Of a DNA stretch of 39,238 nucleotides, positions 1 through 39,238 are shown one piece after another (position 1 is the stretch's first letter; every line of letters begins with the position of its first letter). The translations under genes and the position numbers were made by a program. The DNA is taken from assembly GCA_949292385.1 (NCBI GenBank), contig CASEZC010000013.1:1-39238 (forward strand), given 5' to 3'. The notes beneath the pieces are model-generated. The model searched no databases and had not been told where the DNA came from. It worked only from the letters and a program-made list of their open reading frames with translations. This DNA is from an uncultured Pseudomonadota bacterium (GTDB lineage: Bacteria > Pseudomonadota > Alphaproteobacteria > Rs-D84).

Positions 1-1053
1 AGAAATACGACGTTTGTCTTGGTCTATGCCCAATACAACAACGTTGATTTCTTGACCATTTTGCAGAACTTTGCTTGGGTGAATGTTCTTGTTTGTCCAA
101 GACAATTCAGACATGTGTACCAAGCCTTCTATGTTGTTGCCCAAGTCAATGAATGCACCGTAATCTGTCAAAGAAGATACTTTACCAGTTACTGTATCGC
201 CTACGTTAAATGCACGAGAAGCATTTTCCCATGGGTCTTCTTCTAACTGTTTTGCACCCAATGAAATACGATGAGATTCTGGGTCGAACTGTATAACTTT
301 GACTTTGATTTTCTGGCCAACGTGTACTAATTCACGTGGGTGATTTACGCGCTTCCATGATAAGTCTGTTACGTGCAACAAACCATCAATTCCACCTAAG
401 TCAACAAATACACCGTAATCTGTGATGTTCTTTACTGTACCTTCGATAACAGCACCAAGTTCAATATTCTTCATTGCTTCTTTCTGTGCAGCTGCAATAG
501 TGTCAGCCTGGATAGCACGACGAGAAACAATCGCGTTTGTACGCAAAGCGTCCATTTTTAATACGCGGAATTTGTCTTTCAAGCCAATCAAAGATTTTGC
601 ATCACGGATAGGTTTGTGGTCAACTTGTGAAGATGGCATGAATGCGAATACGCCGTTGATGTCAACTGTGTAACCACCACGAACAACGTCGATAATTGTT
701 CCTTCTGGATCGATACCTTCTGCAACAGTCTTTTCCAATTCTTTCCATGCTTTTTCAGCACGAGCCTTGGTGTAAGAAAGAACTGCTGTACCTTCGCGAG
801 ATTCATAGCGTTCTACGAAAACGTCAATGATATCGCCAACAGATGGTACGGATGCACCAAATTCTTTTAATGGTACGCGACCTTCTGATTTTAAGCCAAC
901 GTCAACCATGGCAAAGTCGCCACGAATATCTTTGACTGTACCTTTTGTTGCGTATCCTTGCAAAGTTTCTTGGTTGCCATAGTTCTGATTGAACATCTGA
1001 ACAAAGTCTTCGCCAGATACAGGGTTAAATAAATCTTTGGATAAATCTTTCAT
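1..1053 (-). CDS. rpsA: 30S ribosomal protein S1, partial (N-terminal 351 residues)
   Basis: S1 binds mRNA on the 30S subunit and helps place structured or weakly Shine-Dalgarno-led messages. The reading frame runs open to base 1, so the protein is cut by the window edge after 351 residues of a family that is usually about 550-570 long. Successive S1/OB-fold repeats are visible: a first one with GTVKDIRGDFAMVDVGLKSEG, a second starting near EGTIIDVVRGGYTVDINGV, a third with GTVKNITDYGVFVDLGGIDG followed by LLHVTDLSW, and the start of a fourth with GKVSSLTDYGAFIDLG. The ATG at 1053 gives MKDLSKDLFNP and has no good Shine-Dalgarno, which is usual for rpsA. It is a monocistronic-looking gene with its own strong promoter about 110 bases upstream. 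Identification is secure. Confidence 0.97.
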   Translation of the reverse strand, partial: MKDLSKDLFNPVSGEDFVQMFNQNYGNQETLQGYATKGTVKDIRGDFAMVDVGLKSEGRVPLKEFGASVPSVGDIIDVFVERYESREGTAVLSYTKARAEKAWKELEKTVAEGIDPEGTIIDVVRGGYTVDINGVFAFMPSSQVDHKPIRDAKSLIGLKDKFRVLKMDALRTNAIVSRRAIQADTIAAAQKEAMKNIELGAVIEGTVKNITDYGVFVDLGGIDGLLHVTDLSWKRVNHPRELVHVGQKIKVKVIQFDPESHRISLGAKQLEEDPWENASRAFNVGDTVTGKVSSLTDYGAFIDLGNNIEGLVHMSELSWTNKNIHPSKVLQNGQEINVVVLGIDQDKRRIS

Positions 1054-1154
1054 AAGAGAAATTTCATACAAAGCTTGCCATCGCCAATTATTCTTTAGAA
1101 ACAGCGAGGTCTTGTGGGGTTAATCGGACTGATAATGCGCCCACCCGCAAAATC
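1054..1154 (-). promoter_or_regulatory. rpsA 5' leader, about 100 nt
   Basis: The promoter at 1161-1189 predicts a start near 1154, leaving about 100 untranslated bases before the rpsA ATG with no clear Shine-Dalgarno. S1 is known to repress its own translation through its leader in Escherichia coli. A similar role here is inference; I did not resolve a specific fold. Confidence 0.4.
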
Positions 1155-1160
1155 GAAGCA

Positions 1161-1189
1161 ATTATAAGTGATTTTTTTTGAAAAAGCAA
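1161..1189 (-). promoter_or_regulatory. Sigma70-type promoter of rpsA
   Basis: On the minus strand a -35 box TTGCTT (1184-1189) and a perfect -10 box TATAAT (1161-1166) are separated by exactly 17 bases. Confidence 0.75.
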
Positions 1190-1200
1190 GGTTTTTCATA

Positions 1201-1237
1201 TAAATAAAACGCACCTCTGTAAAGTTAGGGGGCGTGC
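1201..1237 (-). terminator. Probable intrinsic terminator of thyA
   Basis: Just past the thyA stop the minus strand holds an imperfect GCAC...GTGC stem (1211-1237) followed by TTTTATTT. The stem is short, so this is a moderate call. Confidence 0.5.
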
Positions 1238-1238
1238 T

Positions 1239-2177
1239 TTATCTTGCAACTGCACCTTTTATTTTTTCATGGTGTAAGTAGTTCTTTAGCACAAAGTCTT
1301 TGGCTTGCCAATTCAGCATACCTTGCCAATTTTCGTCTGGTATTTCTACCGTTGGAAGAGGCTTAGGTTCTCTTGATAATTGCTCTTTGACCTGTGGTAA
1401 GTGATTTGTATAAATATGGGTATCGTGTAATTCGCCTTTTAATATTCCTGGTTTTAATCCTGCTTCTTTTGCGTACAATAGTAATAGCAAAGCGTAGCTT
1501 GCGATGTTATAAGGAATTCCTAAGAACATATCGCATGAGCGTTGTGTCCATATCAACGACAGCTTCCCATCGCGAACGACCAGCTGATGCATCATGTGGC
1601 ATGGTGGTAAAGCCATTTCTTGTATTGCTGTTGGATTCCATGCGCTGACTATAATTCTGCGGTCGTTTGGGTCGTTTTTTAATTTTTCAATAGCGTTCTT
1701 TACTTGGTCTATTCCAGGGTTCCTTAAATCAAAGTTCATTTCTGGATTATTTGGATTCCATTTATATTTTCCACCGAAATGACGCCATTGAAAACCGTAT
1801 ATTGGGCCTAAATCACGTTCTTCATCCATAATGGAATTACGAAGTTTTTTTTGCTCGCTATCAGATAATTGCAAACCTCTTTTGATAATATTATATTTTT
1901 GTTCTACCTTTATGGGATTGGCCCATTCATCCCAGATATGGCAATTTCTGTCTTGTAGCCATTTTTTATCGGTTATTCCGCGTAGAAAAAATTCTAGTTC
2001 TGTCGCAATATTTTTTAATCCCATTTGTTTTGTTGTTATTAAAGGGAAACCCATACTCATATCGTGTATAAATACTGCGCCCGCTCCAAGTCCAATATCT
2101 GGAATTCCGGTTCTGTTGTTACGTATGTCTTTGCAGTTGTTATAAATATTTTGCAATATGTCTAAATATGCTTTCAT
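1239..2177 (-). CDS. thyA: Thymidylate synthase
   Basis: Folate-dependent ThyA makes dTMP from dUMP and methylene-tetrahydrofolate, producing dihydrofolate. At 312 residues it belongs to the longer form of the family, which carries an extra segment relative to the 264-aa enterobacterial enzyme (here about residues 90-120). Recognisable motifs are the LGPIYGFQWRHFG dUMP-site segment, the catalytic Cys193 in ALPPCHMMHQ, and QRSCDMFLGIPYNIASYALL, which carries dUMP phosphate-binding and folate-site residues. The protein ends in GAVAR instead of the usual PVAV/PVAI tail, so the C-terminal closure residue is unusual. AAAGGAAG precedes the ATG at good spacing. No dihydrofolate reductase gene is adjacent. 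Confidence 0.97.
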   Translation of the reverse strand: MKAYLDILQNIYNNCKDIRNNRTGIPDIGLGAGAVFIHDMSMGFPLITTKQMGLKNIATELEFFLRGITDKKWLQDRNCHIWDEWANPIKVEQKYNIIKRGLQLSDSEQKKLRNSIMDEERDLGPIYGFQWRHFGGKYKWNPNNPEMNFDLRNPGIDQVKNAIEKLKNDPNDRRIIVSAWNPTAIQEMALPPCHMMHQLVVRDGKLSLIWTQRSCDMFLGIPYNIASYALLLLLYAKEAGLKPGILKGELHDTHIYTNHLPQVKEQLSREPKPLPTVEIPDENWQGMLNWQAKDFVLKNYLHHEKIKGAVAR

Positions 2178-2230
2178 TGTTCTTCCTTTAGGTGTGTTTT
2201 ATGATAACAAAAGCAAGTTAGGTTAGCTAA

Positions 2231-2253
2231 TAAAAAAAGCCCCTTTTGGGGCT
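2231..2253 (-). terminator. Intrinsic terminator of the 163-aa gene
   Basis: Perfect hairpin AGCCCC-TTTT-GGGGCT (2238-2253), followed on the minus strand by a run of seven T (2231-2237), a few bases after the stop of the upstream gene. Confidence 0.85.
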
Positions 2254-2257
2254 GGTA

Positions 2258-2749
2258 TTATTTCGTTTTTTGTCTTAAAGAATCTAATATTTGTGTAAAT
2301 TGATTTTTAGACATTATTTTTAATGCGTCTGCTGGTATACCTGTAGAGCTTGTGTTTTGATATACTTTTAAAACTTCAGAGAAACAAGCTTTGTTTGGAT
2401 CGATTATGTTACCAGCTTCGTCTATAATTGCGTTGCTTTTGTCTTTCAAGAAAGAATGCGATAAATCCATAACCAAACCAGCATTCACACCCTGCACTGG
2501 AATTGAATCATTATCATTCATTGGGTATTTTAAATTGAATTTTTCATGTACAGCGAGATAGCCTGGTAATTGTCTGAAATTTTTACCTAAAGAATAGTTA
2601 TACTCTTTAATTTTTCCAGATGTTACATATTCTTGAGCCGCCAAAGACGCACGTCTTATAACGTCTTGATGTGATTTATAATAATTAGGACTAATTTGTT
2701 GTAGGCATATTTCACGCAATACAAAAATTGGTGCTATATTCGTTTTCAT
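2258..2749 (-). CDS. Hypothetical protein, 163 aa, unrecognised
   Basis: I do not recognise this family. The start at 2749 was chosen over the ATG at 2773 because AAGGAG lies at ideal distance from it; the protein then begins MKTNIAPIFVLREICLQ. There is no signal peptide or membrane segment. Visible features are a Tyr/Asn-rich first half, the segment PVQGVNAGLVMDLSHSFL near the middle and a lysine-rich C-terminus. The middle motif resembles a buried helix, but I cannot assign a fold. The gene stands alone between thyA and tig, with its own promoter and terminator, which argues that it is a real expressed unit. Real gene: likely. Function: unknown. Confidence 0.75.
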   Translation of the reverse strand: MKTNIAPIFVLREICLQQISPNYYKSHQDVIRRASLAAQEYVTSGKIKEYNYSLGKNFRQLPGYLAVHEKFNLKYPMNDNDSIPVQGVNAGLVMDLSHSFLKDKSNAIIDEAGNIIDPNKACFSEVLKVYQNTSSTGIPADALKIMSKNQFTQILDSLRQKTK

Positions 2750-2778
2750 TTTATAACTCCTTAAACGAAACATTGCTT

Positions 2779-2807
2779 AACTTAGCACTGCAAAAGAAAT
2801 AAGTCAA
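2779..2807 (-). promoter_or_regulatory. Sigma70-type promoter of the 163-aa gene
   Basis: Minus strand TTGACT (2802-2807), 17-base spacer, TAAGTT (2779-2784), about 30 bases before the chosen start. Confidence 0.6.
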
Positions 2808-2830
2808 TAAATAAGTGTTTGTTAAATAAT

Positions 2831-2858
2831 AAAAAAACGCCCAAACGGGCGCTTTTTT
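2831..2858 (-). terminator. Intrinsic terminator of tig
   Basis: Hairpin CGCCC-AAAC-GGGCG (2838-2851), flanked by A7 on the left and T6 on the right, so it can act in both directions. The tig stop codon (2857-2859) sits in the right-hand tract. Confidence 0.85.
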
Positions 2859-4170
2859 ATCGAACTTCTGCCTGTTTAAATAATTCTTCAGGCTTTACTT
2901 CTTTTTCTTTTGTTTTTACATGACTCAGCATAGCGTCTAATGCTTTGCGTTCAAATATCATGCCACGTAACATTGCCAAAGCGTTTTGATTCTTGTTATA
3001 GAATTCAAATACTTGTTTTGGATCTGGATAGCGAGATGCTTCTGCCCATACTGCTTGCTGCAAGTCGTCGCGAGATACTTCAACTTTATTCTTGGTACCC
3101 CATTCTGCTAAAATCAGACCTAATTTTACGCGACGTTCCGCTTCTTTGCGTTCTTTCTTTTCGTCCCACTTGTGATCTTTATCGCAAGTTTTTTCATCGT
3201 AATTAGCGTGTGTATGGTCGTGTTCTTGTTTAGCCATGTTGTATTCTTGGTCTACCAATGTTTCTGGTAAATCCAATTTTACTTTGTCTGACAATAATTC
3301 TAACAATTCATTGCGCATTTCGCGTTTTGATGCTTCTTCATATTGTTCGTTTATTATTGTACGAATGTGTTCACGCAACTTTTCAACGCTTTCATGACCA
3401 ACACTTTTTGCCAGTTCGTCATTTAATTCTGGTAAAACGTGTTTGCGTACTTCGTGCACTTTAACTGCAAATCTAGCATCTTTACCAGCTAAATGTTCAG
3501 CGTGATATTCTTTTGGGAATTTTACGTTTACATCGAATTCATCGCCAGCTTTGTGACCAATAATTTGTTCTTCAAAACCTGGGATAAATGCGCCAGAACC
3601 TAATATCAAATGATGTTTTTCAGCAGCGCCACCTTCAAAAGCTTCGTCGCCCAAGAAGCCTTTGAAATCAATAACAGCTGTGTCGCCATTTGCTGCTGCA
3701 TATTTTTCATCTTGTTTTTCTGCAACGCTGCGACTTTTGCGAATGTTTTCCAAAGACTTTTCTACTTCAGATTCATCTAATTTGGTTGTCTTTTTTACAA
3801 CTGTGAATTTTTCCAAATCTATTTCTGGTAAAGTTGGTAGAATGTCAAATTCTAATGAATATTCAGCGTCTTTACCAATTTCCCAACCTGCCAAGTCCGC
3901 TTTTGGCGCACCAGCCAGACGGATTTTCTTTTCTGCAATAAAGTCATTCAAGTCTTTATTCATTAATTTGTCAATAGCTTCACCATATGCAGAAGCATTA
4001 TATTTTTGACGTAATACTGATAAAGGAATATGACCTGGACGGAAACCTGGCATTTTTGCCTTTTTACCGTATTCTGTCAGAATTTCATCGGCAGCTGCCT
4101 GTAAGTCTGCAGCGGAGATAACACCGTTTACAGAGTAATGTAAGTCTTTAATTTTTTCTTTTTTGAACAT
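2857..4170 (-). CDS. tig: Trigger factor, ribosome-bound chaperone
   Basis: Trigger factor docks on ribosomal protein L23 at the exit tunnel and shields nascent chains. The 437-aa length is normal. The ribosome-binding signature is GFRPGHIP (residues 42-49). A central FKBP-like domain (about 150-250) shows DTAVIDFKGFLGDEAFEGG and LILGSGAFIPGFEEQIIG. The C-terminal helical domain ends with the alphaproteobacterial-like ERRVKLGLILAEWG and VFEFYNKNQNALAMLRG segments. A hinge in that domain (about 310-345) is unusually rich in His, Asp, Lys and one Cys (QEHDHTHANYDEKTCDKDHK). AGGGGAAA precedes the ATG. clpP, clpX and lon, frequent downstream partners, are absent here. Confidence 0.96.
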   Translation of the reverse strand: MFKKEKIKDLHYSVNGVISAADLQAAADEILTEYGKKAKMPGFRPGHIPLSVLRQKYNASAYGEAIDKLMNKDLNDFIAEKKIRLAGAPKADLAGWEIGKDAEYSLEFDILPTLPEIDLEKFTVVKKTTKLDESEVEKSLENIRKSRSVAEKQDEKYAAANGDTAVIDFKGFLGDEAFEGGAAEKHHLILGSGAFIPGFEEQIIGHKAGDEFDVNVKFPKEYHAEHLAGKDARFAVKVHEVRKHVLPELNDELAKSVGHESVEKLREHIRTIINEQYEEASKREMRNELLELLSDKVKLDLPETLVDQEYNMAKQEHDHTHANYDEKTCDKDHKWDEKKERKEAERRVKLGLILAEWGTKNKVEVSRDDLQQAVWAEASRYPDPKQVFEFYNKNQNALAMLRGMIFERKALDAMLSHVKTKEKEVKPEELFKQAEVR

Positions 4171-4202
4171 AGCTTTCCCCTAAAAATAAGAATTGCTGAA
4201 TG

Positions 4203-4230
4203 ATTATACACAGTTTTTTTATAAACGCAA
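4203..4230 (-). promoter_or_regulatory. Promoter of tig
   Basis: Minus strand TTGCGT (4225-4230), 16-base spacer, TATAAT (4203-4208), with TG two bases upstream that can support an extended -10. Confidence 0.65.
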
Positions 4231-4258
4231 TATAAACTTAATTTGATTTTTTGTGTAA

Positions 4259-4288
4259 TAAAAAATCCGCAAAAATGCGGATTTTTTT
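4259..4288 (-). terminator. Intrinsic terminator of rplM-rpsI
   Basis: Stem AAAAATCCGC/GCGGATTTTT (4261-4270 with 4277-4286) and loop AAAAAT. The A-run on the left becomes the U-tract for the minus-strand transcript that ends rpsI. Confidence 0.85.
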
Positions 4289-4305
4289 CGATGGTTGCAA
4301 AACGA

Positions 4306-4791
4306 TTAACGTTTGCTGAACTGTGTTGAACGACGTGCTTTGTGACGACCAAAGTGTTTACGTTCTACAACACGGCTGTCGCGTGTCAAGAATCCAGCAG
4401 ACTTTAATGCTTTACGTAATTCTGGTTCAACTTTTTCCAAAGCTTTTGAAATACCGTGTTTTACAGCACCAGCCTGACCAGATAAACCACCACCCATAAC
4501 GAATGCATGTACGTCATAAGCACCGTCACGTTTTGTGATACCAAATGGTTGTGCGATAATCATTTGTAATACTGGACGACGGAAATATTCGTTTACTGGT
4601 ACGCCGTTAACAACGATTAAACCCTTACCTGCTGTTAAATATACGCGGGCAACAGAATCTTTTCTTTTACCTGTTGCATATGTTGCGTTTGACAATTTAA
4701 CATCAGCTACCGCTTTTGCAGCAGATGCTTTTGGGGCAGCTTTCTTAGTTGTTTTTACCGCTTTTGTTGCAGTCTTTTTTACTTCTGTCAT
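4306..4791 (-). CDS. rpsI: 30S ribosomal protein S9
   Basis: S9 contacts 16S rRNA in the 30S head, and its C-terminal tail reaches the P-site tRNA. The family core starts at [15 protein letters not shown] and continues through [31 protein letters not shown] and the tail [11 protein letters not shown], which has the conserved terminal SKR. The 161-aa length reflects a Lys/Ala/Thr-rich N-terminal extension of about 37 residues, as is common in alphaproteobacterial S9. The start overlaps the rplM stop by one base (TAATG), the usual translationally coupled L13-S9 pair. A terminator follows immediately. Confidence 0.98.
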
Positions 4792-5264
4792 TATTCGCCC
4801 CTTTTATTTTTACGGTTCAGGCTAGCAAAATCAATAACGATAGGTTTTTGTGCTTCGTGTTTGTGTTCTGCACCTGCATAAACATGTAATTTTGTTAAGC
4901 GTTGATTTGCCAATGCAACTGCTGTGCGACGGCCCATCATACGTTTAACTGCGTTAAATACCAATTTTTCTGGTTTTTCTTCACGCATCTGACCCAATGT
5001 ACGTTCTTTCGTACTACCTGTCCACAATGAGTGCCAGAAGAATTTTGTTTTATCTGCTTTTTTGCCAGACAAAGCAACTTTGTCAGCATTAATGATGATT
5101 ACATGGTCACCACAATCCATGTTAGGTGTCCAAGTAGGCTTGTTTTTGCCGCGCAGAATGTTTGCAGTATATGCTGCCAAACGTCCCAGCGTGCAATCTG
5201 TTGCGTCAATCAGATACCATTTGGCTTCTAATTCACACTTCTTTAACGATTTTGTCGCTGCCAT
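4791..5264 (-). CDS. rplM: 50S ribosomal protein L13
   Basis: L13 is an early-assembling 23S rRNA-binding protein. The 157-aa sequence shows the expected [25 protein letters not shown] start, the [22 protein letters not shown] core and [37 protein letters not shown] near the end (each named in part). It is the first gene of the two-gene rplM-rpsI operon and has a very good promoter about 35 bases upstream. The ATG at 5264 is preceded by AAAAAAGG with suitable spacing. Confidence 0.98.
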
Positions 5265-5298
5265 TGTTTTTTACCTTTTTTAAATTTTTAGCGGTACT

Positions 5299-5327
5299 AT
5301 TATGCCCCGCTGTACCAGAAAAGTCAA
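5299..5327 (-). promoter_or_regulatory. Promoter of rplM-rpsI
   Basis: Minus strand TTGACT (5322-5327), 17-base spacer, CATAAT (5299-5304). GGTAC/GTACC arms flank the spacer and -10, and a second small dyad, GGTAT-TATT-ATACC, lies at 5340-5353 between this promoter and the histidine kinase stop. Confidence 0.7.
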
Positions 5328-5354
5328 GTAAAATCGGTATGGTATTATTATACC

Positions 5355-6638
5355 TTATCCAATCGGTAGTATAATTCTTACTTTTAAACCACCTAGTTCA
5401 CTGTTTTCTAGGAATATTTGACCACCGTGGTTTTCTATTGCCGTTTGGGCAATTGATAAACCTAGCCCTGTTCCGCCTGTCTTTGAGCTGCGGGCTTCAT
5501 CCAATCTTACGAATGGGCGCAGTGCATCTGCTTTTTTGTCATCTGGAATTCCTGGACCGTCATCTTCTATAATTATTTCTACTTGTTCTTCGGAATCCTT
5601 TTCTGTAATGTGAATAGTTTTCTTTGCGTATCTTGCCGCATTTTCTATTACATTACTGAATGCACGAGCCAGAGCCATTGGACGCGCATAAAACTGCACC
5701 GGTTCTTCAGGAAAATCTGTTTCAATTTTCTTTGTTGGTGCTGCATCGCGTGCAATTCTTAGTAACATTGCTGGTAATTCTGTTGCTTGCTCGATTTCCG
5801 GCATTTCACCGCGCGCAAAAGTAAGGTATCCATTCACCATCTCCGTCATTCTGTCTATGTCGCGCAACAGGTCTTTTTGTGAAGCAGAACCTGTTTCTAC
5901 CGCCAATCTCATGCGTGTTAAAGGCGATTTTAAGTCATGGCTTACTGCGTTTAACATGTCTGTACGTGTGCGATTATAACGGTTTAAGCGTTCTTTCATC
6001 GTTATCATTGCAATAGCTGCTTCACGGATTTCCTTAGAACCAGTTGGCTGGAACCCTGGTGCGTCTAATCCACGGCCAAAGCGCCCCGCTGCCTTTGCTA
6101 TTCTTCTGATGCTGCGTGTGTGCATTATTATAAATGGAGTAATTAGTATTGATACTATAAGTATAGAACCAATTAACCATATTATGAAAACTTCCGTACT
6201 TGTTGAGTAAATTCTGTATAAAGATGTACCAAATGTCGCAATTTGACCTTCTTTTGTAGGTACGTCAACAAATACAAGGCGCTTACCTTTATCTATATAT
6301 ATTTGTGCAGGTCTTTTAAGTCTTTTTGATAATTCTGAAGCCAATAAACCTGCCTCTCGAGATTCATTGTCGTTTTTGCTTGGACGGTTAAGCTTTGGGT
6401 TAATTGAAACGTTTATGCCTATGTCGCGTGCCATAGATTGCATGGCAATCGTTTCGTTATTGTCGATAAAATTCATCATGGTTACGATTTCGCCAGTCAA
6501 GCTGCGTGCTAATGTTGCGTGAACACGTGACCAGTGGTTGCCAAAAAACACATTGGCAATTATTACTTCTGCGATTACCAGCGGTATAAGAATCATCAAT
6601 ATTGTACGCCATAAAAAAGAACGTGGTATTAATCTCAT
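5355..6638 (-). CDS. EnvZ-type sensor histidine kinase
   Basis: Membrane sensor kinase that autophosphorylates a histidine and passes the phosphate to its partner regulator. It has a membrane segment at about 12-32, a periplasmic domain of about 115 residues, a second segment at about 149-171 and a HAMP-like linker (about 172-225). The H-box AVSHDLKSPLTRMRL carries phospho-acceptor His234 and is typical of the EnvZ/OmpR class. The ATPase domain has an N-box (VIENAARYA, Asn333), a G1 box (DDGPGIP, about 359-365) and a G2 box (GGTGLGLSIAQ, about 388-398), all intact. Length 427 is normal. The start overlaps the regulator stop by four bases (ATGA), so the pair is co-translated. No clear terminator follows. 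The stimulus is unknown. Confidence 0.93.
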   Translation of the reverse strand: MRLIPRSFLWRTILMILIPLVIAEVIIANVFFGNHWSRVHATLARSLTGEIVTMMNFIDNNETIAMQSMARDIGINVSINPKLNRPSKNDNESREAGLLASELSKRLKRPAQIYIDKGKRLVFVDVPTKEGQIATFGTSLYRIYSTSTEVFIIWLIGSILIVSILITPFIIMHTRSIRRIAKAAGRFGRGLDAPGFQPTGSKEIREAAIAMITMKERLNRYNRTRTDMLNAVSHDLKSPLTRMRLAVETGSASQKDLLRDIDRMTEMVNGYLTFARGEMPEIEQATELPAMLLRIARDAAPTKKIETDFPEEPVQFYARPMALARAFSNVIENAARYAKKTIHITEKDSEEQVEIIIEDDGPGIPDDKKADALRPFVRLDEARSSKTGGTGLGLSIAQTAIENHGGQIFLENSELGGLKVRIILPIG

Positions 6639-7306
6639 TTTTTTGCCTCGTTTTCTTTGTCGTTATCGGGTTGAACTTGTACAAGTTTATAACCGCGACC
6701 ACGAACTGTTATTATGTCTAGGTTTGATAATACAACATTTAATTTGTTGCGCAAGCGTTTTGCAACCATTGGCGCTGCTGCAGCGATGTTTCCGACCGGT
6801 GTTATAAGGCTTTTTAATAATTTTTTTTCTTCACCAGACAGAGCCAGCAACTTTGGTTGTATCGACAGATTTTCTAAATTTTTTATAAAAAATTCTTCGT
6901 CTATAAAAAGTAAACCATCAGGAAGCGGTACGTCAGAAACTTTTTGTTTCTTTATAATATTTTTTAGACGCAAAACTAATTCTCGTAACTGAAACGGCTT
7001 TGATAAATAGTCGTCAGCACCATTTGAAAGACCATCTATAGTATTTTCTGGACCTGTCATCGCTGTTAGCATTATTGTTGGAGTTTGGTTCCCGCTTTTG
7101 CGTAATTCTTTTAAGAATGTCAGCCCATCCATTCCGGTCATCATTCTGTCTAAGACGATTGCGTCAACAGATATTTTGCTTAGAATTTCAAATCCTGCTT
7201 CTGCAGAATTTGCGCTAAGAACCTCGAAGCCTTCATTTTTAAGACCATGCGCCAATGTTTTGCGCAACATATCGTCATCATCAATAATTAAGATAGTTTT
7301 GTTCAT
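6635..7306 (-). CDS. OmpR-family response regulator with a shortened DNA-binding domain
   Basis: Partner of the downstream kinase. The receiver domain is complete: acidic cluster DDDD (residues 9-12), phospho-acceptor Asp53 in IVLDRMM, Thr81 and Lys103 in SKPF. The C-terminal winged helix begins at about residue 135 and ends with the canonical TVRGRGYKL wing. Between LLKSLITPVGN and KRLRNKLN only about ten residues remain, where OmpR/PhoB proteins have nearly thirty. The positioning helix and transactivation loop therefore appear to be missing, although the recognition-helix end (AKRLRNKL) survives. The reading frame is intact and overlaps the kinase, so this is not a frameshift. It lies 24 bases after the secreted-protein gene. 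No good Shine-Dalgarno precedes the ATG. Confidence 0.9.
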   Translation of the reverse strand: MNKTILIIDDDDMLRKTLAHGLKNEGFEVLSANSAEAGFEILSKISVDAIVLDRMMTGMDGLTFLKELRKSGNQTPTIMLTAMTGPENTIDGLSNGADDYLSKPFQLRELVLRLKNIIKKQKVSDVPLPDGLLFIDEEFFIKNLENLSIQPKLLALSGEEKKLLKSLITPVGNIAAAAPMVAKRLRNKLNVVLSNLDIITVRGRGYKLVQVQPDNDKENEAKK

Positions 7307-7330
7307 AACAGTTTATATAGTGCACTAAAT

Positions 7331-8257
7331 TTATTTTTTTAGTGGTTCTACTGCGTATTCTCCCGGCTGGATTGTCCGCATGGCATTATTAACACTTTGC
7401 ATGTCTTCTTCTGTGTTTACTGCTGCACGAAACTGCATGCCACCAGTTGTAAATTCTGTCTTGAACAGTGCGTAACCCGTGCCACCACCAGTTGTTGGAC
7501 CCTGCATTCCTAAAGAATAATAACCACCAAGAATCCCATAATCCAAGTCAATATAGTCTATGCTTACCAGTAATGAGACATTGCTCATTCCGTCACTTGT
7601 CATGTTACATGCAAACTCACGGTTAGATAGCGTCGCTTGTGAATTAATAGGAACCATTATGTCCATAACTGTCGGTTCGCATTGTCTGTCTATGCCATTA
7701 ACAAGAAATTCATAAGTCATGCTGACGCTAGCTTTTGAAAGACCCGTTGATACATTTACTTGAGATATTGTTGCCTTTGGTATTTTTACCATAGCGTTGG
7801 CTATGCCACTGCGAACAGGAAATGAAATCCCCGACTGCAAGCAATCACGAGAAAATGGGTCGGCTTCACAAATATATAAACGAGAATACTGATTCATCAT
7901 GAACATATTTGCCAAACTGTTGAACAAAAATGTTCTTGTTATTCTGTCGTTTAAGCGTGTGCAACCAAAATTTCTGCATATAATCATCGGTCTGTCTGCA
8001 AACATTACGCCCGGATGTAATGCACTTTCTTGTTCGCGAGCATATATTATGTTCTGGTCATAATCTACGCTGTCGGCGCGCTGCATAAATTCTGTTTCTG
8101 GTATAAAGTTAGGGTCGTCAGGATACGCATAGTAAGATTGTACAGGCGTTTCTGTGTAAATTGTTTGAAAGTCGTTGTATACTATGTTCTCTGTTGCCGC
8201 GTAAGATGCACCAATGAATAAACAAGTAAAAAATGCTGTAAAAACGTATTTAGACAT
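7331..8257 (-). CDS. Hypothetical secreted protein, 308 aa, upstream of a two-component pair
   Basis: I do not recognise this family. A clear Sec signal peptide (MSKYVFTAFFTCLFIGASYA, cleavage after A20) is followed by an acidic, Tyr-rich stretch (about 25-75) and then by a mixed region with cysteines at MIICRNFGC, YICEADPFSRDC, RQCEP and FACNMTSD. The spacing suggests two or three disulfide bonds in the periplasm. The C-terminal third (SLLVSIDYIDLDYGILGGYYSLG and onward, in part) looks beta-rich. The gene has its own promoter and ends 24 bases before the response regulator, so all three genes may form one operon and the protein could be a sensor input or an exported target. That link is inference from position only. 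Confidence 0.8.
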   Translation of the reverse strand: MSKYVFTAFFTCLFIGASYAATENIVYNDFQTIYTETPVQSYYAYPDDPNFIPETEFMQRADSVDYDQNIIYAREQESALHPGVMFADRPMIICRNFGCTRLNDRITRTFLFNSLANMFMMNQYSRLYICEADPFSRDCLQSGISFPVRSGIANAMVKIPKATISQVNVSTGLSKASVSMTYEFLVNGIDRQCEPTVMDIMVPINSQATLSNREFACNMTSDGMSNVSLLVSIDYIDLDYGILGGYYSLGMQGPTTGGGTGYALFKTEFTTGGMQFRAAVNTEEDMQSVNNAMRTIQPGEYAVEPLKK

Positions 8258-8283
8258 ATCAAAGCCCTTTTTCTCTCTTTCAA

Positions 8284-8313
8284 ATCTTAGAACATTCGTT
8301 GCGTCAATGTCAA
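8284..8313 (-). promoter_or_regulatory. Promoter of the secreted-protein/two-component operon
   Basis: Minus strand TTGACA (8308-8313, consensus), 18-base spacer, TAAGAT (8284-8289), about 25 bases before the start codon. Confidence 0.65.
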
Positions 8314-8329
8314 AACAAAAATATTTTTA

Positions 8330-8359
8330 TTGAAAAATGTATGTCGTTTGTTCTATAAA
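8330..8359 (+). promoter_or_regulatory. Promoter of the hydrolase-like gene and ruvB
   Basis: TTGAAA (8330-8335), 18-base spacer, TATAAA (8354-8359). It is back-to-back with the promoter on the opposite strand at 8284-8313. Confidence 0.6.
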
Positions 8360-8401
8360 GTAAACGGAATTATATTTTTATTTAGAAAGGATGGTGAAAT
8401 A

Positions 8402-9061
8402 ATGGTGGATATCGTAATATCAGGCGAAGCTGGTAAATTGCATGCGGTTTATCATAAATCTGCCGTTCCGGCAGCGCCTTTGGCCGTGGTGTTGTCTGGC
8501 AATCCAAGACAGAAGCACCATATGAATGACCGCGTTTCTTACGCTATGTTCAGAGCTTTTATGGATATAGGCTTTTCCGTTTTGCGTTTTAACTATCGCG
8601 GTGTTAATGACTCGGAAGGTTCTATAGGTACAACTTCTGAAAATATGTTGGACATAGCAACTGTTATAGACTGGATTCAGAATAAAAATGAAGACAGCGA
8701 TAAAATATGGTTGGCTGGTAACCAACTGGGGGCTTGGTATGTTTTACAGGCTATGATGCGTAGACCGGAAGTTTCTGGCTTTGCTTTGGTATCCCCTGAC
8801 CCGTCTGTATCTGATTTTGCTTTCTTGTCTCCTCGTCCAAATCGTGGTTTGTTATTGCAAGGTGCTGCGGAATCTGATGACGCAAAAGCTTTTGCAACGC
8901 ATTTAACACAGGTTCTTAAAAAGCAGGCTCAGATAGATTTGGAAACAATACGTGTAAAAAATGCAGATGCAACTTATTCGCAGCCGGCAGATTTAAGACA
9001 GATGTATAATGACTTGAAAGCTTATGTTGGCCGTGAAAACGCTGATAATAAATTGTTGTAA
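8402..9061 (+). CDS. Alpha/beta-hydrolase-fold protein, probably catalytically dead
   Basis: The 219-aa protein matches the layout of the COG2945-type alpha/beta hydrolases: an early LAVVLSGNPRQKHHMNDR segment, FSVLRFNYRGVNDSEG, and the nucleophile-elbow region LAGNQLGAWYVLQAMMRRPE. In active relatives the elbow reads GxSxG (GFSFGA-like). Here it is G106-N-Q108-L-G110, with Gln in place of the nucleophilic Ser. The usual late acid and the His of the GADHFF-like motif are also not evident (NADATYSQPADL). The fold is therefore recognisable but hydrolysis is unlikely. The start at 8402 was chosen over an upstream TTG because AGAAAGGATGG precedes it. ruvB follows 13 bases later, where other alphaproteobacteria would have ruvC-ruvA. 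Confidence 0.8.
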   Translation: MVDIVISGEAGKLHAVYHKSAVPAAPLAVVLSGNPRQKHHMNDRVSYAMFRAFMDIGFSVLRFNYRGVNDSEGSIGTTSENMLDIATVIDWIQNKNEDSDKIWLAGNQLGAWYVLQAMMRRPEVSGFALVSPDPSVSDFAFLSPRPNRGLLLQGAAESDDAKAFATHLTQVLKKQAQIDLETIRVKNADATYSQPADLRQMYNDLKAYVGRENADNKLL

Positions 9062-9074
9062 AAGGTAAAAATAA

Positions 9075-10064
9075 GTGCAACCAAACGATAGATTCTTAGA
9101 TCCAAATATTCCTGATGAAATGGCTGCTTCTATCAGACCGCGCGCCTTGTCTGATTTTATAGGTCATGAAAGTTTAAAGCAGAATTTGTCTGTTTTTATA
9201 TCTGGGGCGAAAAGTCGTGGTGAAGCCATGGACCATGTTTTGTTATATGGACCTCCGGGGCTTGGAAAAACTACACTGGCGCATATTGTTGCGAATGAAT
9301 TGGGTACTAATTTCAGGGCGACTGCAGCACCTATGCTTACAAAACAAGGTGATTTGGCTGCTATATTGACTTCTTTGGAACCGATGGATGTTTTGTTTAT
9401 TGATGAAATTCATCGTTTGCCAACGGCTATTGAAGAAGTTTTGTACTCTGCTATGGAAGATTTTAAGCTTGATATCATGCTTGGTGAGGGTCCAAGTGCA
9501 AAAAGCGTAAGAATTGACCTGCCCCCATTTACTTTGGTCGGTGCAACAACGCGCACAGGTTTGTTGTCTAATCCATTGAGAGATAGATTTGGAATAGATT
9601 TGCGGTTGTCGTTTTATTCGCCTAAGGATTTAGCAAAAATTATATCTCGCAGTGCGAATATCTTGGGAACGCCTATTGATGAAATTGGTGCAGAGATGTT
9701 GGCGCAAAGCGCGCGTGGTACGCCGCGTATAGCAAATAGATTGCTTAAACGTGCGCGTGATTTTGCCGCTGCTTTAGGAAAAATAAATATTTCGGCAGAT
9801 ACCATAAAAACAACGCTCGTCCAGTTGCATATAGACGGTTGCGGATTGGATGAAATTGACCGAGAATACATGAATACAATTATAAAGCATTATGCAGGCG
9901 GTCCAGTCGGTATAGAGAATTTGGCGGCAGCGTTGTCAGAACCTGCAGATACAATAGAAGACGTTATAGAACCGTATTTGATGCAACTTGGGTTTATTCA
10001 GCGCACACCACGTGGAAGAATTGTTACAGAATCTGGTTATGCGCATTTAGGGCTTGTAAAATAA
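9075..10064 (+). CDS. ruvB: Holliday junction branch migration ATPase RuvB
   Basis: RuvB is the hexameric AAA+ motor that drives branch migration with RuvA. The 329-aa protein has Walker A GPPGLGKT (59-66), Walker [10 protein letters not shown] with D110-E111, the sensor/arginine-finger region TLVGATTR and the C-terminal winged helix with [16 protein letters not shown]. The GTG start at 9075 (MQPNDRF) is the only one that gives the normal N-terminus and has AAAGG upstream. Neither ruvA nor ruvC lies in the window, whereas the ruvCAB-ybgC-tolQRAB-pal order is common in alphaproteobacteria, so the ruv locus is split or reduced here. Confidence 0.98.
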
Positions 10065-10150
10065 TCCTGTGTAAAAAACATTTAAAGCGCATAAATTGCG
10101 GGATGTTTGTACGGGTGTAGTGTGGTTAATTTAGGGTAACAGAGGTAAAA

Positions 10151-10525
10151 ATGAAAGTTCATAAATTTCCTTTTTCCGTTGCGTATGCTGATACGGATGC
10201 CGGTGGTATAGTTTATCACGGGCGTTATATAGAGGTTGCAGAACGCGCCCGTATGCAGTGGCTAAAGGGTATAGATTTTCCTGATGGTGATGTAGGTTTT
10301 GTTGTTCGAGAGCTTAATATAAAATACATAAAACCTTTGAAATTGGGCGAAGATTTTTATGTTGAAAGTCAGATAACAAAAGTTGGTGCCGCATCTTTGG
10401 GTGCAGAACAAAAATTTGTAAAAGATGGCGATATTTGTGCTATAATAAACATTAATATTGCTTATATCGGTTCGGACTTGCGTCCAAAAAGAATACCAGA
10501 TAATATAATGACAAAATTGTCTTAA
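10151..10525 (+). CDS. ybgC: YbgC-family acyl-CoA thioesterase
   Basis: Hot-dog-fold thioesterase that is usually the first gene of the Tol-Pal cluster. The 124-aa protein carries the family signature AYADTDAGGIVYHGRYIEVAERAR (in part), with the active-site Asp in the DTDAGG motif and a nearby His. Length is normal. AGAGGT precedes the ATG. The 86-base gap from ruvB holds no gene; a weak promoter (TTGCGG-16-TAGTGT near 10096-10123) could serve ybgC, but read-through from ruvB is equally likely. tolQ follows 22 bases later. Confidence 0.94.
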   Translation: MKVHKFPFSVAYADTDAGGIVYHGRYIEVAERARMQWLKGIDFPDGDVGFVVRELNIKYIKPLKLGEDFYVESQITKVGAASLGAEQKFVKDGDICAIININIAYIGSDLRPKRIPDNIMTKLS

Positions 10526-10547
10526 AATGAAATAAAAAGGGGAAAAA

Positions 10548-11051
10548 ATGACAAATACTTTTTCATTAACAACATTGTTTACTGGTGATTTGATGACGTT
10601 GTTTATATCATTGGTTTTGGTTTTGGGCAGTGTTATTTCTTGGGCTATCATAATTGAAAAAATTCGCTTGTGGCGTTTTCAAAAAAGAAATCCTGTAAAA
10701 GTAAAAAATACAGATAATCTTTCTGTTATCGCAGATAAATTGATAAGACCTTTTGATAGAAATTTATGGTTTTTGTCCATGGTTTCTTATGTTGCACCTT
10801 TTATAGGTTTGTTCGGTACTATTTGGGGTGTAATGGATTCTTTCGCTTCGATTGGCGTTAATCAATCTGTAAGTATAGGAGTAATTGCCCCTGGTTTGGC
10901 AACAGCGCTTGGAACAACTGCATTGGGTTTGATTGCTGCTGTGCCTGCTGCGATTGCTTATCAATATTTTTCTAAAAAATCTGATGATTTATATGATACG
11001 TTGACAGAATCTTGTAAAGAAATGAAAACTACAAAAGTAAAAAATAAATAA
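10548..11051 (+). CDS. tolQ: TolQ/ExbB-family proton-channel protein, short form
   Basis: TolQ forms the inner-membrane proton channel with TolR that energises TolA for outer-membrane constriction. Three membrane helices are seen: about 12-38 (LMTLFISLVLVLGSVISWAI), about 80-105 (VAPFIGLFGTIWGVMDSF) and about 115-145 (APGLATALGTTALGLIAAV). The PFIGLFGTIWGVM and ATALGTTALGL signatures are diagnostic. At 167 aa it is about 60 residues shorter than Escherichia coli TolQ, the loss falling in the cytoplasmic loop between helices 1 and 2. Position between ybgC and tolR supports TolQ over ExbB. AAGGGGA precedes the ATG. Confidence 0.93.
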   Translation: MTNTFSLTTLFTGDLMTLFISLVLVLGSVISWAIIIEKIRLWRFQKRNPVKVKNTDNLSVIADKLIRPFDRNLWFLSMVSYVAPFIGLFGTIWGVMDSFASIGVNQSVSIGVIAPGLATALGTTALGLIAAVPAAIAYQYFSKKSDDLYDTLTESCKEMKTTKVKNK

Positions 11052-11063
11052 AGGTTCGCTAAT

Positions 11064-11465
11064 ATGTCTCGTAGAAGATTAAGAAATTCAGATGCCAGCA
11101 TTTCTTTAACGCCTATGATTGATATCATGACGGTGTTGTTGGCGGTGTTTATGGTTACTACACCTATGCTTACAACTGGTATCGATTTAGATTTGCCACG
11201 TGCAGGAAATTCTGCTTTGTCTGGTAATGACCATGCTATTCAAATAAGCGTAGATGCTGCTGGAAAATATTACGTCGGTGAGACTCAGTTGGCATTGGAT
11301 GATGTTGTAAAACGTGTTATTGCAATGCGCGGTGAAAACGCTCAGTTAACAATAATGATAAACGGTGACAAAAGCGCAGATTACGGCGCGGTCATGTCTG
11401 TCATGGGTAAATTGAAAGATGCTGGTTTCCAGCGCGTTGGGTTACGTACGCAAATAGAAAAATAA
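11064..11465 (+). CDS. tolR: TolR biopolymer transport protein
   Basis: TolR couples the TolQ proton channel to TolA. The N-terminal membrane helix (about 18-34) contains the proton-path Asp20 in the motif TPMIDIMTVLLAVFMV, followed by TGIDLDLPRAG and a periplasmic ExbD/TolR domain (about 55-133) ending VGLRTQIEK. The 133-aa length is normal. It starts 12 bases after tolQ with AAAGG as ribosome site and is followed by tolA with only one base between, so the three genes are co-translated. Confidence 0.95.
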   Translation: MSRRRLRNSDASISLTPMIDIMTVLLAVFMVTTPMLTTGIDLDLPRAGNSALSGNDHAIQISVDAAGKYYVGETQLALDDVVKRVIAMRGENAQLTIMINGDKSADYGAVMSVMGKLKDAGFQRVGLRTQIEK

Positions 11466-11466
11466 A

Positions 11467-12291
11467 ATGAATATGATAACAGATAGATTTTCTTCTGAAA
11501 ACTTGTTGATGTCTGTTTGTGGGCATTTGTTGCTTGTTGCAATAATGATAACGTCCTTTATCGTGGTTGTTGACAGAGCTAAACTTGTTTCCCCAGACAG
11601 AATTGAGATTATGGAAATAGATTTGGATTCTGTGAAAGTAAGTGGGGATGAAAGCATTTTATATAATGTAAACCCAGAAGAAGAACCGGAACCAGAGCCT
11701 GCACAAGAAGAAAAGGCTAAGCAGGTAGAACCGGTGGTAAAAACAGAAGAACAAGAACCAGAAGAAGTTCAGGAAGAACCGATAGAAACGCCTAGTTTAG
11801 TAGAAGAAAAGCCAGAGCCGGTCGTAGAAGAAATTGTAGAACCAGAAGAAAAAGAAGAAAAAAAAGAAGAAGTAAAAGACGAAATATCGAAAGACGAAAC
11901 AAAAGAAGAAGCACCAAAACCTAAAAAGAAGAAAACGGTTGTTAGGGTAAATAGAGAAGTTGTTTCTTTGAATCGTACTCTTACTGTATCGGTTGTTGAT
12001 GCGTTACGTGTTGCCATGACAAGATGTTGGACGATAGATTCTTCTCATGAGGACATAGAAAACATTCGTGCTGTTGCACATTTGACAATGAGAAAAAATG
12101 GAACTGTTCGAGATGTTTGGTTTGAATCTGCTGCGCGTGAGCAATCGGATCCTGCTTTTGCTTATGTTTTGCAGACAATTAGACGTGCAATAGAAGTTTG
12201 TCAGCCATTCAGAATGTTACCGGCAAATGAATTTGATAAGTGGGAGAAAATACAATTAACTTTCTATCCAAGTCAAGAAAAGGTTATGTAA
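11467..12291 (+). CDS. tolA: TolA-like envelope-spanning protein
   Basis: TolA spans the periplasm and links TolQR to Pal. The 274-aa protein has one N-terminal membrane helix (about 14-36), a Glu/Pro/Lys-rich periplasmic arm (about 70-160, repeats such as EEPEPEP, EEKPEPVVEE, EKEEKKEEVKDE) and a C-terminal globular domain (about 175-274) with AMTRCWTIDSS and VCQPFRMLPANEFDKWEKIQLTF, matching alphaproteobacterial TolA ends. The arm is acidic and proline-rich instead of the Ala/Lys-rich helix of enterobacteria. No Shine-Dalgarno is visible, so it probably relies on coupling to tolR. tolB and pal, normally next, are absent. Confidence 0.88.
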   Translation: MNMITDRFSSENLLMSVCGHLLLVAIMITSFIVVVDRAKLVSPDRIEIMEIDLDSVKVSGDESILYNVNPEEEPEPEPAQEEKAKQVEPVVKTEEQEPEEVQEEPIETPSLVEEKPEPVVEEIVEPEEKEEKKEEVKDEISKDETKEEAPKPKKKKTVVRVNREVVSLNRTLTVSVVDALRVAMTRCWTIDSSHEDIENIRAVAHLTMRKNGTVRDVWFESAAREQSDPAFAYVLQTIRRAIEVCQPFRMLPANEFDKWEKIQLTFYPSQEKVM

Positions 12292-12318
12292 AAAAAGCGC
12301 CCTTTTGGGCGTTTTTTT
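12291..12318. terminator. Shared bidirectional terminator of tolA and rnpB
   Basis: CGCCC-TTTT-GGGCG (12298-12311), with A6 on the left and T7 on the right, directly between the tolA stop and the 3' end of the convergent RNase P RNA gene. Confidence 0.88.
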
Positions 12319-12323
12319 ATTTT

Positions 12324-12641
12324 ACAGAAACGCGATAAGCCGGATTCTGTCCTGCCCTGGCCCAGTCTGTTAAACTTAACCAAGGTAGTGAGCATAATTA
12401 ATCTGCATAATGTGTTGCCACAAAATGTCAAGCCTTCTACCCGTCCCCAACTTGGGACCTGTATAGGGGACCTATTTGAAGTTGCTGCGCATAGAGATTG
12501 CCCGTTTCACTCGAATTTAATCGTTTCGTCACTGTTGCTCTAATCGTCGGATTGCTCCGCTCGGTAATTAGCCGATATGCTGTCCCACGCAGTCCGGACT
12601 TTCCTCCGTCAAATAATGACGGCTATGCTCTGCATTTCTGT
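12324..12641 (-). ncRNA. rnpB: RNase P RNA (bacterial type A, compact)
   Basis: Catalytic RNA that removes tRNA 5' leaders. On the minus strand the universal 5' motif GAGGAAAGTCCGGACT (about 12593-12608) and the conserved 3' motif ACAGAATCCGGCTTAT are present. The ends were set by a perfect ten-base P1 helix: ACAGAAATGC at the 5' end (12632-12641) pairs with GCGTTTCTGT at the 3' end (12324-12333). GGGACGGGTAGAAGG and the GACGGAGGAAAG core are also typical. At about 318 nt it is shorter than the usual 350-400 nt, so peripheral helices are probably reduced. It converges on tolA and has its own promoter. Confidence 0.96.
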
Positions 12642-12649
12642 GTGCAAGA

Positions 12650-12677
12650 ATTTTAGTAGAATATAAAAAAAATGCAA
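12650..12677 (-). promoter_or_regulatory. Promoter of rnpB
   Basis: Minus strand TTGCAT (12672-12677), 16-base spacer, TAAAAT (12650-12655). The -10 ends nine bases before the P1 5' end, which suits direct synthesis of the mature 5' end. Confidence 0.65.
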
Positions 12678-12763
12678 TAAAAATAAAAAATATGTTTTTT
12701 CTCTTGCGTGTTGTAAGGCTTTTTTTATAGAATTAGTAACAAAAGAGAAAAAGAAGTAGGGAA

Positions 12764-14152
12764 ATGTTTAAGTTTTTACATAAATTTACTGTTTTTTTTG
12801 TATTTTTTTCAGCTTTTATAATTAGTGATGCTTTGGCGGCGGGATATTCATGTCCTACGTATAAAAGATATACAAGTTGTAGTTATGGTTATTATATGAC
12901 ATCAAGTTCGTCCTCAACAACATGTAATACAACACCAACAGCAGGAAATGCATGTAGACCTTGTACCGCTTATGGAAGTGGTTATTCTTGTCCTGGGGGA
13001 ACGGACTGTCCGAAAAAAATTATTACTTGTTCTGCAGGATATTATTTGCCCTCTAAAACTACGTCGTGTTCTCGTTGTACGGCAAATTATTATTGCCCTG
13101 GTGGGACGTATGTACAATCTGATTCTATTGATCAGGGGAGAACTGCTTGCCCGAAGGGGTTCCCTACATCTGCTGCAGGCGCAACGTCTAAGAACCGTTG
13201 TTATTTTAATATTCCTGCAGGAACCGAGGCTTTCTGGTCTAGTGAATCTTATGCACCGACGACTTACCCATGTTCTGAAAAATATTATTGTAAGGCGTTT
13301 AAATATTATCCTACAAGCTCTGAATCTTCATATAAGATTGCTTGTCCTACTCGTTATCCTTTGTCAGCAAGTGGTTCGGATAGTAAACAAGATTGTTATG
13401 TTACAATTCCGGCTTTGGGTTATATTAAGGGGACAGTTACTGGTAATGAATTAGACGATGGTGTTTTTCCTTTTACTCCTTGTAGTTCGGTAATAAATAG
13501 TTATTGTCCTGGTGGAAAGTTGTACTATGGTACTACGGGTGAAAATATAGGACTTGAATCTTGTCCTACAAACTATCCATATTCTGCCGCGTCTTCGGAT
13601 GCTATTACAGACTGTTATGCGAGTGTACAGGCTGGGTATTATATGTCGTCGTCAGGAAAGAAAATTTGTCCTGTAGGTACTTATAAAGGTAGTCATAATG
13701 TTTATTATAACAATACGTCAACTTGTTCTAATTGTTCGTCTGGATGGACTGATGGAGGACCAGGTTCGACGTCGTCTGAAGAGTGTAGAAAAAATATACC
13801 TGCTGGTTCATGGTTTAACGGTTTTTCTGTGCAGTTATGTCCTTCGGGTGAGTATAGTGAGGCTCATTATGTAACTTCTAGTTCTTCTAGTCCGAGTTCT
13901 GGTTGTAGTGTTTGTCCTGATTATGCACCTTTTTCACCTACAGGTGCTGAGGGAGTCGCAGCTTGTGGAAGGTTATTGCATATAGGCGATAGTACGTTAT
14001 ACTTACGTAGTGGTAAAAAGACTATACCTTCTTTGAATATATTAATTGATGGTAAGCAGTTCTATGGAAACTTAAGTACTTCTATTACCAGTCAGTTTAA
14101 AATAAAGTCTGGCAGTACCACATATTCACTGTATGATGATACTATGGATTAA
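12764..14152 (+). CDS. Cysteine-rich secreted repeat protein, 462 aa
   Basis: Family not recognised. A Sec signal peptide (residues 1-25, ending DALA/A) is followed by a Cys/Ser/Tyr/Gly-rich body with over thirty cysteines. A diverged repeat recurs four times: ACPKGFPTSAAGATSKNRC (128-146), ACPTRYPLSASGSDSKQDC (193-211), SCPTNYPYSAASSDAITDC (266-284) and CSSGWTDGGPGSTSSEEC (324-341), each followed by a (Y/R)xxIPAG-like link. CPGG and AGYY motifs resemble ephrin-receptor-like GCC2/GCC3 cysteine modules. The last 59 residues (404-462) lack cysteine and form a separate beta-rich module with SLNILIDGKQFYGNL, possibly an anchor or sorting domain. Codon use looks like that of its neighbours. It stands alone with a strong terminator. 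A weak ribosome site (AGTAGGGAA) precedes the ATG. Surface or adhesive role is a guess. Confidence 0.82.
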   Translation: MFKFLHKFTVFFVFFSAFIISDALAAGYSCPTYKRYTSCSYGYYMTSSSSSTTCNTTPTAGNACRPCTAYGSGYSCPGGTDCPKKIITCSAGYYLPSKTTSCSRCTANYYCPGGTYVQSDSIDQGRTACPKGFPTSAAGATSKNRCYFNIPAGTEAFWSSESYAPTTYPCSEKYYCKAFKYYPTSSESSYKIACPTRYPLSASGSDSKQDCYVTIPALGYIKGTVTGNELDDGVFPFTPCSSVINSYCPGGKLYYGTTGENIGLESCPTNYPYSAASSDAITDCYASVQAGYYMSSSGKKICPVGTYKGSHNVYYNNTSTCSNCSSGWTDGGPGSTSSEECRKNIPAGSWFNGFSVQLCPSGEYSEAHYVTSSSSSPSSGCSVCPDYAPFSPTGAEGVAACGRLLHIGDSTLYLRSGKKTIPSLNILIDGKQFYGNLSTSITSQFKIKSGSTTYSLYDDTMD

Positions 14153-14156
14153 TAAA

Positions 14157-14180
14157 ACCCCGCTTTTGCGGGGCTTTTTA
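14157..14180 (+). terminator. Intrinsic terminator of the 462-aa gene
   Basis: CCCCGC-TTTT-GCGGGG (14158-14173), then C and T5, starting six bases after the stop. Confidence 0.88.
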
Positions 14181-14203
14181 TTTTATAAATTTTTTAGTGC
14201 ATT

Positions 14204-14419
14204 TTAATGTCTTTCGCCTTGATGTTTTGCGGCTTTTAATGCTGTTACCAATGATTGTTCAGCGATTTGACGCAGCTTTTGTGCAAATGTACGCATATTC
14301 ATTGCATCCGCAACGCTGTCGCCAAAAAGTTGTGCTATGTATTCAATTTGTGTGGGTGCAATTACAAATACGTCGCTGGTTATATTAGATGGACTGAGTC
14401 GATATACGTTTTCTTTCAT
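14204..14419 (-). CDS. Small hypothetical protein, 71 aa, divergent from secA
   Basis: Unrecognised. The ATG at 14419 is preceded by a very strong ribosome site (GGGGGAGGAAT), and a promoter with a perfect TATAAT lies upstream, so I consider the gene real. The protein begins MKENVYRLSPSNITSDVFVIAPTQ (in part), has no signal peptide or membrane helix and forms an amphipathic helical C-terminal half (FGDSVADAMNMRTFAQKLRQIAEQSL) ending in basic residues. The leader between promoter and start can form a seven-pair hairpin (AAGTGTC with GGCACTT) immediately before the Shine-Dalgarno. It converges on the 462-aa gene and is divergent from secA, with overlapping promoters. Confidence 0.7.
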   Translation of the reverse strand: MKENVYRLSPSNITSDVFVIAPTQIEYIAQLFGDSVADAMNMRTFAQKLRQIAEQSLVTALKAAKHQGERH

Positions 14420-14493
14420 AATTATTCCTCCCCCAATAAGTGCCAATATTAATAAAAAAGTTCATTCTGACACTTGTTTGTTCCTTTGCTTGC

Positions 14494-14521
14494 ATTATAT
14501 CATAAAGTATCTTGACCGCAA
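14494..14521 (-). promoter_or_regulatory. Promoter of the 71-aa gene
   Basis: Minus strand TTGCGG (14516-14521), 16-base spacer, TATAAT (14494-14499). Its -35 box overlaps the secA -35 box on the other strand. Confidence 0.6.
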
Positions 14522-14540
14522 GGCGCAAAATTGCTATACC
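14512..14540 (+). promoter_or_regulatory. Promoter of secA
   Basis: TTGACC (14512-14517), 17-base spacer, TATACC (14535-14540), about 25 bases before the secA ATG. Confidence 0.6.
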
Positions 14541-14565
14541 ATTCAAGAAAAGATAAGGAAAAAGT

Positions 14566-17175
14566 ATGTTAAAAAATGTAATTGGAAAAATTCTTGGGTC
14601 GGCAAACGACAGAATTGTTAAGTCTTACGACAAAGTTGTTTCTTTAATCAATGATTTAGAACCAAAATATCATGCAATGTCTGATGAAGAGTTAAAGGCA
14701 CAGACAGACGTGTTGCGTAAGCGTATCGCAAATGGGGAAAAAGAAAAAAGTATTTTACCTGATGCGTTTGCTCTTGTCCGTGAAGCGTCTATTCGTTCAA
14801 TAGGCTTGCGTCATTTTAACGTTCAGATGATTGGCGGTATAGTGTTGACTAACGGTCAAATTGCTGAAATGAAAACTGGTGAAGGTAAGACGTTGGTTGC
14901 TACGTTGGCGTTATTCTTAAAGGCGTTGTATGGCAAAGGCGCTCACCTTATTACAGTTAATGATTATTTGGCATCTCGTGACGCTGAATGGATGGGACAG
15001 GTTTATCGTTTCTTGGGAATGTCCGTTGGTATTATTCAGCATGATATGACAGATGATGAACGTAGAAACGCTTATGCTTGTGATATTACATATGTAACTA
15101 ACTCTGAATTAGGCTTTGATTATTTGCGTGATAATATGAAGTTTTCAAAGGCTCAACAAGTTTTGCGTCCTTTGTTCTTCGCAATTGTTGACGAAGTTGA
15201 TAGCATTTTGATTGATGAAGCGCGTACGCCTCTTATCATATCTGGTCCTGCGGAGGATACCAGTGAATTATATGAAAAGGTAGATGCTGTTGTTGCTAAG
15301 CTTGCGCCAGATGATTATAAGAAAGACGAAAAAGACAGACATGTTACTTTGACAGAAACTGGTGTAGATAATGCTACGCGTTTGTTGAAGGAAGCTGGAT
15401 TGTTGGTTGGTGATAATTTGTATGCTTCTGAAAACGCACCGCTGGTTATGCATATTCAGCAATCTTTATTAGCGCATCATTTATATCAGAAAAATGTTAA
15501 CTATGTTGTAAGAAACGGTGAAATACTTATCGTTGACGAATTTACAGGGCGTGTTATGACAGGACGCCGTTTTGGAAAAGGTTTGCATCAAGCTATTGAA
15601 GCCAAAGAACATGTTAAGGTTCAACCAGAGAACCAAACGGTTTCCAGCATTTCTTATCAGAACTTATTCCGTTTATACCCTACTCTGTCTGGTATGACTG
15701 GTACTGCTATGACGGAAGCTGCTGAATTTGAAGAAATATATAATTTGCGTGTGGTTTCTATTCCTACAAATAGACCTGTTGCACGTATAGACCATCATGA
15801 TGAAATCTATCGCAACAAAGAAGAAAAATATGATGCAATTATAAAGCAAATTGCTGAATGTATGCAGCGTAAACAACCTGTTTTGGTCGGGACTGTTTCT
15901 ATTGAAAAATCCGAAGAGTTGGCGGCAATCGTTCGTAAGAAATTGGGTATAGAACCTGCCGTTCTTAATGCTAAACACCATGAATCCGAAGCTAAGATAG
16001 TCGCACAGGCTGGTGCGCCTGGGGCTGTTACAATTGCAACAAATATGGCAGGACGTGGTACAGACATTAAGTTGGGCGGTAACGCAGAAGATTTAATTGC
16101 TGCGCTTGATGTTGAAGATCCAGAATTTGAAAAGAAAAAGAAAGAAATATACGAAAGAATAGAAGCTAATAAAAAATTAGTTCTTGAAGTTGGCGGTTTG
16201 TACGTAATTGGTACAGAACGTCACGAATCTCGTAGAATTGATAACCAGTTGCGCGGACGTAGCGGACGTCAGGGTGACCCTGGGGATTCTAAATTCTTCT
16301 TGGCATTAGATGATGATTTAATGCGTATATTCGGGGCGGCTCGCCTAAATGGTATGTTGACAACGTTGGGGTTGAAAACTGGTGAAGCAATTACTCATCC
16401 TTGGATAACAAAGGCACTGGAAAAAGCTCAGAAGCGCGTTGAAGCAAGATATTTTGAATCGCGTAAAGAATTGTTAAAATACGATGACGTTATGAATGAA
16501 CAACGTGGCGTGGTATATAAACAACGTGATGATTTGATGGTTTCTGAAGATCTTGCGCCGTTGGCAAAGGAAATGATAGGTGATGTTGTAGAAATGATTT
16601 GTGAAAACAACATACCAGAAAAATCTCATCCGATGGATTGGAATACTCAAGGCATTCATGATGTTATGTTGCGTGTGTTTGCTTTGGATATAACAGATAT
16701 AGAAAAATGGAAAACAGATGAAACTATAAATGAACGCAAGGCTTATGAAACTTTATTTAATTTAGCTATGCGTAGATATAATCATCAGTTGGAAAAATAT
16801 GGTCCAGAATTAATGCAAATGGCTTCACGTCAAATGATGTTGGGGGCGCTTGATTCTGTATGGAAACGTCATTTACAACAGATGGATTATCTGCAGACTG
16901 CAATTGGCTTGCGTGGGTATGCGCAGAAAAACCCGTTGTATGAGTATAAGCGTGAAGCGTTGGAATTATTTAAGAATACGATAAATAATTTCAAAATAAT
17001 GTCAGTTTCTTATATTTCTAGAATGGAATTGACGCGCGAAGATGTTGCCGCAACGGAAAAAGAACGCGCACAACATGATGCCTCATTGAATCAGGCCGGT
17101 GAAGCGAGAAGAAATGCGCCTTGCCCATGTGGTTCTGGTTTGAAATACAAACATTGTTGCGGTAAGCTTCATTAA
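14566..17175 (+). CDS. secA: Preprotein translocase ATPase SecA
   Basis: SecA drives unfolded preproteins through SecYEG; it would export the many Sec-signal proteins encoded nearby. The 869-aa protein has Walker A MKTGEGKT (102-109), the DEAD-like box IVDEVDSILIDEARTP, the TNMAGRGTDIKLGG motif of the second nucleotide domain, the ERHESRRIDNQLRGRSGRQGDPG segment (in part) and the helical scaffold/wing region with YGPELMQMASRQMMLGALD. The C-terminal zinc motif is complete (Cys853, Cys855, Cys864, Cys865 in APCPCGSGLKYKHCCGKLH), consistent with SecB and ribosome contact. AAGGAAA precedes the ATG. Length is slightly below the 900-aa average, mainly in the linker before the zinc site. Confidence 0.98.
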   Translation: MLKNVIGKILGSANDRIVKSYDKVVSLINDLEPKYHAMSDEELKAQTDVLRKRIANGEKEKSILPDAFALVREASIRSIGLRHFNVQMIGGIVLTNGQIAEMKTGEGKTLVATLALFLKALYGKGAHLITVNDYLASRDAEWMGQVYRFLGMSVGIIQHDMTDDERRNAYACDITYVTNSELGFDYLRDNMKFSKAQQVLRPLFFAIVDEVDSILIDEARTPLIISGPAEDTSELYEKVDAVVAKLAPDDYKKDEKDRHVTLTETGVDNATRLLKEAGLLVGDNLYASENAPLVMHIQQSLLAHHLYQKNVNYVVRNGEILIVDEFTGRVMTGRRFGKGLHQAIEAKEHVKVQPENQTVSSISYQNLFRLYPTLSGMTGTAMTEAAEFEEIYNLRVVSIPTNRPVARIDHHDEIYRNKEEKYDAIIKQIAECMQRKQPVLVGTVSIEKSEELAAIVRKKLGIEPAVLNAKHHESEAKIVAQAGAPGAVTIATNMAGRGTDIKLGGNAEDLIAALDVEDPEFEKKKKEIYERIEANKKLVLEVGGLYVIGTERHESRRIDNQLRGRSGRQGDPGDSKFFLALDDDLMRIFGAARLNGMLTTLGLKTGEAITHPWITKALEKAQKRVEARYFESRKELLKYDDVMNEQRGVVYKQRDDLMVSEDLAPLAKEMIGDVVEMICENNIPEKSHPMDWNTQGIHDVMLRVFALDITDIEKWKTDETINERKAYETLFNLAMRRYNHQLEKYGPELMQMASRQMMLGALDSVWKRHLQQMDYLQTAIGLRGYAQKNPLYEYKREALELFKNTINNFKIMSVSYISRMELTREDVAATEKERAQHDASLNQAGEARRNAPCPCGSGLKYKHCCGKLH

Positions 17176-17203
17176 AAAAAACGGGGATAAAACCCCGTTT
17201 TTT
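17175..17203 (+). terminator. Intrinsic terminator of secA
   Basis: ACGGGG (17181-17186) pairs with CCCCGT (17193-17198) around an A-rich loop and is followed by T6; an A-run on the left makes it symmetric. Confidence 0.85.
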
Positions 17204-17254
17204 AGTTTAAAAAACCTTGTCAATAAAAAAATCCTAATAAATAAAAATATCTGG

Positions 17255-17284
17255 TTGTATGAGTGTATAGTTTTTTGCTATTGT
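17255..17284 (+). promoter_or_regulatory. Promoter predicting a leaderless dnaE transcript
   Basis: TTGTAT (17255-17260), 18-base spacer, TATTGT (17279-17284) with an extended TGn element just before it. Standard geometry puts +1 at 17291, the A of the dnaE ATG. Confidence 0.5.
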
Positions 17285-17290
17285 GGCGGC

Positions 17291-20200
17291 ATGGAAAGAA
17301 AGTTTATTCATCTTCGTACGCATTCAAGGTTTTCTATCGGTGCAAGTACACTGAAAGTAAAAGATATACCTGACTTGTGCAAGGCTTTGGATATGCCTGC
17401 GTGTGCCTTGACGGATACTAATTTAATGTCTGGATGTGCAGAATTTTCAGATGTTATGCCGAAAAATAAAGTTCAGCCAATAATAGGTATAGAAATTTCT
17501 TTAAATCAGCATAATGCTGATCCAAAGATTTTACGTGCAAATGCTATTTCAAAAATTGTTTTGTTGGCTCAGAATCATGAAGGTTATCTGAATTTATGTG
17601 AATTGAATCGTATAATGTATATGCGTGAAGATAACCATCATTTGGGACCTTATATAACGTTTGATGAATTAAAAGCTCGTAGTGCTGGGATTATATGTTT
17701 ATCTGGGGCGCATACTGGTCCTATTGGAATGGCGATATTAAATGCGCAGAACGAGCTTGCTTATACCTATGCAAAGCAATTTTTAGAAATTTTTGGTAAT
17801 AGATTTTATATGGAAATTCAAAGACATGGTTTAGAAGACGAAATAAAAACTGAACCAGAGTTTCTAAAAATTGCACAGGATTTAAATATACCAATAGTTG
17901 CAACTAATGATGTTGCCTTTGCTGCAGATACAGATTACGAGGCTGCAGACGCCCTTAGCTGTGTGTTGGGACAGACAAAAGTTATAGACCCTGATAGACC
18001 TAGAAAATCGTCAGAACAGTTCTTTAAGTCTTCAGAACAAATGGCGGAATTGTTTTCTGATTTGCCGGAAGCAATAGAAAATACGGTTATAATTTCTACT
18101 CGTTGTGCGTTCTTTGTAAATGTTCATGAACGTCCATTATTGCCGCGTTTCGGTAATGATTTAGAGCAAGAATGTCAAATGTTACGTGACCATACAATGA
18201 CTGGTCTTGCAAAGAATTTGGAACAACACGGAATAACAGATACTGCGCCATATTATGAACAGGCAGAATTTGAACTGGGCGTTATTATAAATATGGGATT
18301 CCCTGGTTATTTCTTGATAGTTGCTGATTATATTGATTGGTGCAGAAAAAATGATATTTTGACTGGGCCTGGGCGTGGCTCTGGTGCTGGTTCTATCGTT
18401 GCGTGGGCACTTGGAATTACTCATGTTAATCCGTTAAAGTATGGATTGTTGTTTGAACGTTTCTTGAACCCTGACCGTATATCAATGCCCGATTTCGACG
18501 TTGACTTTGAACCGACAGGTATCGAGCGCGTTTTGGCTTATATTTGTGATAAGTATGGTCATGATTCTGTTTGCAGAATTATTACTTTTGGTAGCCTGCA
18601 GGCGCGTGGGGCAATACGTGATATTGGGCGAGTCTATGGAATCCCCTACTCTAAATCCGACAGGCTTTCAAAGCTTATACCGCAGGACGCAAAAACGTTA
18701 AAAATTGCGGTCGATTCTTCGCCAGAAATTCAAGCTATTTTACAAACAGATGAAGATATGGACAAAGTTGTTCATGTTGCAGAAGATTTAGAAGGTTCTT
18801 TACGAAATTTAGGTCAGCATGCTTGTGGTGTTGTTATCGGTGACCGCCCTACAACAAAAATTGCCCCTGTTTATCGTGATCCAGCCAACCAATTGCCATC
18901 GTGTCAATTTGATGGACATTATTTGGAATCTGCTGGGTTGATTAAGTTCGACTTTTTGGGGTTGGAAACACTTGCTGTATTAAAATACGCAATAAAGCTT
19001 ATTCAACAGACGCGCGGAATAAATATAGATTTGGATAAAATACCAACCGATGATGAAAAAACAATGAGGTTGTGGCAAGCGGGATTAACTGAAGGTATAT
19101 TCCAGTTCGATGCTCCGTTCGTTCAGCAAACGTTGCGTAAAATGCATCCTACAAGCTTTTTGGAAATATCTGCTTTGAATGCATTGAATAGACCTGGCCC
19201 TATTGCATTTATTCCTCAGTTCATAGCGCGTATGCATGGTGATGAAAAGGTTGAATATGTACATCCACGTGCAGAACCTATATTAAAAGAAACGTATGGT
19301 ATTATCGTTTATCAGGAACAGGTTATGCAATTAACGCGTGCATTGGCTGGCTTTACTCGTGGTCAGTCTGATAACGTACGTAAGGCGATGGGTAAGAAAA
19401 TCGCCAAGATGTTGGATGAACTAGAAGGAAAGTTCTATGACGGATGTGAAAAAGAACAGACATTGAATCGTGAAGAAGCAAAAGAACTGTGGGAAAAGTT
19501 TAAAGAATTTGCAAAGTATGCGTTTAATAAATCTCATGCTATTGCATATTCTATCGTTGCAAATCAGTGCGCGTATTTAAAGGCGAACTATACCCCAGAA
19601 TTTTTAGCTGCATCTATGTCAAGTAACTTGAATGATACTGACCAGTTGGCATTATTTGTAGATGACGCAAAGGCTAATTTTGGTATTCAGATAGTTGCAC
19701 CTGATATAAATCAAAGTGAATCTTTGTTTACGGTTAAAAACGGTAAAATTGTTTATGGGTTGGCTGCTATCAAAGGCGTTGGAACTGTTGCAACGGACGC
19801 AATTGTTGCAGAGCGTAATGCAAACGGTAAATTTAAAAATTTAACTGATTTTGCAAAGCGTTGCGCGCCAATAATGAACAAAAGAATTTTAGAAGCTTTT
19901 GCCAAAGTTGGTGTTTTAGATTCTTTGGAACCAAATCGCGCGGCCATATTTATGAACGCTGATGCGATATTGTCTTATGCGTCAAAGTCTAAAGATGGGG
20001 CGAATTCTTTGTCCTTGTTTGCTAATACAATAGAAGATGATGTAGCAGAAGACAGACTTAAAAAGAATTTACCTAACACACCCCCTTGGACTTTCGGACA
20101 GCGCTTGGAAAATGAATTGTCGGCACTAGGGTTTTATATTTCCGCGCATCCGCTTGACCAGTACAAACATTTAATATCTCGTGCAAAGCTGGCTACCAGC

Positions 20201-20701
20201 GCAACACTGGAATCGCTGGGTGACAGAAAACCTGTTAATATTGCTGCAAACGTAAATTCTTTTTCAAGACGCAGAACAAAAACTGGCAAAGATATGATAA
20301 CTATAAATGCGTCTGATAGCTATGGTAACATAGATGCAATCGCTTTCGGACAGTCTGCAGCGGATTTTGCGCAGATTTTGTCTAATGACAGCGTTGTTTT
20401 GATTTCTGGTAAAACGTCTAACCGTGACGATAGAGTTTCTGTTTTTGTTGATTCTATCATGCCATTGTCACAATGGGTTGCTAAAATTGCGAAAAAGATA
20501 ACGTTGGATATTTATAGTAAAGAAGTGCTTGCCGATGTAAAAAAAGCGATAGTTGCTTTAAAACCTGGAAATACGCGTGTAGTATTAAACTTGCATGCGG
20601 CTGACAAGGTTGCAGCAATGGCGTTACCTGGTGGTGTTGAATTGGGGGCAACAACCGCAAATGACTTTGTTAATTTGGGTATAAAGGTTGAGATTGAATA
20701 A
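17291..20701 (+). CDS. dnaE: DNA polymerase III alpha subunit
   Basis: Replicative polymerase catalytic subunit. Order: PHP domain (from FIHLRTHSRFS, with the first metal-site-like HxRxH), polymerase palm with catalytic Asp401 and Asp403 in PDFDVDF and Asp554 in IKFDFLGLETL, the GPGRGSGAGSIVAWAL signature, fingers with NVRKAMGKKIAKM and a helix-hairpin-helix segment (YGLAAIKGVGTVATDAIV). An OB-fold region follows near the end (SFSRRRTKTGKDMITI). The 1136-aa length is normal for DnaE1. The ATG at 17291 gives MERKFIHLR; an upstream in-frame start adds only unrelated residues. There is no Shine-Dalgarno, fitting a leaderless message. No epsilon (dnaQ) gene is nearby. rsmH follows one base later. 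Confidence 0.98.
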   Translation: MERKFIHLRTHSRFSIGASTLKVKDIPDLCKALDMPACALTDTNLMSGCAEFSDVMPKNKVQPIIGIEISLNQHNADPKILRANAISKIVLLAQNHEGYLNLCELNRIMYMREDNHHLGPYITFDELKARSAGIICLSGAHTGPIGMAILNAQNELAYTYAKQFLEIFGNRFYMEIQRHGLEDEIKTEPEFLKIAQDLNIPIVATNDVAFAADTDYEAADALSCVLGQTKVIDPDRPRKSSEQFFKSSEQMAELFSDLPEAIENTVIISTRCAFFVNVHERPLLPRFGNDLEQECQMLRDHTMTGLAKNLEQHGITDTAPYYEQAEFELGVIINMGFPGYFLIVADYIDWCRKNDILTGPGRGSGAGSIVAWALGITHVNPLKYGLLFERFLNPDRISMPDFDVDFEPTGIERVLAYICDKYGHDSVCRIITFGSLQARGAIRDIGRVYGIPYSKSDRLSKLIPQDAKTLKIAVDSSPEIQAILQTDEDMDKVVHVAEDLEGSLRNLGQHACGVVIGDRPTTKIAPVYRDPANQLPSCQFDGHYLESAGLIKFDFLGLETLAVLKYAIKLIQQTRGINIDLDKIPTDDEKTMRLWQAGLTEGIFQFDAPFVQQTLRKMHPTSFLEISALNALNRPGPIAFIPQFIARMHGDEKVEYVHPRAEPILKETYGIIVYQEQVMQLTRALAGFTRGQSDNVRKAMGKKIAKMLDELEGKFYDGCEKEQTLNREEAKELWEKFKEFAKYAFNKSHAIAYSIVANQCAYLKANYTPEFLAASMSSNLNDTDQLALFVDDAKANFGIQIVAPDINQSESLFTVKNGKIVYGLAAIKGVGTVATDAIVAERNANGKFKNLTDFAKRCAPIMNKRILEAFAKVGVLDSLEPNRAAIFMNADAILSYASKSKDGANSLSLFANTIEDDVAEDRLKKNLPNTPPWTFGQRLENELSALGFYISAHPLDQYKHLISRAKLATSATLESLGDRKPVNIAANVNSFSRRRTKTGKDMITINASDSYGNIDAIAFGQSAADFAQILSNDSVVLISGKTSNRDDRVSVFVDSIMPLSQWVAKIAKKITLDIYSKEVLADVKKAIVALKPGNTRVVLNLHAADKVAAMALPGGVELGATTANDFVNLGIKVEIE

Positions 20702-20702
20702 T

Positions 20703-21548
20703 ATGAAACATATTCCTGTATTGTTAACTTCTGTTCTTAATGCTTTGGGCGACATAAAAGGCAAAAAGGTCATAGATGCTACGTTTGGTGCTGGTGGATA
20801 TACAAGGGCGTTTTTAAAAGCTGGCGCGTTTGTTGTTGCTTTTGATAGAGACCCAAACGTATTGAAAGACGTGGAAGATATAAAGGCGGAATTTGGCGAT
20901 AGATTTACTTTTGTCCAAAAGCCTTTTTCTAATATTGTCGAACTGCAAGATAAGTATGATGCGATTGTATTTGATTTGGGTATTTCTTCTATGCAAATAG
21001 ATCAACCAGAAAGAGGTTTTTCGTTCCGTGGCGATGGGCCACTGGACATGAGAATGTCTCAAGATGGGATTTCTGCCGCTGATTTAATAGAACAACTTTC
21101 TGTAGATGATTTAACAAAGATTTTACGTGATTATGGTGATGTAAAAAAAGCGGTGCTTTTATCAAAAATAATTAAAGAAAAAAAGCCAAAAACAACATTT
21201 GAATTAAAAGAGTTAATAAAAAATCCTAAGGATGTAGCTCCGGTTTTTCAGGCTTTGCGCATTGCGGTGAACGATGAAATGGGTGAAGTTCAACGTGCAC
21301 TAAAAGCGGTTCCTGATTTGTTGGTATGTGGAGGCAAGTGTATTTGTGTTACTTTTCATTCCTTAGAAGATAGAATTGTAAAAAATACTTTTAGGGACTG
21401 GTCAACTGTTCCAGGTGACCCAAGGTTGCCAACTGCAATAAAAGCACCTTTTCAGCTTTTAAAGCCTGTTGTTCCGACAGAAGAAGAAATAGAAAAGAAT
21501 TCTCGTGCAAGAAGTTCTCATATGCGTGGGGTAATAAAATCATGTTGA
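20703..21548 (+). CDS. rsmH: 16S rRNA (cytosine-1402-N4)-methyltransferase RsmH
   Basis: SAM-dependent enzyme that methylates C1402 in the decoding centre. Motifs are HIPVLLTSVLNAL at the start, the SAM site VIDATFGAGGYTRAFL, FDLGISSMQIDQPERGFSF, GPLDMRMSQ and CVTFHSLEDRIVKNTF. At 281 aa it is somewhat shorter than the 310-aa norm; the C-terminal part is compact. The ATG at 20703 lies one base after the dnaE stop, so it is probably translated by coupling, with AAAGGTTGAG inside the dnaE end as ribosome site. RsmH (MraW) normally opens the dcw division cluster with mraZ and ftsL; here neither is present. Confidence 0.96.
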   Translation: MKHIPVLLTSVLNALGDIKGKKVIDATFGAGGYTRAFLKAGAFVVAFDRDPNVLKDVEDIKAEFGDRFTFVQKPFSNIVELQDKYDAIVFDLGISSMQIDQPERGFSFRGDGPLDMRMSQDGISAADLIEQLSVDDLTKILRDYGDVKKAVLLSKIIKEKKPKTTFELKELIKNPKDVAPVFQALRIAVNDEMGEVQRALKAVPDLLVCGGKCICVTFHSLEDRIVKNTFRDWSTVPGDPRLPTAIKAPFQLLKPVVPTEEEIEKNSRARSSHMRGVIKSC

Positions 21549-21567
21549 CCTGATAACAGGCTTTTTT
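21549..21567 (+). terminator. Weak intrinsic terminator after rsmH
   Basis: Short stem CCTG-ATAA-CAGG (21549-21560) then C and T6. Only four to five pairs, so read-through is likely. Confidence 0.45.
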
Positions 21568-21608
21568 GTACGATTATAAAAAATGAGTAAATAAGGAAGG
21601 TTATGGTT

Positions 21609-22118
21609 ATGAAAAAAGTTTTTTCTACAATGTTTTTATCTATGTTAGTCTTGGGAGTTTCTGCGTCTACAGCAATGGCTGTTTGCCCCGTTTGTACGGT
21701 TGCAGTTGGCGCTGGATTGGAAGGCGCAAGATTACTGGGGGTCGATGATGTTATTACAGGTATTTGGGCTGGTGGTTTAACATTGTCTTTGTTTTTCTGG
21801 ACTGCTGGATGGCTTAAAAAGCGCGGTGTTAAAAGTGCGTTTTGGCAAATACTTGTTCCGTTTGTTGTTTTCTACGGGTTGTTAGGCTTGGTTTATGCGA
21901 TGCCTGGCGTTGTTTTTGGCGCAAATACTTTGTGGGGAATAGATAAGTTCTTGTTAGGTATAATTGTCGGAACGGTTGCTTTTTATTGCGGGGCTCGCTG
22001 GTATATAAAGATAAAACGTGAAAATGGTGGACATGCAAAATTTGCTTTCCAAAAAGTCGTCGTTCCGTTGTCGTTCTTAATGATAGCAACTGTTATATTC
22101 TGGTTTATTACAAAATAA
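21609..22118 (+). CDS. CPVC-motif polytopic membrane protein, 169 aa
   Basis: Function not known to me. The second ATG (21609) was chosen because AAGGAAGG lies eight bases before it and only two before the first ATG at 21603. A signal peptide or first helix (1-24, ending TAMA) is followed at once by a Cys-x-x-Cys pair, CPVC (26-29), then GAGLEGARLLGVDDVITGIWAGGL and three or four further helices (about 49-68, 78-100, 113-131, 149-167). A thioredoxin-like CxxC next to the membrane on the outer face suggests a redox or metal role, but no redox fold is seen. It resembles, from memory, a conserved membrane family in small-genome bacteria; unverified. It is followed 15 bases later by the 204-aa gene, apparently as an operon. 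Confidence 0.82.
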   Translation: MKKVFSTMFLSMLVLGVSASTAMAVCPVCTVAVGAGLEGARLLGVDDVITGIWAGGLTLSLFFWTAGWLKKRGVKSAFWQILVPFVVFYGLLGLVYAMPGVVFGANTLWGIDKFLLGIIVGTVAFYCGARWYIKIKRENGGHAKFAFQKVVVPLSFLMIATVIFWFITK

Positions 22119-22133
22119 TAAAAGGTGTTTATT

Positions 22134-22748
22134 ATGAAAACAGCAAAAAATAATAAAAAAATGACTATGGAAGAAATGATTGCAAAAGTAGATGCGTCGA
22201 AAAAAGTAAATCCTTTGGATTTGTCTTCCGACCAAGATTTGTCTATTGCTTTGATGAATTTGATTTCATTGGAAGAACATTTCTTTTTTAGCGGTGCAAA
22301 GACTCAGAAAACGGGTTTTTATGATTTGATAAATACTGTCCGTGATATGCGTAAAGAGCTGATGGAACGTATAGTAAAGAAATCTACTGCGGAAAATGGC
22401 GAAGTTTGGTGTATATCAAAGCATTTGTTGGCTGCTTCTATGCGTATAATGGAAGTCGGAACAAAAGCTTTGGGGGCTGGGAACGCTAAGACTGCATACG
22501 ATTTGTTTAACAAATCTTATGAATTGTATTCTTTGTTCTGGGGAATTAATATGGATTTGATAGATTTAAAGGGGGTAAAAAAAGTTGCGCCAGATGTTTA
22601 TGAAAAAGCAATGGCAACCTGCCCTTTGAAAGAAAAATCAGACAAAAAAGTTGAAGATTCTTCAGCAGAAGATTTAAAAAACTCTAAATCAGCGGTTCAT
22701 CGTTTGGGTGATTGGGTAAAAAATGCAGTTAATTGTTGCATAGAATAA
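22134..22748 (+). CDS. Helical SLEEH/WCISKH protein, 204 aa, partner of the CPVC protein
   Basis: Unrecognised cytoplasmic protein without signal peptide or membrane helix. It looks all-helical, with a conserved-looking core: NLISLEEHFFFSG (43-54), Glu-Glu-His at 47-49; EVWCISKHLLAASMRIMEVG (90-109), with Trp92, Cys93 and His97; and AYDLFNKSYELYSLFWGIN (121-139). The paired histidines, glutamates and cysteine in helices could form a metal or haem site; this is inference. A charged linker and a short amphipathic tail ending NCCIE follow. The ATG at 22134 is preceded by AAAGGTG. It lies 15 bases after the CPVC membrane gene, and the two are probably co-transcribed and act together. Confidence 0.8.
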   Translation: MKTAKNNKKMTMEEMIAKVDASKKVNPLDLSSDQDLSIALMNLISLEEHFFFSGAKTQKTGFYDLINTVRDMRKELMERIVKKSTAENGEVWCISKHLLAASMRIMEVGTKALGAGNAKTAYDLFNKSYELYSLFWGINMDLIDLKGVKKVAPDVYEKAMATCPLKEKSDKKVEDSSAEDLKNSKSAVHRLGDWVKNAVNCCIE

Positions 22749-22757
22749 AATTCTATG

Positions 22758-22787
22758 TTGATTCAAATTGCTGAAACGTGATAAAAT
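22758..22787 (+). promoter_or_regulatory. Promoter of the secreted-protein pair
   Basis: TTGATT (22758-22763), 18-base spacer, TAAAAT (22782-22787), about 22 bases before the TTG start at 22810. Confidence 0.5.
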
Positions 22788-22809
22788 ATACTTTAAAGAG
22801 AGATATATT

Positions 22810-25281
22810 TTGAAAAAACAAGTTTCTGATTTTTTTAAGTGGACGTTTTTAGGTGCGGCTGTATGTTTGGTTGGTGGCAATGTTTTTGCTGCACAAGCTC
22901 CGAATCCACGTTCAGGAACTGTTTCGAATTCTGCAACTGTTAATTCATCTGTTTCTTCACAACGTGATGGACGTGAAGTCGTGCAGATTAATTCAGCAAG
23001 TGATTCAGATAGTGGCACAACAGCACGTGCGGCATCTGCACGTACCGCAACATCTATTTCACGCAGTGCAACCGCTAGACCAAGTGTCACAGTATCACGT
23101 AGTGCAGCAACGCCTACTACGGTTAAGGCTGCTTCTGTCGGACGTAGTGCTACTGCTCGTCAAACAGTTGTTTCATCTGCTTCAAATAATGTACGTACGA
23201 ATGCTTCTACTTCTCGTGCGGCGTCATCAAACGTTGTTAGAACTGCTAATCATTCACCTTTGACCAGTACAGCTCGTTCTGCGTCTAATTTATCTGTTGT
23301 AGGTGGTGCAGTTGCTCGTTCAGCAGCTGGACGTGCAACAGCTGTGTTCACAGATATTTCGAAAATTGGTGGCGGGTATGCAACCTGTCGTGAAGCATAT
23401 GCAACTTGTATGGATCAGTTTTGTGCAAATGCTAATGATACGTACAGACGTTGTTTTTGTAGTGCAAAATATACAGAGTTTCGTGATACAGAAGCTGCTT
23501 TGGATGAAGCGATAAATTTGCTTAATCAATTCGAAAGCAATAATTTAAATGCAGTTGATAAAACTGCGGAAGAAGTTTCTGCTATGTATAGCGCAACTGA
23601 AGGTGAGCTTGCCATTAAAAGCGATACTAGTGCGGCGGCATCTATGTTGGCGGAAATTGGTGATTTGTTGTCAGGTAATAAAAAGGCTTCTTCTACAAGC
23701 TCAACAAACAATTCGGGTTCGCTTGGTGTTTTAGATTTTGACTTTTCTTCTGATTTGGAAGATATTTGGAGTTCTTCCGGTTCTTCTATATTTGATACCA
23801 GTAATAATGGTGTTGATTTAGCCTCACTAGAAGGACAAGAACTGTACAATCAAGCGCAAAAACAATGTTTACAATTAATAGCTGATTCTTGTGAGAATGA
23901 TGCTGTTTTAACAATGGCAAAAAGTGCATATAGTATAATGATAACGCAAGATTGTAATACTTATGAAAAAAGAATAAATTCTCAGAAAGAAACTGTTGAA
24001 CAGACTGTTCGTACGGCTGAAAAATATTTGCGTGAAGCAAGATTGGAAGAATATCGTGCGCATAATTCTGCAGACGTGAACGAGTGTATTGATAAAGTTA
24101 AAAGCGCAATGACTACAGAGGCGGCGTGCGGTGAAAATTATAAGAAGTGCTTGGATTATACAGGTGCTTATATAAACTCTTCTACTGGTGAGCCGATTTA
24201 TTCCCAGCGTTTGTTTGAATTGCAGAATTTAATTTCTTTAACTGGTGGTGTTGACGGTGCTGATGTATTAGGAGATAACGCGCAATTTAATTCGTTCTTG
24301 GACTCTCGTCGTATGTTTGCTGAAACAGCACTGGATTCTTGTCGTGATAATGCAGAAATTGTATGGGAAGAATTTAAACGTCAGGCAATCATAGAAATTG
24401 CACAAGCGCAAGATGAAAAAATAGAAGAAGTAAAAATGTCTTGTGTAAGTACGATGGCGGAATGCTATGATACACAGTCTGGTGCGTTAAAAGACTTTGA
24501 TACTACAACAGCGCAGTATGCAGGTGCAGTAAGTGCATATGCAGCCCGAGAAATGTGCCAAGAAAAAGTTATTGCATGTGCGGCGCTGTATGGCGATACA
24601 GATGGATGTAAATTTGATGGTAATGGTAAGTTAACGGAAGAAGCTGGTAAGTGCGGTTTAGGTGCATTGTTGGCATTTGTAGATACAGTAGATACTGTTA
24701 GAATCGCAGAGGGCTGTTCAACGGCTATTGATAGTTATGTTAATGATTTATGTACACCAAGTGGCGCAAATACAACATATGGTTATCCATGGAATTGTAG
24801 AAATTTATCTATAGATGAATTTAGAACACAAATTCAGAACTTTGCTGTAAATAATTGCGGGTATAGTATAGACAGTAACGAAAAAGCAAATAGTTACGAA
24901 CAACTTTCACAGGATATCAAGAATGATGTAAAAAGAAAAATATCCGATGTTCAAGAAGATATGGATTATTTAATGATGGATATTTGTGAAGAATTTGATG
25001 GATATTGGGTGGATGCTGACAATAACGATGGAAAGTTGCTGACGGCATTTTACAGCAAAGTATACGGTGGTAATCAAAATAATACATCTTGGGGTAGATG
25101 TATTGAAAATTCTACACGTGTTCAATGCTTGAATTATAATGAGACGGGTAAAGAAGAAGTTGCTTCTTATAATCTTGCGAATGACGAATGCACATTTACT
25201 GATGAGTGGTATAAAAAGCAGTGTGAATTATTGGGTGACAGTTATTATGAAAATGGTATTTGTTACAAAAAACCAGAATAG
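22810..25281 (+). CDS. Large secreted cysteine-rich protein, 823 aa, TTG start
   Basis: Unrecognised, probably lineage-specific. No ATG exists near the 5' end. The TTG at 22810, preceded by AAAGAGAG, gives an ideal Sec signal peptide (MKKQVSDFFKWTF...GGNVFA, cleavage about 27). Residues about 28-185 are low-complexity Ser/Thr/Ala/Arg/Val with repeated (A/G)RSA(T/A)AR motifs, a likely extended linker. A cysteine cluster follows: CREAYATCMDQFCAN with Cys193, Cys200, Cys205, then Cys215 and Cys217. The remainder is helical and acidic with regularly spaced cysteine pairs (CLQLIADSC, CGENYKKC, CVSTMAEC, CQEKVIAC) up to CYKKPE at the end. The pattern suggests a disulfide-stabilised helical envelope or surface protein. 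The 394-aa secreted gene follows 13 bases later. A signature in an established family was not found. Confidence 0.8.
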   Translation: MKKQVSDFFKWTFLGAAVCLVGGNVFAAQAPNPRSGTVSNSATVNSSVSSQRDGREVVQINSASDSDSGTTARAASARTATSISRSATARPSVTVSRSAATPTTVKAASVGRSATARQTVVSSASNNVRTNASTSRAASSNVVRTANHSPLTSTARSASNLSVVGGAVARSAAGRATAVFTDISKIGGGYATCREAYATCMDQFCANANDTYRRCFCSAKYTEFRDTEAALDEAINLLNQFESNNLNAVDKTAEEVSAMYSATEGELAIKSDTSAAASMLAEIGDLLSGNKKASSTSSTNNSGSLGVLDFDFSSDLEDIWSSSGSSIFDTSNNGVDLASLEGQELYNQAQKQCLQLIADSCENDAVLTMAKSAYSIMITQDCNTYEKRINSQKETVEQTVRTAEKYLREARLEEYRAHNSADVNECIDKVKSAMTTEAACGENYKKCLDYTGAYINSSTGEPIYSQRLFELQNLISLTGGVDGADVLGDNAQFNSFLDSRRMFAETALDSCRDNAEIVWEEFKRQAIIEIAQAQDEKIEEVKMSCVSTMAECYDTQSGALKDFDTTTAQYAGAVSAYAAREMCQEKVIACAALYGDTDGCKFDGNGKLTEEAGKCGLGALLAFVDTVDTVRIAEGCSTAIDSYVNDLCTPSGANTTYGYPWNCRNLSIDEFRTQIQNFAVNNCGYSIDSNEKANSYEQLSQDIKNDVKRKISDVQEDMDYLMMDICEEFDGYWVDADNNDGKLLTAFYSKVYGGNQNNTSWGRCIENSTRVQCLNYNETGKEEVASYNLANDECTFTDEWYKKQCELLGDSYYENGICYKKPE

Positions 25282-25294
25282 AATGGGTATGTAA

Positions 25295-26479
25295 ATGAAA
25301 AAAGTATTATTAACATCTTTTTGCGCAGTTTTTGGTTTTGTCGCTTTTCTGAATGGGGCGTTTGCAATTAATACTAATGGTAATTATTGGGGGGCATGGG
25401 GCTATGATGGAGGCACTGGAGTAAGCGGTTCTGCAGGTGACTTTTTGATTGCAGGTGGTGTTGGGAAAGCAAGTTCTCATGGTACTTTTGATGATGAGTG
25501 GGGTGGCGTTGCGGTAATTGCTTTGAAAATAGTAGAACGTGGCGGTTATTTCTGTCCATATCAGATACAATGTGCCAATAAAAGAAAAGAAAAAGATACG
25601 TGGACCGTTTATTATTTACCAAATGGGTATAACGAGAATAAGTGCGCTTGGCTATGTGAAACAGGATATTCTGGTGAAAATTGCGTAGCGGAAACAACAA
25701 CGCCTGCTTATTGTGATAAAACACCGTATAATACACAATCAGGTGGAAAATTTTCTGGGCTTAGTATGAAAACTTGGGGAGGGGATGCAGATTCAGTAGA
25801 AGGTAGAGTTACTGGTTTTAAAACTTGGTATGAAGATAGTCACTATGAACGTGATGTTGTATTGGGCGTAATTAAATTCCTTGAACATGGGGTTATCGCT
25901 GCGCCTGTACGTGTGGCTTGCGGACGAGATAACTGGAAAGATAATGATTCTTATTTGGAAGATATTTATCTTGCTTCGGGTTCTATAAATCAGAAGTTGT
26001 TGTGTGCGACAGGCTATAAACCTAATGATACGAATACAGATTGTGTTCCTATAAACAAAGATATTTGCGAAATTCAAGATATGAAAATGTGTGACGGATT
26101 TGATCGTAATAAATATAACTCTTCGATACACACTGTAAAAGTTGTGGATGGGTGCGCTAAATATTTTTGCTCGGAAACAGGAAAGGCTTTTGTTTCCGCA
26201 ACTGATACTACCTGCTCTGATTGTGCAACCGGTTCTAAAGGTGGGGCAAGCGGTAAAGACGGCACTTGTGTAAAGTGTGAAACAGGACAATATTTTAATT
26301 CTGATACAAGCACTTGTGAAACGGCAACCGCTTTTTCAAAAACTGATTTGCAATATGGAAAAGGAAAAACTAAAAATTCAAATTCTGATGTTAATAATCA
26401 GTGTTGGACTTTGGTTGTCCCAGATGATTATGTTAATTGTGTAAAAAATGGCGGTCTGCAAACTGCGATTAATAATTAA
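25295..26479 (+). CDS. Secreted cysteine-rich protein with EGF-like segment, 394 aa
   Basis: Unrecognised. A Sec signal peptide (1-24, ending GAFA) precedes a Gly/Trp-rich segment (YWGAWGYDGGTGVSGSAGDF). Two similar domains seem to follow. In each, a region with GVAVIALKIVERGGYFCPYQIQCA or GVIKFLEHGVIAAPVRVACG (each cited in part) leads to YLPNGYNENKCAWLCETGY or YLASGSINQKLLCATGY. This suggests an internal duplication of about 110-120 residues. CETGYSGENC is EGF-like. The later segment CVKCETGQYFNSDTSTC resembles the cysteine modules of the 462-aa protein. It lies 13 bases after the 823-aa gene and shares its transcript; a strong terminator follows. Probable surface or periplasmic protein. 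Confidence 0.8.
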   Translation: MKKVLLTSFCAVFGFVAFLNGAFAINTNGNYWGAWGYDGGTGVSGSAGDFLIAGGVGKASSHGTFDDEWGGVAVIALKIVERGGYFCPYQIQCANKRKEKDTWTVYYLPNGYNENKCAWLCETGYSGENCVAETTTPAYCDKTPYNTQSGGKFSGLSMKTWGGDADSVEGRVTGFKTWYEDSHYERDVVLGVIKFLEHGVIAAPVRVACGRDNWKDNDSYLEDIYLASGSINQKLLCATGYKPNDTNTDCVPINKDICEIQDMKMCDGFDRNKYNSSIHTVKVVDGCAKYFCSETGKAFVSATDTTCSDCATGSKGGASGKDGTCVKCETGQYFNSDTSTCETATAFSKTDLQYGKGKTKNSNSDVNNQCWTLVVPDDYVNCVKNGGLQTAINN

Positions 26480-26480
26480 T

Positions 26481-26510
26481 AAAAAAACTCGCTTTTTGCG
26501 AGTTTTTTTT
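26481..26510. terminator. Shared bidirectional terminator
   Basis: ACTCGC-TTTTT-GCGAGT (26487-26503), with A7 to the left and T7 to the right. The stop of the convergent XRE gene begins within the T-tract. Confidence 0.88.
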
Positions 26511-26919
26511 ACATACCATTTAGACTTTTTAACATTTTCATTACCATTTTTCTTTGGTCGTCATTCGGTAACTTCCAATATAAATTTATTAATTGTAATG
26601 ATTCATTTTTTGATAACGGGTCTTCCGATTTTTGTTCGCCAGCTTTTACTATTTTCCCACTTCTGTTTTGTTCTGGCAGATTACCCGGCAGACCAGAAAA
26701 GAAAAACGAAACAGGTGTTTCAAGCGCTGTGCTTAGCTCAAACAAGCGCGATGCAGATATTCTGTTCCCCGCACTTTCATATTTTTGTATCTGTTGGAAT
26801 GTTACACCACAGATTTTCGCTAAATCTTTTTGTGATAACCCCATCATAAGACGACGTAACTGGACACGTTGACCAATATGTTCGTCGACCGCTGTCGGAG
26901 TAAAAGCTTTCCCACTCAT
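26509..26919 (-). CDS. XRE-family helix-turn-helix transcriptional regulator
   Basis: A lambda-Cro/C1-type HTH domain occupies about residues 11-65: VDEHIGQRVQLRRLMMGLSQKDLAKICGVTFQQIQKYESAGNRIS (in part), with the SQKDLA helix and the VTFQQIQKYE recognition helix intact, followed by the ALETPVSFFFSGL dimer segment. This layout, about 136 residues with a polar linker and a helical C-terminus (LINLYWKLPNDDQRKMVMKMLKSL), is frequent in alphaproteobacteria. The ATG at 26919 was preferred to the GTG at 26925. A perfect inverted repeat (ATAAAT-A-ATTTAT) covers its own -10 box, so autorepression is likely. The gene it controls is unknown; divergent gpmI is a candidate, since the promoters share a -35 hexamer. 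Confidence 0.92.
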   Translation of the reverse strand: MSGKAFTPTAVDEHIGQRVQLRRLMMGLSQKDLAKICGVTFQQIQKYESAGNRISASRLFELSTALETPVSFFFSGLPGNLPEQNRSGKIVKAGEQKSEDPLSKNESLQLINLYWKLPNDDQRKMVMKMLKSLNGM

Positions 26920-26960
26920 TTCCACATCTCTTTTTATTTTACGAAATACTTCCTATATAC

Positions 26961-26997
26961 ATAAATAATTTATACAATTTTTCTTTTTGTTTTGCAA
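26961..26997 (-). promoter_or_regulatory. Promoter and candidate operator of the XRE regulator
   Basis: Minus strand TTGCAA (26992-26997), 17-base spacer, TATAAA (26969-26974). A 13-base inverted repeat with six-base arms (26961-26973) overlaps the -10 box and is a plausible binding site for the regulator itself. Confidence 0.55.
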
Positions 26998-27020
26998 TGA
27001 AAAAAGCCTTGTGTTATTCT
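26992..27020 (+). promoter_or_regulatory. Promoter of gpmI, sharing its -35 hexamer with the divergent promoter
   Basis: TTGCAA (26992-26997), 17-base spacer, TATTCT (27015-27020). Because TTGCAA is its own reverse complement, the same six bases serve the minus-strand promoter. Confidence 0.55.
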
Positions 27021-27050
27021 GCGTAAGGTTATAAATAACAGGGGGAATAT

Positions 27051-28523
27051 ATGAAGAAACCTTTAGTATTATGTATTATGGATGGGGTGGGTATTAATAA
27101 TAATAAGCAACATAATGCAGTTGCCAAGGCTAAAATGCCTTTCTTTAATGAATTGTTGGAAAAATATCCTCATTCTAAGTTAAATGCCAGTGGCCCAGCA
27201 GTTGGTTTGCCAGAAGGTACAATGGGTAATTCAGAAGTTGGTCATATAACAATTGGTGCTGGACGTGTGGTTAATCAATTCTTGCGCAGATTTCAATTAG
27301 AAAATTGGGATAATAATGCACCTTTAAAAACGTTTATAGAAGATGTAAAGGCAAAAAATGGTATTGTCCATTTAGCTGGCTTGATGTCTGATGGGCGTGT
27401 TCATTCTGATGTTAATGATATGATGATTGTTGCCCGTAAGATTTTAGATTCGGGTTTGAAAATATGCATACATTTTATTGCAGACGGCCGTGATACTTTA
27501 CCACAATCCGCACCAGTATATGTGGACTTAATCAAAAAAAGCCTAAATGATTATATGACTGCTGGTCAGGCGTTCTTTGGTACGTTATCAGGCAGATATT
27601 ATGCAATGGATAGAAATCAGAACTTGGATAGAACAGAATTGGCTTATAATGCCATTGCAAAGGCTAAATCTGATTATAATGCCAAAACAATAGATGATGC
27701 TTTGCAACAAGCCTATGCCCGTAATGAAACAGATGAATTTATTAAACCAACAGTTATAGACGGTGATGTGGCCGTTACACAAAACGATGGCTTCTTGTTT
27801 GGAAATTACCGCAGTGACCGCGCACGTCAAATCGTCAGAGCTATGCTAAAAACAGGTGCGACAATGCTCTGTTTCTCTCAGTATGGCGAAGGTTTGAACG
27901 AGTTGTGCCCTGCTTTATTACCAGATATTCCTGTTAATAATACTCTTGGGGATGTGTTGGCGGAAAACGGGATTTCACAGTTACGTATTGCCGAAACTGA
28001 AAAGTATAATCATGTTACTTATTTCTTTGACGCAGAGCGTACATACGACTTAAAAGGTGAAAAAAAGATTCTTATAGATTCTCCGGCAGTTGCTACGTTT
28101 GATATGAAGCCAGAAATGTCTGCAGAAGAAATAACAGATGCGTTGTTGCCAGAGCTTAATAATTTTGATGTTGTTATTTTAAACTATGCAAATGGTGATA
28201 TGGTTGGGCACACTGGTAATGAAAACGCAGCAATTCAAGCGATGGAATTTCTTGATACTCAATTGTCAAGATTAGTGCCGGCCGTCTTGAAGTTGGGTGG
28301 TGCTGTTTTGATTACTGCTGATCATGGTAACGCAGAAAAAATGTGGGACGATGATAACAATCTTCCTTGGACTGCACATACAACGAACCCTGTTAACCTT
28401 ATTGTCGTTTCTGATGATGAATATACTGTTCGTGATGGTGGTTTGGCTGATATAGCCCCTACTATGCTTAAAATGCTGGGGATAAATAAACCGGAAGATA
28501 TGACTGGCGAAAGCTTGATATAA
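27051..28523 (+). CDS. gpmI: 2,3-bisphosphoglycerate-independent phosphoglycerate mutase
   Basis: Glycolytic, Mn-dependent enzyme interconverting 3- and 2-phosphoglycerate. It belongs to the alkaline phosphatase superfamily: metal-binding Asp11 in CIMDGVG, the phospho-acceptor Ser61 in GNSEVGHITIGAGR, HFIADGRDTLPQS, LFGNYRSDRARQI, NYANGDMVGHTGN, TADHGNAEKMWDDD and AHTTNPVNLIVV. The 490-aa length is somewhat below the usual 510. GGGGGA precedes the ATG. With pfkA at 32350 it indicates a working glycolysis. The terminator is shared with convergent tadA. Confidence 0.97.
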   Translation: MKKPLVLCIMDGVGINNNKQHNAVAKAKMPFFNELLEKYPHSKLNASGPAVGLPEGTMGNSEVGHITIGAGRVVNQFLRRFQLENWDNNAPLKTFIEDVKAKNGIVHLAGLMSDGRVHSDVNDMMIVARKILDSGLKICIHFIADGRDTLPQSAPVYVDLIKKSLNDYMTAGQAFFGTLSGRYYAMDRNQNLDRTELAYNAIAKAKSDYNAKTIDDALQQAYARNETDEFIKPTVIDGDVAVTQNDGFLFGNYRSDRARQIVRAMLKTGATMLCFSQYGEGLNELCPALLPDIPVNNTLGDVLAENGISQLRIAETEKYNHVTYFFDAERTYDLKGEKKILIDSPAVATFDMKPEMSAEEITDALLPELNNFDVVILNYANGDMVGHTGNENAAIQAMEFLDTQLSRLVPAVLKLGGAVLITADHGNAEKMWDDDNNLPWTAHTTNPVNLIVVSDDEYTVRDGGLADIAPTMLKMLGINKPEDMTGESLI

Positions 28524-28551
28524 AAAATGGCGATTTATTCGCCATTTTTTT
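28523..28551. terminator. Shared bidirectional terminator of gpmI and tadA
   Basis: AAAAATGGCGA pairs with TCGCCATTTTT (28523-28533 with 28539-28549). The five-base loop (28534-28538) contains the tadA stop codon (28535-28537), so the hairpin serves both strands. Confidence 0.85.
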
Positions 28552-28990
28552 CTCGGATAAATTTAAAAAAGTCTTTTAGTAATTTAGCAGATTCTTCTTG
28601 AAATTCTGTTGTTTGTATAACATTTGGCTTCCACAAGTGCTTGTCTGTTTCATATATTTTTGAATTGCTTAATATTCCACCACCCTTTTTATCTGTGGCA
28701 GCAAAATAAATGTTATTTATTCTTGCAAAGGATATCGCTGTTGCACACATTGCACATGGTTCAAGTGTTACATATATATCACAATCGTCTAGAAATTTTG
28801 TGTTAAGCTTTTTGCAGGCCTTGTTTATGGCGACTATTTCAGCGTGTAATGTAGGGTTTTTCTTATATTGAACCTGATTTTCGCCACGTGAAATGATTTT
28901 TCCGTTTTTAACAATTACGGCCCCAATTGGTACATCTCCATGGGCTTTTGCGCGATTTGCAGAAATAAATGCTTGCTTCATAAACGACAT
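28535..28990 (-). CDS. tadA: tRNA adenosine(34) deaminase, TadA-type
   Basis: Zinc deaminase that converts wobble A34 to inosine in tRNA-Arg(ACG). Zinc and catalytic residues are all present: His49 and Glu51 in LHAEIVAI, Cys79 and Cys82 in TLEPCAMCATAIS. The ARINNIYFAATDKKGGG stretch and the KPNV motif near the end follow the alphaproteobacterial TadA pattern. A related guanine or cytosine deaminase cannot be fully excluded. The start at 28990 gives MSFMKQAF; a GTG at 28999 and an ATG at 28981 are alternatives. No Shine-Dalgarno is visible and the divergent rsmD begins only 18 bases away. The last codons lie in the shared terminator. Confidence 0.88.
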   Translation of the reverse strand: MSFMKQAFISANRAKAHGDVPIGAVIVKNGKIISRGENQVQYKKNPTLHAEIVAINKACKKLNTKFLDDCDIYVTLEPCAMCATAISFARINNIYFAATDKKGGGILSNSKIYETDKHLWKPNVIQTTEFQEESAKLLKDFFKFIREKNGE

Positions 28991-29007
28991 GTTATACACT
29001 TTATATT
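28991..29007. promoter_or_regulatory. 17-base divergent intergenic region with back-to-back short-leader promoters
   Basis: Plus strand: TGT-TATACA (28990-28998), an extended -10, predicts +1 about three bases before the rsmD ATG. Minus strand: TATAAA (29000-29005) predicts +1 three bases before the tadA ATG. Neither gene has a ribosome site. The -35 matches are poor. Confidence 0.4.
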
Positions 29008-29571
29008 ATGAATTCTAAATTGCAAATCATTTCAGGAAAATTTCATGGTAAGAAGTTAAACCTGCCATCAGATGCAAGACCTACTCAAAACAGAGCGCGC
29101 GAAGGGTTATTTAATATGCTGGCGTCTGGTATATTAGAGGCAGATGCTAATTATTTCATTTGGGATGTTTTTGCTGGTAGCGGTGCGATAGGGATAGAAT
29201 TTTTATCTAGGTATCCGAACGTTAGCGTCTTGTTTTCTGATGTTTCAGAAGATTCTATAAAAACGGTTAGAAAAAACTTGGCTGAACTTGGCGTAGGAAA
29301 AGCAGCAACAACCGAACATAAAAACGCTTTGGATTTAATACAAAAATATGGAAGCAAAGCAGATTTTGTTTTTTTGGACCCGCCTTATGATAAAGCAGAT
29401 TTAGGAAAACAATTCTTGGAAAAATTCATACAAAAAGCCAAAAAAGATGTTTTTGTGTTGTGGGAACAGGAAAATTCTAATTTTATCGCTCCGTCAGAAA
29501 AATGGAACGTGATAAAAGATAAAACATATGGTCGGGCACGTTTTTTGCTGATGCAGTTAAAAAACGAATAA
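29008..29571 (+). CDS. rsmD: 16S rRNA (guanine-966-N2)-methyltransferase RsmD
   Basis: Methylates G966 in the 30S head. SAM-binding motif I is VFAGSGAIGIE (54-64) and the catalytic N6/N2-type motif is FLDPPY (122-127). The N-terminal segment IISGKFHGKKLNLPSDARPTQNRAREGLFNML (in part) is characteristic. Length 187 is normal. The usual partner coaD is absent. No Shine-Dalgarno precedes the ATG, so the message is probably leaderless or nearly so. A promoter for rplY starts six bases after the stop. Confidence 0.95.
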   Translation: MNSKLQIISGKFHGKKLNLPSDARPTQNRAREGLFNMLASGILEADANYFIWDVFAGSGAIGIEFLSRYPNVSVLFSDVSEDSIKTVRKNLAELGVGKAATTEHKNALDLIQKYGSKADFVFLDPPYDKADLGKQFLEKFIQKAKKDVFVLWEQENSNFIAPSEKWNVIKDKTYGRARFLLMQLKNE

Positions 29572-29576
29572 AAACC

Positions 29577-29605
29577 TTGATTTTTCGATAAATTTAGTAA
29601 ATAAT
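29577..29605 (+). promoter_or_regulatory. Promoter of rplY
   Basis: TTGATT (29577-29582), 17-base spacer, AATAAT (29600-29605). The predicted start lies at about 29612, at the foot of the leader hairpin. Confidence 0.45.
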
Positions 29606-29610
29606 ATCCC

Positions 29611-29640
29611 CCGCGTGGCACCCTTGGAGGCCACGAATTA
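29611..29640 (+). promoter_or_regulatory. Hairpin leader of rplY
   Basis: CGTGGC (29614-29619) pairs with GCCACG (29630-29635), with loop ACCCTTGGAG, at the very 5' end of the predicted transcript and 33 bases before the rplY ATG. It is conspicuously GC-rich for the region. Either a ribosomal-protein binding leader or a 5' stabiliser; it is not followed by a T-run, so not a terminator. Confidence 0.45.
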
Positions 29641-29667
29641 ATAAAAAAATATAAAAAGGACTTTAAA

Positions 29668-30282
29668 ATGGCAATTAATTTAAAAGCGGAAATTCGCAAC
29701 GTTGCTGGCAAGGGGGCCGCTCGTAGCATTCGTAATAACAAAAATATCCCTGCTGTTATTTATGGTGAAAAGAAAGACCCTGTTGCAATTGAATTGAACG
29801 GTCGTGAATTCGAAATGTTGTTAAAAACACCAAGTTTACGCACAAAGTTATTCAAAATAGAAACACCAAAAGGCACAGAAGACGCTATGTTGATGGATAT
29901 TCAATATCATCCAGTATCTGATGCCGCAATTCATGCTGACTTTAAACGTATCGATGTAAAGTCTCCTGTTAACGTAAGCGTACCTGTTGAAGTTATCAAC
30001 GTAGAAACTTCCAGAGGTTTGAAGTTGGGTGGTGTATTGAACTTTGCTGTTCGTAAAGTTGCTTTGCGCGGTTTGGTTGATAATATACCAGAAAAAATTA
30101 CAATAGATTTAACTAATTTGAATATTGGTGACTCTGTTCACGGTTCCGATTTGGTTTTACCAGAAGGCGTTGAATTGGGCTTGCACCAAGCTGAATTAGC
30201 ATTTGCAACTATCGGTGGTAAAATGCCGGATGAAGAAGGCGCTGCGAAGGCTCCTGCTGCTGCAGATGCTGCAAAGAAATAA
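29668..30282 (+). CDS. rplY: 50S ribosomal protein L25 (long, Ctc form)
   Basis: L25 binds 5S rRNA. The 204-aa protein has the N-terminal L25 domain (LKAEIRNVAGKGAARSIRNNKNIPAVIYG, in part) and the C-terminal TL5/Ctc beta domain (VNVSVPVEVINVETSRGLKLGG, in part), then an Ala/Lys-rich tail. This two-domain form is normal in alphaproteobacteria. A good AAAAAGGA ribosome site precedes the ATG. pth, its usual downstream partner, is missing; a terminator follows. Confidence 0.96.
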   Translation: MAINLKAEIRNVAGKGAARSIRNNKNIPAVIYGEKKDPVAIELNGREFEMLLKTPSLRTKLFKIETPKGTEDAMLMDIQYHPVSDAAIHADFKRIDVKSPVNVSVPVEVINVETSRGLKLGGVLNFAVRKVALRGLVDNIPEKITIDLTNLNIGDSVHGSDLVLPEGVELGLHQAELAFATIGGKMPDEEGAAKAPAAADAAKK

Positions 30283-30302
30283 AATCTTTGTAAAATATGA
30301 AA

Positions 30303-30332
30303 AAGTCACTGTTATTTCAGTGGCTTTTTTTT
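30303..30332 (+). terminator. Intrinsic terminator of rplY
   Basis: Nine-pair stem AAGTCACTG/CAGTGGCTT (30303-30311 with 30318-30326), continuing into a run of T. Confidence 0.8.
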
Positions 30333-30353
30333 ATGTTATTTTTTTCCTGTGGC

Positions 30354-30383
30354 CTTGAAATCGTTTTTATTATTCACTATATG
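30354..30383 (+). promoter_or_regulatory. Promoter of dnaK, possibly RpoH-responsive
   Basis: TTGAAA (30355-30360), 17-base spacer, TATATG (30378-30383) fits sigma70. The same bases give CTTGAAA at 30354-30360, the heat-shock sigma32 -35 motif, with CTATAT downstream, so dual or heat-shock control is plausible. Confidence 0.5.
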
Positions 30384-30418
30384 CTATCGTAGCAAAAGAT
30401 TTTGAAGGAGTGAAAAAA

Positions 30419-32305
30419 ATGGGAAAAGTATTAGGTATTGACTTGGGTACTACAAATTCTGCTATGGCATTTATGGATGGCAGTGAACCTAAGATTATTG
30501 AAAATTCTGAAGGACAGCGTACAACACCTTCTGTTGTAGCGTTGACGGCTGGTGGTGAACAGTTGGTTGGTATAACCGCAAAGAACCAATCTGTAACTAA
30601 CCCAGAAAATACTATTTATGAAATCAAACGTTTGATGGGGTTGCGTTTTGATAGTCCTGCAGTAAAAGAAATTGCTGCACGTGTACCTTATAAAATTGTT
30701 GCGGGCGATAATGGTGACGCATGGGTAGAAATGGAAGGCAAAAAATATGCGCCATCTCAGATTTCTGCTATGATTTTAGCAAAATTGAAAAAAGACGCAG
30801 AAGCTTATTTGGGTGAATCTGTAACGGACGCAGTAATAACTGTACCTGCTTATTTTAACGATTCTCAGCGTCAAGCAACAAAAGATGCAGGACGTATCGC
30901 AGGTTTGAATGTGTTACGTATCGTTAACGAACCTACTGCTGCGGCTTTAGCATATGGTTTGGATAAAGATAAAAATGGTACTATCGCTGTATATGACTTG
31001 GGTGGTGGTACGTTCGATATCTCTATCTTGGAAATCGTTGACGGCGTATTTGAAGTTAAATCTACAAACGGTGATACAGCGTTAGGTGGTTCTGACTTTG
31101 ATGCGCGTATCTTGAAATATTTGATTGATGAATTCAAAGCACAGACAGGTATAGATTTGTCTAACGATAAATTGGCGTTACAACGTTTGAAGGAAGCTGC
31201 AGAAAAGGCAAAAATTGAATTGTCTTCAAAAACATCTGCAGACATTAACTTACCTTTCTTGACGGCAGACGCAACAGGTCCAAAACACTTCAATACAACA
31301 CTTTCACGCGCAAAGTTAGAATCTTTGGTAGATGACTTGATTCAGAAAACAATAGAACCTTGCCGTAAAGCTTTGAAAGATGCTGGACTGGATAAGTCTC
31401 AGATAAACGAAGTAATCTTGGTTGGTGGTCAAACACGTATGCCAAAAGTTGTAGAAACTGTAAAAGAATTCTTTGGTCGTGAACCACACAAGGGTGTAAA
31501 TCCTGATGAAGTTGTTGCTTTGGGTGCTGCTATTCAAGGTGGTGTTCTGAAAGGCGATGTAAAAGACGTATTGTTGTTAGACGTAACACCTTTGTCTTTG
31601 GGTATCGAAACTTTGGGCGGAGTATTTACACGTTTGATTGATAGAAATACTACGATTCCAACAAAGAAATCACAGGTCTTTAGTACCGCAGAAGATAATC
31701 AGTCTGCTGTTACAATTCGCGTATTCCAAGGTGAACGTGATATGGCGGCTGATAACAAGCTGTTGGGTCAATTTAATTTGGAAGGAATTGCACCTGCTCC
31801 ACGTGGTATGCCACAAATTGAAGTATCTTTTGATATTGATGCGAACGGTATTGTACACGTTTCTGCAAAAGATAAAGGTACTGGTAAAGAACAGGCAATT
31901 TCTATCAAATCTGATGGTGGCTTGTCAGAAGAAGAAATCAAACGTATGGTTGATGAAGCCGCTGCAAACGCGGATGCCGATAAAAAGAAACGTGAATTGG
32001 CAGAAGCAAAGAATAATGCAGAAACAGCAATATTTAGCATAGAAAAGTCTTTGAAAGAACACGGTGATAAAATTAGTGAAGACGAAAAGAATGCTATTGA
32101 AGCTGCAAAGAAAGAATTGGCTGATGAATTAGCAAAGTCTGATGCAACTGCTGAAAGCTTGAAGAACAAAACAGAAGCTTTGGCAGAAAAAGCAATGAAA
32201 CTTGGGGAAGCTGTTTATAAAGCTGCACAAGCAGAAAATGCTAATAAAGAAGAAAAGCCAAACGATGATGGAACTCGTGATGCTGATTTTTCTGAAAAGA
32301 AATAA
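30419..32305 (+). CDS. dnaK: Chaperone protein DnaK (Hsp70)
   Basis: ATP-driven folding chaperone. The ATPase domain begins [18 protein letters not shown] and contains [48 protein letters not shown] and [12 protein letters not shown]. The substrate domain has [17 protein letters not shown], and the lid ends in Asp/Ala-rich helices and DADFSEKK. The 628-aa length is slightly short of 638. The ATG at 30419 was chosen over a GTG at 30410 because AAGGAG ends at 30410. dnaJ, normally next, is absent; pfkA is convergent. grpE is not in the window either. Confidence 0.98.
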
Positions 32306-32320
32306 TGGTGTTTCGGGTAA

Positions 32321-32352
32321 TAAAAAAACTCGCCAAAATGGCGAGTTTTTTA
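32321..32352. terminator. Shared bidirectional terminator of dnaK and pfkA
   Basis: ACTCGCC-AAAAT-GGCGAGT (32328-32346), A7 on the left, T7 on the right. The pfkA stop (32350-32352) lies at the end of the T-tract. Confidence 0.88.
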
Positions 32353-33429
32353 TTTCTGTTCACCAATATAAATACCAAGATTAGTTGCTATTTCTAATAA
32401 TGGGTCATTGGGTGATACGTATGAATCTGATGTTTTTACGTCAGGTATATTGGGGTCAGATGTTATTTCGCCCGTGTTAAAGAAGTCGCTAAGACTTATT
32501 GTTTTGCATTCGCAATTACTTATAGAAGTCATAACGTAAGTTTCGTTATTTGCGATTGCGTTAAGGGCACAATCTGCCATTTTAGTTGCCAGTATTCTGT
32601 CTGTTGCAGTTGTGTCACCGACACGTTGTGTGTGTTCTGGAAATGCGGTTCTGTTTACTATTCCTGCTTTTGTTAATTTTCTGGATATCATATCTGCAGG
32701 TCTGCCAGAATGACCGCGTAAAGAAATCCCTTCTGATACTATTATTATTCCGTGGTCTTCTGTGATTGTTTTTATATGATTTATTAAAGCGTCTATATCA
32801 AACTTTATTTCTGGTATTAATATTGCACGTGCGCCAACTGCTATACCTGCGTTTAAAGCCAATTGACCGCAATCGCGTCCCATAGATTGTACTACAAACC
32901 ATCTGTGATGACTGCGTGCTGATAACATTAACTGATCACAGAAGCTTGTTAACTGTTGTACAGCTGTATCAAAACCTATGGTTCTGTCAGTTAATGGTAT
33001 ATCCATGTCGATAGTTTTTGGAATGCATATCAGTTGTATGTCGGAATATATTTCACGATTACACCAAGCTAGTGATAAACTGCCGTTTCCGCCAATCAAA
33101 ATTAAGGCATCTAACTTTAATTCTTTTATAGAATCTTTCAGTTTTTTATTAAATTGTTCAATTTTTCCGCGCTCTGCAGCAGTTTCAAAATTTAAAGCAT
33201 CTGCACGGCCGTTGTGTAAAAAACTGCCGGCAAGTCTTGCGTTTTCTATCGGCAAAGTTTCTTCATTAAACTTTATTACTGTTGGTGGTGTTGTGCATAA
33301 ACCATCCGTGCCGTCCTGTATTCCAATTACTTGCCAACCTCGTAATGTTGCGCCACGATATATTCTTTGAATGGCGGTGTTTAAACCGGAGCAATCGCCA
33401 CCGGTTGTCATAATTCCTATTTTTTTCAT
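32350..33429 (-). CDS. pfkA: 6-phosphofructokinase
   Basis: Phosphorylates fructose 6-phosphate to the 1,6-bisphosphate. The 359-aa protein matches the PfkA fold: MTTGGDCSGLNTAIQRI, LIGGNGSLSLA, IPKTIDMDI, DRTIGFDTAVQQL, VVQSMGRDCGQLALNAGIA and EHTQRVGDTTATDRILA. The donor-specifying residues are mixed: Gly116 (equivalent to Escherichia coli Gly104, ATP-like) and Lys138 (equivalent to Gly124, the PPi-type residue). This combination is known from ATP-using group III/X enzymes, so ATP is slightly favoured but PPi cannot be excluded. Asp141 (catalytic base) is kept. Two consensus residues differ: GGNGS instead of GGDGS and TIDMD instead of TIDND. GAGGGGAAAA precedes the ATG. Confidence 0.92.
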   Translation of the reverse strand: MKKIGIMTTGGDCSGLNTAIQRIYRGATLRGWQVIGIQDGTDGLCTTPPTVIKFNEETLPIENARLAGSFLHNGRADALNFETAAERGKIEQFNKKLKDSIKELKLDALILIGGNGSLSLAWCNREIYSDIQLICIPKTIDMDIPLTDRTIGFDTAVQQLTSFCDQLMLSARSHHRWFVVQSMGRDCGQLALNAGIAVGARAILIPEIKFDIDALINHIKTITEDHGIIIVSEGISLRGHSGRPADMISRKLTKAGIVNRTAFPEHTQRVGDTTATDRILATKMADCALNAIANNETYVMTSISNCECKTISLSDFFNTGEITSDPNIPDVKTSDSYVSPNDPLLEIATNLGIYIGEQK

Positions 33430-33454
33430 TTTTCCCCTCGTAATTTTCCTTGAA

Positions 33455-33463
33455 ATTATAACA
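33455..33463 (-). promoter_or_regulatory. Extended -10 promoter element of pfkA
   Basis: Minus strand TGT-TATAAT (TATAAT at 33455-33460). The -35 match is poor (TATCTT at 17 bases), typical of extended -10 promoters. Confidence 0.5.
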
Positions 33464-33471
33464 TAAATAAG

Positions 33472-33499
33472 TTGACAAAGATATTATTTTTGCAATAAT
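33472..33499 (+). promoter_or_regulatory. Promoter of the LysM-protein operon
   Basis: Consensus TTGACA (33472-33477), 16-base spacer, AATAAT (33494-33499), divergent from pfkA. Confidence 0.6.
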
Positions 33500-33541
33500 T
33501 TGTCCAAAGATAATAATTTTTACCAGCAGGAGAATACAGGT

Positions 33542-34681
33542 ATGGCTAAAAAGAATAACGTTAATAAAAAAGTAAAACGTTCTACTGATGATTTAATTGA
33601 CAGCGCAATTGCACAGCAGAATACTTGGATGGAAAATCGTCGCACTTTTGCACGCAGTTTTTTAAAGACTCTCAATATATTTGCGCGCCCTGCCCCTAAG
33701 AAAGATGAAGAAGTGGTTGCAAGTTCTGCAATTAAAAGTACTCAACGCAAGTCTGGTTTGGCTGCTTATTGGTTTCCTATATTTTGCGCCTTGTTGGTAA
33801 TTTTTGTTGCGGTTTGGGTTGCTTTTGTTCGTTCAAGTTCTACGCCAACCGTTGTAGTTGCTCCAAATGCAGTGCCAGAACCAGTTGTAAGACCTGTACA
33901 AGAATCAGAAAAGCCTATGTTTGATATCGTTCGTATTGAACCTTCTGGTAATGTTGTTGTTGCAGGTCGTTGGATTGCAAATAAAAACATTTCTATCGCA
34001 ATCGATGGAAAAATAGTCGCAACAGAAAGAACAGATCAAAATGGTGAATTTGTTTATGCGCCTACTCGTGCGTTTGAACCAGGTAACTATACTATATCTT
34101 TGATTGGAAACGAACCAGAAACAAAATCAGAAGAGAATGTTTTTATCTATGTTTCTGATAGAGGATATGAAAACTCCATTTCTTTATTAATGACAAAAGA
34201 TGGCAGCACTTTGTTGCAAACGCCTACTATGTTGGTAAATGGTGACTTGAATATTTCTAAGATAGATTATTTAGATACAGGTCGTATCGTTGTTACAGGC
34301 GATGCTTTGCCTCGTTTGCGTGTATCTTTATCATTGAATGATAAAGATCTTGGTTTTGCAAAAGTTTCAGACCATAAACATTTTGGGTTGGGTGCCGATG
34401 TAGGTCAATTGGAAACGGGTAAAAAATATACTTTAACTGTACGTTTGCATGACGGTGATGGTCGTACCATTGCACAATTTGGTCATACGTTTGTTATGCC
34501 AGAAATGACGGGCGATGATGATACATACTATACTGTAAGACAAGGTGATTGTTTGTGGATTATTGCACGTAACTTTTTGCGTCGTGGCGTGTTGTTTAGT
34601 ATAATTGCTGAACGTAATAATATATCAAATCCTGATTTGATTTTCCCAAAACAGGTTTTGCAAATTCCAGTAGGTAAATAA
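33542..34681 (+). CDS. Membrane-anchored LysM-domain protein, 379 aa
   Basis: Peptidoglycan-associated envelope protein of a type common in alphaproteobacteria. It has a basic cytoplasmic tail of about 75 residues, one membrane helix (about 76-97, YWFPIFCALLVIFVAVWVAF), a Pro/Val-rich linker, two Ig-like beta domains (IEPSGNVVVAGRWIANKNISIAIDG and the later IDYLDTGRIVVTGDALPRLRVSLSL, each in part) and a C-terminal LysM (about 330-377: YYTVRQGDCLWIIARNFL, NNISNPDLIFPKQVLQIP). The LysM would bind glycan in the periplasm. The ATG at 33542 was chosen because AGGAG sits upstream; an earlier in-frame codon at 33500 overlaps the promoter. Stop and next start overlap by one base. Confidence 0.88.
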   Translation: MAKKNNVNKKVKRSTDDLIDSAIAQQNTWMENRRTFARSFLKTLNIFARPAPKKDEEVVASSAIKSTQRKSGLAAYWFPIFCALLVIFVAVWVAFVRSSSTPTVVVAPNAVPEPVVRPVQESEKPMFDIVRIEPSGNVVVAGRWIANKNISIAIDGKIVATERTDQNGEFVYAPTRAFEPGNYTISLIGNEPETKSEENVFIYVSDRGYENSISLLMTKDGSTLLQTPTMLVNGDLNISKIDYLDTGRIVVTGDALPRLRVSLSLNDKDLGFAKVSDHKHFGLGADVGQLETGKKYTLTVRLHDGDGRTIAQFGHTFVMPEMTGDDDTYYTVRQGDCLWIIARNFLRRGVLFSIIAERNNISNPDLIFPKQVLQIPVGK

Positions 34682-34950
34682 TGAACGAAAAAAGACAAGA
34701 TTTTTATAAATACAAAGAAGGTAAAACGGAATCCGAATTAACGTTTGAAAACATGATTGCGTTAATATCTTCGTTGGAATCAAAAGCAAGATTATTGGGT
34801 GCACTTGTTGTTGCGCGTCAAATAGAACAGTTAAAAAAGTCTGCTTTAAAGAATAACTCAAATAAAAAATTAATGAAATCTTTGCAAAGTAAATATGATT
34901 TGTATAAAAAGCAAATTATGGATATAGAAAAAGACAGAAAAACGAAATAA
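34681..34950 (+). CDS. Small coiled-coil hypothetical protein, 89 aa
   Basis: Unrecognised. Its ATG overlaps the LysM-protein stop (TAATG), so it is co-translated with it, which supports a shared role in the envelope or division. The protein is highly charged (Lys/Glu), has no signal peptide or membrane helix and is predicted by eye to be helical from residue 18 on (ELTFENMIALISSLESKARLLGALVVARQIEQL, in part), with heptad-like leucines and isoleucines. A strong terminator follows. Confidence 0.72.
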   Translation: MNEKRQDFYKYKEGKTESELTFENMIALISSLESKARLLGALVVARQIEQLKKSALKNNSNKKLMKSLQSKYDLYKKQIMDIEKDRKTK

Positions 34951-34955
34951 TAAAA

Positions 34956-34985
34956 ATAAGGGGCTATGAAAGCCCTTTGTTTTTT
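34956..34985 (+). terminator. Intrinsic terminator of the LysM operon
   Basis: GGGCT-ATGAA-AGCCC (34961-34975), extended by A/T pairs on both sides and followed by TTTG and T6. Confidence 0.8.
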
Positions 34986-34993
34986 ACCTTGTC

Positions 34994-35012
34994 TGGTGCG
35001 GGCGAAGGGAAT
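34994..35012 (-). repeat. Second copy of the tRNA-Gly 3' end (19-base direct repeat)
   Basis: The 19 bases TGGTGCGGGCGAAGGGAAT occur here and at 35185-35203 inside tRNA-Gly, same orientation, starts 191 bases apart. On the minus strand they read as the 3' half of the T-stem, the acceptor 3' strand, the discriminator A and CCA. In this copy the upstream bases form a new hairpin, GGGAAT-TATAC-ATTCCC, instead of a T-arm. Either an attachment-site-like duplication or a tRNA-derived remnant. Confidence 0.85.
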
Positions 35013-35146
35013 GTATAATTCCCTGCCGAAATCAATCCAATCGCTTTCTGCTTTTGGTGATTTCGACGGGTCCCTTTCACTTCGCGCAAAAGCGCTGCGT
35101 TTCGAACCCTCTTTGTGCCGGGTTCTTCCCCTGTCGCCGGCAGACG
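35013..35146. other. GC-richer structured island between the two tRNA 3' ends
   Basis: No credible gene. The stretch is visibly more GC-rich than its surroundings and full of dyads: CGAAATCA with TGATTTCG (around 35027-35066), GCGC-AAAA-GCGC (around 35084-35095), and GAACCC with GGGTTC (around 35104-35125). Open frames cross it and the tRNA on both strands but have no ribosome site and read through tRNA sequence, so I treat them as artefacts. Could be a small structured RNA, a non-autonomous repeat or the scar of an excised element. Confidence 0.5.
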
Positions 35147-35174
35147 CAAAAAATAAAAACCAACACAAGGTTGG
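35147..35174 (-). terminator. Intrinsic terminator of tRNA-Gly
   Basis: Minus strand CCAAC-CTTGT-GTTGG (35160-35174), then TTTTTATTTTTT, about ten bases after the tRNA CCA end. Confidence 0.75.
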
Positions 35175-35184
35175 CTTCATTTTT

Positions 35185-35258
35185 TGGTGCGGGCGAAGGG
35201 AATCGAACCCTCGTCTTCAGCTTGGGAAGCTGACGTGCTACCATTATACCACGCCCGC
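35185..35258 (-). tRNA. tRNA-Gly(CCC), CCA encoded
   Basis: The minus strand folds into a full cloverleaf of 74 nt: acceptor GCGGGCG/CGCCCGC, D-arm with AATGGT, anticodon arm TCAGC-TTCCCAA-GCTGA giving anticodon CCC (reads GGG), T-arm GAGGG-TTCGATT-CCCTT, discriminator A and a genomically encoded CCA. The D-stem has one weak pair. It has its own promoter and terminator. Confidence 0.96.
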
Positions 35259-35271
35259 GTTTGTTGGCTGG

Positions 35272-35300
35272 ATTTTATAACTTTCATGATGAAATGTCCA
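35272..35300 (-). promoter_or_regulatory. Promoter of tRNA-Gly
   Basis: Minus strand TGGACA (35295-35300), 17-base spacer, TAAAAT (35272-35277), 13 bases before the tRNA 5' end. Confidence 0.6.
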
Positions 35301-35389
35301 GTAGAAAACGTGGACGTTTTTTCTTGTTGCTTTTATCTTTTTTCCGTCCTACCGTTAATAATGCCTATCTAAAATAAGGGAGTTTTATT

Positions 35390-36643
35390 ATGGCAAATGA
35401 AAATATGAATCCGCTTTTGGCAGCTCAGAAACGCGTAAAGGTAGCATGCGATAAGTTGGGGCTGAGTGCGGATGTTTATGAAATTCTTAAAAATCCTCAG
35501 CGTATGTTAGAGGTTTCAATTCCTGTAAAAATGGATGACGGTTCTATAAAAGTTTTTACGGGTTATCGTGCACAACACAATACTGCTGTTGGACCTTCAA
35601 AAGGTGGTGTAAGATTCCATCCAGCTGTTACAAAAGATGAAGTTGCTGCGTTGTCTATTTGGATGACATTTAAGTGCGCAGTTACTGGAATTCCATACGG
35701 TGGCGGTAAAGGTGGAATTATCGTAGATCCTAAAACACTTTCTCAGGCCGAATTGGAACGTTTGTGCCGTGGTTATGTTGACGCGATTTATCCTATATTG
35801 GGTGAAAAGAAAGACGTGCCTGCCCCTGACGTAAATACTAATGGGCAAATTATGGCTTGGATGGAAGACGAATATATTAAGCTGTCTGGTGAAGAATCTT
35901 TTGGTACTTTTACGGGGAAACCAGTAGAATTATCCGGTTCTTTGGGCAGAACAAAGGCTACGGGACTTGGTATTTCTATCATAATATCAGAAGCTTTGAA
36001 GAAACAAGGCAAGGATATGAAAGGTGCACGCATAGCAATCCAAGGCTTTGGTAATGTTGGCAGCTTTACTGCAAAATGCAGCAGTGAAATGGGCGCTAAG
36101 ATTATAGCTATTGCGGAATGGAATACGACTTTGTTTAATGAAAACGGTTTGGATATAGAAGCTTTGTTAAAATTCAAAGCAGAAAACAAAGGTAGTATTA
36201 AAGGTTTCCCAGATGCAAAAGAAATTACCGCAGAAGAATTCTGGGGCTTGGATGTAGATGTTTTATCTCCATGCGCTATGGAAAATACTATTAATAAAGA
36301 AACAGCTTCACTTATAAAAACAAAGTTGGTTGTTGAAGGAGCAAATGGTCCGACTACTCTTGAAGGAGAAGAAATACTGTTATCAAACGGTGTTACGGTA
36401 GTGCCTGATATTTTAGCAAATGCAGGTGGCGTAACAGTTTCTTACTTTGAGTGGGTACAAAACCGTTATGGTTATTATTGGGACGAAGTAGAAGTGGAAC
36501 AGAAAGAAGAAGTCGCAATGAAGAAAGCTTTTGATGCGATTTACAAGATTAAAGAAGAATATAATGTTCCAATGCGTGAAGCTGCTTATATGCACTCGAT
36601 AAAGAAAGTAACAACTGCGATGAAGTTGCGTGGCTGGTGCTAA
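35390..36643 (+). CDS. gdhA: Glutamate dehydrogenase, NAD-type hexameric
   Basis: Interconverts glutamate with 2-oxoglutarate and ammonium. The 417-aa length and sequence follow the GudB/RocG-like class: GYRAQHNTAVGPSKGGVRFHP with Lys71, WMTFKCAVTGIPYGGGKGG with catalytic-site Lys95 and Lys107, DVPAPDVNTNGQIMAWM, the Rossmann motif IQGFGNVGS and DILANAGGVTVSYFEWVQN. It most likely serves glutamate catabolism, though NADP use cannot be excluded by eye. AAGGGAG precedes the ATG. A weak promoter (TTGCTT-17-TACCGT, 35327-35355) is possible. It stands alone. Confidence 0.95.
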   Translation: MANENMNPLLAAQKRVKVACDKLGLSADVYEILKNPQRMLEVSIPVKMDDGSIKVFTGYRAQHNTAVGPSKGGVRFHPAVTKDEVAALSIWMTFKCAVTGIPYGGGKGGIIVDPKTLSQAELERLCRGYVDAIYPILGEKKDVPAPDVNTNGQIMAWMEDEYIKLSGEESFGTFTGKPVELSGSLGRTKATGLGISIIISEALKKQGKDMKGARIAIQGFGNVGSFTAKCSSEMGAKIIAIAEWNTTLFNENGLDIEALLKFKAENKGSIKGFPDAKEITAEEFWGLDVDVLSPCAMENTINKETASLIKTKLVVEGANGPTTLEGEEILLSNGVTVVPDILANAGGVTVSYFEWVQNRYGYYWDEVEVEQKEEVAMKKAFDAIYKIKEEYNVPMREAAYMHSIKKVTTAMKLRGWC

Positions 36644-36645
36644 AA

Positions 36646-36680
36646 AATAAAAAATCCCCAATTTTTTGGGGATTTTTTTA
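36646..36680. terminator. Shared bidirectional terminator of gdhA and the lipoprotein gene
   Basis: AATCCCC (36653-36659) pairs with GGGGATT (36668-36674) around an A/T loop, A-run on the left, T-run on the right. The lipoprotein stop (36678-36680) ends the T-tract. Confidence 0.88.
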
Positions 36681-37082
36681 CATACATAATTCTACTGCAT
36701 ACAAATTATCATAATTCATATTTTTTGCGCTTCCACAATATAATCTATAATGACAAGTATTGTCAGGTGTACCAATTTGTTCCATTGTGTTTACTGGGAT
36801 AACGTTTAATAAACAATAGCCTTCTTCTATGTATTGTTTAGGATCTGAAATAGATAAAAATTTTGCTGTTTTTTGTTTATTGTAAATAGCTTGTATCTCA
36901 TCTGTTTTTTGTAATTTAATTAAAAAGTCCCCTTGGTCTCCGATTGTTATTATTGTTGTATCAGCAACTTGAACAGCATTCTGTAAGATAGCATAATCTT
37001 CTTTTGTTGGTGTTTGCTCTTTTTCGCAAGCTGTAAAAAGAGGTAATGCGATTAATGTGGTTATAAATAAAATTTTTTTCAT
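36678..37082 (-). CDS. Small hypothetical lipoprotein, 134 aa
   Basis: A lipoprotein signal peptide (MKKILFITTLIALPLFTAC) has an LFTAC lipobox with Cys19 as the lipidated residue, so the mature protein is membrane-anchored. The rest is unrecognised: a short soluble domain with ADTTIITIGDQGDFLIKL and four cysteines near the end (YCLLN, TCHYRLYCG, ELCM). The pairing suggests disulfides in the periplasm. Glu20 after the lipid Cys favours outer-membrane delivery over retention. An excellent AAGGAGGAG ribosome site precedes the ATG, and the gene has its own promoter. Confidence 0.85.
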   Translation of the reverse strand: MKKILFITTLIALPLFTACEKEQTPTKEDYAILQNAVQVADTTIITIGDQGDFLIKLQKTDEIQAIYNKQKTAKFLSISDPKQYIEEGYCLLNVIPVNTMEQIGTPDNTCHYRLYCGSAKNMNYDNLYAVELCM

Positions 37083-37119
37083 AAAATCTCCTCCTTTTTA
37101 GTTTTTATAAGATATAGGA

Positions 37120-37148
37120 ATAGTAGCATTTATAATACGTTATGTAAA
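37120..37148 (-). promoter_or_regulatory. Promoter of the lipoprotein gene
   Basis: Minus strand TTTACA (37143-37148), 17-base spacer, TACTAT (37120-37125). Confidence 0.55.
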
Positions 37149-37156
37149 CAAAATGT

Positions 37157-37185
37157 TTGACTTTTGTCTTTTTTTGGCTAATAAT
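37157..37185 (+). promoter_or_regulatory. Promoter of the rpsP operon
   Basis: TTGACT (37157-37162), 17-base spacer, AATAAT (37180-37185), or TAATAA with a 16-base spacer. Divergent from the lipoprotein promoter. Confidence 0.6.
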
Positions 37186-37191
37186 TAACAA

Positions 37192-37289
37192 CGCAAATCC
37201 CAAAGATTGCCATTAATGAAACACCAGTACGCGGTATGCGTGTGGAACATCAACCGGCGAGTGTTCGCTCTTGATGAAGTTTTTTATTT
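37192..37289 (+). promoter_or_regulatory. Structured rpsP leader with terminator-like attenuator
   Basis: About 140 bases separate the promoter from rpsP. A first hairpin pairs CCA-GT-ACGC with GCGT-G-TGG (37224-37244). A second pairs CATCAA with TTGATG and GCGA with TCGC (37248-37276) and runs into AAG and T6 (37280-37285), the form of an intrinsic terminator placed before the gene. This is either a transcription attenuator for the operon or the end of a separate RNA of roughly 95 nt. Confidence 0.55.
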
Positions 37290-37333
37290 GGCCTTTTCTT
37301 TGGATAATTTAAAAAAATTAAGGAGCAAAAATT

Positions 37334-37771
37334 ATGGCAACAGTTATTAGATTGGCACGTTTCGGTGCAAAAAAACGTCCTTATTACCACGTTGTTGTTA
37401 CAGATTCTCGTAATGCACGTAACTCTGGTAATATTTTGGATACAGTTGGTAAATATGATCCTATGCAGCCAAAAGACAGCGAAAAACGCGTTGTTTTGAA
37501 TGTAGAAGGCGTTAAAGCTTGGTTGGCAAAAGGTGCAAAACCATCTGATCGTGTTTATAAATTCTTGGTAAATGCTGGTTTGGCTGAAAAGAAACCTGTT
37601 CCAGTTCAGACAAAGAAACATTTACAATCTGAAAAGACTTTGATGAAAATTAAAGATAAACAGGAAAAATTGGCAAAAATAGCCGAAGAAAAAGCCGCTG
37701 CTGAAGCTGCTGCAAAAGCTGCCGCAGAAGCACCAGCTGAAGAAGCTGCAACAGAAGCTGTTGCTGAATAA
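37334..37771 (+). CDS. rpsP: 30S ribosomal protein S16
   Basis: Assembly protein of the 30S body. The family core is complete: [32 protein letters not shown] (in part), [33 protein letters not shown]. The 145-aa protein carries an Ala/Glu/Lys-rich tail of about 50 residues (from [14 protein letters not shown]), a common alphaproteobacterial extension. AAGGAG precedes the ATG. It opens the conserved rpsP-rimM-trmD operon. Confidence 0.98.
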
Positions 37772-37785
37772 TTTTTGCTTTTGAT

Positions 37786-37812
37786 TTTGACCCGTCAAAA
37801 AGACGGGTCAAA
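37786..37812 (+). promoter_or_regulatory. Intercistronic hairpin between rpsP and rimM
   Basis: Perfect 11-pair stem TTTGACCCGTC/GACGGGTCAAA with an A5 loop. Only GTTTT follows, so termination would be partial. It can lower rimM-trmD output relative to rpsP or mark a processing site. Confidence 0.65.
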
Positions 37813-37829
37813 GTTTTAAGGAATACAAA

Positions 37830-38294
37830 ATGGAAAATAAAGAAAAAATATTAGTCGGTAAAATTGTTGCACCACAAGGTATTCGCGGTGAAGTGCGTGT
37901 ACAAACTTATACTCAGGAACCTATGGACTTGAAAAACTTAAAGTTGTACAGTGATAAATTGGCCGAAGGTTCTTTCCATTTTGCTCGTCAATTAAACCCT
38001 AAATCAACAGTAATAATCGCAAAAATAGACGGTGTAAACGACAGAAATGCTGCTGAATTGTTGCGTAATGTGGAATTGTTTATTAACCGTGCAGATTTGC
38101 CTGATTTAAAAGAAGGCGAATATTATCAAGCAGACCTAATAGGAATGCAGGTCGTTCGTGATGGTATTGTGTTAGGCGTGGTTGATAATATACAGAACTA
38201 TGGTGGTGGGGATATACTGGAACTTGATACTGGTGAACTTTTCTCTTTTAATGGCGCAAAAGTTGACTTGGAAAACAATGTTATAAGTTTATAA
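37830..38294 (+). CDS. rimM: Ribosome maturation factor RimM
   Basis: Helps 30S head assembly by binding S19. The N-terminal beta-barrel (ILVGKIVAPQGIRGEVRVQTYT, in part, with the GxxGxxGxVxV-type signature) and the C-terminal PRC-barrel (YYQADLIGMQVVRDGIVLGVV, in part, then NYGGGDILEL) are both present. The 154-aa length is slightly under the 165-180 norm. AAGGAA precedes the ATG. It is separated from trmD by an extra gene. Confidence 0.95.
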   Translation: MENKEKILVGKIVAPQGIRGEVRVQTYTQEPMDLKNLKLYSDKLAEGSFHFARQLNPKSTVIIAKIDGVNDRNAAELLRNVELFINRADLPDLKEGEYYQADLIGMQVVRDGIVLGVVDNIQNYGGGDILELDTGELFSFNGAKVDLENNVISL

Positions 38295-38306
38295 GGTGTT
38301 TTAAGA

Positions 38307-38654
38307 ATGACTAAAAAATTAAAAATGACACCAAAAACATTTGTCTTGGAAAGCAAAAGTCTTATTTTTGTTCCGTATGAACCTACTGTGAAAAAGACGA
38401 AAAAAGAGAGATATTGCTGTTGTGTTCATGTTTGCAGTCAGTTTATGGAATATCCAGTAGATAAATGGGGACGTAGGATAATTCCTAGTAGCGCAATATG
38501 CCCACATGTAAAGACTTTGCGTGGTTATTCAAGGCATTGTACAGGGGATTTCGTATATACTGAATCTGAAGCTGGTAAAAAATTTGTTGCATCAATTGAT
38601 AATAGAACACGCTGTTTATACAAAGTTGTTAAATATTGTAAGGAGCGTGATTGA
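38307..38654 (+). CDS. Cys/His-rich hypothetical protein, 115 aa, inserted between rimM and trmD
   Basis: Unrecognised. A basic, soluble protein without signal peptide. Cysteines and histidines cluster in a way that suggests zinc binding: CCCVHVC (about 38-44), ICPHVKTLRGYSRHC (about 64-78), TRCLY and KYCKE. It starts 12 bases after rimM and stops just before trmD, so it is embedded in one of the most conserved bacterial operons. The ribosome site is weak (AAGGTG, a little close). Possible roles include RNA binding linked to tRNA or ribosome maturation, but that is position-based inference. Confidence 0.75.
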   Translation: MTKKLKMTPKTFVLESKSLIFVPYEPTVKKTKKERYCCCVHVCSQFMEYPVDKWGRRIIPSSAICPHVKTLRGYSRHCTGDFVYTESEAGKKFVASIDNRTRCLYKVVKYCKERD

Positions 38655-38656
38655 TT

Positions 38657-39238
38657 ATGCATTTTAACTTTCTGACAATCTTTCCTGAAATGTTTCCTGG
38701 AACCTTAGCTGGTGGGGTTGTTGGTCGTGCTTTTGAAAAAGGTATTTGGACTTTTGATGCTGTAAATATTCGTGACTTTGCAATAAACAACTATGGCAGC
38801 GTTGATGATGAACAGTTTGGTGGTGGTGCGGGGATGGTTATGCGACCAGACGTTCTTGGAAATGCGTTAGATTCTATTAAAAATCGTGGAAAAATTATAT
38901 ATTTTTCTCCACGTGGTCCAACACTTAATCAGCATATGGTTCGTGAGTTTGCAAGTGAGAAAGATGCAACTTATACCCTGCTCTGTGGTCGTTACGAGGG
39001 AATTGATCAACGAATTATAGATGAATATGATATAATGGAATTATCTATTGGTGATTACATATTGTCTGGTGGCGAGATTGCTGCGCAAGTTTTTGTTGAC
39101 AGTGTGGTTCGCGTGATGGATAATGTCTTGGGTGGTGGCGCAGAAGCGACCGCTAATGAAAGTTTCGAAATCGGGGGGCTTGAATGGCCGTTATATACCC
39201 GCCCGTCGGCATGGCGTGGACGAAATGTCCCAGAAGTC
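38657..39238 (+). CDS. trmD: tRNA (guanine-37-N1)-methyltransferase TrmD, partial
   Basis: SAM-dependent SPOUT enzyme making m1G37 to prevent +1 frameshifting. The frame is cut at the window edge after 194 residues of about 230-250. Diagnostic parts are FLTIFPEMFPG, DEQFGGGAGMVMRPD, YFSPRGPTLNQ, the trefoil-knot SAM site LLCGRYEGIDQR and ELSIGDYILSGGE, and YTRPSAWRGRNVPEV near the edge. AAGGAG is 11 bases before the ATG and 5 before an in-frame TTG (38651) that overlaps the previous stop, so the true start may be that TTG. rplS probably follows outside the window. Confidence 0.97.
   Translation, partial: MHFNFLTIFPEMFPGTLAGGVVGRAFEKGIWTFDAVNIRDFAINNYGSVDDEQFGGGAGMVMRPDVLGNALDSIKNRGKIIYFSPRGPTLNQHMVREFASEKDATYTLLCGRYEGIDQRIIDEYDIMELSIGDYILSGGEIAAQVFVDSVVRVMDNVLGGGAEATANESFEIGGLEWPLYTRPSAWRGRNVPEV

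Follow-up and report, generated by a model that had tools for sequence, protein, structure and literature searches.

The structured island behind tRNA-Gly(CCC) in a reduced-genome gut alphaproteobacterium and its RtT-like plan

The tRNA-Gly(CCC) locus and the parts of the island

The window, that is, the whole stretch of 39,238 bases that was analysed, carries on its minus strand a tRNA-Gly(CCC) gene at 35185-35258 (ARAGORN; Rfam, 67.6 bits) with an encoded CCA. The gene is preceded by a sigma-70-like promoter on the same strand (TGGACA-17-TAAAAT, 35272-35300), which is the only one given by the promoter search within 34940-35400, no promoter-like site being present inside the island that follows the gene. 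The minus strand of the window also encodes an RNase P RNA of class A at 12320-12641 (Rfam, 183.9 bits).

The initial annotation had reported a 19-base repeat of the tRNA-Gly 3' end, and the repeat (TGGTGCGGGCGAAGGGAAT) is exact and the sole 19-mer present twice in the window by exact-repeat count; its copies at 34994-35012 and 35185-35203 are separated by 191 nt from start to start, with 172 nt intervening. In tRNA-Gly the 19-mer runs from A58 of the T-loop to A76 and thus comprises the end of the T-loop, the 3' half of the T-stem, the 3' strand of the acceptor, the discriminator, and CCA. The same annotation had described a GC-richer, structured island, in agreement with a G+C content of 54.6% at 34994-35145 against 38.0% in the window, a value equalled or exceeded in only 20 of 39,086 stretches of the same size. 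The minus strand of the island, which is the tRNA-sense strand, has a fold that beats those of shuffled sequences (z -4.5, 0/200), and the excess on the plus strand is weaker (z -2.4).

Between the two 19-mer copies, the first part in the tRNA sense is an intrinsic terminator; an inverted and degenerate copy of the tRNA 3' end comes next, then a forward copy of the 5' half of the T-stem, and finally two hairpins with a junction that leads into the tail. All these parts lie on the minus strand and form a single unit, with no tandem repetition. The terminator T1 (35146-35180, terminator search) is located immediately 3' of tRNA-Gly and is composed of a stem at 35156-35178 followed by a T-rich stretch. 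Initially it had been overlooked, together with the inverted copy at 35120-35142, which was recognized by comparison with the tRNA and reads TGCCGGCGACAGGGGAAGAACCC against TGCGGGCGAAGGGAATCGAACCC in the reverse complement of the tRNA-Gly 3' end; its score with its own tRNA exceeds each of the 17 scores obtained with other isotypes (p 0.005 by shuffling). The forward copy (GAGGGTTCG, 35103-35111), which comprises the 5' half of the T-stem and the beginning of the T-loop, occupies the same place in nearly all elements of the classes A and R and of RtT RNA described below, and it is proposed that it may pair with GAACCC of the inverted copy.

The first of the two hairpins is the core hairpin GCGC-TTTT-GCGC at 35084-35095, where relatives have a variable hairpin. 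It is followed by the class A core (35021-35080), known from 114 same-class elements and composed of a GTGAAAGGGACCC box, a long hairpin, and GGG. A junction hairpin of the predicted fold, AGGGAAT-TATAC-ATTCCCT (35006-35024), links the core to the tail, which is the exact copy of nt 58-76 of tRNA-Gly (ATTCCCTTCGCCCGCACCA, 34994-35012), and a terminator-like hairpin, T2, found by the terminator search, lies 3' of the tail at 34961-34975.

On the opposite strand a spurious open reading frame of 104 aa spans 34966-35280; tRNA-Gly read in antisense gives its C-terminal part (GRRESNPRLQLGKLTCYHYTTPA). The spurious translations beside tRNAs that the initial annotation mentioned thus have a simple origin here, and "proteins" of this kind next to other tRNAs would be accounted for in the same way. 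Nothing similar to the island was present in the phage and plasmid records searched; with permissive thresholds, the Rfam matches at the island were no better than chance, and at related loci tRNA alone exceeded the gathering score. A blastn search of the window's own genome (G000) returned no further copy of its class A core.

Related islands, their tails and their pairing

The relatives of the island were collected from one genus, Candidatus Enterousia, whose genomes are mostly below 1 Mb; in particular, the genomes G018 and G071 match contigs of Candidatus Enterousia excrementavium and E. merdequi at identical positions. This genus belongs to the order Rs-D84 of the Alphaproteobacteria and includes gut bacteria with reduced genomes (PMC12306168).

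The order gdh - tRNA-Gly - LysM is conserved in the sister genomes, while the sequence 3' of the tRNA varies. At this orthologous Gly-CCC site a class A core is present in the window and in G006, G011, G017, G031, G001, and G030, a class R core in G010, a 114-bp class B element in G008, G018, G024, and G028, and a class C element, made of tandem 69-bp units, in G004. The site is empty in other genomes such as G022 (locus L019), in which gdh and LysM are both present; the comparison of sister genomes suggested at the outset has yielded occupied as well as empty sites. Such a patchy distribution is unlike that of a conserved regulator. The 114-bp unit of class B (L016, L026, L028, L031) has a TAATAACG hairpin and a tRNA tail with no clear inverted copy, and the 69-bp unit of class C (L012) likewise has a tRNA tail without a clear inverted copy. 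A separate repeat of about 115 bp, GAGTGYCTCGCCGTAG...CGGCGAAGGCGGAC, occurs without a tRNA tail at L032, L005, and L004, and is in tandem 3' of tRNA-Gly in L032.

Class A, collected through its two flanking boxes only, comprises 114 distinct elements; 94 of these have a same-strand tRNA upstream, mostly at 74-152 nt, and 22 anticodons are represented. Class R comprises 90 distinct elements, 74 of which lie behind a tRNA, and is found in 55 of the 59 genomes of the genus with 1-19 copies each. Jointly, the two classes are associated with more than 20 anticodons, most elements being located directly 3' of a same-strand tRNA. Among 155 islands, sampled by core class, those at Pro, Ser, Arg, Gly, Tyr, Gln, Lys, and His tRNAs are common, and none is at Ala, Thr, Phe, Ile, or Trp tRNAs. 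A scan of 385 Alphaproteobacteria outside the genus with the class R model R1 gave no match under strict filters, which leaves absence there unproven.

The 3' end of a typical element is a copy of nt 57/58-76 of the adjoining tRNA itself. The own tail is matched at 16 or more of 20 positions in 73% of the 94 tRNA-linked class A elements against 0.27% of 7,418 other-isotype controls, and in 73% of the 74 tRNA-linked class R elements against 1.9% for other-isotype tails. In a set of 119 Enterousia tRNA loci, enriched for Gly-CCC, 27 have a copy of their own tail (at least 17/20) within 350 nt, compared with 0 of 1,190 other-isotype trials. Where a tRNA has species-specific changes, the tails carry the own base at 109 sites and the common base at 4, the own-base count being biased upward by the filter of at least 13/16; at L011, for instance, CCCTTTGCC is common to the tRNA and its tail. 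Of 29 islands examined for the inverted copy, only about 13 have one that is clearly cognate.

Several islands can occur in one genome. A survey of G010 (about 0.8 Mb, 42 tRNA genes) revealed islands at about 13 to 15 tRNAs, some in tandem with the terminator repeated too, and tandem units were found at Arg-UCU of G010 and in G081 and G025. In G000 the tail search located more islands 3' of Arg-UCU, Pro-GGG, and Gln-UUG. About 30 of the 92 contig ends of G000 are in or at tRNA genes; they were considered as a sign of arrays and rejected as such, because tRNAs common to co-occurring related species break assembly graphs alike, and the breaks are probably of this kind.

The pairing of class R was followed from a seed alignment (A1), in which 10 of 14 pairs show compensatory change, through the model R1 to a re-collected alignment (A3) of 82 distinct sequences. 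In A3, 278 cells have both sides changed and 12 of the 14 pairs have changes on both sides; the covariation score is 0.67 against 0.16 in shuffled and at most 0.08 in slid controls. In addition, 96.8% of the cells are paired; this figure carries less weight than the compensatory pairs and the slid control, since the model served to fit the alignment. For class A, MAFFT aligned the full set of cores (A2) with too many gaps for pairs to be counted, and pairing was counted from the flanking boxes instead. The hairpin between the boxes, which is itself unconstrained, exchanges Watson-Crick pairs (pair 2: CG 60, TA 25, AT 9; pair 5: CG 43, AT 24, GC 11, TA 5) and, in about 30%, has tandem G.A at pairs 3-4. 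The idea of a duplication scar unique to this locus and free of covariation is contradicted by these data, the island being part of a large genus family whose helices covary.

Pair 1 of the class A hairpin has 39 G-U and 1 A-C, in agreement with the expectation for RNA pairing. The core helices of class R are nearly without G-U (2 G-U, 12 A-C, 731 Watson-Crick), a scarcity that differs from ordinary RNA constraint, and in the comparison helices the ratio of G-U to A-C is 56 to 11 for the terminators of class R loci and 105 to 10 for tRNA stems. The sequences in these counts are not mutually independent, and since the two classes are opposite in sign, the balance of G-U and A-C was not used to choose between RNA and DNA.

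Proposed working and rival explanations

The island is, with high probability, one copy of a real family of structured, tRNA-linked repeats that have an RtT-like plan and cores of their own. The two alternatives offered by the initial annotation, a tRNA-derived interspersed repeat and a structured RNA mimicking a tRNA end, were both largely right, since the element is multi-copy and tRNA-linked, and its covarying structure, presumably expressed, ends in a tRNA tail. The balance tilts slightly towards islands acting as processed RNA, and the window's own island is best regarded, by a modest preference, as an RtT-like, tRNA-linked structured RNA whose expression is presumed.

The working unit would be about 150 nt long (190 with the terminator) and would contain, behind the tRNA, the degenerate inverted 3'-end copy, the forward T-stem 5' copy, an exchangeable structured core, and the tail of nt 57/58-76 with CCA. 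Because a terminator separates tRNA and island, transcription of the latter would have to be read-through, with a part of the transcripts from the tRNA promoter passing T1. The inverted copy could then pair with the T-stem and the inner acceptor part of the tail, as well as with the forward T-stem copy, and the island RNA would close as one multi-branched fold with a tRNA-like CCA at its 3' end. The enzymes of tRNA 3' maturation may release it as a discrete RNA, comparable to RtT from the E. coli tyrT transcript. The identity of tail and tRNA would be kept through recombination or slippage between the nearby direct repeats, the same events giving rise to tandem arrays and precise losses, and cores might be swapped between islands via the T-arm sequences common to all tRNAs. 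A wider and rather doubtful extension would be a genome-wide system of structured cassettes with exchangeable cores behind many tRNAs, each with a custom copy of the host tRNA 3' end, in which a host mechanism couples tail and tRNA; its plan, shared by gut Alphaproteobacteria and gammaproteobacterial RtT, would belong to a minimal mobile element or to a tRNA-surveillance RNA.

A minimal mobile DNA element is an unlikely alternative with several observations in its favour. Recombination would take place at the folded single strand or at the T-arm repeat, and the element would insert at the T-loop and restore the tRNA with a recombinase provided in trans, as an attC-like or non-autonomous integrative element. 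The copy boundary lies in the T-loop for all classes, the syntenic gdh - tRNA-Gly - LysM locus is occupied or empty and can hold any of four island types, genomes have 0-19 copies and tandem arrays, and class R helices are depleted in G-U. On the other side, the class A hairpin tolerates G-U, and cross-isotype insertion would generate a chimeric tRNA unless the core alone moves. The supply of enzymes also argues against it: Phage_integrase proteins (PF00589) number only two in each of the class R-rich genomes G010, G015, and G028 (11, 16, and 14 copies), as in G000 and G021, compared with six in G063, which has zero class R copies, and the two tyrosine recombinases of island-rich genomes are probably XerC and XerD. 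The Y1 transposase (PF01797) was found in only 1 of 14 genus genomes searched and not in G000. A dedicated mobiliser is thus unlikely, and a host recombinase may take its place. The integrative element considered in the initial annotation fits the direct-repeat layout and the occupied and empty sister sites, and is weakened by the presence of only two recombinases, the absence of the Y1 transposase from 13 of 14 genomes, and the lack of cargo. Its more specific form, an attL/attR scar of a larger element whose interior was lost, agrees with the direct repetition of the tRNA 3' end and is extremely improbable, since scars are not expected to share cores, to covary, or to recur behind 20 or more anticodons; for the family it is ruled out by core conservation.

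A selfish tandem repeat without RNA function, generated close to the 3' ends of tRNAs by gene conversion and local duplication and with palindromic cores kept perfect by palindrome correction at the DNA level, would fit the near identity of tandem units, terminator included, the tails that follow the species' own tRNA allele (109 sites against 4, with the filter bias given above), and the class R helix mismatches that are not replaced by G-U. It is nevertheless quite improbable, because duplication would not give core sequences common to 20 or more anticodons and dozens of species, a constant spacing and orientation, tandem G.A and boxes that are conserved, and a plan that recurs in gammaproteobacterial RtT.

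The islands show the RtT plan with other cores in a reduced-genome alphaproteobacterial genus, where a single core class can reach 19 copies within a genome below 1 Mb. Until now RtT has mostly been regarded as a peculiarity of the tyrosine tRNA operon of E. coli, and more than 20 anticodons with islands that typically copy their own tRNA make its nature and origin open to a comparative test. New covariance models are also gained for intergenic DNA that annotation may fill with antisense-tRNA open reading frames.

Comparison with known systems

Outside RtT, no account of such islands was found in the literature searched, in which most subscription journals were not covered. The islands resemble integrative elements with a T-loop crossover in the direct repeat from T-loop to 3' end, the intact tRNA, and the empty sites in relatives, and differ from those at tRNA genes in being only about 170-190 bp long, with no integrase or cargo and with a structured core common to different isotypes. 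REP/BIME elements with RAYT (Y1) are likewise multi-copy intergenic palindromes; the islands, in contrast, are strictly tRNA-linked, have cognate tails, and occur in a genus where the Y1 transposase is absent from 13 of 14 genomes.

The closest likeness is to RtT RNA (RF00391), which, according to PMC4986893, is released from the tyrT operon and from further tRNA operons of E. coli and affects the stringent response. The tandem units of E. coli tyrT/tyrV are about 178 nt long and include 19 nt from the end of tRNA-Tyr, and the Rfam model covers them from the inverted copy through the CCA of the tail. RF00391 has matches in 46 of 398 Pseudomonadota genomes, belonging to 24 genera; most of the 20 copies fetched lie 10-45 nt behind Tyr, Ser-UGA/GGA/GCU, Lys, Pro, or Gln tRNAs, and most have cognate tails (18-19/20) and GGATGAGAACC, or a sequence near it, in the inverted copy.

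RtT and the Enterousia islands share the position behind a same-strand tRNA, the inverted 3'-end copy with a change of TC to GA (GGATGAGAACC, common to RtT and many of the islands), the forward GGTTCGA copy, a hairpin core, the tail of tRNA nt 58-76 with CCA, and, in some of the islands, tandem units. RtT differs in its core, and its covariance model matches neither the Enterousia cores in general nor the window island or the class R loci, with 0 matches in G000. The Enterousia islands, for their part, have a terminator between tRNA and island, which RtT lacks, and occur at far more isotypes, with core classes that are exchangeable. Conversely, the class R model R1 aligns to RtT weakly (E 2-5) and mostly at the right place, and common descent of the cores may thus be possible.
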